Shown in pieces: positions 1 to 36,990 of a DNA stretch of 36,990 nucleotides. The stretch is from an uncultured Bacilli bacterium. GTDB taxonomy: Bacteria; Bacillota_I; Bacilli_A; RF39; UBA660. The stretch covers positions 1 through 36,990 of the forward strand of contig CANRLP010000004.1 of the NCBI GenBank assembly GCA_947631515.1, written 5' to 3'. Made by a program: the position numbers and the translations under genes. The notes under the pieces were generated by a model. The model was given only the letters and a program-made list of their open reading frames with translations. It did not search any database and was not told the DNA's origin. Each line of letters begins with the position of its first letter. The stretch's first letter is position 1.

Positions 1-515
1 AAGAAGAAAATTTGCTAAAAAAATTACATATAAAAGATCATTATATTTATCTTAAAGCTAGTGAAGTATATGAAATATACTATAATATTAAAAAACAAAG
101 TCCTCTCCTTGAAAAATATATTACTATTAGCGGAGATGGAATTGATACCCCCCAAATCTTTAATGTTAAAATTGGTACTAAAGTATTAGATCTTATAAAA
201 ACTTATTTTGATATAAACTTCGAAGATTATGATATTTATGTAAATGGCCTTATGCAAGGAATAAAAATGAATATTGAAACATTAATTGTTACTCCTAATT
301 TAGCGGGAATAATGATTATGAAAAAAAGAGCAAATAAACCTCAGAAATGTATTAAATGTGGTAAATGTATCGAAGTATGTCCTATTCATTCTAATCCTTT
401 ACAAGCTTATTTAAAAAAGGAAAAAGTACCATGTATTAATTGTGGATTATGTACTTATATATGCCCAGCTTATATAAATTTACGAAAATATCTGACAGGT
501 GATGAAAATGAGTAG
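1..515 (+). CDS. rnfC: RnfC-like iron-sulfur subunit, C-terminal part (cut by window edge)
   Basis: The reading frame is open to the left edge, so only the last ~170 residues are seen; RnfC proteins are usually over 400 residues. Two ferredoxin-type 4Fe-4S motifs are visible: CIKCGKCIEVCP followed by NPLQAYLKK, and CINCGLCTYICPAYINLRKYL. This spacing and the proline/leucine context after each motif are typical of the RnfC C-terminus. RnfC is the peripheral subunit of the Rnf ferredoxin:NAD+ oxidoreductase, which couples electron transfer to ion pumping at the membrane. The stop overlaps the start of the following RnfD-like gene by 8 bases, so the two are translationally coupled. The TTG at 12 is probably internal. 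A different RnfC-containing electron-transfer complex is possible, because rnfG, E, A and B are not downstream. Confidence 0.75.
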   Translation, partial: EENLLKKLHIKDHYIYLKASEVYEIYYNIKKQSPLLEKYITISGDGIDTPQIFNVKIGTKVLDLIKTYFDINFEDYDIYVNGLMQGIKMNIETLIVTPNLAGIMIMKKRANKPQKCIKCGKCIEVCPIHSNPLQAYLKKEKVPCINCGLCTYICPAYINLRKYLTGDENE

Positions 516-1413
516 ATTACATAAAAAAATAAATAATTCCTTAACTTTTAAATATTATATCTTTTTCCTATTATTTATTTTATTTGGTCTTTATAAAAAT
601 GGTTTAGTGCCTTTTATTCACGGTTATAGTAATTTAAAAGATTTAATTATGGTATTTTTATATCCTTTATTAGGATTTGGTTTAGGAGTTTTTTTCGATT
701 ATATTTATCATAATGCTGAAATATTTAATAGTAAGTTTTTTGGATTACTATATATTATGATTTTACCAATATCAACTAATATATTATTAACTGCCATTTT
801 TATAAGTCTTTATTTATTTATTTATAATGAATTAGCCAAAAGAAAAATTAATCATTCTATTAATTTAATAGTAATATTTAAATTATTATTGGGAGGAATA
901 TTAGGACTTTTTCATTCTTATTTTTATGAAAATGCGCTAGAAAGTAGTAGTAACTTTCAATATTCTTTTTTAGATTTATTAATAGGGCATAATATTAGTG
1001 GTATTTTCACATCTAATATTATAATTATTTTTATTGCTTTTATTATTTTATGTTTTGATGAGTATTATAAAAAAGAAATTGTTTGGTATAGTTTAGGTAT
1101 TTATATAATTAATTTACTAATATATACAGTATTTAAAGAAAATTTAGGCTTTTTCTTAATTCATACATTTTCTAGTACCATTTTATTTGCTTTAGTCTTT
1201 ATAGCAACACTTTCTTATTATTCTCCTTATACTAAAAAAACAATATTTTTATATAGTATAATTTTAGGCTTATTAATTTTGCCATGTTCCATCTTAACTA
1301 ATTTTTATGAAGGAGTATATATAGCTATTCTTTTAGCTAATTTACTTAGTATAGGTATTTTTTTACTTAACGAAAAATGGAAAATTAAACTAAATTTAAA
1401 AAGGAATAAGTAA
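508..1413 (+). CDS. rnfD: RnfD/NqrB-like integral membrane protein
   Basis: 301 residues, almost entirely hydrophobic, with about nine predicted transmembrane segments. The segment LLIGHNISGIFTSN followed by a hydrophobic helix and KKEIVW resembles the conserved FMN-attachment region of RnfD/NqrB proteins, where a threonine carries covalently bound FMN; the Thr in IFTSN is the best candidate, but the usual GEVST-like wording is not kept. I chose ATG 508 because AGGTG at 497-501 is correctly spaced from it; the upstream GTG 499 and ATG 502 lie inside the ribosome binding site. Adjacency to the RnfC-like gene supports the call more than the sequence alone. Other Rnf subunits do not follow; a terminator and an unrelated gene come next. 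It could be a diverged NqrB/RnfD relative in a non-Rnf complex. Confidence 0.6.
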   Translation: MSRLHKKINNSLTFKYYIFFLLFILFGLYKNGLVPFIHGYSNLKDLIMVFLYPLLGFGLGVFFDYIYHNAEIFNSKFFGLLYIMILPISTNILLTAIFISLYLFIYNELAKRKINHSINLIVIFKLLLGGILGLFHSYFYENALESSSNFQYSFLDLLIGHNISGIFTSNIIIIFIAFIILCFDEYYKKEIVWYSLGIYIINLLIYTVFKENLGFFLIHTFSSTILFALVFIATLSYYSPYTKKTIFLYSIILGLLILPCSILTNFYEGVYIAILLANLLSIGIFLLNEKWKIKLNLKRNK

Positions 1414-1436
1414 AAAAAGCCTTTTTTTATTTTTTG
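1398..1436 (+). terminator. Rho-independent terminator after rnfCD
   Basis: AAAAAGG (1398-1404) can pair with CCTTTTT (1420-1426), followed by a long T-rich run. The stem is A/T-rich and the loop is long, so strength is uncertain. It lies over the last codons of the RnfD-like gene. Confidence 0.45.
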
Positions 1437-1491
1437 TTTTTTGAAATTATTTGTGCTAGTCTAACAAATACCCTCCAAGAAAGGAGATATA

Positions 1492-1851
1492 ATGTTTGTT
1501 AAATATATCTTTATAATTATTCATTTATTAGTTCATTTAAGTTTTGATTGGCCAACGAAATTAGAATTTGTTATTCCAAAATTTGATTTTCGTGAAAAGT
1601 TAACATGGAAAGAAGCGAAAATGGAAGGAAAAGGGTTAAATATTAAGATTAAATTTAATAATAATCAATTAATAATTGTAACGCCAGAGGAAAATAACTT
1701 TCTTTTTACTATAAATGATAATGTGATAATAAAAAAGCAGAATAATATTTATTGTTATCGTATAATAAATGTAAATAAAATTCATTCCAAAACAAAAAAT
1801 CAAATTAAAATTATCGCCAATATTCAAGGAAAATTAGAGAAAAACTTCTAA
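1492..1851 (+). CDS. Hypothetical protein with N-terminal hydrophobic segment
   Basis: 119 residues, not recognised. A strong AAGGAGAT ribosome binding site precedes ATG 1492. Residues 3-17 are hydrophobic and could be a signal peptide or membrane anchor. The rest alternates hydrophobic and charged residues in short runs (for example NIKIKFNNNQLIIVTP and KNQIKIIANIQGKL), suggesting a small beta-rich domain. It stands alone between two terminators, upstream of dnaG. In other Bacilli this position often holds a short gene such as rpsU or a yqx gene, but this protein is not S21. No function is proposed. Confidence 0.6.
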   Translation: MFVKYIFIIIHLLVHLSFDWPTKLEFVIPKFDFREKLTWKEAKMEGKGLNIKIKFNNNQLIIVTPEENNFLFTINDNVIIKKQNNIYCYRIINVNKIHSKTKNQIKIIANIQGKLEKNF

Positions 1852-1887
1852 AATACGAAATTTACTGCCAATTTTCGTATTTTTTTG
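1850..1887 (+). terminator. Rho-independent terminator
   Basis: AAATACGAAA (1851-1860) pairs with TTTCGTATTT (1873-1882), an ~11-base loop, then a T run. It begins directly at the stop codon of the 119-residue gene and separates it from the dnaG operon. Confidence 0.8.
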
Positions 1888-1945
1888 GCTAAAAAAAAGG
1901 AAATTAGTTATGTTGTCGTAATATATAAGATTAGGAGGCTTTTTT

Positions 1946-3682
1946 ATGGCGTTTATTTCACAAAAAGAAATCAATGATATTCGCAATGCTGTATCTATAG
2001 TTGATGTTATATCTTCTTATGTGCCTCTTACCCAAAAAGGTAAAAATTATTTTGGGGTATGTCCTTTTCATGAAGACCATTCTCCTAGTATGAGTGTATC
2101 TTTGGAAAAACAAATTTATAAATGTTTTTCTTGTGGAGCTACTGGGAATGTATTTACTTTTATTGAGAATTTCTTAAATATTTCTTTTAGCGAAGCTGTT
2201 GCACTCGTAGCTGATAAAGCAGGAATTACTTTAAAAACGCAAATAAAAATCGAAAAAGAAAATAAATTTCAAGAAGAATATGAAATAATGAATTTTGCAA
2301 TGAAATTTTATCAAAATAATTTAAATAGTGTAGCGGGGGAAAAAGCTAGTATTTATTTGCAAGAACGAGGCTTAGATTTAGAAACGCAAAAAAGTTTTGA
2401 TATAGGTTTATCTTTAGATAAGAATGTTTTAGGAAATCTTCTGGTCAAAAAAGGCTTTAAAGAAAAAATATTAGAAGATTTAGGACTTATAAATAATTCT
2501 GATAATAATATATATGATGTATTTCGGAATCGTATTATGTTTCCTATTCATAATTTAGATGGCCAAGTAGTAGGATTTACTGCTCGGTGCTATTTAGATG
2601 ATACTATCAAGCCAAAATATTTAAATAGCAAAGAAACTCATATATTTAAAAAGGGTAATATTCTATATAATTATCATCAAGCTAAAGATATTATTCGCTT
2701 GAAAAAAGAAGTTGTTGTCGTTGAAGGTAATATGGATGTCATTCGTTTATATGCAAGTGGTCTTAAAAATGTAGTAGCTTTAATGGGGACAAGCATAACT
2801 AAAGAGCAAATTGAAACTTTAAAAAAATTACGAGCTAAAATTATTTTAATGTTAGATAATGATGAAGCTGGCGAAAAAGCAACTTATTTAAATGGTAACG
2901 CTTTGGAAGAAAATGGCTTAGATATAGCAATCGTTCGTTTAAATGGGGCAAAAGATCCTGATGAATATACCTTAAAATATGGAATTTCTTCCATCGTCGA
3001 AAATATTAAAAATGCCATATCTTTCATTGATTTTAAGTTAAATTATCTAAAGAAAAATAAGAATTTAGACTCTTCGGCTGATTTAGCTGACTATATTAAA
3101 GCTGTTATTGAAAATTTAAAAAATACAGATGACGAAATTTTAAAAGAAGTTACTTTACAAAAATTAAGTAATGAATATAATATTTCTTATGCTGTTTTAA
3201 AAGAACAACTAGATCATAATAATAAAAAAGAAGCAAAGGAAGTATTGCCATCTAAGGAAAAAGAAAAAAAGAAAAAAAGTGGGTATCAAAATATGATTGA
3301 TGAAGTTTTATATTATATGATGAATGATCCCATTTATATTCGACTTTATCAGAATCATCTAGGTATTTTTCTCGAAAAAGAAAATCGAAGTATTGCTAAT
3401 GAAATACTTTATTATTACGAAACTAATAAAACTATTAATTTAGCTGATTTTATGACTTATTTAGAAACTATTCCGTTAAAAGCAGAAATAATGGATATAA
3501 TAGAAAATGTTAAAGTAAATGAATTAAGCGAAAATGACATGCTAGAATTATTGTTAAGAATTAAAAAACATATAAAAGAACAAGAAATAAAAGAGTTAAA
3601 AGAAGCTATTAAAGTAGAATTTGATATTCATAAAAAGATCGAATTGACCGAAAAAATTACCGAATTAAAAAAGGAAGTGTAA
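1946..3682 (+). CDS. dnaG: DNA primase DnaG
   Basis: 578 residues, normal family length. It makes the RNA primers for DNA replication and binds the replicative helicase through its C-terminal domain. The N-terminal zinc-binding domain is clear: C39, H42, C60 and C63 in CPFHEDHSPSMSV...KCFSCGATGN. The Toprim catalytic core follows, with E260 in VVVVEGNMDVI and the acidic pair D304/D306 in LMLDNDEAG, then DPDEY. The last ~140 residues are Lys/Glu-rich and helical, as expected for the helicase-binding region. The start has an AGGAGG site about 8 bases upstream. It is the first gene of dnaG-rpoD-trmK, the Bacilli version of the macromolecular-synthesis operon; only three bases separate it from rpoD. 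Confidence 0.97.
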   Translation: MAFISQKEINDIRNAVSIVDVISSYVPLTQKGKNYFGVCPFHEDHSPSMSVSLEKQIYKCFSCGATGNVFTFIENFLNISFSEAVALVADKAGITLKTQIKIEKENKFQEEYEIMNFAMKFYQNNLNSVAGEKASIYLQERGLDLETQKSFDIGLSLDKNVLGNLLVKKGFKEKILEDLGLINNSDNNIYDVFRNRIMFPIHNLDGQVVGFTARCYLDDTIKPKYLNSKETHIFKKGNILYNYHQAKDIIRLKKEVVVVEGNMDVIRLYASGLKNVVALMGTSITKEQIETLKKLRAKIILMLDNDEAGEKATYLNGNALEENGLDIAIVRLNGAKDPDEYTLKYGISSIVENIKNAISFIDFKLNYLKKNKNLDSSADLADYIKAVIENLKNTDDEILKEVTLQKLSNEYNISYAVLKEQLDHNNKKEAKEVLPSKEKEKKKKSGYQNMIDEVLYYMMNDPIYIRLYQNHLGIFLEKENRSIANEILYYYETNKTINLADFMTYLETIPLKAEIMDIIENVKVNELSENDMLELLLRIKKHIKEQEIKELKEAIKVEFDIHKKIELTEKITELKKEV

Positions 3683-3685
3683 AGA

Positions 3686-4783
3686 ATGAAAGTAATTAAA
3701 ACATTAGAAGAAAGAAAAGAAGAATTATTAAAATTAGGTAAAGAAAAAGGTGTGATTACTTTTGAACAACTAGCTGAGGCATTAAAAGGATTGGATGTTG
3801 ACAATGATTCATTAGATGAATTATATAATTTTTTTGTTGAAAATGATATTGAAATTGTTGCTAGTGATGAAGAAAATGGGGATGATGGTGCTAAAAGCTT
3901 AACAAAAGATGAACCAATTATCTTAGATGATGCCGAAATAACTAAAGATGTTAATATTAATGACCCTGTTAGAATGTATTTAAAAGAAATTGGTAAAATT
4001 AGTTTGTTATCTGCTGAAGAAGAATTAGAACTTTCTAAAAAAGCTGCTACCGGAGATGAGATGGCCAAAAATATTTTAGCTGAATCTAATTTACGTTTAG
4101 TAGTTAGTATTGCCAAAAGATACGTTGGTCGTGGTTTATTATTCTTAGATTTAATTCAAGAAGGAAATATTGGCTTAATGAAAGCCGTTGATAAATTTGA
4201 TTACGATAAAGGATTTAAATTTTCGACTTATGCTACTTGGTGGATTCGCCAAGCTATAACGAGAGCCTTAGCTGATCAAGCAAGAACTATTCGGGTACCT
4301 GTTCACATGGTTGAAACTATTAATAAAATGGCTCGTATTCAAAGACAATTAACCCTAGAATTAAATCGAGAACCTAGCGAAGAAGAAATTGCCAAAAAAA
4401 TGGGTATTACCGTTGAAAAAGTCCGAGAAGTTATTAAAATTAGTCAAGATCCTGTATCTTTAGAGACTCCTATCGGGGAAGAAGACGATTCCCATTTAGG
4501 AGATTTCGTTAAAGATGAAAGTACAATGACACCAGAAGAATATGCTACTAATGAAATATTAAAAGAAGAAATTAAAGCAGTTTTACAAACTTTACAAGAA
4601 AGAGAACAAGAAGTTTTAGAGTTACGTTTTGGTTTAATAGATGGAACAAGTCATACTCTTGAAGAAGTTGGTAAAAAATTTAATGTAACAAGAGAGAGAA
4701 TTCGGCAAATTGAAGCTAAAGCTTTAAGAAAATTACGTCATCCATCTCGGGCTAAAAAATTAAAGGATTTTTTATCTGATTAA
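3686..4783 (+). CDS. rpoD: Primary RNA polymerase sigma factor (sigma-A/RpoD)
   Basis: 365 residues, the size of Bacillus sigma-A. It recruits RNA polymerase to housekeeping promoters. Region 1.1 lies at residues 1-60; an acidic linker follows; region 1.2 starts near 93 ([21 protein letters not shown]). Region 2 is near-identical to the family ([46 protein letters not shown]), including the -10-binding aromatics, and region 4.2 carries the -35-reading helix ([28 protein letters not shown], about 322-350). The gene overlaps trmK by one base (TAATG), which suggests coupled translation. The consensus-like TATAAT and TTGACA promoters elsewhere in the window fit this factor. Confidence 0.97.
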
Positions 4784-5427
4784 TGAAAAGTTTACGTTTA
4801 AAAACTATTGCATCATTTATAAATTTGGAAGATAAAGTTGTCGATATCGGATGTGATCATGCTTATTTAGCTATTTACTTAGTTGAAAATGAATTATGTC
4901 AAAAAGTAATTGCTAGTGATATCAATCAAAATGCTTTAGATAACGCTAAGCAAAACATTATTAAAGCTAACTATCAAAATCAGATAAAAACTTATTTATC
5001 AGATGGTTTAACTAATATTTTAGAAACGGATATTGATACTTTAGTTATAGCTGGTATGGGTACTAGTACCATATTACATATTGTTAAAACAGCCAAAAAT
5101 TATCCTATTAAAAAACTGATTATTCAATCTAATAATGATTTAAGTAATTTAAGAAAACAATTACGCAAACAAAAATATTATTTACAAAAAGAAAGAGTAG
5201 TATATGAACATGGGCATTATTATGTAATAAATGTTTTTACGAAAAAACATACCCCATATTCTATTTCGGAGATTCTTTTTGGAAAATACGATTCTTTACA
5301 TAAAGAATATTACGTTTCTCTTTATAATGAATTGGAAAAAATTAATCAAAAATTATCATTTAAAAAAAATATTTGGGCTAAATTAAAAATATTTACTAAA
5401 AAAATTTTATTAAAAAAATATTTATAG
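4783..5427 (+). CDS. trmK: tRNA (adenine-22-N1)-methyltransferase TrmK
   Basis: 214 residues. TrmK transfers a methyl group from S-adenosylmethionine to N1 of A22 in tRNA. The N-terminal half is a Rossmann-like methyltransferase: VVDIGCDHAYLAIYL (19-33) is the SAM-binding motif I, followed by VIASDINQNALDNAKQNI and the family-typical GMGTSTI and IIQSNNDLSNLRKQLR. The C-terminal ~60 residues are basic and helical, as in the family. Its start overlaps the rpoD stop. In Bacillus the same order (sigA followed closely by trmK/yqfN) is known, so context and sequence agree; the usual next gene, yqfO/nif3, is absent. It converges with the YqfQ-like gene, overlapping it by six bases. Confidence 0.92.
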   Translation: MKSLRLKTIASFINLEDKVVDIGCDHAYLAIYLVENELCQKVIASDINQNALDNAKQNIIKANYQNQIKTYLSDGLTNILETDIDTLVIAGMGTSTILHIVKTAKNYPIKKLIIQSNNDLSNLRKQLRKQKYYLQKERVVYEHGHYYVINVFTKKHTPYSISEILFGKYDSLHKEYYVSLYNELEKINQKLSFKKNIWAKLKIFTKKILLKKYL

Positions 5428-5703
5428 AAAGAAAGTGGGATTAGCTACCGCTTTTTTATTTTGCTCTTTTAACGTATTTACTTTATTTGAAGTTTTTTTA
5501 CTAGTACTATTTGTATTAACGGTAGAAACATCTTTTTTATTCATTTCTTTTAAAACACTAATCATATTGCGGGCATTAGCTATAGCGGGTTTAGCTCGTT
5601 GATATAAAGGAATAATTTGATTGGCGATTCGCAAAGTTTTAGAGATTCCTCCAATAATTTTGCCAATACTTAAACCTCGAGCAAGACCTGTAACATTAAA
5701 CAT
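5422..5703 (-). CDS. Small YqfQ/VrrA-like protein
   Basis: 93 residues on the minus strand. AAGGTGAA lies correctly in front of the ATG, so it is a real gene. The N-terminal ~55 residues (GLARGLSIGKIIGGISKTL, then ANQIIPLYQRAKPAIANARNMISVL) resemble the short conserved core of YqfQ/VrrA proteins, in which an amphipathic stretch is followed by a Q/P/N-rich 'I-P-L-Y' segment; the remainder is a Ser/Thr/Asn/Lys tail. In Bacillus, yqfQ also lies a few genes from sigA and trmK, which supports the assignment by synteny. The function of the family is unknown to me. The C-terminal tail overlaps the terminator of the opposite operon. The match is by eye only. Confidence 0.5.
   Translation of the reverse strand: MFNVTGLARGLSIGKIIGGISKTLRIANQIIPLYQRAKPAIANARNMISVLKEMNKKDVSTVNTNSTSKKTSNKVNTLKEQNKKAVANPTFFL
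5432..5457 (+). terminator. Terminator of the dnaG-rpoD-trmK operon
   Basis: AAAGTGG (5432-5438) pairs with CCGCTTT (5448-5454, one G-U pair), followed by TTTTTTATTTT. It lies inside the 3' coding end of the convergent YqfQ-like gene, so that gene's last codons double as terminator sequence. Confidence 0.6.
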
Positions 5704-5746
5704 TTTACTTCACCTTGTTTTATTTTATGCTAAAGTACTAAATATT

Positions 5747-5776
5747 TTGCCAATTTAAAAATAAATGTGATATAAT
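5747..5776 (+). promoter_or_regulatory. Promoter of pilC-pilD, overlapping a divergent -35
   Basis: TTGCCA (5747-5752), an 18-base spacer, TATAAT (5771-5776) and an extended TG (5768-5769). The -35 box overlaps, on the other strand, a TTGGCA (5753-5748) that could serve the divergent YqfQ-like gene, with a TAAAAT-like -10 farther along the minus strand. The two genes may therefore share or compete for RNA polymerase. Confidence 0.65.
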
Positions 5777-5808
5777 TTTAAGTAAGAAAATAGGAAAGGG
5801 AAGATGTT

Positions 5809-7305
5809 ATGGAAAATACTAGTAATATCATAAACGAAAAAAAATTACCTTTACCTATTTTAATCTTTCAATCATTTTTTCTAATTATGGGAGATATTAT
5901 TCATTATGCTGTAAAAGGCTTATCATTTATGACGATTGATATGTTCGGTTATCGTAAAAAAACTGGAACTACAATAAAAAAAAATATTCGCCTTAGTAAA
6001 AGCCAGTTGCAAAAATTACAGGCTAAGCAAGCGAATTTAAGTAAGGAATTACAAGCTGAAGGCAGTGTACGGAGTAAAAATCCTATTGTTTATTGGTATC
6101 GGGCTATGAATAAAGATGGAAAAATGGAAACTGGTACAATAAATGGTTATTCTAAGTTGGATGTAAATACTTTTTTACTTCAAGAATCATATACAGTTTA
6201 CGAAATAAAAAATGATAAATACATTGATTTTTTATATGGTGATTCAAGTATTTTTGCAACTAGAATGTCGAATAAAGACTTACTTTTTTGGTTAACTCAG
6301 CTTTCTACTTATATTAAAAGTGGTATACCATTAACTGATTCTGTTAAAATTCTTAATAATCAAATGAAAAGTAAAAAAAGATATCGTAAGGCTTTTCAAT
6401 CTATTGTGTACGAGTTAACTATGGGAGAAGCTTTTTCTAAAGCACTAGAAAAGCAAGGTTCGATGTTTCCACCTTTGTTAATTAATATGATTAGAGCTGC
6501 TGAAGCAACAGGGGAGTTAGAAGCCACTTTATCTGATATGTCTAATTATTATGAAGAAGTAGAGAAAACCCGAAAACAAATGATTAGTGCAATTATGTAT
6601 CCGGCAATTGTTAGTGTTTTTGCAACAGCCGTAATAACATTTATCTTGCTATACGTTATTCCACAATTTGTGCAAATATACGAAGAATCCGATGCTGAAA
6701 TCAATGGATTAACTTTATTTATTATTAATTTAAGTAATTATTTACAAACTCATATATGGAGCATTTTACTAATCATCGTTTTAGTAATCGGCACTATTTA
6801 TTTTTGCTATAAATATATCAAAGCTTTCCGAAGAAATTTTCAATATATTTTAATGCATTTACCTATTATAAAAAATGTTATTATATATAAAGAATTAACA
6901 ATTTTTACCAAAACATTTTCATCCCTTTTAGCTAATAACGTTTTTATTACAGATAGTATGGATATATTAAGTCGTATTACTAATAATGAAATTTACAAAG
7001 ACATTATGGAAGCGACAATTAAAAATATCGTCAAAGGAGATAAAATATCAGCGTCTTTTAAAGATCACTGGGCTATACCTGATATTGCTTATTATATGAT
7101 TGTTACTGGTGAATCTACAGGACAATTAGCTGAAATGATGAAAAGGGTTAGTGATTACTATGCTGAAATGCATCGTAGTATTGTTACCAATTTAAAATCA
7201 TTTATTGAACCAGTCCTAATTTCTTTATTAGCATTTGTCGTTGGAGCAATTATTTTAGCTGTTATAGTTCCAATGTTTGGTTTAGTAAATCAATTAGATA
7301 TGTAG
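5809..7305 (+). CDS. Type II secretion/type IV pilus platform protein (PilC/GspF/ComGB family)
   Basis: 498 residues; an inner-membrane platform on which the assembly ATPase acts to polymerise pilins. Two T2SSF repeats are visible: one from about residue 153 (MSNKDLLFWLTQLSTYIKSGIPLTDSVKIL... ending GEAFSKAL...IRAAEATGELEATL) and a second from about 360 (YKELTIFTKTFSSLLANNVFITDSMDIL... MIVTGESTGQLAEMM). Transmembrane segments lie at ~265-290, 315-335 and 465-490. Before the first repeat there is the usual small domain (VYWYRAMNKDGKMETGTINGYS) and, unusually, a ~90-residue N-terminal extension with a hydrophobic stretch and a Lys/Gln-rich segment. It is longer than ComGB. The prepilin peptidase follows after nine bases. 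The ATPase is opposite; no pilins are in the window. Confidence 0.9.
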   Translation: MENTSNIINEKKLPLPILIFQSFFLIMGDIIHYAVKGLSFMTIDMFGYRKKTGTTIKKNIRLSKSQLQKLQAKQANLSKELQAEGSVRSKNPIVYWYRAMNKDGKMETGTINGYSKLDVNTFLLQESYTVYEIKNDKYIDFLYGDSSIFATRMSNKDLLFWLTQLSTYIKSGIPLTDSVKILNNQMKSKKRYRKAFQSIVYELTMGEAFSKALEKQGSMFPPLLINMIRAAEATGELEATLSDMSNYYEEVEKTRKQMISAIMYPAIVSVFATAVITFILLYVIPQFVQIYEESDAEINGLTLFIINLSNYLQTHIWSILLIIVLVIGTIYFCYKYIKAFRRNFQYILMHLPIIKNVIIYKELTIFTKTFSSLLANNVFITDSMDILSRITNNEIYKDIMEATIKNIVKGDKISASFKDHWAIPDIAYYMIVTGESTGQLAEMMKRVSDYYAEMHRSIVTNLKSFIEPVLISLLAFVVGAIILAVIVPMFGLVNQLDM

Positions 7306-7314
7306 GGGGATATT

Positions 7315-8064
7315 ATGTTAGGAGTACTTATATTTATTATTGGAACTATTTTTGGTTCATTCTTTTACGTTGTTGGTACTAGATTACCCAATCATGAATC
7401 AATAATTTCTCCAGGGAGTCATTGTACATATTGCAACCATCCTTTAAAATTTTATGATTTAATACCTATAATATCTTTTATATTCTTAAAAGGTAAATGT
7501 CGTTATTGTCATAAAAAATTAACCCATGAGTATCTGGTTTATGAAATATTTACAGGGACTTTATTTTTAGTCAGTTATTTAAAGTTTAATTTTAGCTATC
7601 AATTTTTCATATTATTAATTATTTCATCTTTAGTAGTTTTAATATTTATTACTGATTTTAAATATTTAATAATTTTAGATTCCCCTTTAATAATAGCAAT
7701 TGGTTTAGTTTTTAGTTTAAAATTGTATTATTTAGGTTGGCCAGAGGCTTTATTTAGCTTGCTTGATGGCTTATTAGCTTTCTTAACAATGTTACTCATT
7801 CGCCAAATTGGCAATATTATTTTTAAAAAAGAATCTTTAGGAGGGGGAGATATTAAATTTTCTTTTGTTACGGGTTTAATTTTAGGCTATAAATTTACCA
7901 TGATTTCTTTGATATTAGCTACTTTCTTAGCTTTACCATATGCTGTTGGAACTTTACTATTAAAGAAAAATAATGAAGTACCTTTTGGACCATTTTTAGT
8001 CAGTAGTTTATTTATAATTTATTTCTTTTTTGAAAAATTTCAATATGTAACTTATTTAATTTAA
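7315..8064 (+). CDS. Prepilin peptidase (A24 family, PilD/ComC type)
   Basis: 249 residues. This membrane aspartic protease cleaves the leader of prepilins and N-methylates the new N-terminus. The N-terminal methylase-associated domain has the four-cysteine zinc motif C37-x2-C40 ... C62-x2-C65 (CTYC and CRYC). The catalytic aspartates are D114 in FITDFKYLIILD and D179 in LGGGDIKF, the latter being the conserved GxGDxK-like motif. About seven hydrophobic segments are visible. GGGGGAT forms the ribosome binding site. It forms an operon with the platform gene, driven by the promoter at 5747-5776, and ends at a terminator shared with the opposing ATPase gene. Confidence 0.93.
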   Translation: MLGVLIFIIGTIFGSFFYVVGTRLPNHESIISPGSHCTYCNHPLKFYDLIPIISFIFLKGKCRYCHKKLTHEYLVYEIFTGTLFLVSYLKFNFSYQFFILLIISSLVVLIFITDFKYLIILDSPLIIAIGLVFSLKLYYLGWPEALFSLLDGLLAFLTMLLIRQIGNIIFKKESLGGGDIKFSFVTGLILGYKFTMISLILATFLALPYAVGTLLLKKNNEVPFGPFLVSSLFIIYFFFEKFQYVTYLI

Positions 8065-8089
8065 AAAAGTGATCGTAAAATCACTTTTT
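8064..8089. terminator. Bidirectional terminator between pilD and gspE
   Basis: A perfect 10-bp stem, AAAAAGTGAT (8064-8073) with ATCACTTTTT (8080-8089), loop CGTAAA. A-tract and T-tract flank the core, so it can serve both convergent genes. Confidence 0.8.
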
Positions 8090-9536
8090 ATAATGTTTCA
8101 ATTTCGTTTTCCAATGTTTCTAAAGTATCTTGCGTATTTTGCTCTTCTAATTGATCAATTTCTAATTCTAAATTTTCAATTTCTGCCGTTTTTAATTCTT
8201 CACTTGGTTCATTATTTATATCAGTATCCGTTTCAGTTATAGTATTATCATTATCCGGTAATTCATCTGGTAATTCTTCTTTTTCTTCATTAGAATCTTG
8301 ATTTGTTTTACCCATTAAAGCGTTACGTATACCAACTTCTTCTGAACCGATATCATCTTCAATATCAATAACTCTTAATATTTCTTCAAAACTTGTCAAA
8401 CCTTCAACTACTTTGATTAAACCATCTTCTAGTAGAGTTGTAGTAGTTTCATCTGCATATACTAATTTACGTAATTCTTCTTTGCGAATATTATTAGTAA
8501 TTGCATCTCTAATAGATTGATTAATATCTAAGACTTCTTGAATAGCTATACGACCCTTATAACCTTTAAAACATTCGTCACAACCAACTGGAGTATAAAT
8601 ATCCGAAATATCCATGCCTAAAACTTCTTTGAAAACATTTTTTTCATAATCGGTTGCTGCTCGTGAACTTCGACATTTAGGGCACAATTTTTTTACTAAT
8701 CTTTGACTAATAACTCCAGCTAAAGCTGAACCTAATAAGTAACGTTCAACATCCATATCTAAAAGTCTTTCAATCGTATTTAATGAATTATTAGTGTGAA
8801 TAGTTGATAAAACTAAATGCCCAGTAATGGAAGCTCGAACGGCAATACGGGCTGTTTCATCATCACGAATTTCTCCGATCATAATAATGTCAGGGTCTTG
8901 CCGTAATATACTACGAAGAGCATTAGCAAATGTAAGACCAATCTCACTCATTGTTTGAACTTGATTAATACCAGAAAGTTTCATTTCTACGGGGTCTTCA
9001 ACTGTAATAATATTTCTTTCAGAAGTATTAAGAATTTGAAGCATAGAATAAACAGTTGTTGATTTACCAGTACCAGTAGCACCAGTGATTAAAATAATAC
9101 CACTGGGAATTTCAATCATTTTTTTAACTTTTTCTAAGTTTTTAGGAGAAAAACCTAATGATTCCAAACCATTATTACTCATACTATAATCTAAAATACG
9201 AATAACAACTTTTTCACCATAAACTATGGGAAGGGTAGAAACACGTAAATCTAAATTTTTCCCTCCGATATTTTTTATTGCTCCATCTTGAGGAAGACGT
9301 GATTCAGTAATATTCATGCCTGAAATAATTTTTATTCTGGTAATTAAAGGATTTTTAATTGATTCAGGGACAGTAGCATAATCAATTAATTCACCATCAA
9401 CCCGAATTCGAACTTTAATTGAGTTAGGGGTAGGATCAAAATGTATATCACTGGCATTTTTATTAGCAGCATCTATAATCATTTCGTTAACGATATCAAC
9501 TACAGGTGTGCGTTCGTAATTGAAGTCCTTAAACAT
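8088..9536 (-). CDS. Type IV pilus/competence assembly ATPase (PilB/GspE/ComGA family)
   Basis: 482 residues. It hydrolyses ATP to drive pilin assembly through the platform protein. The Walker A motif is GATGTGKST (152-160); the Asp box and Walker B are DPDIIMIGEIRD (214-225); the His box is around TGHLVLSTIHTN. A zinc-binding tetracysteine (C285-x2-C288, C319-x2-C322) is as in PilB. The protein begins directly with the N2-like domain (VNEMIIDAANKNASDIHFDP), so it lacks the large N-terminal GspE domain and is closer to ComGA. After the ATPase ends near 410 there is a ~70-residue Asp/Glu/Asn/Thr-rich tail ending in a predicted coiled coil, which ComGA does not have. AGGAGG precedes ATG 9536. 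It is transcribed away from pilC-pilD, an unusual split. Confidence 0.92.
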   Translation of the reverse strand: MFKDFNYERTPVVDIVNEMIIDAANKNASDIHFDPTPNSIKVRIRVDGELIDYATVPESIKNPLITRIKIISGMNITESRLPQDGAIKNIGGKNLDLRVSTLPIVYGEKVVIRILDYSMSNNGLESLGFSPKNLEKVKKMIEIPSGIILITGATGTGKSTTVYSMLQILNTSERNIITVEDPVEMKLSGINQVQTMSEIGLTFANALRSILRQDPDIIMIGEIRDDETARIAVRASITGHLVLSTIHTNNSLNTIERLLDMDVERYLLGSALAGVISQRLVKKLCPKCRSSRAATDYEKNVFKEVLGMDISDIYTPVGCDECFKGYKGRIAIQEVLDINQSIRDAITNNIRKEELRKLVYADETTTTLLEDGLIKVVEGLTSFEEILRVIDIEDDIGSEEVGIRNALMGKTNQDSNEEKEELPDELPDNDNTITETDTDINNEPSEELKTAEIENLELEIDQLEEQNTQDTLETLENEIETL

Positions 9537-9565
9537 ACATTATCCTCCCTCTTTATTCTTCTTTT

Positions 9566-9594
9566 ATTATATAATAAGTTTCATAAACTTACAA
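9566..9594 (-). promoter_or_regulatory. gspE promoter with an inverted repeat in the spacer
   Basis: On the minus strand TTGTAA (9594-9589), a 17-base spacer and TATAAT (9571-9566). The spacer and -35 contain a perfect 7-bp inverted repeat with a 3-base centre, TAAGTTT-CAT-AAACTTA (9575-9591, + strand), well placed to be an operator. Confidence 0.65.
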
Positions 9595-9627
9595 GGTAAA
9601 ATACTCGATTTATTCTAGGAGATTTCT

Positions 9628-9656
9628 TTGTCATATTGCTATATTTATGTTAAGAT
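9628..9656 (+). promoter_or_regulatory. Promoter of the ABC export cassette
   Basis: TTGTCA (9628-9633), 17-base spacer, TAAGAT (9651-9656), about 47 bases before the first gene of the cassette. Confidence 0.5.
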
Positions 9657-9702
9657 TATTTTAGATAAAAAAGATAGCATATTGTTTTAATTTGGTGATA
9701 TT

Positions 9703-10563
9703 ATGAGAAAAAAATTTATAATTATAATTTCCTTTTTATTACTGGTGTTATATGGTTCATTTTCTATCTATGCATGTATAGATTATATTAATGAACCAGA
9801 TATGAGGGATTATTTTAAAGAGGATTGTGAAAAATATTATTCTGGAGATAGAGAAGGACTGTCTTGGCAGGCATTAAAGTTTTGTGAAGAAAGATATTAT
9901 AAAAAAGATGGTTTTTTATCTATGCATTATTTACTTGTTTTGGACAAATATAGTTCTATAGCAGTAATCGTTGTAGCTATTACAATAGCAACCTCAGTAA
10001 TATGGCCTTGTTTATTTTGGAAAAACAAAATGTTACTCAATTACATAATAAGATTACCATATAAAAGTGTTCTAAAAAAAATATTAAAAGAAGCATATAG
10101 ATATATTTGGATTTTACCAACAATAATGTTACTTGTTTTTCTATTTGAAATACATTGTGAGGGACTAGATAATTCATATTCAATTATTATTCAAGATACG
10201 GGATGGCAAGATTCTATGCTAAAACATCCAATTTGTTTTATAGTTTTGTATTTAATCAATATGTTGCTTTATTTAAGTACATTCATAAATATAGGTTTAA
10301 TTTGCTCACGAAAAAATTTTAATTATTTTACATCAGTAATAGTAGCATTTTTAGTTATTATTTCTATTCAGATTTTCTTTGAATATGTAATTGATAGGAC
10401 ACAAATAATTAATTTATTAAATTTTTTCAGATTTAATGATATGTATGGTACATGGTTAACACTTGGTTTTGGAATGACCTGCTGTTTAATTTCATGCTTA
10501 GTTGTTTATTTAGCATTTAAAAATAAAGAAAAATTATATTTAGATATTAATAAAGAAAGGTAG
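9703..10563 (+). CDS. Putative ABC-2-like permease subunit / multi-pass membrane protein
   Basis: 286 residues with about six hydrophobic segments: one near residues 5-25, then an outside loop of ~60 residues rich in Cys, Tyr and acidic residues (including YACIDYINEP, EDCEKYY and FCEERYY), then TM segments near 88-105, 130-148, 172-198, 208-228 and 250-270. No strong family signature is seen. I call it a transporter subunit because it is followed, seven bases later, by an ABC ATPase and a second membrane gene on the same strand. The ribosome binding site is GGTGAT. The substrate is unknown; small lantibiotic/bacitracin-type export or immunity cassettes have this organisation. It could be a cargo-specific accessory protein instead. 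Confidence 0.55.
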   Translation: MRKKFIIIISFLLLVLYGSFSIYACIDYINEPDMRDYFKEDCEKYYSGDREGLSWQALKFCEERYYKKDGFLSMHYLLVLDKYSSIAVIVVAITIATSVIWPCLFWKNKMLLNYIIRLPYKSVLKKILKEAYRYIWILPTIMLLVFLFEIHCEGLDNSYSIIIQDTGWQDSMLKHPICFIVLYLINMLLYLSTFINIGLICSRKNFNYFTSVIVAFLVIISIQIFFEYVIDRTQIINLLNFFRFNDMYGTWLTLGFGMTCCLISCLVVYLAFKNKEKLYLDINKER

Positions 10564-10570
10564 TATATAT

Positions 10571-11203
10571 ATGAAATTAGAAGTTAAAAATTTATGTAAA
10601 AATTTTAAAGATGCAACAATTTTAAAAAATGTTAATATGACTTTAGAAAGTGGTAAAATATATGGCTTTCGAGGAAGGAATGGTTCCGGTAAATCTGTAT
10701 TATTAAAAATAATATGTGATGTTTTAAAACCAAGTAGTGGCAAAGTTTTAATCAATGGTAATGAAATAAATGGCGATATTTATAAATATAATATTGGTGC
10801 TTTGATCGAACAGCCAAATTTCTTTGGTAGTCTTAGTGGTTTAGAAAATTTACAACTTTTAGCAGAATTACAAAAAAAGATTGGTAAAGAAAAAATCATT
10901 AATGTTTTAGAAGAAGTAAATTTAATAGAAGAAAAAGATAAAAAATATAGCAAATATTCATTAGGAATGAAGCAAAAATTAGGTATAGCTCAAGCTATTA
11001 TGGAAGATCAAGAGATAATTATCTTAGATGAGCCATTTAACGGAATAGAAGAGGCAAGTGTCAAAAAAATAAAGGAATTATTAAAAAAGTTACGGAAACA
11101 AGGAAAGTTAATTATTATTAGCAGTCATATAAAAGAAGATTTGGATGAATTGGCTGACGAAATTTATCTTTTTGTTGATGGCCAAGTAAAAAAAGAAAAA
11201 TAA
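10571..11203 (+). CDS. ABC transporter ATP-binding protein (BcrA/LanF-like)
   Basis: 210 residues, one short nucleotide-binding domain. Walker A is GRNGSGKS (35-42), the Q-loop lies in ALIEQPNFF, the signature is YSLGMKQKL (129-137; LGMKQ replaces LSGGQ, common in BcrA-type ATPases), Walker B is IIILDEP (149-155) and the switch histidine is in SSH (H186). The D-loop reads NGIEEAS, with Glu instead of the usual Asp. It lacks the C-terminal extension of longer BcrA proteins. It would power export of, or resistance to, a peptide or lipid-like molecule through the flanking membrane proteins. Confidence 0.85.
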   Translation: MKLEVKNLCKNFKDATILKNVNMTLESGKIYGFRGRNGSGKSVLLKIICDVLKPSSGKVLINGNEINGDIYKYNIGALIEQPNFFGSLSGLENLQLLAELQKKIGKEKIINVLEEVNLIEEKDKKYSKYSLGMKQKLGIAQAIMEDQEIIILDEPFNGIEEASVKKIKELLKKLRKQGKLIIISSHIKEDLDELADEIYLFVDGQVKKEK

Positions 11204-11224
11204 GTTAGAAACGAGGAAAATGAA

Positions 11225-11728
11225 TTGAATTATCAAATTACAGCTTTTATTACTAGTCTTAAAAAAACTATACCATGGTGTGTTATTTATATTCTGTTTT
11301 TAATCTTATATTGTTATTTAATTTTTAATTCTCCAAATGATATCACCAAATACGATATGGTAGAAGTTTTAGGTATTTTTTATGAAAATAATGCTTATTC
11401 TTTATTTGTTCTATATCAATTTTTTGTAATTTTATATATGATCCATACTTTCTTTATGTTTGAAAAAACGCATTCACTTGAATTTATAAATTGTCGAATA
11501 TCCAGAACTAAATCATTTATTTTAAAAGCAATTATTTCCTTTTTTAGTGTTTTACTAATAAGAATATTTTGTTTTTTTATAATTTATAACTTATTTTATG
11601 AATATGTAAATATTAAATTTAGTTATTTTTTAATAAATGTTATGGAATATTCAGTTATATGGCTAGTATATATTTTGATTTATATTTTATTTTCTTGGAT
11701 AATAAATAAAAATTTAAAAAATAATTAA
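11225..11728 (+). CDS. Putative ABC transporter membrane subunit
   Basis: 167 residues with about four transmembrane segments (near 18-36, 60-78, 98-120 and 135-158). The start is probably TTG 11225, with GAGGA about eight bases upstream; an ATG at 11220 hits a stop after one codon. It is half the size of a usual ABC-2 permease, so it may pair with the product of the first gene of the cassette. The mean hydrophobicity and lack of conserved motifs prevent a family assignment. No T-tailed terminator on the + strand follows; the hairpin directly downstream points the other way. Confidence 0.5.
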   Translation: MNYQITAFITSLKKTIPWCVIYILFLILYCYLIFNSPNDITKYDMVEVLGIFYENNAYSLFVLYQFFVILYMIHTFFMFEKTHSLEFINCRISRTKSFILKAIISFFSVLLIRIFCFFIIYNLFYEYVNIKFSYFLINVMEYSVIWLVYILIYILFSWIINKNLKNN

Positions 11729-11731
11729 ATT

Positions 11732-11753
11732 AAAAACGAGTTTTTTTAACTCG
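11732..11753 (-). terminator. Terminator for the DUF4044-like gene
   Basis: CGAGTT (11737-11742) and AACTCG (11748-11753) form a perfect 6-bp stem. The T tract is found on the minus strand (+ strand A's at 11732-11736). It overlaps the stop codon of the small minus-strand gene. Confidence 0.65.
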
Positions 11754-11847
11754 CTTGTAATATATAACCAATAATTGTAGCAAAAACACTACCAACCATT
11801 ACAAATACCATCAACCAGACAACAATTTTTCTAGTTCTTTTACTCAT
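11746..11847 (-). CDS. 33-residue membrane protein, DUF4044-like
   Basis: A small gene on the minus strand. ATG 11847 has GAGGTGAA six bases upstream and the stop coincides with a terminator. The product begins MSKRTRKIVVWLMVFVMVG and continues with SVFATIIGYILQAS: a basic N-terminus and one transmembrane helix with the K-I-V-x-W-x-M-x-x-x-M-x-x-S pattern of DUF4044 proteins found across Bacillota. The family's function is not known to me. The good ribosome binding site, defined terminator and family-like wording together make it much more likely than chance. Confidence 0.65.
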   Translation of the reverse strand: MSKRTRKIVVWLMVFVMVGSVFATIIGYILQAS

Positions 11848-11922
11848 GAATTTCACCTCTAATAAAATAAATTTAACATATTTTTAGCTTTTAGTAAATA
11901 TGATTTATAAAGGTGATTAGCA

Positions 11923-12489
11923 ATGAAAATTAGGACAAGCTTAAAAAAGCATAAAAATATTTTGTTATTTCTTTCTATTCTTTTTATATTTGGCATAATA
12001 ACCGGAATTTTATTTTATTTTAAACAAGATATTGGTCTTAAAAAAACAATTCTTTTAAATATAGATAATGTGTTTAAACATAATGTTTTTTCTCTAAAAA
12101 ATATATTTATTCATATTTGTTTAATTTTAATTATCATTGCTTCTTGTTTTTTATTTTTAGGGACATTAATCTTAATCGGCATTTTATTTTTAGAAGGAAT
12201 AGGGATTGGCTTTCTTATTCCTATGTTATTTTCTCTTTATAAATGGAAATTTATTTTGCATTTTAGTCTTTATTTTATTCTTATAAAAATGGTCTATATC
12301 TTACTTTTATTTTATCTATTTTACTATTTAATTCAATTTCTTAAAAATTATTTTTATTATCTTAAATCAAAGAAAATAAATTTCTTACCATTTTTAAAAA
12401 GAGCATTTTTAATTGGGATTTTTTTAATTATGAATGATTTATTTGTTTATTTTATTTCTAATAAGGTCCTTATTTTTATTTTTCACTAA
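11923..12489 (+). CDS. SpoIIM-like membrane protein
   Basis: 188 residues with about five transmembrane helices. The layout resembles stage II sporulation protein M (DUF95): a short basic N-terminus, a first helix ending FGIITGILFYF, a ~45-residue loop, then helices with the glycine-rich segment LFLEGIGIGFLIPMLFS. Spore-forming Bacillus SpoIIM is ~214 residues and acts in engulfment; non-spore formers also carry relatives of unknown role. GGTGAT precedes the ATG. The mnmA promoter lies over its last codons. The match is to overall pattern only, so it could be another small multi-pass family. Confidence 0.45.
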   Translation: MKIRTSLKKHKNILLFLSILFIFGIITGILFYFKQDIGLKKTILLNIDNVFKHNVFSLKNIFIHICLILIIIASCFLFLGTLILIGILFLEGIGIGFLIPMLFSLYKWKFILHFSLYFILIKMVYILLLFYLFYYLIQFLKNYFYYLKSKKINFLPFLKRAFLIGIFLIMNDLFVYFISNKVLIFIFH

Positions 12490-12493
12490 AACG

Positions 12494-12502
12494 TGTTATA
12501 AT
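12494..12502 (+). promoter_or_regulatory. mnmA promoter (extended -10)
   Basis: TG-T-TATAAT at 12494-12502, 22 bases before the mnmA ATG. No good -35 is seen, as expected for an extended -10 promoter. It is just downstream of the SpoIIM-like stop. Confidence 0.6.
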
Positions 12503-12523
12503 ACATGGCGAAAAGGTGATATT

Positions 12524-13627
12524 ATGACAAAAGTCATTGTCGGAATGAGTGGGGGAGTAGATTCAGCAGTTTCTGCCTATCTTTTAAAAAAAGAAGGATA
12601 TGAAGTAGAAGGTTTATTCATGCGCAATTGGGATTCAATGATAAATAATGATATTTCTGGTAATCCTAATTTAAATAATTATATTTGCCCTCAAGAACAA
12701 GATTATAATGATGCTTTAGAAACTTGTAAAATTTTAGGAATCCCTTTACATCGCATCGATTTTATTAAAGAATATTGGGATGATGTTTTCACCTATTTTT
12801 TAAAGGAATTAGAGCGTGGTCGGACTCCTAATCCAGATCTATTATGTAATAAATATATTAAATTTGATTTATTTAAAAAAGAAGCCCTAAAATTAGGAGC
12901 TGATTATATGGCAACAGGGCATTATGCTAGATGTATTGATAATAAATTATTACGCGGATTAGATCAAACTAAAGATCAAAGTTATTTTTTAGCTATGATT
13001 AGTAAAGAACAATTAAAGCAAGTATTATTTCCAGTTGGTAATTTAACTAAAAAAGAGGTTCGCCAAATAGCTATAGATATTGGTTTGAACGTTGCTAAAA
13101 AGAAAGATTCAACAGGGATCTGTTTTATTGGGGAAAGAAATTTTCAAGATTTTATCAAAAATTATTTAAAACCTAATCCTGGACCTATTATTGATGTTAA
13201 GACTGGAAAAGAAATTGGAACACATCAAGGTTTAATGAACTATACTATTGGACAAAGACGTAATGTAGGAATAAGTGGCGATACGCTAAGACATTATGTT
13301 TGTGGCAAAGATCCGAAAAAAAATATTTTATATGTAGCTTATGGCGATAGTGAATACTTATATAGCGATGCTTGTCTATTAGAAGATGTTAATTTTATTA
13401 GTGACAAGCGTCCCAAAAATTGCACAGCGAAGTTTCGGTACCGGGGAGATGACTATCCAGTATCATTAGAATATTTAGATCAAGATCATGTTAAAGTAAG
13501 TTATCCGGAAAAAGTAAAATCCGTTACTCCTGGACAAGCTTGTGTATTTTATGATAACGAAGAATGTTTAGGATGTGGCATCATTAAAGAAATTTATAAA
13601 AATGGCGAAAAATTATATTATTTATAA
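12524..13627 (+). CDS. mnmA: tRNA-specific 2-thiouridylase MnmA
   Basis: 367 residues, normal length. MnmA adds sulfur to position 2 of the wobble uridine 34 in Lys, Glu and Gln tRNAs, using ATP to adenylate the base. The PP-loop is VGMSGGVDSAVSAYLL (6-21). The catalytic cysteine is C108 in TPNPDLLCNKYIKF, and the persulfide-carrying partner C200 is in STGICFIGERNF. NYTIGQRRNVGIS and the C-terminal beta-barrel ending with TPGQACVFYDNEECLGCGII are family-typical. The ORF is open upstream to 12434, but ATG 12524 follows AAGGTGAT, is downstream of the promoter and starts exactly where family members start. No cysteine desulfurase gene is adjacent. Confidence 0.95.
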   Translation: MTKVIVGMSGGVDSAVSAYLLKKEGYEVEGLFMRNWDSMINNDISGNPNLNNYICPQEQDYNDALETCKILGIPLHRIDFIKEYWDDVFTYFLKELERGRTPNPDLLCNKYIKFDLFKKEALKLGADYMATGHYARCIDNKLLRGLDQTKDQSYFLAMISKEQLKQVLFPVGNLTKKEVRQIAIDIGLNVAKKKDSTGICFIGERNFQDFIKNYLKPNPGPIIDVKTGKEIGTHQGLMNYTIGQRRNVGISGDTLRHYVCGKDPKKNILYVAYGDSEYLYSDACLLEDVNFISDKRPKNCTAKFRYRGDDYPVSLEYLDQDHVKVSYPEKVKSVTPGQACVFYDNEECLGCGIIKEIYKNGEKLYYL

Positions 13628-13635
13628 TCTTTACA

Positions 13636-13685
13636 TACATTTACACTTGACAAAAAAGTGTTAAATTGCTTATAATTTAAATGTA
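13636..13685 (+). promoter_or_regulatory. Consensus promoter framed by inverted repeats
   Basis: A perfect TTGACA (13647-13652), 18-base spacer and perfect TATAAT (13671-13676). TACATTTA (13636-13643) and TAAATGTA (13678-13685) form an inverted repeat framing the whole promoter, and CACTT...AAGTG overlaps the -35. This is suited to repressor control, possibly by the HTH protein that it expresses. Confidence 0.7.
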
Positions 13686-13706
13686 AAATGCGAGAGGAGA
13701 TTACGC

Positions 13707-14483
13707 ATGGGAAGATTAAATGAATTATTACAAGAACTAGGAATATCAAAAGTAAGATTAGCTAAATATTTAGGAGTATCTCGCCAAATGGTCTATAATT
13801 ATTTAGAACTTGATGATATTAATAAATGGCCAAAAGAAAAGAAAATTTTATTATTTAAATTATTAGATATTGAAGACGGTGATGAAGGAACACTTAGCAA
13901 AATCAAAGTTACTACCGATTATTTGATGGCCGTAGAATCTCGTTTAAATCAAGGGGTTAAATCTTCAAGTGATATGGATAATTATTTTGATTTAAAAGGT
14001 TTAAATAAAGAAGAACAAACTTTATTAGGGGATATTACTTATTTATTAAAAGAAAAATTATTAGACGAAAGTAAAAAAGAAGAAAATTTTTATGCCATTG
14101 AATATTTATATCATTTATTGCAATCAATTGATAATGTCCCTGAAATTAAATATATTTTAGGTTATATGTCTAAGACTACCGGATTTACTAATCCTGAAGA
14201 ATATCGTTTTAATGAAGATAAACAATTTATTTTTGAAGGTATTTTATATTCTGCTCTAACTCTTTATAATAATGGGGGAGCAAGTCGTAGTAAATTAGCT
14301 GATAGTCATAAACGCTTTGTTCAAGAAATAGAACAAAAAAATGAAGAAAAATTAAGCCGTACGCAACAATTAAATACTATTCGTATCCAAGCTTTAAAAG
14401 AATTAGGTTATACTGAAATGACAGAAGCTAATGCTGCAGAAATAATTGAAAAAATCGCTGAAATAGAATCAAGAAAAGTTTAA
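13707..14483 (+). CDS. Helix-turn-helix DNA-binding protein (XRE-like N-terminus)
   Basis: 258 residues. Residues 3-32 (LNELLQELGISKVRLAKYLGVSRQMVYNYLE) form an XRE/Cro-type helix-turn-helix. The remaining ~220 residues are helical and hydrophilic; they are not recognised, and the last 60 residues (KRFVQEIEQKNEEKLSRTQQ...) look like a coiled coil. A GAGAGGAG ribosome binding site and the strongest-looking promoter of the window precede it, framed by an inverted repeat, so autoregulation is plausible but inferred. A terminator overlaps its last codons. No phage or toxin-antitoxin partner is next to it, so it is probably a chromosomal regulator or nucleoid protein conserved in the lineage. Confidence 0.75.
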   Translation: MGRLNELLQELGISKVRLAKYLGVSRQMVYNYLELDDINKWPKEKKILLFKLLDIEDGDEGTLSKIKVTTDYLMAVESRLNQGVKSSSDMDNYFDLKGLNKEEQTLLGDITYLLKEKLLDESKKEENFYAIEYLYHLLQSIDNVPEIKYILGYMSKTTGFTNPEEYRFNEDKQFIFEGILYSALTLYNNGGASRSKLADSHKRFVQEIEQKNEEKLSRTQQLNTIRIQALKELGYTEMTEANAAEIIEKIAEIESRKV

Positions 14484-14500
14484 AGCTTTTCTTTTATTTT
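14472..14500 (+). terminator. Terminator after the HTH gene
   Basis: AGAAAAG (14472-14478) pairs perfectly with CTTTTCT (14486-14492), 7-base loop, then TTTATTTT. The radical SAM gene starts six bases after it. Confidence 0.6.
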
Positions 14501-14505
14501 GAAAA

Positions 14506-15321
14506 ATGAAATTTAAAAAAATTTATATTGAAATAACCAATATTTGCAATTTGGCTTGTCATTACTGTGCTAAAACTACAAGAGAAAAACTTTTTATGTC
14601 TTATGATAATTTTAATTATATATTAGATCAAATAAAGCCTTATACTAGTTATATTTATTTACATGTTATGGGAGAACCTTTAATGCATCCATTAATAAAT
14701 GATTTTATAAAATTAGCTCATGAAAAAGGTTTTTATGTTAATATTACCACTAATGGCTTTTTATTAGATCGCTTAGATAAAAATAATATTATTCGCCAGA
14801 TAAATATTTCTTTACATGCTATAAAAGAACAAAATAATATTTCTTCTTCCAAATATTTAAATAAAACATGCCAAATATGTGAGGATTTAAGTAAAAAAGG
14901 TACTTATATAAATTATCGTTTATGGCGAAATGATACTTTAGATATTCAAAATTATCTTAATGAAAGGTATCAAAGTAATATAGATAGTACGACACATACT
15001 AAAACCTTAGCTAAGAATATCTTTTTTTCTAGGGAAGGGGAGTTTGTTTGGCCCAATGATAGAATAAAAGAGGGTAGAGTCCAAATTACGGGGACTTGCT
15101 TAGCTTTAAAAGATCATTTGGCTATCTTAGTAGATGGAAGCGTTGTTCCGTGTTGTTTGGATAATGACGGAAAAATAACTTTAGGCAATATTTTTCATAA
15201 TTCTTTAAAAGAAATTATGGCAACTCCCCTTTTTTTACGTTTGCAAAAAGGTTTTCAAGATAATAAAAGAATCCATCCTTTATGCGAGCATTGTACCTTT
15301 TATAATTCTAGAATAAATTAA
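14506..15321 (+). CDS. Radical SAM/SPASM-domain protein
   Basis: 271 residues. The radical SAM cluster motif is C14-N-L-A-C18-H-Y-C21, followed by MGEPLMHP and ITTNGFLL, which belong to the SAM-binding core. The C-terminal region reads GTCLA...LVDGSVVPCCLDNDG...LGNI...LCEHC, a SPASM-type cysteine set that would bind an auxiliary 4Fe-4S cluster. SPASM proteins mature peptides or act as sulfatase/quinohemoprotein activators; no peptide precursor or substrate protein is next to it, so the substrate is unknown. No convincing Shine-Dalgarno precedes ATG 14506, but there is no later Met before the cluster motif. It lies 22 bases behind the HTH gene and a terminator, so expression probably depends on read-through. 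Confidence 0.85.
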   Translation: MKFKKIYIEITNICNLACHYCAKTTREKLFMSYDNFNYILDQIKPYTSYIYLHVMGEPLMHPLINDFIKLAHEKGFYVNITTNGFLLDRLDKNNIIRQINISLHAIKEQNNISSSKYLNKTCQICEDLSKKGTYINYRLWRNDTLDIQNYLNERYQSNIDSTTHTKTLAKNIFFSREGEFVWPNDRIKEGRVQITGTCLALKDHLAILVDGSVVPCCLDNDGKITLGNIFHNSLKEIMATPLFLRLQKGFQDNKRIHPLCEHCTFYNSRIN

Positions 15322-15360
15322 ACTCCCCTTTTACCTTTTAAAGCCAAAAGAGGAGGGAGT
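15322..15360. terminator. GC-rich hairpin after the radical SAM gene
   Basis: ACTCCC (15322-15327) pairs with GGGAGT (15355-15360), continued by C/G and TTTT/AAAA pairs with an AGGA bulge. No T run follows on +; on the minus strand it is followed by TTTAATTTATT. It may be a weak terminator or an RNA 3'-end stabiliser. Confidence 0.4.
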
Positions 15361-15605
15361 ATATATAATATATTGAATTAAAATAAAGATGTGTAGAAGC
15401 GTTCGAAAATAATTTAGATGGATAATTCATCATCTCAAATTCAAATACAGAACGTATAATAGTCTAAAATTTTTATATTTAAATTAATTTTTTTATAAGT
15501 TTAATATTTATATAAAGATGAATAAATAGTAAAATAAGTATAGTATATTAAGATTATATATAATAAATAATCCATAATTAATCAATCAAAAATCATATTT
15601 ATATA
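15361..15605. other. AT-rich intergenic stretch without a recognised gene
   Basis: The gap between the radical SAM gene and the convergent amidotransferase gene is 328 bases, the longest gene-free stretch apart from the T-box leader region. I see no ORF with a ribosome binding site. A short mixed-composition island (about 15385-15455) and an isolated TATAAT (15455-15460) without a -35 box are the only marks. The right end carries the dif-like sequence listed separately. Confidence 0.5.
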
Positions 15606-15633
15606 GTTTCATATAATATATGTTATGTTAACT
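15606..15633 (+). other. dif: dif-like Xer recombination site (candidate)
   Basis: Left arm GTTTCATATAA, centre TATATG, right arm TTATGTTAACT. Against my memory of the Bacillus subtilis dif (left ACTTCCTAGAA, centre TATATA, right TTATGTAAACT) this gives 7/11, 5/6 and 10/11 matches, with the 11-6-11 layout. The better-conserved right arm is the one bound by XerD. The site lies in a non-coding gap, where gene orientation changes from mainly + to mainly -, and 1.6 kb from xerD. The AT-rich background raises the chance of a false match. Confidence 0.45.
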
Positions 15634-15649
15634 TGTATAAAAACTAATA

Positions 15650-16276
15650 TTAAATACTATCTATAAAAGCATCAAATAATTGTTTAGAATAATAATCATG
15701 TAAAATACTCTCTGGATGCCATTGTACTCCAATAAAAAAACGTTTAGATTTGGCTTCCACACCTTCGATAACTAAATCTTCAGATACGGCTGTAATACTT
15801 AAATTAGTTTTTAAAATATGTTCTTTATGACGACTATTAACGGGAATATTATCTTTTTTTAATATGCTAAATAACTTACTATCTTTCTTTATATTAATAT
15901 CATGAACATATTTATTACTACTTTGATGAAAAGTATTTTCTAAATAATCAATCTTACCATCAAAAGCCATAGAAATCTCTTGCATACCTAAACATATACC
16001 TAGGGTTGGTAAATCTTTTTCATATAAATAATTGACAATTTTTAAATCGATTTCATGTAATTCTGAGCCACCTGGTAAAATTATGCCATCACAAAGACTA
16101 ATACTCTCCTCTACTCTCTTCAATTCTTCATATACATTATTATAAAAACAAATTGGTATAGCAATTACGTTTATTTCATATTGCCGAAGAAAAATTAATA
16201 AATCATCCCGAAAAGCTTGTAAAGAATTGTTATTTTCACTCTTATAATCTCTTAAAATAATTCCGATTGTTTTCAT
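15650..16276 (-). CDS. Class I glutamine amidotransferase-like protein (peptidase C26, PuuD-like)
   Basis: 208 residues, slightly shorter than PuuD. The catalytic cysteine is in LGICLGMQE and the His-Glu pair in QWHPES; an oxyanion-type glycine turn is in DGIILPGGSELHE. Enzymes of this family hydrolyse gamma-glutamyl amides such as gamma-glutamyl-GABA, and relatives act as glutaminase subunits; with no polyamine genes nearby the true substrate cannot be told. The N-terminus (MKTIGIILRDY) is typical. TAGGAGC precedes ATG 16276. It follows the ZIP transporter gene by 12 bases, so the two form an operon, although a functional link is not obvious. Confidence 0.82.
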   Translation of the reverse strand: MKTIGIILRDYKSENNNSLQAFRDDLLIFLRQYEINVIAIPICFYNNVYEELKRVEESISLCDGIILPGGSELHEIDLKIVNYLYEKDLPTLGICLGMQEISMAFDGKIDYLENTFHQSSNKYVHDINIKKDSKLFSILKKDNIPVNSRHKEHILKTNLSITAVSEDLVIEGVEAKSKRFFIGVQWHPESILHDYYSKQLFDAFIDSI

Positions 16277-16288
16277 TTTAGCTCCTAT

Positions 16289-17041
16289 CTATAAGAAAAA
16301 ATGATTAATTAAAATAAGTCCTATTCCTAATAAAAATCCTTTAATAATAGCATGTTTTTCTTGATATTTTAAAGTTTCAGGATAAATTTCTTCAATAGAA
16401 ATGGTAATCATTATCCCTGCTACTAATAATAAAACCATACTTATTAGTTCATTAGTAATATAATTTTTGAATAATAAATAAGCTAATATCGCTCCTAATG
16501 GTTCTGCAAAACCAGATATAAAAGTTTTGGTTAGAGCTTCACGCTTATTTTTAGTAGCATAATATATAGGTACGGCGATACTAATTCCTTCAGGAATATT
16601 ATGAAGCATGATCGCCAGTCCAAGATGCAAACCCATACTCATATCTTGATAGGAACTTAAGAATGTAGCAATTCCTTCGGGGAAATTGTGTAACATTAAA
16701 GCAATCATATTTAAAATACCTAACTTGTATAAATTACTACAATCTTCCTTAGCTTTTGATATTTTTGATATTAATATTTTTATAGCTATAATACCTGTAA
16801 AAATCGATAAAATAGCTAATAAAAGGCCTTTTTTTAAATCTTCATGAAGCAAAGTATTTAAGGAATTAGGTATTAAATCGGTAAGACTTATTCCAATCAT
16901 AATAGCTAAAGAAAAACTTAAACAAAACGTTATAAATTTATTAATATTTTCCTTTTTAATCTTTAAAAAGACAATAAATGCTCCAATTACCGTCGAAAGA
17001 CCAGCTATGGTAGAAACTAGTAAAGGACCAATTATTTCCAT
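16289..17041 (-). CDS. ZIP-family metal transporter (ZupT-like)
   Basis: 250 residues with eight hydrophobic segments. The two signature metal-binding motifs are clear: HNFPEGIATFLSS in TM4 and HNIPEGISIAVPI in TM5, which line the metal path in ZIP proteins. Bacterial ZupT imports zinc and other divalent metals (iron, manganese) across the cytoplasmic membrane. A cytoplasmic loop around residues 92-108 is Lys-rich and, unlike many ZIPs, has no histidine cluster. The ribosome binding site is AGGGGTGAT before ATG 17041. I see no convincing Zur- or Fur-type operator in the 70 bases upstream. It is co-transcribed with the amidotransferase gene. Confidence 0.88.
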   Translation of the reverse strand: MEIIGPLLVSTIAGLSTVIGAFIVFLKIKKENINKFITFCLSFSLAIMIGISLTDLIPNSLNTLLHEDLKKGLLLAILSIFTGIIAIKILISKISKAKEDCSNLYKLGILNMIALMLHNFPEGIATFLSSYQDMSMGLHLGLAIMLHNIPEGISIAVPIYYATKNKREALTKTFISGFAEPLGAILAYLLFKNYITNELISMVLLLVAGIMITISIEEIYPETLKYQEKHAIIKGFLLGIGLILINHFFL

Positions 17042-17112
17042 AGTATCACCCCTATACTTTATGAATTAAGTTTTATAAAAAGTACATAATATAAGTAGGA
17101 GGTAATAGATTT

Positions 17113-17262
17113 ATGAATAGAAATAGTAATAATAATTCTAGAAATAACTCTAGAAACAATCAAAAAGAACAAAATTCTAGAAATAACAGAAATAATAATC
17201 AAAGTAAAGAAAATTCTAGAAATAATAATAGTAGATCTAGCAGAAACGAACAAAGTCGTTAG
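17113..17262 (+). CDS. 49-residue Asn/Ser/Arg-rich small protein
   Basis: A short + strand gene with one of the best ribosome binding sites of the window (AGGAGGT, 17097-17103) and a strong terminator 14 bases after the stop. The product contains almost only Asn, Ser, Arg, Gln, Lys and Glu; the unit NSRNN recurs four to five times, encoded by repeats of the DNA word TCTAGAAATAA. There is no hydrophobic segment and no cysteine, so it should be unstructured, basic and cytoplasmic; nucleic-acid binding is a guess. I do not recognise a family. An ORF on the opposite strand is a by-product of the repeat. Confidence 0.7.
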   Translation: MNRNSNNNSRNNSRNNQKEQNSRNNRNNNQSKENSRNNNSRSSRNEQSR

Positions 17263-17275
17263 TTAGAAACTTAAA

Positions 17276-17307
17276 AAGGAAACTACTTAAGGTTTCCTTC
17301 TTTTTTT
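17276..17307 (+). terminator. Strong terminator after the small NSR-rich gene
   Basis: AAGGAAAC (17276-17283) pairs perfectly with GTTTCCTT (17292-17299), followed by CTTTTTTT. It overlaps the last codons of the convergent xerD. Confidence 0.85.
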
Positions 17308-18176
17308 GCTCGAGGATGTTTTTCATATTCTTGTTTAATTTGTTCATTTAATAAATGAGTATATATTTGGGTTGTTGAGATATCACTATGTCCTAAAAGT
17401 TCTTGAATAATTCGTAAATCAGCTCCATGATGAAGAAGATGAGTTGCATAAGAATGGCGCAAAGTATGAGGACTAATATCTTTTTCAATTCCTTTACTCT
17501 TCGCAATTTGTTTTAAGTTTTTAAAAAAGCCTTGCCTAGATATTTTATTTCCAAAATTATTAATAAAAAGATACTCGCTATCTTTTTTCTTTAATAGTAG
17601 ATTACGATATTCGTTAATATAAATTTTTAAATATTTAACTGCTATATCCGAAATGGGACTGATTCTTTCTTTACTCCCCTTCCCTTCAACCCGAATAAAA
17701 TCTTCTTGTAAATCAATATTATTTAATTTTAAATTAATTAATTCGGAAACTCTAATGCCACTAGCATATAAAAGTTCTAACATTGCTTTATTTCGATAAT
17801 CATAAGGAGTATTTAAAGGAATATTTAATAAATTATCAATTTCTTCTTCAGTTAAATAATTAGGCAACTTTTTCGATATTTTAGGAGATTCAATAGTTTC
17901 ACAAGGATTTTCAGCTATTAAATTTTCTAAAACTAAAAAGGCAAAAAAGTTTTTAATAACGGTTAGATAATGGGCTCTACTCTTTTCAGCCATTTGATCA
18001 TTAAATTTTAAATAGTTCTCAATATCGCCTCTTTTTAAATCTTTGATTGATTTGCCATTTAAAAATATTTCAAAACGATTTAAATTGTCTTTATAAGATA
18101 AAATAGTATTCTTAGATAATTTTCGTTCAAACAATAAATAATCTAAATATTTATTATAATAATCTTCATTTGTCAT
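17283..18176 (-). CDS. xerD: Site-specific tyrosine recombinase XerD
   Basis: 297 residues. With XerC it resolves chromosome dimers at the dif site. The N-terminal SAM-like core-binding domain spans about 1-90, and the catalytic domain carries R142 (ASGIRVSEL), K166 (VEGKGSKER), H237 and R240 (HTLRHSYATHLL), H263 (LGHSDISTTQ) and the nucleophile Y272 (IYTHL). All six catalytic positions are present. I chose ATG 18176, which has TAGGAG seven bases upstream; the frame is open 15 codons further but without a site. A TATAAT (18195-18200, minus strand) precedes it. Distinguishing XerD from XerC by eye is not certain. It stands alone, 1.6 kb from a dif-like sequence. Confidence 0.9.
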   Translation of the reverse strand: MTNEDYYNKYLDYLLFERKLSKNTILSYKDNLNRFEIFLNGKSIKDLKRGDIENYLKFNDQMAEKSRAHYLTVIKNFFAFLVLENLIAENPCETIESPKISKKLPNYLTEEEIDNLLNIPLNTPYDYRNKAMLELLYASGIRVSELINLKLNNIDLQEDFIRVEGKGSKERISPISDIAVKYLKIYINEYRNLLLKKKDSEYLFINNFGNKISRQGFFKNLKQIAKSKGIEKDISPHTLRHSYATHLLHHGADLRIIQELLGHSDISTTQIYTHLLNEQIKQEYEKHPRAKKEGNLK

Positions 18177-18194
18177 AATGATACTCCTATAATT

Positions 18195-18261
18195 ATTATA
18201 TAGAATTTTTGTGTTAAACAAAAGCCAAATCTCTTTATTTATGTCTAAAAAATGATATAAT
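18195..18261. promoter_or_regulatory. Divergent xerD / rarA promoter region
   Basis: Minus strand: TATAAT at 18200-18195 for xerD, with a weak -35. Plus strand: extended -10 TG-A-TATAAT at 18253-18261 for rarA, 18 bases before its TTG start codon. Confidence 0.5.
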
Positions 18262-18279
18262 TATAGATGGTGATAAAAA

Positions 18280-19482
18280 TTGGAATTATTATCAAATAGT
18301 TTGAGGCCAACCAAGTTAGAAGATATAATCGGTCAAGAACATTTAATTGGACCTAATAAAGTATTATCTAATATGGTTCGAAATAATAAAATTTTTTCTT
18401 TTATTTTATATGGAAAACCAGGAACAGGTAAAACTAGTATAGCTAATGCTATCGTTAATGAATTAAATCGTCCTCACCGTTTTTTAAATGCGACAATTAA
18501 TAATAAAAAGGACTTTGATATAGTTATTGAAGAAGCTAAAATGGCAGGCGAAATGATTTTAATTATGGACGAAATCCATCGATTAAACAAAGATAAACAA
18601 GATTTACTTCTTCCTTATATAGAAAATGGTTTAATCATTTTAATTGGTCTTACAACATCTAATCCTTATCATAAAATAAATCCAGCTATTCGCAGTCGAG
18701 TGCAAATTTTTGAAGTTCATGATCTTACTTCTAAAGATATTGTTAAAGGTCTTAAAAAAGCTTGCGAGCATTTAGAAGATATTCAAATAGATCAAGAAAG
18801 TTTAGAATATATTGCCCAAATTTCTTCTGGAGATTTCCGAAGTGCTATTAATACTTTAGAAGTATGTTATTATTCAACTAGTGAAGATAAAAAAGTAGAT
18901 ATTAATTTAATAAAATCAATTAATAGTAAGCCCGTATTTTTTCATGATAAAAATGAAGATGGCCATTATGATGTTTTAAGTGCTTTTCAAAAGTCTATTC
19001 GGGGTAGTGATGTAGATGCCTCTCTCCATTACCTAGCTAGGCTTTTAGAAGCTGGGGATTTAGATAGTATTTATCGAAGAATGAGTGTTATTGCTTATGA
19101 AGATATTGGTCTTGCTAATCCTTCGATTGGTCCCAAAGTTATGGCGGCCATTCATGCTGCCGAATTAGTAGGATTGCCTGAAGCTGTTATTCCTCTGGGA
19201 ACAGTTATTACCGAAATGGCTTTATCACCTAAAAGTAATAGTGCTTATTTAGCCATTAACGCTGCTTTAAATGATATTAGATCTGGTAATACGGGAAATG
19301 TACCAAATCATATTAAAACATCTAGTACAACCTATAAATATCCTCATGATTATAAAAATGATTGGGTTTTTCAAGAATATTTACCAGAAAATTTAAAAGG
19401 AAAAAAATATTACCAAGCTAAAAATAATAAATACGAAGCTAATATAAATAAATTGTATAATGAAATGAAAGGTGGACATTAA
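18280..19482 (+). CDS. rarA: Replication-associated recombination AAA+ ATPase RarA (MgsA)
   Basis: 400 residues. RarA/MgsA acts at stalled replication forks and interacts with single-strand-binding protein. Walker A is GKPGTGKT (45-52), Walker B ILIMDEIHRL (D97-E98), sensor 1 TTSNP, and an arginine finger follows in NPAIRSRVQIF. The C-terminal half contains the family hallmarks: AFQKSIRGSDVDASLHYLARLLEAGD, RRMSVIAYEDIGLANP and NHIKTSSTTYKYPHDYKNDWVFQEYLP. The start codon is TTG 18280 with GGTGAT upstream; no better start is available. gpsA follows after two bases, so both are probably one operon. In Bacillus this gene (yrvN) is near yrvM/tcdA, as here. Confidence 0.94.
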   Translation: MELLSNSLRPTKLEDIIGQEHLIGPNKVLSNMVRNNKIFSFILYGKPGTGKTSIANAIVNELNRPHRFLNATINNKKDFDIVIEEAKMAGEMILIMDEIHRLNKDKQDLLLPYIENGLIILIGLTTSNPYHKINPAIRSRVQIFEVHDLTSKDIVKGLKKACEHLEDIQIDQESLEYIAQISSGDFRSAINTLEVCYYSTSEDKKVDINLIKSINSKPVFFHDKNEDGHYDVLSAFQKSIRGSDVDASLHYLARLLEAGDLDSIYRRMSVIAYEDIGLANPSIGPKVMAAIHAAELVGLPEAVIPLGTVITEMALSPKSNSAYLAINAALNDIRSGNTGNVPNHIKTSSTTYKYPHDYKNDWVFQEYLPENLKGKKYYQAKNNKYEANINKLYNEMKGGH

Positions 19483-19484
19483 AA

Positions 19485-20462
19485 ATGAAAATAGGAATTA
19501 TTGGAACAGGAGCTTTTAGTACCTCTATCGCTTTATTACTTGCTTCTGATAAAAATAAAAACATTACAATGTGGAGTGAAAACGAAAAGTTAGTAGAAAG
19601 TTTTTTAGAAACTAAAAAATTAAATACAATATTTAAAGATAAAAGTATCCCTAAAAATATCAAGGTAACTAATAATTACGAAGAAACTTTAAAGGAAGCT
19701 GATGTAGTATTTTTATTAACTAGTATTAATTATTTAAACGATGTTTGTAAAGATATTAAGCATCTTATTTCTCCTAATATCCCAGTTTATATTGGAACTA
19801 AAGGTATTGCTGCTAATAGCAAAAAATTTGTCCCGGAAATAGTAACTAAACATTTAAAAAATAAAATAGCTTTATTTGGTGGTCCAACATTTGCAAATGA
19901 TGTGGTGGCAATCGACCCAATTGGTTTTGTTATTGCTAGTAAAGATAAAAAATGTCGTGCTATTTTTAAAAGTTTATTTGCAACAAATAATGTCCGGATT
20001 GAAGAATCTTCTGACTTAAATGGTGTTGCTTTATGTAGTTGCCTTAAAAATATTTATGCAATAGGTTCTGGTATCATAAGTGGTTTAAAATATCATGAAA
20101 GTACCAATGCCTTATATTTAACTTATGTTTATCAAGAATTATTTAATATTTTGTATAAAATGAATTCATCTTTAGAAACTTTAAATGGTTTAGGGGGCTT
20201 AGGAGATTTAATTTTAACATGTAATTCACCTCAAAGTAGAAATTATAGTTATGGAGAGAAAGTGGCTAAAAAGACTAGTAAAACAGCATTAGAAAAATAC
20301 TTAAAAGAAAACACAGTTGAAGGACTAAATACGTTGGAAGCTATTTATCCAATGTTCAAAAGAAAGCATCTTAAATGCCCAATAATTTACTCTCTTTACT
20401 CTATTTTATATCAAGATGAAAATCCTCAAAAATTAATTGATTTAATCATTAAAAAAGGCTAA
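19485..20462 (+). CDS. gpsA: Glycerol-3-phosphate dehydrogenase [NAD(P)+]
   Basis: 325 residues. It reduces dihydroxyacetone phosphate to sn-glycerol 3-phosphate for phospholipid synthesis. The N-terminal dinucleotide-binding motif is GIIGTGAFSTSIA (4-16), followed by the family words TKGI and GGPTFANDV. The catalytic lysine is in CSCLKNIYAIGSGI, where the usual 'ELxGALKN' reads 'ALCSCLKN', and the GLGGLGDLILTC motif near the C-terminal domain is intact. The sequence is more diverged than the neighbours but all key positions that I can place are present. It overlaps tcdA tail-to-tail by four bases within a bidirectional terminator. Confidence 0.92.
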   Translation: MKIGIIGTGAFSTSIALLLASDKNKNITMWSENEKLVESFLETKKLNTIFKDKSIPKNIKVTNNYEETLKEADVVFLLTSINYLNDVCKDIKHLISPNIPVYIGTKGIAANSKKFVPEIVTKHLKNKIALFGGPTFANDVVAIDPIGFVIASKDKKCRAIFKSLFATNNVRIEESSDLNGVALCSCLKNIYAIGSGIISGLKYHESTNALYLTYVYQELFNILYKMNSSLETLNGLGGLGDLILTCNSPQSRNYSYGEKVAKKTSKTALEKYLKENTVEGLNTLEAIYPMFKRKHLKCPIIYSLYSILYQDENPQKLIDLIIKKG

Positions 20463-20482
20463 GAAAAATTAGCCATTTTTTT
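20451..20482. terminator. Bidirectional terminator containing two stop codons
   Basis: GGCTAA (20457-20462) and TTAGCC (20469-20474), loop GAAAAA, flanked by A6 and a T-rich run. It carries the stop codons of both gpsA and tcdA. Confidence 0.8.
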
Positions 20483-21148
20483 TATATCTTCCAATATGTA
20501 ATAAGCAATTAACATTCCTGCCGTTGTAGGAACCATCATTAATGAACCGGGTGTTCTACTATTAGTTTTTAAAGGAAGTTCCCTACTCCATACTACCGGA
20601 ACTTTTAGAGATACTTTATTTTTCGTACAAATCGACCGCATAGCTTTAGCTAAAGGATCATTGTACGTTTTATCTAAAGAAGTTAAACAAAGTTCTTGAG
20701 GATTAAAACGATTACCTGTTCCCATCGAAGATATAATTTTAATACCTCTTTTTTCGGCTTCTCTAATTAATAAAAATTTAGTAGTAATAGTATCACAAGC
20801 ATCAATAATATAATCATAATGATTAGTTAATATTTCGTTAATATTATCTTCATTTACAAACTCGGCAATTGGTTTTATATTGAGTTTAGGATTAATACTC
20901 AAATATCTTTCTTGGGCTTCGTTAACTTTTAAATGCCCAAGATTTTTTTGATTGGTTATTATTTGGCGATTTAAATTGGAGTTGCTAATTGTATCATGAT
21001 CAACTATTGTTATATTATGAAATCCTAACCTAACTAAAGCTTCTAAAGAGGCTCCTCCTACTCCTCCTATACCGACTAGTAAAACGCTTTTATTTTTTAT
21101 AATATTTAAAATATTTTCATTTATTAAAAGTAATGTTCTATCAAACAT
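20459..21148 (-). CDS. tcdA: tRNA threonylcarbamoyladenosine dehydratase TcdA
   Basis: 229 residues, an E1/ThiF-fold enzyme that cyclises the t6A37 base of tRNA to ct6A using ATP. The nucleotide-binding glycine motif is LLVGIGGVGGASLEALVRLG (23-42), followed by IVDHDTISNSNLNRQ, which holds the Asp and Arg used for adenylation, then IDACDTITTKFLL and SSMGTGNR. The C-terminal zinc CxxC pairs of other E1-like proteins are absent, as in TcdA (CsdL/YgdL). GAGGTG precedes ATG 21148. It starts 16 bases after the end of the candidate 6S RNA gene on the same strand, so read-through from that promoter may contribute. Confidence 0.92.
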   Translation of the reverse strand: MFDRTLLLINENILNIIKNKSVLLVGIGGVGGASLEALVRLGFHNITIVDHDTISNSNLNRQIITNQKNLGHLKVNEAQERYLSINPKLNIKPIAEFVNEDNINEILTNHYDYIIDACDTITTKFLLIREAEKRGIKIISSMGTGNRFNPQELCLTSLDKTYNDPLAKAMRSICTKNKVSLKVPVVWSRELPLKTNSRTPGSLMMVPTTAGMLIAYYILEDIKKMANFS

Positions 21149-21163
21149 AAATACACCTCAAAA

Positions 21164-21343
21164 TAAAAACCCAAAGGAAAGTCTGCTTTGGATAAAAACC
21201 CGCTCACGCGAGGTGGGCATCACATGAACTGTTTTAGGATCCTAGCAACACTTAATGGGCTAGTATTCTACACCACAATCCAATTAGATTCCCAAGAATA
21301 TCCATAGTCGGTTTTATATAAAAACAAACTATATCCTTCAGGC
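21164..21343 (-). ncRNA. ssrS: Candidate 6S RNA
   Basis: A ~180-base transcript bounded by a promoter and a terminator and containing no ORF. The 5' end (CCTGAAGGA, 21342-21334) can pair over its full length with the 3' end (TCCTTTGGG, 21178-21170; two G-U pairs), and ATAAAACC pairs with GGTTTTTAT inside it: a long closing stem. A terminal stem CTAGC/GCTAG (21260-21240 region) sits at the other end, with little pairing between, as in the 6S open-promoter mimic. The same 3' arm also forms the terminator CCAAAG...CTTTGG. In Bacillus the 6S-1 gene also lies beside yrvM (tcdA). I see no SRP, tmRNA or RNase P motifs. Confidence 0.65.
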
Positions 21344-21349
21344 ATTATT

Positions 21350-21379
21350 ATTATACCACATAAATAATTATTTATACAA
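21350..21379 (-). promoter_or_regulatory. Promoter of the candidate 6S RNA
   Basis: Minus strand: TTGTAT (21379-21374), 18-base spacer, TATAAT (21355-21350) with extended TG. Predicted start is near 21343. Confidence 0.65.
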
Positions 21380-21390
21380 GCTGATTATAA

Positions 21391-22143
21391 TTATTTTAAA
21401 CTAATAATTCTAGCTACTTCTTCATCTAAATATGGAGAAATACTACCATTATTACGTTCTTTAATCATTCGATAATATTCTTGTTTTTGAAGCTGTTTAA
21501 TTTCATTACACTTAGCTTTTCTCAATTCTTTAAAATTTTCTAAAGATTCATATTCATTTAAATCAATTATTTCCTCAATTTTAGAAAAATTCTTACCTCT
21601 AAATAATTTATTGCCTCGAATACTACCATCCATATTCAAAATCGCATAAAAAGTGCCATCTCGAACTTCAAACTTTTCTTGGACTTCTAATCCCGTAACG
21701 GGATTAGTATATTTTAATTCGTCATCTTCTTCTTGATCTGATGCAATAACAAAAGATGCCAAAATGCCATTATAATTTTCTAAATATTCGTTATTTAAAC
21801 CAAATTCTAACCTTCCCCATTTATCTAGTGGAATTACAAAAAAATCATTATGAAAATCATATAAACCATTAAATTGGCCTTGACTATTTTGGATTTTAAA
21901 TAAATGCTTATTCTTGATAACAGAACGGGAGTAGTTTCCTCCTAAATAATAGCTATTAAGACTCCAACTATTTATTTTCTTGAACATTCCATTTTGAATA
22001 CGAATATGAACCATTTCATATTTTTTTAAATTTTCGTCATATAAAACTAAAATAATATTTTCTGAATCTAAAATATAATAATATAAAGAATCTTGATATT
22101 CAGCATATTGCTTTAATAATAATAGATTATTTTTTGATTTCAT
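21391..22143 (-). CDS. Hypothetical protein
   Basis: 250 residues, soluble, not recognised. The first ~180 residues are beta-rich with repeated short strands (YYYILDSENIILVLYDENLKKYEMVHIRI, FKIQNSQGQFNGLYDFHNDFFVIPLDKWGRLEFGL, then GTFYAILNMDGSIRGNKLFRGKN), reminiscent of WG-/MORN-like repeat folds but without a clear unit; the last 60 residues are helical and charged. It has GAGGTG before the ATG and its own extended -10 (TGCTATAAT, minus strand 22178-22170). It is separated from herA by a terminator and from the 6S RNA by its own end, so it is monocistronic. No function is proposed. Confidence 0.65.
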   Translation of the reverse strand: MKSKNNLLLLKQYAEYQDSLYYYILDSENIILVLYDENLKKYEMVHIRIQNGMFKKINSWSLNSYYLGGNYSRSVIKNKHLFKIQNSQGQFNGLYDFHNDFFVIPLDKWGRLEFGLNNEYLENYNGILASFVIASDQEEDDELKYTNPVTGLEVQEKFEVRDGTFYAILNMDGSIRGNKLFRGKNFSKIEEIIDLNEYESLENFKELRKAKCNEIKQLQKQEYYRMIKERNNGSISPYLDEEVARIISLK

Positions 22144-22169
22144 TTTTACACCTCTTTAGATACCGAATT

Positions 22170-22178
22170 ATTATAGCA
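22170..22178 (-). promoter_or_regulatory. Extended -10 promoter
   Basis: TG-C-TATAAT on the minus strand, 27 bases before the 250-residue gene and just after the herA terminator. Confidence 0.55.
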
Positions 22179-22186
22179 TTTTTATT

Positions 22187-22217
22187 AAATAAAAAAAAGC
22201 TTTTTTAAGAAGCTTTT
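22187..22217 (-). terminator. herA terminator
   Basis: AAAAGCTT (22195-22202) and AAGCTTTT (22210-22217) form a perfect stem; on the minus strand a T tract follows (+ strand A's at 22191-22198). It overlaps the herA stop codon. Confidence 0.8.
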
Positions 22218-23974
22218 GGTTGTTGGACATTCCATCTTCCTGATACATCACAATTGGAACTATATGGTAACGGATTAGGTAATTCTAGTTTGATAATCAT
22301 TGGTATTTTAAAAGCACTACCAAAACCAACACAATTTCCTGGTTGTAATGTTTTTTGCTTTTCAATTACATCTGCCGAAATATTAGGAAGCATTTCTTCA
22401 ATATATTTAATATCTTTAGGGTGAGTCATCTTAAAGATTAAAAAGTTAGAAACTTGAGATATAACCGTATCAGATATTTCAACCGGTCTTTGACTGATAA
22501 TACCTAAAAGAGTCCCATATTTACGCCCTTCTTTAGCAATCCGATCAAATATGTTATAACCAAGTAAATAGGTATCATTATCATGTTGAATATAACGATG
22601 GGCTTCCTCTAAGAATATATGAAAAGGAATACTAGCTCTTTGTTTTAAATTTTTACAAAAATCAAAGAACAAACGAGACATAATTTTAACAATAACTTTA
22701 GCATAAGTATCATCGATATCTTCCAAATTAATATTAATAATTTGGGCTTTTTTATTATTTTTGACTACTAAACTACTAACAAATTTATCAAGAGGTATAA
22801 AACCATTATTAGAAAAATATTTACCAACTTTTGTATTTAAAATCGTACTTAAACGAACCTTTAAAATCATCGCATCATTAAACATATTAGAATTATTTTG
22901 AAATCCTTCACTAATCATCGTAAATTCTAAAGCTTTGGCAAAATCAGCTAGAGAATAATTATACTCTTTTGGTTCAGCCATTTCTTCATACGAATCTTCT
23001 ATATGTTTTAAGATATATTCGGTAATTAAAACACTTTCACCAAAATTACCATTGGAATCTATTTCAAAACATTCACTAAAAGTTCTAGTGTAACCAAGGC
23101 CAGCAATTTGACTATCAAAATTAAATTCTTTAGTATGACAAACTTCAATAATTTGAAAAACTTCATTCTTTTTACGAGCCGTAGTTTGATTACTAAAAAG
23201 AATCGCAAGTAAGGCTTTCGCAATTAAATGGTTTTTATAGGCAATTGATTCGGTAGTTTCTTGACTAAATATTTTAGCTAACCGAATTGTTCGTTCAATA
23301 ATCGGTAATTGACTATGGTTAGTAGCTTGTAATAACAAAGCATAATCATCTAAAACTAGAAGATTAACTGGTATTTGTAATAAAAAGTCATCTGGATCAA
23401 TTGGATTAGTGGTAATAAATTTGTAATTATAATTAGGATTTATTTTGTTGATACTCCCAAAAGCATTTTTATACTCACCATAAGCATCAAAAACAAAAAC
23501 ATTGGCATTATAAGATAGCATATTAGGATTAGAAAAAACATTTTGAACTATTCTTGCTACCCCACAAGATTTTCCACTTCCAGAATTGCCAAAGATAGCT
23601 AAATGATTGGAAAAAAATTCATTAATATTAGGACAAATATGAAATTTTTTGTAGATAGCACTTTCGCCTAAAGTAAAAGCTTTATTACTTTGCGTACCTA
23701 CAAGTTCCATTAATTCTTCACTATTAATTATACGTACTTTACTAGATAATAAGGGTTTTCTAATTACACCATTAACATAACGATTATTAACGTATTCTCC
23801 TAAAAAACGGATTTTTATTTCAGTATTATTAAATTCCATTACTTCCCCTAATATTCTTTGATCGGGAGCTTCAAATATAACATTTATGTTCATTAAATCA
23901 GTGGAACCAGCATCGCCACCTAAATTTTCAATAACAGCTACATTTTCACTAATGTATTTAATCTTCCCAAACAT
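22205..23974 (-). CDS. HerA-like hexameric ATPase (HAS barrel + FtsK/HerA motor)
   Basis: 589 residues. HerA proteins are ring-shaped DNA translocases that usually pair with the nuclease NurA in end resection, or with other effectors in defence. The N-terminal HAS-barrel (about 1-85) precedes Walker A GNSGSGKS (129-136), a DAYGEY motif, Walker B FLEEAHRYI (~455) and the sensor ISQRPVEIS (~493). The frame starts at GTG 23983, but that GTG is part of the Shine-Dalgarno AGAGGTG, so ATG 23974 is the start. No NurA, Sir2 or DUF4297 gene is beside it. The upstream genes encode membrane-anchored proteins; the -10 at 24002 suggests it is transcribed separately. Confidence 0.85.
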   Translation of the reverse strand: MFGKIKYISENVAVIENLGGDAGSTDLMNINVIFEAPDQRILGEVMEFNNTEIKIRFLGEYVNNRYVNGVIRKPLLSSKVRIINSEELMELVGTQSNKAFTLGESAIYKKFHICPNINEFFSNHLAIFGNSGSGKSCGVARIVQNVFSNPNMLSYNANVFVFDAYGEYKNAFGSINKINPNYNYKFITTNPIDPDDFLLQIPVNLLVLDDYALLLQATNHSQLPIIERTIRLAKIFSQETTESIAYKNHLIAKALLAILFSNQTTARKKNEVFQIIEVCHTKEFNFDSQIAGLGYTRTFSECFEIDSNGNFGESVLITEYILKHIEDSYEEMAEPKEYNYSLADFAKALEFTMISEGFQNNSNMFNDAMILKVRLSTILNTKVGKYFSNNGFIPLDKFVSSLVVKNNKKAQIININLEDIDDTYAKVIVKIMSRLFFDFCKNLKQRASIPFHIFLEEAHRYIQHDNDTYLLGYNIFDRIAKEGRKYGTLLGIISQRPVEISDTVISQVSNFLIFKMTHPKDIKYIEEMLPNISADVIEKQKTLQPGNCVGFGSAFKIPMIIKLELPNPLPYSSNCDVSGRWNVQQPKAS

Positions 23975-24001
23975 GTCAAACACCTCTTTATTTTCTTAAT
24001 T

Positions 24002-24010
24002 ATTATATCA
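24002..24010 (-). promoter_or_regulatory. herA promoter (extended -10)
   Basis: TG-A-TATAAT on the minus strand (24010-24002), 28 bases before the herA start; weak -35. Confidence 0.55.
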
Positions 24011-24021
24011 TAATTCCCTAA

Positions 24022-24819
24022 TTACTTTCCACTATAAATTTCATACCATTCTTTTAAGTTACTAAGGCCTTTTTGGGCTAGATTTTTAATAAAATCCCAA
24101 GTAATTGTATAATATTTTTTCATATCTTGAAAGTCATTTTTAGCTGAAGTACAAGTTTCTTCATCCTTATTACATATTTTAGTAGTAATTTCAAAATATT
24201 TTGCTACAATTTTTTCTTTGCAATTAGTATAAATACGATTAGTAGTTGTCGATATTTTTTCTTTATAATCGGGAAAATAAGTATCAATTTTTTGATCAAC
24301 TGCTAAAGCTATTTTTAAAACTTTTAATTTTGCCGTATCACTTAATTCAGAAAAAGTAACGCCTTTTATCGTTCCATCATAAAACAAAAAGTCTATTAAC
24401 GTAACAAAGGTCGTTTTAAGTTTATTATCAGCATTTTCTTTGTCTAAATCAATTTCTACTTCATCAATATATGTATTTAGTTGTTCTTCTTTATTAGTTT
24501 TCTTACTTTCCTTTACTTCAATTTGCGAACTTTTTTCAGTATTTTTTGTTTCTTGGGAAGTATCGGAATCGAAAGTAGTTTTTGGCTGTTCAACATTTTG
24601 TTTTTCAACTTGCTTATTATCACTACTATTTATTTCTTGAGTTTCATTTATTACTTGACTATCACTAGTTGAATCTTTTTGAATATTATTAAGTTCTTTT
24701 TGATTAATAAACGTTAGATTATTTTGCTTAAACTTATGATTTAAATTTAAACCTATTCCTATAATACTTAAAATTAGAGCAACTACACTTAATATTAAAA
24801 TAACATTATTTTTTTTCAT
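24022..24819 (-). CDS. Membrane-anchored protein with low-complexity stalk
   Basis: 265 residues, not recognised. One N-terminal transmembrane helix (5-27) with Lys residues before it predicts an outside C-terminus. Residues ~45-125 are a Ser/Thr/Gln/Glu/Lys-rich stalk without structure. Residues ~130-265 form a compact helical domain (LKTTFVTLIDFLFYDGTIKGVTFSEL, then KLKVLKIALAVDQKIDTYFPDYKEKI) with three cysteines between about 200 and 230 that could form a disulfide outside. It starts five bases after the stop of the 312-residue gene and has only a weak ribosome binding site, so translation is probably coupled. Base composition is like its neighbours. The two proteins share the same anchor-stalk design and may act together at the cell surface. 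Confidence 0.65.
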   Translation of the reverse strand: MKKNNVILILSVVALILSIIGIGLNLNHKFKQNNLTFINQKELNNIQKDSTSDSQVINETQEINSSDNKQVEKQNVEQPKTTFDSDTSQETKNTEKSSQIEVKESKKTNKEEQLNTYIDEVEIDLDKENADNKLKTTFVTLIDFLFYDGTIKGVTFSELSDTAKLKVLKIALAVDQKIDTYFPDYKEKISTTTNRIYTNCKEKIVAKYFEITTKICNKDEETCTSAKNDFQDMKKYYTITWDFIKNLAQKGLSNLKEWYEIYSGK

Positions 24820-24824
24820 TTTAA

Positions 24825-25763
24825 TTATTGCCCATTTTCACTAGGATCGGTGTTAGATTCAGTATTTTCTGTTTGGGTATCACCAGTTTGATTTGTATTT
24901 TCATTACTTCCAGTATTATTTTCTTCCACTTCTTGATCTGATACTTCTGGAGTTGACGGAGTTGGTTCAGGTGTTGGCTCTGGTTCACTTGGCGTTGGTG
25001 TAGGAGCTGGTTCTGTTGAAGGAGTTTCTTCAGTAGGAGTTGTTGGGGTTGGTTCGCTTTGAGAATTATTATCAGTACTACTGCTAGTATTATTATTGTT
25101 GTTACTAGTATTGTTATTAGTAGTTGTTTTATTATTAGTAGTATTATTCTTTTTAGAAGTAGATGTAGAAGATTGCTTATTAGTCGTAGTTGTTGTTTTT
25201 TTGTCATCTGTTTCTTCTTTTTCTGGAGTTTCCTCTTCTACTTGGCAATAATTTTCTTGATATTCCATATCTTTAGGACCAATATAAATATCATTATTTT
25301 CTTTTGATTCACTATTTACTTTATGACATTTAATAATAGCTAAACCATTATTAATATAATCAGAATCATCTTCCGAATTATAAATTACTGTTCCCCCATC
25401 GTTTAAGTTTGATTTAGTCGTTAATTCCTTAATAATTTCCGAGATAGTATTAGGATTATCTTTTAAATAATCTTTTAATTCTGTTTCCTTATCTTCAGTA
25501 ACAATTTTAATACTATTAAGACAGTAAGTATATATTTTATATCCTTCAGCTTCATAATATACGCTAGCTTCTTCTTGACAATTTTTTACTTCTTCAGTTT
25601 TAATAGTATAAGCATATTCTTCTTTTTCTTCAGAAACTGGTAAAACAATATTTTTCGAATTTTTATACTTATTAAAAAAGCATAGACAAACAATAATTAC
25701 TATTACTACCAAAGCGATATTAATTACAATAATTAATCCATTTTTCTCTTCTATATATTTCAT
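24825..25763 (-). CDS. Membrane-anchored protein with Thr/Asn/Pro-rich extracellular tail
   Basis: 312 residues, not recognised. A transmembrane helix at about 9-31 follows a charged N-terminus; the rest should be outside. Residues ~50-180 form a domain with four or more cysteines (VKNCQEE, YTYCLNS, IIKCHKV, NYCQVEE), likely two disulfides. Residues ~185-312 are extreme low complexity: runs of T, S and N, then a Pro-Thr-Glu section (TPSEPEPTPEPTPSTPE), then an acidic Asn/Thr tail. There is no LPxTG signal. GGAGG precedes ATG 25763. It is the first gene of a two-gene operon. A proline/threonine-rich tail of this kind often spans the cell wall; whether this lineage keeps a wall cannot be told from here. 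Antisense ORFs within the repeats are artefacts. Confidence 0.7.
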   Translation of the reverse strand: MKYIEEKNGLIIVINIALVVIVIIVCLCFFNKYKNSKNIVLPVSEEKEEYAYTIKTEEVKNCQEEASVYYEAEGYKIYTYCLNSIKIVTEDKETELKDYLKDNPNTISEIIKELTTKSNLNDGGTVIYNSEDDSDYINNGLAIIKCHKVNSESKENNDIYIGPKDMEYQENYCQVEEETPEKEETDDKKTTTTTNKQSSTSTSKKNNTTNNKTTTNNNTSNNNNNTSSSTDNNSQSEPTPTTPTEETPSTEPAPTPTPSEPEPTPEPTPSTPEVSDQEVEENNTGSNENTNQTGDTQTENTESNTDPSENGQ

Positions 25764-25847
25764 AAAAATCCTCCAATAAGATTTAAATTACTTTTTTATA
25801 CTTAATATTATATATGCTTTTTATCAAAAATTCTATGGTTTTAGGCG

Positions 25848-25903
25848 AAAAAATAAAAAGATAAATAAAAATTTACCTTTTTTAGACAATTTTTTATTTA
25901 TCT
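25848..25903 (-). terminator. Terminator of the hisS-gatB operon
   Basis: AGATAAATAAAAA (25859-25871) pairs with TTTTTATTTATCT (25891-25903), a 13-bp A/T stem; on the minus strand it is followed by TTTTTATTTTTTC. It overlaps the gatB stop codon. Confidence 0.75.
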
Positions 25904-27324
25904 AATTCCTTTTTTAATATTTCTTTGGTTAACACTGGATTAGCTTTACCTCGAGTTTCTTTCATAACTTGACCTACAAAATAATCAAATAAGTTATCTT
26001 TACCATTTTTGTATTGTTCTACTTGAGTTTCATTTTGACTTAAAATAGTAGTAATGATTTTAGTTAGTTCTTCTTGATTAGAAATTTGAGCCATATCGCT
26101 ATTTATAAATGATTTAGGTTCCTTTTTTGCTTCTACGGCTTTATAAAAAATTTCTTTAGCTTGTTTAGATGAAATTGTTCCGGCATTTATTTCATCAATA
26201 ATTTGTTTTAAAAGAACTGGAGTTAAATAAAAATCTTTTAAAGATATTTCTTCGTGATTAATTTCTCCAAGAATTTGCGTAGTTAACCAATTACTAGCAG
26301 TTTTAGCATCTATTCCTAAATTAAGACATTCTTCAAAGTAAAGAGCATATTCTTTTTCTTTAACAATAACTCCCGCATCATATTCGCTTAGATTATAATC
26401 TTTCATATATTTATCTTTACGTTCTAGAGCAAGAAGCGGAATGTTTTTCCGAATTTCTTCTAACCAAGATTTTTCAATTTTAAATTTCGGAATATTAGGA
26501 TCAACAAAGTATTTATAGTCGATAGCATCTACTTTGCTGCGCATTCTAATAGTTGTCCCTGATTCTTCATCAAAACGTCTAGTTTCTTGTTCAACTTCAT
26601 CATATCTTCCTTGACTCTTTAACTCGCTTTGTCTTTTTATTTCATAATTAATAGCATCATAAACATTACCGAAGGAGTTAATATTTTTAACTTCTACTCT
26701 AGTTCCAAATTCTTTAGCATCCATGTCCATGATGGAAACGTTAACATCGCATCTTATTTGCCCTTTTTTCGTATCAGCTTCCGAAACATCACAGTATTTA
26801 TAAGCACTACGCATATGTTCAAGGAATGCTACCGCTTCTTCGGCACTAGAAAGACAAGGTTCAGTAACAAGTTCCAAAAGTGGTACTCCGGCGCGATTAT
26901 AGTCAATACAAGATGTATCAAAGTAGTGGTCTAGGCTAGCTGCATCTTCTTCTAAATGGATATCGTGAATTAAAACTGGCATGCGTTTACCATTCACTTC
27001 TATTTCAATATGGCCATCAACTCCTACGGGAGAAGCCATTTGGGTAATTTGGTATCCTTTAGGCAAATCTGGATAATAATAATTCTTCCGATCAAAATAC
27101 ATATATTCTGGTTGCTTACAATTTAAAACCATACTCATCATTAAGGCATCTTGCACACATTTTTTATTAACAACAGGAAGAGTTCCTGGGAAAGCCATAT
27201 CTACGGGACGAACATTATCATTAGGTATTTCATTATAAGAATTTCGAGCACTAGAAAAAACTTTAGAATTACTTTTTAATTCACAATGCATTTCTAGTCC
27301 AATAACTGCTCTATATTTACCCAT
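25894..27324 (-). CDS. gatB: Asp-tRNA(Asn)/Glu-tRNA(Gln) amidotransferase subunit B
   Basis: 476 residues, normal length. GatB holds the kinase site that activates the mischarged Glu or Asp on tRNA before amidation. Conserved blocks: VIGLEMHCELKSNSKVFS, ALMMSMVLNC, FDRKNYYYPDLPKGYQITQ, HLEEDAASLDH, and DYNRAGVPLLELVTEP, followed by VEVKNINSF. The C-terminal YqeY-like tRNA-binding domain covers about 330-476. Its start overlaps the gatA stop by one base (TAATG). It is the last gene of the operon. Because AsnRS is encoded in the same operon, the expected main job is making Gln-tRNA; no glnS is in this window. Confidence 0.97.
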   Translation of the reverse strand: MGKYRAVIGLEMHCELKSNSKVFSSARNSYNEIPNDNVRPVDMAFPGTLPVVNKKCVQDALMMSMVLNCKQPEYMYFDRKNYYYPDLPKGYQITQMASPVGVDGHIEIEVNGKRMPVLIHDIHLEEDAASLDHYFDTSCIDYNRAGVPLLELVTEPCLSSAEEAVAFLEHMRSAYKYCDVSEADTKKGQIRCDVNVSIMDMDAKEFGTRVEVKNINSFGNVYDAINYEIKRQSELKSQGRYDEVEQETRRFDEESGTTIRMRSKVDAIDYKYFVDPNIPKFKIEKSWLEEIRKNIPLLALERKDKYMKDYNLSEYDAGVIVKEKEYALYFEECLNLGIDAKTASNWLTTQILGEINHEEISLKDFYLTPVLLKQIIDEINAGTISSKQAKEIFYKAVEAKKEPKSFINSDMAQISNQEELTKIITTILSQNETQVEQYKNGKDNLFDYFVGQVMKETRGKANPVLTKEILKKELDK

Positions 27325-28781
27325 TATTTCACTTCCTTTGCAATTTGGTTTTTAAAGTTCATTTGAGATTCAATAGCATAAGCGATATTTAAAACATTCG
27401 CATCATCGTAAACATTACCTGTAATATTTAAAGCAACTGGTAAATCATTTATAAAGCCATCAGGAATTGTAATAGAAGGAAATCCTCCAAAATTACCAAT
27501 TTGCATATGTTCTTCTAAGACAGCAGTATCTTTAGTTAGAATATCTTTGGAACCATCTAAGTGTTTGGCAGGCCCACTACCAACCGGTAAAATTACGGCA
27601 TCATAAGTTTCATATAATTTTTTCCAAGTATCAACTAATAAACGTCTAACTCTTTGAGCATTTTTAAAATATCTCTCTTGATTTTCTTTTTGTAAGATAT
27701 AAGAACCAATTACAAAACGTCTTTTAATTAAAGGAGAAAATCCATGAGTCCGATGGTCCATCATAACTTCATTGATATTAGCACCACTTCCCCGTGGTCC
27801 AAAAATAATTCCCGTTAAATTTGACATATTGCTAGTAGCTTCAGCACAAGAAATAGCTACATAAACACTTGGTTCCGCATCTAAAAGCTTTTTATCAACG
27901 CTTACTTCTTCGACAACTATACCTAACTTTTTAATATTTTCTAAAACATTCATGAAGTTTTCTAAATGTAATTTTAATTCTTCGGTAGGATTTTCATAAT
28001 TTTTAATGTCACAAATTTCTTTGATATAACATACTTTTTTGCCCTTTACATCACCATTTAAAGACTCTAACAAATGAATATTACTAGAATCCCAACTAGT
28101 CATATCATTTTTATCGATTCCTTTCATTGCATCGACAACAATGGCAGCATCCCGAACGTTTCTCGAAAATACTCCACAATGATCTAGACTAGAAGCAAAA
28201 GGAAATAAGCCATAACGAGAAATTATGCCATAAGTTGGTTTATAGCCGACGATTCCACAATAAGCTGCCGGTTTTCTAATAGAGTCCCCCGTATCACTTC
28301 CTAAAGCATAAGGATAGACACCACTAGCTACCGCACAAGCACTACCAGCACTTGATCCGGCACAACTTCGTGATAAATCCCAAGGATTTTTGACAGCACC
28401 GGTGTGTCCAGTTGTTCCTGTACCACCCATACCAAATTCATCCATAACAGTTTTATTAACAGGAATGGCTCCGGCTTTATACAAATTTTCCACTGCCGTC
28501 GCATTAAAGAATGGAACATAATCTTTTAGCGTGTTAGAAGAACCCGTCGATAATATATCTTTCGTCGAATAATTATCTTTAATACCAAAAGGAATACCAG
28601 ATAATAAATTATCAGTAACATCGCCTGGTTTCGCATCATCTAAAATAGTTACGAAAGCATTACATTTTTCTTGAACTTCATGAGTTTTTTCTAATGCTTC
28701 TTTAACTAAATCTTCACTAGTTACTTGACCATTTATTAAATCTTCATGTAACTCTTCAATGGATTTATGCATATAATTCAT
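27324..28781 (-). CDS. gatA: Asp-tRNA(Asn)/Glu-tRNA(Gln) amidotransferase subunit A
   Basis: 485 residues. GatA is the amidase that releases ammonia from glutamine for GatB. The amidase-signature triad is visible: the Lys in GIPFGIKDN, the cis-Ser in CAGSSAGSACAVASG, and the nucleophile Ser in GSDTGDSIRKPAAYCG. In the latter the family consensus TGGSIRQP reads TGDSIRKP, and the usual GGSSGGS reads AGSSAGS; catalytic residues are kept but the glycines next to them are altered. The start is ATG 28781 overlapping the gatC stop (ATGA); ATG 28772, three codons later, is a possible alternative start. Confidence 0.95.
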   Translation of the reverse strand: MNYMHKSIEELHEDLINGQVTSEDLVKEALEKTHEVQEKCNAFVTILDDAKPGDVTDNLLSGIPFGIKDNYSTKDILSTGSSNTLKDYVPFFNATAVENLYKAGAIPVNKTVMDEFGMGGTGTTGHTGAVKNPWDLSRSCAGSSAGSACAVASGVYPYALGSDTGDSIRKPAAYCGIVGYKPTYGIISRYGLFPFASSLDHCGVFSRNVRDAAIVVDAMKGIDKNDMTSWDSSNIHLLESLNGDVKGKKVCYIKEICDIKNYENPTEELKLHLENFMNVLENIKKLGIVVEEVSVDKKLLDAEPSVYVAISCAEATSNMSNLTGIIFGPRGSGANINEVMMDHRTHGFSPLIKRRFVIGSYILQKENQERYFKNAQRVRRLLVDTWKKLYETYDAVILPVGSGPAKHLDGSKDILTKDTAVLEEHMQIGNFGGFPSITIPDGFINDLPVALNITGNVYDDANVLNIAYAIESQMNFKNQIAKEVK

Positions 28782-29074
28782 TCTCCCACCACCTTCGGTA
28801 CTTCAATTTCTCTTCCTTCTGTTTGATCTGAATTTCTAAGTAAATCTTCAATAGGAATAGATTCTTCGGCGATATCTTCTCGTAAAGTACAATAAAAATC
28901 ATCTAAACAGTGCGTCATTGGTTCAACATTTTCTAAACCATCTATTTCCAGTTTTCCTAAATTTTCATCAATAATAGCAAATTCATCTAATACCATTTGG
29001 TTTTCTTCTTCGGTTAATCCAATCAATAATTTTTCAGCTAGACTATCTACTAATTCTTTTGTAAAATTATTCAT
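28778..29074 (-). CDS. gatC: Asp-tRNA(Asn)/Glu-tRNA(Gln) amidotransferase subunit C
   Basis: 98 residues. GatC is the small subunit that clamps GatA to GatB. The N-terminal helices (KELVDSLAEKLLIGLTEEENQMV) and the LENVEPMTHCLDD segment are family-like; the usual 'VxPTxH' appears as 'VEPMTH'. I chose ATG 29074 (AAGGAGG upstream) over the open frame to 29098. The start lies within the end of aspS, overlapping by eight bases, and the stop overlaps gatA, so the three are tightly coupled. Confidence 0.93.
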   Translation of the reverse strand: MNNFTKELVDSLAEKLLIGLTEEENQMVLDEFAIIDENLGKLEIDGLENVEPMTHCLDDFYCTLREDIAEESIPIEDLLRNSDQTEGREIEVPKVVGE

Positions 29075-30830
29075 CTTCTTCCTCCTTAATAACTGCAATA
29101 CCTAATTCTTTTAATTGGGCATCACTAACACTAGTTGGAGCTTCACTCATTAAGTCACTAGCACTTTGAGTTTTAGGGAATGCTATAACGTCTTTTATAT
29201 CATTAGTTCCTGTTAAAACCATTACTAATCTTTCTATACCTGGAGCAATACCAGCATGAGGAGGAACACCATATTTGAAGGCTTCTAAGATAAAACCAAA
29301 ACGCAATTTGGCATCTTCATCACTAATACTTAAAGCTTTAAAAATTCGTGCTAAATCTTGAGTTTTATGATTTCTTACGCCCCCACTTGCTAATTCATAA
29401 CCATTTACCACTAAATCGTAACTTCTAGAAATACAATGTTCGGGATCATCAATAGTATTGATATCCTTTACCATAGTGAAAGGATTATGTTCAGCTTTCC
29501 ATCTTCCTTCGGTCTCAGAATATTCAAAGAATGGGAAATCAGTAATCCATAAGAAATTTAATTTTTCTTCATCAATTAAATGTAATTCCCGAGCAATTTT
29601 ATTACGTAAAGCTCCTAAAGAAGCATAAACAATTTTTTTCGTATCAGCCACAATCAAAATCAAATCGTTATTGGTAATCCCAAATTTTTCTTTCATTGCT
29701 GCAAGTTTCTCATCTTCTAAATTTTTAGCAATAACACCATTAAATTTATCATCATCATATTTTAACCAAGCTAATCCTTTAGCACCATATATTTTAACAA
29801 AATCTGTTAAATGTTCGACGTCACTTCTAGAATATTTATCACCATTATTTTTAACAATTAAACATTTAACAATTCCACCCTTTTCGATAGCACTACGAAA
29901 AACATTCATATTAGTATCTTTTAAAATATCTGTTAAATCTAAAAGTTCCATTTCAAAACGAGTATCTGGTTTATCACTACCAAAACGATCCATAGCTTCT
30001 TGATAGGTAATTCGAGGGAAATCTGGTAAATCAATATTTTTAACATCTTTAACGATTTTTTTGATCATACCTTCCGTTACATTCCATACATCTTCTTCTT
30101 CGGCGAAACTCATTTCTAAATCAATTTGGGTAAATTCCGGTTGACGGTCACTTCGTAAATCTTCATCCCGGAAACTTCTAGCAATTTGATAATAGCGTTC
30201 AAAACCCGATACCATCAAAAGTTGTTTAAATATTTGCGGACTTTGAGGTAAAGCATAAAAAGAACCTTTATTAATCCGAGATGGAACTAAATAATCTCTT
30301 GCTCCTTCGGGGGTTGATTTACATAGAATTGGGGTCTCAATTTCCACAAAACCTAAATTATTTAAATATTCCCTGGCACTTTTACATACTTGATGACGGA
30401 TTAAAATATTATTTTTTAACTTTTCGCGGCGTAAATCTAAATAACGATATTTTAAAGCCACATTTTCGTTTACTTCTGCATCATTATCATAGACATTAAA
30501 TGGTAAAACATCGCATTCACTTAAAATTTCTAGATCTTCAACCATTAATTCGACTTCCCCGGTAGGAATTTTTGGATTAATCATATCAGGAGTACGAGCA
30601 ATTAGTTTACCAGTTGCCTTAATACAATATTCATTTTTTAAACTTTCAGCTAAACTAAAATCATTTTTTAAATAACTACGATTAAAAACAACTTGTAAAA
30701 AACCAGAGCGATCGCGCAAGTCGACGAATATAACTCCACCCATATCACGACGTTTATTGACCCAACCATATACGGTATACTCTTTATCTATATCTTTCTT
30801 TCTAAATTCTCCATTATTATATTGTTTCAT
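29067..30830 (-). CDS. aspS: Aspartyl-tRNA synthetase (bacterial type)
   Basis: 587 residues, the bacterial type with the GAD insertion (about 280-420). It charges tRNA-Asp with aspartate. The OB-fold anticodon-binding domain begins with TVYGWVNKRRDMGGVIFVDLRD; motif 1 is in FVEIETPIL, motif 2 FRDEDLRSDRQPEFTQID, and motif 3 GIAPGIERLVMVLTG, where the family's usual GxDRL is GIERL. ATG 30830 has AAAGGAAG upstream; the extra nine codons upstream to 30857 are inside the preceding gene. The order hisS...aspS is conserved in Bacilli. Whether it also charges tRNA-Asn cannot be told by eye, but AsnRS is encoded beside it. Confidence 0.97.
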   Translation of the reverse strand: MKQYNNGEFRKKDIDKEYTVYGWVNKRRDMGGVIFVDLRDRSGFLQVVFNRSYLKNDFSLAESLKNEYCIKATGKLIARTPDMINPKIPTGEVELMVEDLEILSECDVLPFNVYDNDAEVNENVALKYRYLDLRREKLKNNILIRHQVCKSAREYLNNLGFVEIETPILCKSTPEGARDYLVPSRINKGSFYALPQSPQIFKQLLMVSGFERYYQIARSFRDEDLRSDRQPEFTQIDLEMSFAEEEDVWNVTEGMIKKIVKDVKNIDLPDFPRITYQEAMDRFGSDKPDTRFEMELLDLTDILKDTNMNVFRSAIEKGGIVKCLIVKNNGDKYSRSDVEHLTDFVKIYGAKGLAWLKYDDDKFNGVIAKNLEDEKLAAMKEKFGITNNDLILIVADTKKIVYASLGALRNKIARELHLIDEEKLNFLWITDFPFFEYSETEGRWKAEHNPFTMVKDINTIDDPEHCISRSYDLVVNGYELASGGVRNHKTQDLARIFKALSISDEDAKLRFGFILEAFKYGVPPHAGIAPGIERLVMVLTGTNDIKDVIAFPKTQSASDLMSEAPTSVSDAQLKELGIAVIKEEEDE

Positions 30831-31629
30831 TTTCTTCTTCCTTTCTAATAATCTCATTAATTTTTTTTATTTGTTCTTCACTAAAATTGTCTTTTAGATA
30901 ATCATATCCACGGACAAGTTCTTGAAAAAATTTTAAATCGTGAGTTTCTCCAACTTTTTCAATTAATCTATCTTTGTCTAAGAATTCATCGGCAACGCTA
31001 ATTAGTTCCGTTAAATAATATGCATCTCTTTTTTCAATGAAATAATCCTCAATTAAAGACAAATCTTTATTATGTCCATTATAGTTGGCTGCTAATCGCC
31101 ACAAAGCTTCTCTTTTATCTTCTTTAATAGCAACATTTACTAAATCATTAAAGTCTTCTTGACTAATCATCGGAGGCATAGGAACTCTTATATATTGGGT
31201 AATAAAATTTAGTAATTCCTCATCATCCATCTTACGACAATAATTTATATACGTTTCACTATTCGTTAATAAAGAAAATATATTTTCGTATCGTTTACCG
31301 CAATCTCTTATCACTTTCTTATCTTCTAATAAACTATCATAACGTTCTTGTAAAAATTTTTGTTCCTTTTCATCTAATTTGTTATTTTTTAAAGTTTTTT
31401 CGATATCAGCAATAATCTTTTCAAGGTTAGCCATTCTTTTCTTTTCATAATCATCTATTTCATTAGGAACTGAAGCGATGATTTCTTTTAAATTTTTTAT
31501 TAACTCGTCAATTTCTTTATTTTCCGTATCAGTAAAAGTTTTATGCTCCATATTATTTAATAGTTCTAACAATTTTTCACTATTAATAAAACGATTTATA
31601 TAACGATAAACAATATTTACTAAATCCAT
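30817..31629 (-). CDS. Hypothetical helical protein in the tRNA-synthetase operon
   Basis: 270 residues, soluble, almost all helix, rich in Glu, Lys, Asn and Leu; not recognised. Residues ~35-110 look like a long coiled coil (ENKEIDELIKNLKEIIASV, then KKRMANLEKIIADIEKTL). The second half contains repeated short helices (DDEELLNFITQYIRV, KEDKREALWRLAANY, EKRDAYYLTELISVADEF) that could be HEAT/TPR-like. It starts at ATG 31629 after GAGGAGG and overlaps aspS by 14 bases, so it is a translated member of the operon between tdk and aspS. No catalytic motif is visible. It is the only member of this operon with no apparent assignment. Confidence 0.7.
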   Translation of the reverse strand: MDLVNIVYRYINRFINSEKLLELLNNMEHKTFTDTENKEIDELIKNLKEIIASVPNEIDDYEKKRMANLEKIIADIEKTLKNNKLDEKEQKFLQERYDSLLEDKKVIRDCGKRYENIFSLLTNSETYINYCRKMDDEELLNFITQYIRVPMPPMISQEDFNDLVNVAIKEDKREALWRLAANYNGHNKDLSLIEDYFIEKRDAYYLTELISVADEFLDKDRLIEKVGETHDLKFFQELVRGYDYLKDNFSEEQIKKINEIIRKEEENETI

Positions 31630-31658
31630 TTGAAACCTCCTCAAATATCGTATTTATC

Positions 31659-32267
31659 TTATTTAAGATTTCTTCCAAAATTAATTTTTTTCTTCCGATT
31701 CAAAATATAACATTCTCCACAAACGGCTTTATAAGTTATTTCGTCTTGGGATCCGTCAATTAAAACTTGATCACCTTCGAATGTTGGAATATTATTTACA
31801 AATCGCATATTTTGGGTTGCTTTTTTACCACATTCACAAATGGTCTTAATTTCTTCAATCGTATCAGCAATTTGTAAAAGTCTATCAGAACCAGGAAAAG
31901 CATTCATGCGAAAATCACAACGTAAGCCATAACAAAGAACGGGAATACTAAATTCTTTCGTTAAAATATAGAAATCATCCACTTGTTCAGGAGTTAAGAA
32001 TTGCGCCTCATCTACTATAATGGCACTTAATCCATCAAAAGGAATTTTTTTAAAAACTTTATCATTAGGGTTTAAAACAACATCTACTGTCCTTTCTACT
32101 CCTAATCTACTAACGACTTTATCATTTCCTTTAGTATCTATCGCCGGTTTTACAAGGGCTACTTTCATACCTCGTTCTTCGTAATTATAAGCAACTTGCT
32201 GTAAAATAGTTGTTTTACCACAATTCATTGCTCCATAACGAAAATATAACTTTGCCATAACACTCAT
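31659..32267 (-). CDS. tdk: Thymidine kinase (TK1-like)
   Basis: 202 residues. It phosphorylates thymidine to dTMP in the salvage pathway. The P-loop is GAMNCGKTT, the DEAQF motif is VDEAQFLTPEQV, the lasso/substrate region includes YGLRCDFRMNAFPGSDRLL, and the zinc cysteines are in CECGKKA and CGECY. Two starts are possible: ATG 32267, four bases after the AGG of the ribosome binding site, and ATG 32258, 13 bases from it; family members begin near the second. It begins four bases after the asnS stop. The operon link to synthetases is unusual functionally. Confidence 0.94.
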   Translation of the reverse strand: MSVMAKLYFRYGAMNCGKTTILQQVAYNYEERGMKVALVKPAIDTKGNDKVVSRLGVERTVDVVLNPNDKVFKKIPFDGLSAIIVDEAQFLTPEQVDDFYILTKEFSIPVLCYGLRCDFRMNAFPGSDRLLQIADTIEEIKTICECGKKATQNMRFVNNIPTFEGDQVLIDGSQDEITYKAVCGECYILNRKKKINFGRNLK

Positions 32268-32271
32268 CTAC

Positions 32272-33636
32272 CTAAAAATCACAGTTTCCTGATGTTCTTG
32301 GGTATGGAATAACATCTCTTATATTATCGACCCCTGTTAAGTATATTAACAATCTTTCAAAGCCCATACCAAAACCAGAATGCGGACAAGTTCCATATTT
32401 TCTTAAATTTAAATACCATTCCATATCTTTAGTTTCCATTTGCATTTCTTGCATACGCTTCACAAGTTTATCGTAATCTTCTTCTCTTTGACTACCACCC
32501 ATTAATTCGCCAGCTCCTGGTACTTCTAAATCGACTGCAGCAACCGTTTCATTGTCAGGATTTAATTTCATATAAAAAGCTTTGATATCTTTCGGCCAAT
32601 TTTTAATAAATACGGGGCCATCAAAATATTCTGTTAAATACTTTTCATGTTCTTTGGCAATATCGCAACCATATTGAGGCTCAAATTCCCATTTAACATT
32701 AGCATCTTTCAAAATAGTGATTGCTTCTTCGTGACTAATGCGGGCAAATTGGCTTGTTACTAATTTTTGGAGTTTAGTAATAATTCCTTTTTCAACAAAC
32801 TCATCAAAAAATTTCATTTCATCCGGACATTTTTCTAAAACAGAAGAAACAACATATTTTAACATATCTTCCATAACTTGCATGTCACCTTCCAAATCAC
32901 AGAAAGCCATTTCCGGTTCTATCATCCAAAATTCGGCGGCATGAGTTTTGGTATTAGAATTTTCAGCTCTAAATGTTGGTCCAAAAGTATAGGTCTTTTT
33001 ATAAGCAGTAGCAAAAGTTTCCGCTTCTAATTGACCACTTACTGTTAAATTAGTCATTTTGCCAAAAAAGTCTTTACTATAATCTATTTCTTTTTGGCCA
33101 CTATTTAAAGGAAGAGTTGTTACTTGAAACATTTCTCCGGCTCCTTCACAATCACTAGAAGTTAAAAGAGGAGCATGAAAATATATAAACCCATGATTTT
33201 GAAAATATTCATGAATAGCAAAAGCTGCAACGCTTCTAACCCGGAATACTGCTTGAAAAAGATTTGTACGAGGGCGAAGATAAGCTACACTTCTTAAAAA
33301 CTCTCTTGTGTGATGTTTCGGTTGAATTGGGTAATCATCCGAACAAGTTCCGACAATTTCGATTTTTTTGGCTTGAACTTCTACTTCTTGATTACCTTTA
33401 GATTCAACTAATTTTCCTTCAATATGTAAGGCACTTCCTACTAGAACTTTACTAATTTCTTCAAAATTATCTAAGTTTGTATCATAAATAATTTGTAAAT
33501 GTTTAAAACAAGTTCCATCACTAAAATCAATAAAGCCAAATTCTTTTTGACGGCGATGATTACGTACCCAACCATCTAAAATTACTTCTTGATTTAAGTT
33601 TTTTTGAGTATTTGCAAATAAATCTTTTAAATCCAT
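32272..33636 (-). CDS. asnS: Asparaginyl-tRNA synthetase
   Basis: 454 residues. It charges tRNA-Asn directly with asparagine. The N-terminal OB-fold starts at VILDGWVRNHRRQKEFGFIDFSDGT, a signature of AsnRS rather than AspRS; motif 2 is FGPTFRAENSNTKTHAAEFWMIEPE, with the His/Thr wording typical of AsnRS; motif 3 is GFGMGFERLLIYLTG. The C-terminus RDVIPYPRTSGNCDF is also typical. Start ATG 33636 follows AGGTGAT; eight bases separate it from hisS. Confidence 0.96.
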   Translation of the reverse strand: MDLKDLFANTQKNLNQEVILDGWVRNHRRQKEFGFIDFSDGTCFKHLQIIYDTNLDNFEEISKVLVGSALHIEGKLVESKGNQEVEVQAKKIEIVGTCSDDYPIQPKHHTREFLRSVAYLRPRTNLFQAVFRVRSVAAFAIHEYFQNHGFIYFHAPLLTSSDCEGAGEMFQVTTLPLNSGQKEIDYSKDFFGKMTNLTVSGQLEAETFATAYKKTYTFGPTFRAENSNTKTHAAEFWMIEPEMAFCDLEGDMQVMEDMLKYVVSSVLEKCPDEMKFFDEFVEKGIITKLQKLVTSQFARISHEEAITILKDANVKWEFEPQYGCDIAKEHEKYLTEYFDGPVFIKNWPKDIKAFYMKLNPDNETVAAVDLEVPGAGELMGGSQREEDYDKLVKRMQEMQMETKDMEWYLNLRKYGTCPHSGFGMGFERLLIYLTGVDNIRDVIPYPRTSGNCDF

Positions 33637-33644
33637 ATTATCAC

Positions 33645-34901
33645 CTAACCATTAGAAACAATATAATCAATGATTTCATTTTCATCAATTTTTGTTTCTT
33701 CCTTTGTTTTATTATCTTTAACAGTTATTAAACCTTTATTCAAATCATCGCTATTTAAAATTATTAATAATTCGGCATTATTCCGATCAGCTTCTTTGAA
33801 TTGACTTTTTAGAGAACGTCCTGTTGTGTCATAATCAACTGATAAACCAGAAATACGTAAATCTTGAGCTAAAGTAATAGCTTTCATTTTTTCTTCTTCA
33901 TTGACATACAAAATATAGCAATTTAATGGCCGTTTTTCACTAAAATAATCATCTTCCATAGCCAGCATTACTCTCTCTAGCCCACTAGCAAATCCCATAC
34001 AAGGAATGCTTGGTCCTCCTAAAGACTCTACTAAATCATTATATCTACCACCGGCAGCAATCGTTGATGCTCCTCCTAAAATTTCTTTATCACAAACAAT
34101 TTCAAAAACGGTATAGTCATAATAATCTAAACCTCTTACTAATTTTTCATCTACTTCATAATCAACATCTAAAAAAGTTAAATACTCTAAAACTTTTTGA
34201 AAACGTTTTTTGGATTCTTCACTTTGATAGTCTAATATACTTGGAGCATTTTTTAATATTTCACTATCATGATCAACTTTACAATCTAATATACGTAAAG
34301 GATTGGTATTAAAACGATTTTGACAATCACTACAAAGTTCATGAATGTGAGGTTTCAAATAATTTACTAACTCATTACGATAACTTGCTCGATCTTCTTT
34401 AGCTCCTAAATTATTTATTTTAACTGTTAAATCTTTAAAACCTAATTCTTCAAATAAACGATATGGCATTGATATGACTTCAGCATCAGTAGCAGGATCA
34501 TTACTACCAAGGATTTCTAACCCAAATTGCGTAAATTCACGATTTCTTCCATTTCCAGGACGTTCATAGCGATACATTGTCCCATTATAAAAAAATTTTT
34601 TAGGTAAATTTTCGCCATACATTTTATTTTCAATGAATGAACGAACTACTCCTGCTGTGCCTTCGGGACGAAGTGTCAATTCCCGTTCACTACGATCTTT
34701 AAAATCATACGTTTCTTTGGTTACTATATCAGAAGTATCTCCAACAGTTCGATGAAATAATTCTTGCGACTCAAAGATAGGAGTTCTAATATAATCATAA
34801 TTATAAAAATCACAGAAATAATCAATTAAACGATTTATTTTTTGCAATTTTACTGCATCTTTTCCTACAACATCATAAGTTCCTTTAGGTTTCATTATCA
34901 T
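33645..34901 (-). CDS. hisS: Histidyl-tRNA synthetase
   Basis: 418 residues. It charges tRNA-His with histidine. The start MIMKPKGTYDV is typical, with AGGAGG seven bases upstream. Motif 1 is in YIRTPIFESQELFHRTVG, motif 2 is MYRYERPGNGRNREFTQFGLE, the HisA/HisB boxes are LVRGLDYYDYTVFEI and AAGGRYNDLVE, and motif 3 is GFASGLERVML. The last 90 residues form the anticodon-binding domain. It is the first gene of the eight-gene operon and lies directly after a T-box leader, so its transcription is expected to rise when the cognate tRNA is uncharged. Confidence 0.97.
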   Translation of the reverse strand: MIMKPKGTYDVVGKDAVKLQKINRLIDYFCDFYNYDYIRTPIFESQELFHRTVGDTSDIVTKETYDFKDRSERELTLRPEGTAGVVRSFIENKMYGENLPKKFFYNGTMYRYERPGNGRNREFTQFGLEILGSNDPATDAEVISMPYRLFEELGFKDLTVKINNLGAKEDRASYRNELVNYLKPHIHELCSDCQNRFNTNPLRILDCKVDHDSEILKNAPSILDYQSEESKKRFQKVLEYLTFLDVDYEVDEKLVRGLDYYDYTVFEIVCDKEILGGASTIAAGGRYNDLVESLGGPSIPCMGFASGLERVMLAMEDDYFSEKRPLNCYILYVNEEEKMKAITLAQDLRISGLSVDYDTTGRSLKSQFKEADRNNAELLIILNSDDLNKGLITVKDNKTKEETKIDENEIIDYIVSNG

Positions 34902-34921
34902 ACAAATTCCTCCTTTTTGAT

Positions 34922-35134
34922 AATAAAAAAACCTAATAAATGTAAGGACGAACTCAAAGTCCGCGGTGCCACCTTACTTTACTAGGTACTCTCTAAAAAT
35001 TTATCGCATTTTTGCGTTCTATGTTACAAAAAGTTGTCTTTCTATTTAATTTCTTTTCGGCATTTCCATCAGACTAGCCTTCTCTGGTAAAAGAATTATT
35101 AAATATACTCTTCTTTTTCATAGAAATAACATAT
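34922..35134 (-). promoter_or_regulatory. T-box riboswitch leader of the hisS operon
   Basis: The T-box core AAGGTGGCACCGCGG lies at 34975-34961 (minus). A terminator of CCTAGTAAAGTAAGG (34986-34972) against CCTTACATTTATTAGG (34947-34932), then T7, is mutually exclusive with the antiterminator formed by the core. Stem I is seen upstream: GAAGAGTA (35113-35106), TATTTAAT/ATTAAATA and TTCTTTT/AAAAGAA pairs, and a distal part with AGAGAAGGC...GATGGAAA. The 3' side of the specifier loop reads GAAA-GAC-AAC (GAC 35038-35036). The GAC codon followed by A suggests aspartate; no histidine codon is at this position. Confidence 0.9.
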
Positions 35135-35140
35135 ATTTGT

Positions 35141-35169
35141 ATTTTAGTACTTTTCATATTTGAAGTCAA
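35141..35169 (-). promoter_or_regulatory. Promoter of the hisS-gatB operon
   Basis: Minus strand: TTGACT (35169-35164), 17-base spacer, TAAAAT (35146-35141). It places the start of the T-box leader near 35134. Confidence 0.75.
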
Positions 35170-35243
35170 GCAACAGTATTAATTTTTTACAGATAAAACT
35201 GTTTTAAAATCTAAAGAAAGCCTTATCCTAAATCAGCTATTAA

Positions 35244-35279
35244 TACAAAAAAAGTTAACGGATTATTACAATGCGTTAA
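35244..35279 (-). terminator. Terminator of rel-dtd
   Basis: TTAACG (35255-35260) pairs with CGTTAA (35274-35279); with flanking A and T runs the stem extends, and on the minus strand CTTTTTTT follows. The hairpin overlaps the dtd stop. The bases from 35170 to 35243 hold no gene that I can see. Confidence 0.7.
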
Positions 35280-35722
35280 TTTTTTTTATGAGAATCCAAA
35301 CATATAGTAACTGGACCATCATTATTGATTGATACTAATATGTCCGTCCCAAATACTCCAGTCGCAACAGGAACAAATTTTTTTAATTGGTGATTGAAAT
35401 AATCATATAAGCTTGCCGCTTCTTGCCCTTTCATAGCGTTTATATAAGACGGGCGATTACCTTTTTCGGTATTAGCTAAAAGAGTAAATTGACTTATTGA
35501 TAATACTTCTCCATTAGTTTCTAAAATATTTTTATTCATAATACCATTTTCATCTGGAAAAATTCGTAAATTAATAATTTTATTAATCATATAATCAATA
35601 TCTTTAAGAGTATCAGATTGCGCAACACCAACTAAAATAACCATCCCATAATTTATCTTACCAACTACTTTATTATTTACTGCTACTTGGGAATTTTTAC
35701 TTCTTTCGACAATTACTTTCAT
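35276..35722 (-). CDS. dtd: D-aminoacyl-tRNA deacylase
   Basis: 148 residues, normal length. It removes D-amino acids (and glycine) wrongly attached to tRNA. The two cross-subunit active-site motifs are visible: LSISQFTLLANTEKGNRPSY (SQxT box) and NDGPVTICLDS (the GP motif). The start overlaps the rel stop (ATGA), so translation is coupled. The rel-dtd pair is conserved in Bacilli. Confidence 0.96.
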   Translation of the reverse strand: MKVIVERSKNSQVAVNNKVVGKINYGMVILVGVAQSDTLKDIDYMINKIINLRIFPDENGIMNKNILETNGEVLSISQFTLLANTEKGNRPSYINAMKGQEAASLYDYFNHQLKKFVPVATGVFGTDILVSINNDGPVTICLDSHKKN

Positions 35723-36990
35723 ATTTTCCGACCAACTTTTTTGACAAATCTCATATTATATAAACTATTTAAAAAGTTATTTAATACTGTAACATTCTTG
35801 ACTTTAATTGTTAAAGTATACAAAGCTATATTATTAGTTTCCGAAGAATGAAGAGAAATAACATTAATATTTTTACTTGTGGCATTATTTATTAAATCGG
35901 CGATATAATTTTTATCATTTAAACATTCAATATAAATATCTGTTAAATATTCATTTTCGTTATTTTCATCCCATAAAACTGGTATTAGTCTTTCCTTCTT
36001 GGAAATGATATTAGAACAATCACATCGATGGACAGTAATTCCTTCCCCTTTGGTAATGTATCCAATTACTTTATCCCCTTTAACGGGTTTACAACATTTA
36101 GCCAAGGTTATTAATATATCATTATGTCCTCCAACAATAATATCATTTTTATTATTAGTTTTCGGAATGTTATGATTTTGAGTTACTTTAAAAGTTAAAG
36201 CATCTGTTACATCTTGTTTTTCTTCTTTGGAAAGACGAATGACATAACCTGGAGTATAACGAAATGACCCCAAAGCTAAATAAATATCATCTATATCGTT
36301 AAACTTCAAATCTTTTTGAATTTTGGCTAAATGCTCATCATTAAATACTTCATTAAAAGCTAAATGTTGTTTACGTAATTCTTTTTCTAAAAGCATTTTG
36401 CCATCTTCAATATACCGAGTGCGATCTTGTTTGCTAAAGTAAGCTTTAATTTTACTTTTAGCTGAACTGGTTTTAACAAAATTCAACCATTCTTGACTTG
36501 GAGTCGAATTTTTATTGGTATTAATTTTAACTACATCATTATCTTTTAATTCATAAGATAAAGGAACGATTTCATCATTAACAATGGCTCCTACTGTTGT
36601 ATCTCCTACTTTCGAATGGATACGATAAGCAAAATCGACGGGCGTTGAACCTTTCGGAAGTTCTAAAACGTCACCATTAGGAGTAAAGACATAAATAAAT
36701 TCTCCTAAAACATCATTATTGACATTAGAAACAAAATCTTCTTCGTCATCATTTTCTTTATAAGAATCAATTATATTCCGAAATATTTCTAATTTTTGTT
36801 CCATCATGCTTTGAATTTTTTTCGTACCTTTTTCTTTATAAGACCAATGAGATGCAATACCTTTTTCTGCTAATTCATCCATTTCTGGTGTTCGAACTTG
36901 AATTTCAAAAATATGACCATCATTATCAAAAACTCCCGTATGTAAAGATTGATACATATTTTCTTTTGGCATTGCTATATAGTCTTTAAA
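35719..36990 (-). CDS. rel: (p)ppGpp synthetase/hydrolase Rel, C-terminal part (cut by window edge)
   Basis: The frame runs open past the right edge; the visible part starts FKDYIAMPKENMYQSLHTGV, the end of the synthetase domain, so about 420 of an expected ~730 residues are seen. The EIQVRT and ASHWSYKE segments complete the synthetase domain. The TGS domain follows (YVFTPNGDVLELPKGSTPVDFAYRIHS), then the helical region, the zinc-finger-like domain with LAKCCKPVKGDKVIGYITKGEGITVHRCDC, and the ACT domain to the end. The C-terminal part senses uncharged tRNA on the ribosome. Its product would set the stringent response; it is beside tRNA-charging genes. It cannot be told here whether the hydrolase domain is intact. 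Confidence 0.95.
   Translation of the reverse strand, partial: FKDYIAMPKENMYQSLHTGVFDNDGHIFEIQVRTPEMDELAEKGIASHWSYKEKGTKKIQSMMEQKLEIFRNIIDSYKENDDEEDFVSNVNNDVLGEFIYVFTPNGDVLELPKGSTPVDFAYRIHSKVGDTTVGAIVNDEIVPLSYELKDNDVVKINTNKNSTPSQEWLNFVKTSSAKSKIKAYFSKQDRTRYIEDGKMLLEKELRKQHLAFNEVFNDEHLAKIQKDLKFNDIDDIYLALGSFRYTPGYVIRLSKEEKQDVTDALTFKVTQNHNIPKTNNKNDIIVGGHNDILITLAKCCKPVKGDKVIGYITKGEGITVHRCDCSNIISKKERLIPVLWDENNENEYLTDIYIECLNDKNYIADLINNATSKNINVISLHSSETNNIALYTLTIKVKNVTVLNNFLNSLYNMRFVKKVGRKI

Follow-up and report, generated by a model that had tools for sequence, protein, structure and literature searches.

A dif site near xerD at a gene-polarity switch in an uncultured small-genome Bacilli bacterium

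Results

Gene content of the locus

The window, a stretch of 36,990 bp that makes up the whole of contig C4 in the draft genome of an uncultured Bacilli bacterium, carries a 28-bp dif element (GTTTCATATAATATATGTTATGTTAACT) within an AT-rich intergenic gap (Table 1). Left of this gap, 15 genes lie on the plus strand and one on the minus strand, followed on the right by two plus-strand and 18 minus-strand genes, in agreement with the switch in gene direction described in a previous sequence-only reading of this DNA. The gap had also been described as the longest one free of genes, which proved to be wrong: its 328 bp are surpassed by the 374 bp between positions 34902 and 35275. The interval at 5428-5808 is longer still (381 bp) but includes a weak minus-strand ORF of 93 aa.

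Table 1. Features of the window around the dif site.
Feature	Position	Strand	Evidence
mnmA, conserved terminus neighbour	12434..13627	+	TIGR00420, 425 bits (cut-off 237); synteny
Gene for an uncharacterised 258-aa protein with N-terminal XRE-like HTH, flanking dif	13707..14483	+	
AT-rich intergenic gap with dif (328 bp), at gene-strand switch	15322..15649	.	
dif site, 28 bp, 11-6-11 layout	15606..15633	+	Sole genome match, family matches, PWM, footprint
Putative XerC-binding arm, GTTTCATATAA	15606..15616	+	dif alignment and family PWM
Central hexamer TATATG, probable place of strand exchange	15617..15622	+	Layout; function proposed from dif/Xer literature (PMC2731167, PMC5357621)
Predicted XerD-binding arm, TTATGTTAACT	15623..15633	+	10/11 positions as in B. 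subtilis; family consensus
xerD, tyrosine recombinase, 1.65 kb from dif	17283..18221	-	TIGR02225, 344.5 bits (cut-off 329.6)
rarA/MgsA-type AAA ATPase gene, conserved terminus neighbour	18280..19482	+	Pfam MgsA_C; synteny
6S RNA, near rarA and beside a ThiF-family gene	21164..21347	-	RF00013, 59.9 bits

The gene order mnmA-HTH gene, dif, (GATase, Zip) xerD-rarA is shared by this genome with most of its family. In the mnmA frame, homology to MnmA begins at residue 33. Genes of the relA/SpoT, hisS and aspS types and the 6S RNA gene are located to the right of dif and mnmA to its left. In Bacillus, rarA, mnmA, relA, hisS, aspS and 6S RNA form one neighbourhood, and dif may be read as dividing its counterpart here.

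Sequence and uniqueness of the dif site

dif is the DNA signal at the replication terminus at which bacteria resolve a fused pair of circular chromosomes. The element in the window is composed of two imperfect inverted arms of 11 bp that flank a hexamer, with coordinates and layout exactly as previously proposed. A recount also reproduced 22 of 28 positions shared with B. subtilis dif, including 10 of 11 in the XerD arm, and yielded 24 of 28 positions shared with a degenerate Firmicutes consensus. The same element was the top site in the window when compared with B. subtilis dif, the Firmicutes consensus or E. coli dif. Its XerC arm is poorer than its XerD arm (GTTTCATATAA, compared with ACTTCCTATAA in the family).

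When the window was Markov-shuffled 200 times, an identity of 22/28 to B. subtilis dif arose once, and 200 shuffles at gap-like AT content gave it seven times, so that the raw identity alone is only moderately surprising and constitutes weak evidence in DNA so rich in AT. The assignment is made decisive by the family evidence, namely uniqueness in the genome, occurrence in relatives, separation by PWM score and a conservation footprint. A search of the genome (980-kb draft, 99 contigs, 90.6% complete) with the dif pattern at up to two mismatches returned a single match, which is the site in the window; one copy is thus present in the draft, and the assembly contains no better dif site elsewhere. 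The pattern was matched in 106 of 145 family genomes, which almost all belong to different genera, with 14 hits for the reversed-pattern control. On a PWM built from 62 dif sites of the family, the window site scored 32.7, the next different place in the window 4.4, and the same site read on the opposite strand 4.6, making its orientation unambiguous. Of 20 additional genomes without a pattern match, most yielded a diverged site on the PWM, again next to the HTH gene. When the gap was aligned among 14 close relatives, as the earlier reading had suggested, a sharp 28-bp footprint emerged, over which the majority base averaged 0.93 (93%) as against 0.51-0.62 (51-62%) in the flanks. A literature search for RF39 together with dif returned nothing.

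In three cases (G087:C26:1286/6372, G055:C16:4311/4723 and L127:2300/3982), two dif-like sites share a contig at a spacing of 0.4-5 kb and possibly delimit elements integrated by Xer.

GC skew and the replication terminus

A sign change of the GC skew, which had been named as a test of the site, was seen in the window, and the skew falls across dif in 62/62 loci of the family. When these loci were oriented by their dif sites, the mean skew was +0.172 to the left and -0.166 to the right; the drop recurred in all 56 loci of a second collection. Within the window, the cumulative G-C count culminates at 20340 (551), just above a local peak at 15552 (539). The slightly higher peak is due to rarA and gpsA, which lie on the plus strand, and with two such peaks the skew of the window alone fails to pinpoint the dif gap. 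At four-fold sites (window positions 15606-20462), the skew tracks the gene strand and not the replication strand, and skew and gene polarity therefore count as one line of evidence rather than two.

Chromosome-wide skew was sampled in a relative (G094, main contig of 1.04 Mb), which stands for the fragmented draft of the organism itself. Values were below zero at 1-72 kb, above zero at 95-642 kb and again below zero further on; one sampled stretch read N. The 642-kb switch, which runs from positive to negative and lies opposite the other switch or origin, is situated in a short gap bordered by mnmA-HTH on one side and Zip-rarA on the other, and this gap is the homologue of the gap in the window. 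The proposed terminus is supported by the skew of the family loci and, at the chromosome-wide level, by homology with G094. These data support dif as a mark of the terminus region in which dimers are resolved, which refines the earlier inference that both forks meet here; termination has been argued to occur near dif, not at dif (PMC3025954).

Octamers resembling the SRS of B. subtilis (GAGAAGGG) pointed toward dif in a ratio of 29:0 in the family loci, and G5A3 octamers generally in a ratio of 714:112. This polarity is strong and agrees with the presence of dif, but is inseparable from purine bias or ribosome-binding sites.

Xer recombinases, FtsK and the linkage of xerD to dif

Two Xer-type tyrosine recombinases are encoded in the genome. 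The product of the window gene, which scores above the XerD cut-off, reached 299.6 on the XerC model (cut-off 335.15) and 111 bits on the XerS model (cut-off 267). For the second recombinase, encoded on contig C21 upstream of a pyruvate-phosphate-dikinase-like frame (named from sequence), XerC was the best model with a score of 332, slightly below the cut-off of 335.15. An FtsK/SpoIIIE protein with a gamma domain (102.9 bits, 739-aa frame) is encoded on contig C9 of the same genome (G000).

xerD was located at most 10 kb from dif in 37 of the 46 family loci with full flanks, and, counting every locus with a hit, the median distance was 2.5 kb. In 45 of these 46 loci, the HTH gene was likewise within 10 kb of dif (median 0.4 kb), and its stop codon was 5-70 bp from dif in 19/57. 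In four loci (L069, L073, L074 and L085), the HTH gene stays near dif, with mnmA not found within 10 kb.

In seven drafts (G012, G019, G024, G109, G115, G141 and G143), mnmA, the HTH gene, dif, xerD and a close rarA match were all absent. An XerC-only clade was considered for these genomes and rejected: with mnmA and the close rarA match gone as well, a terminus segment missing from the drafts is likelier than a biological loss.

The HTH protein and inversions around dif

The HTH protein was found in 133 of the 145 family genomes, as a single copy in nearly all of them, and its C-terminal part is strongly conserved. Neither a named family nor a solved relative was found for it. Its AlphaFold2 model is all-helical (pLDDT 86, pTM 0.49); comparison with the PDB gave no whole-fold match, and only the N-terminal XRE-type HTH was recognised. 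Weak matches in other families of the class lie away from dif and mnmA/rarA in the loci that were read.

Ten of 56 loci (genera) showed dif in the opposite orientation with respect to the HTH gene, and xerD, wherever it was found, had switched sides along with the flipped site. In pairwise alignments, both flanks were inverted, while a block of 28-60 bp around dif was not (e.g. L058/L095 and L042/L073). Two further flip pairs are L071/L038 and L046/L055. On a tree of the HTH protein, nine changes of orientation were needed, at least six of which are forced by well-supported branches. A flip would not need to harm function, because a dimer always carries two identical copies of dif.

Joint absence of Xer and dif in one lineage

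Searches of G094 detected neither XerC nor XerD, the only integrases found being three longer ones, and dif was absent by both pattern and matrix search. Its terminus locus (L140, G094:C3:630000-649999) retains mnmA, the HTH gene, Zip, rarA and gpsA in place as well as an intact skew switch. In a second genome of this lineage (G408, locus L207, JAFZWF010000018.1), no tyrosine recombinase and no dif at the same place were found, and mnmA, the HTH gene, Zip and rarA are likewise kept; its DNA identity to G094 is 80-86% over the longer shared blocks. Both genomes are metagenome drafts, and one stretch of G094, around 850-870 kb, is masked and reads N. The joint loss of site and enzymes with the neighbours kept fits what a dif site predicts. 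The HTH protein was considered as an obligate partner of Xer/dif and ruled out, since it is kept where Xer and dif have been lost.

Discussion

The 28-bp element is almost certainly an ordinary chromosomal dif site in the terminus region of an uncultured small-genome Bacilli bacterium. By analogy with known dif systems, homologous recombination would fuse sister chromosomes into a dimer, and XerC and XerD would bind the 11-bp arms of both dif copies. FtsK/SpoIIIE, acting as a septal DNA pump guided by the terminus-pointing G-rich motifs, would bring the two copies together. Its gamma domain would then switch on XerD, and strand exchange over the central hexamer would give two monomers.

A more far-reaching idea is that the HTH protein, dif and XerD form a dedicated heritable terminus module, in which the HTH protein is a new terminus-binding factor and dif is able to flip in place. 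Local supply of XerD or organisation of the terminus might, for example, be what holds such a module together, and the HTH protein, given its retention where Xer and dif are lost, would serve to organise the terminus and not as an Xer cofactor. We consider this idea rather improbable.

Very unlikely is an attachment site of an IMEX-like mobile element that uses host Xer, with the chromosome's own dif located elsewhere. Elements of this kind are known at dif (PMC5357621), and some family genomes (e.g. G087 and G055) contain two dif-like sites, but the present draft holds a single one, its housekeeping neighbours are constant across the family, and no integrase or phage-type gene besides xerD was found among the immediate neighbours tested; moreover, such an element would integrate at the real dif anyway. 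There is equally little to commend a local inversion, rather than a replication terminus, as the cause of the polarity switch. Although the window is a single 37-kb contig whose cumulative skew is slightly higher at 20.3 kb, the identical polarity change is seen in 62/62 family loci, and in G094 the switch of the whole chromosome falls at the homologous locus. A chance look-alike without a role in an AT-rich gap, for which the shuffles leave some room, can be dismissed in view of family-wide conservation at a syntenic place, to which uniqueness in the genome, the 106 matching relatives with few reversed hits, the footprint and the co-loss with the recombinases add further weight.

As a chromosomal dif, the site locates the terminus of replication in a large family of uncultured gut Bacilli. 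Such a landmark is of use in orienting and joining fragmented genomes and in reading growth rates from coverage. The lineage lacking Xer and dif and the repeated flips are natural experiments that bear on the importance of dimer resolution and of the orientation of the site.

dif is a known kind of element; the linkage of xerD, the in-place flips and the Xer-less lineage are less ordinary. Linkage of recombinase gene and site has been put forward as a possible hallmark of single-recombinase systems (PMC5357621). The two classical recombinase genes are scattered, and dif was not tied to particular ORFs in the set analysed (PMC2731167); xerC is mostly found near dif and xerD near the origin (PMC3025954). 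The present family, with two recombinases and a canonical site, departs from the usual arrangement through its xerD linkage, which runs counter to the stated hallmark.

The site resembles the dif/XerCD system of Firmicutes (B. subtilis, with CodV/RipX; predictions in PMC3025954) in its 28-bp 11-6-11 organisation with a strong XerD arm, in its single copy at a skew switch and in the presence of XerC, XerD and an FtsK with a gamma domain, and differs from it in having xerD linked to dif. It shares with XerS/difSL of streptococci and lactococci and with XerH/difH of epsilon-proteobacteria the closeness of recombinase gene and site at the terminus. Those modules, however, consist of a single recombinase and a divergent site, whereas here dif is canonical, XerC is present as a second recombinase, and the linked gene encodes XerD. 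G094 and G408 resemble reduced genomes without Xer and dif, such as those of insect endosymbionts (PMC2731167), in that recombinases and dif are missing together, but unlike in those genomes the gene order flanking the terminus is intact, which makes the loss visible against its neighbours.
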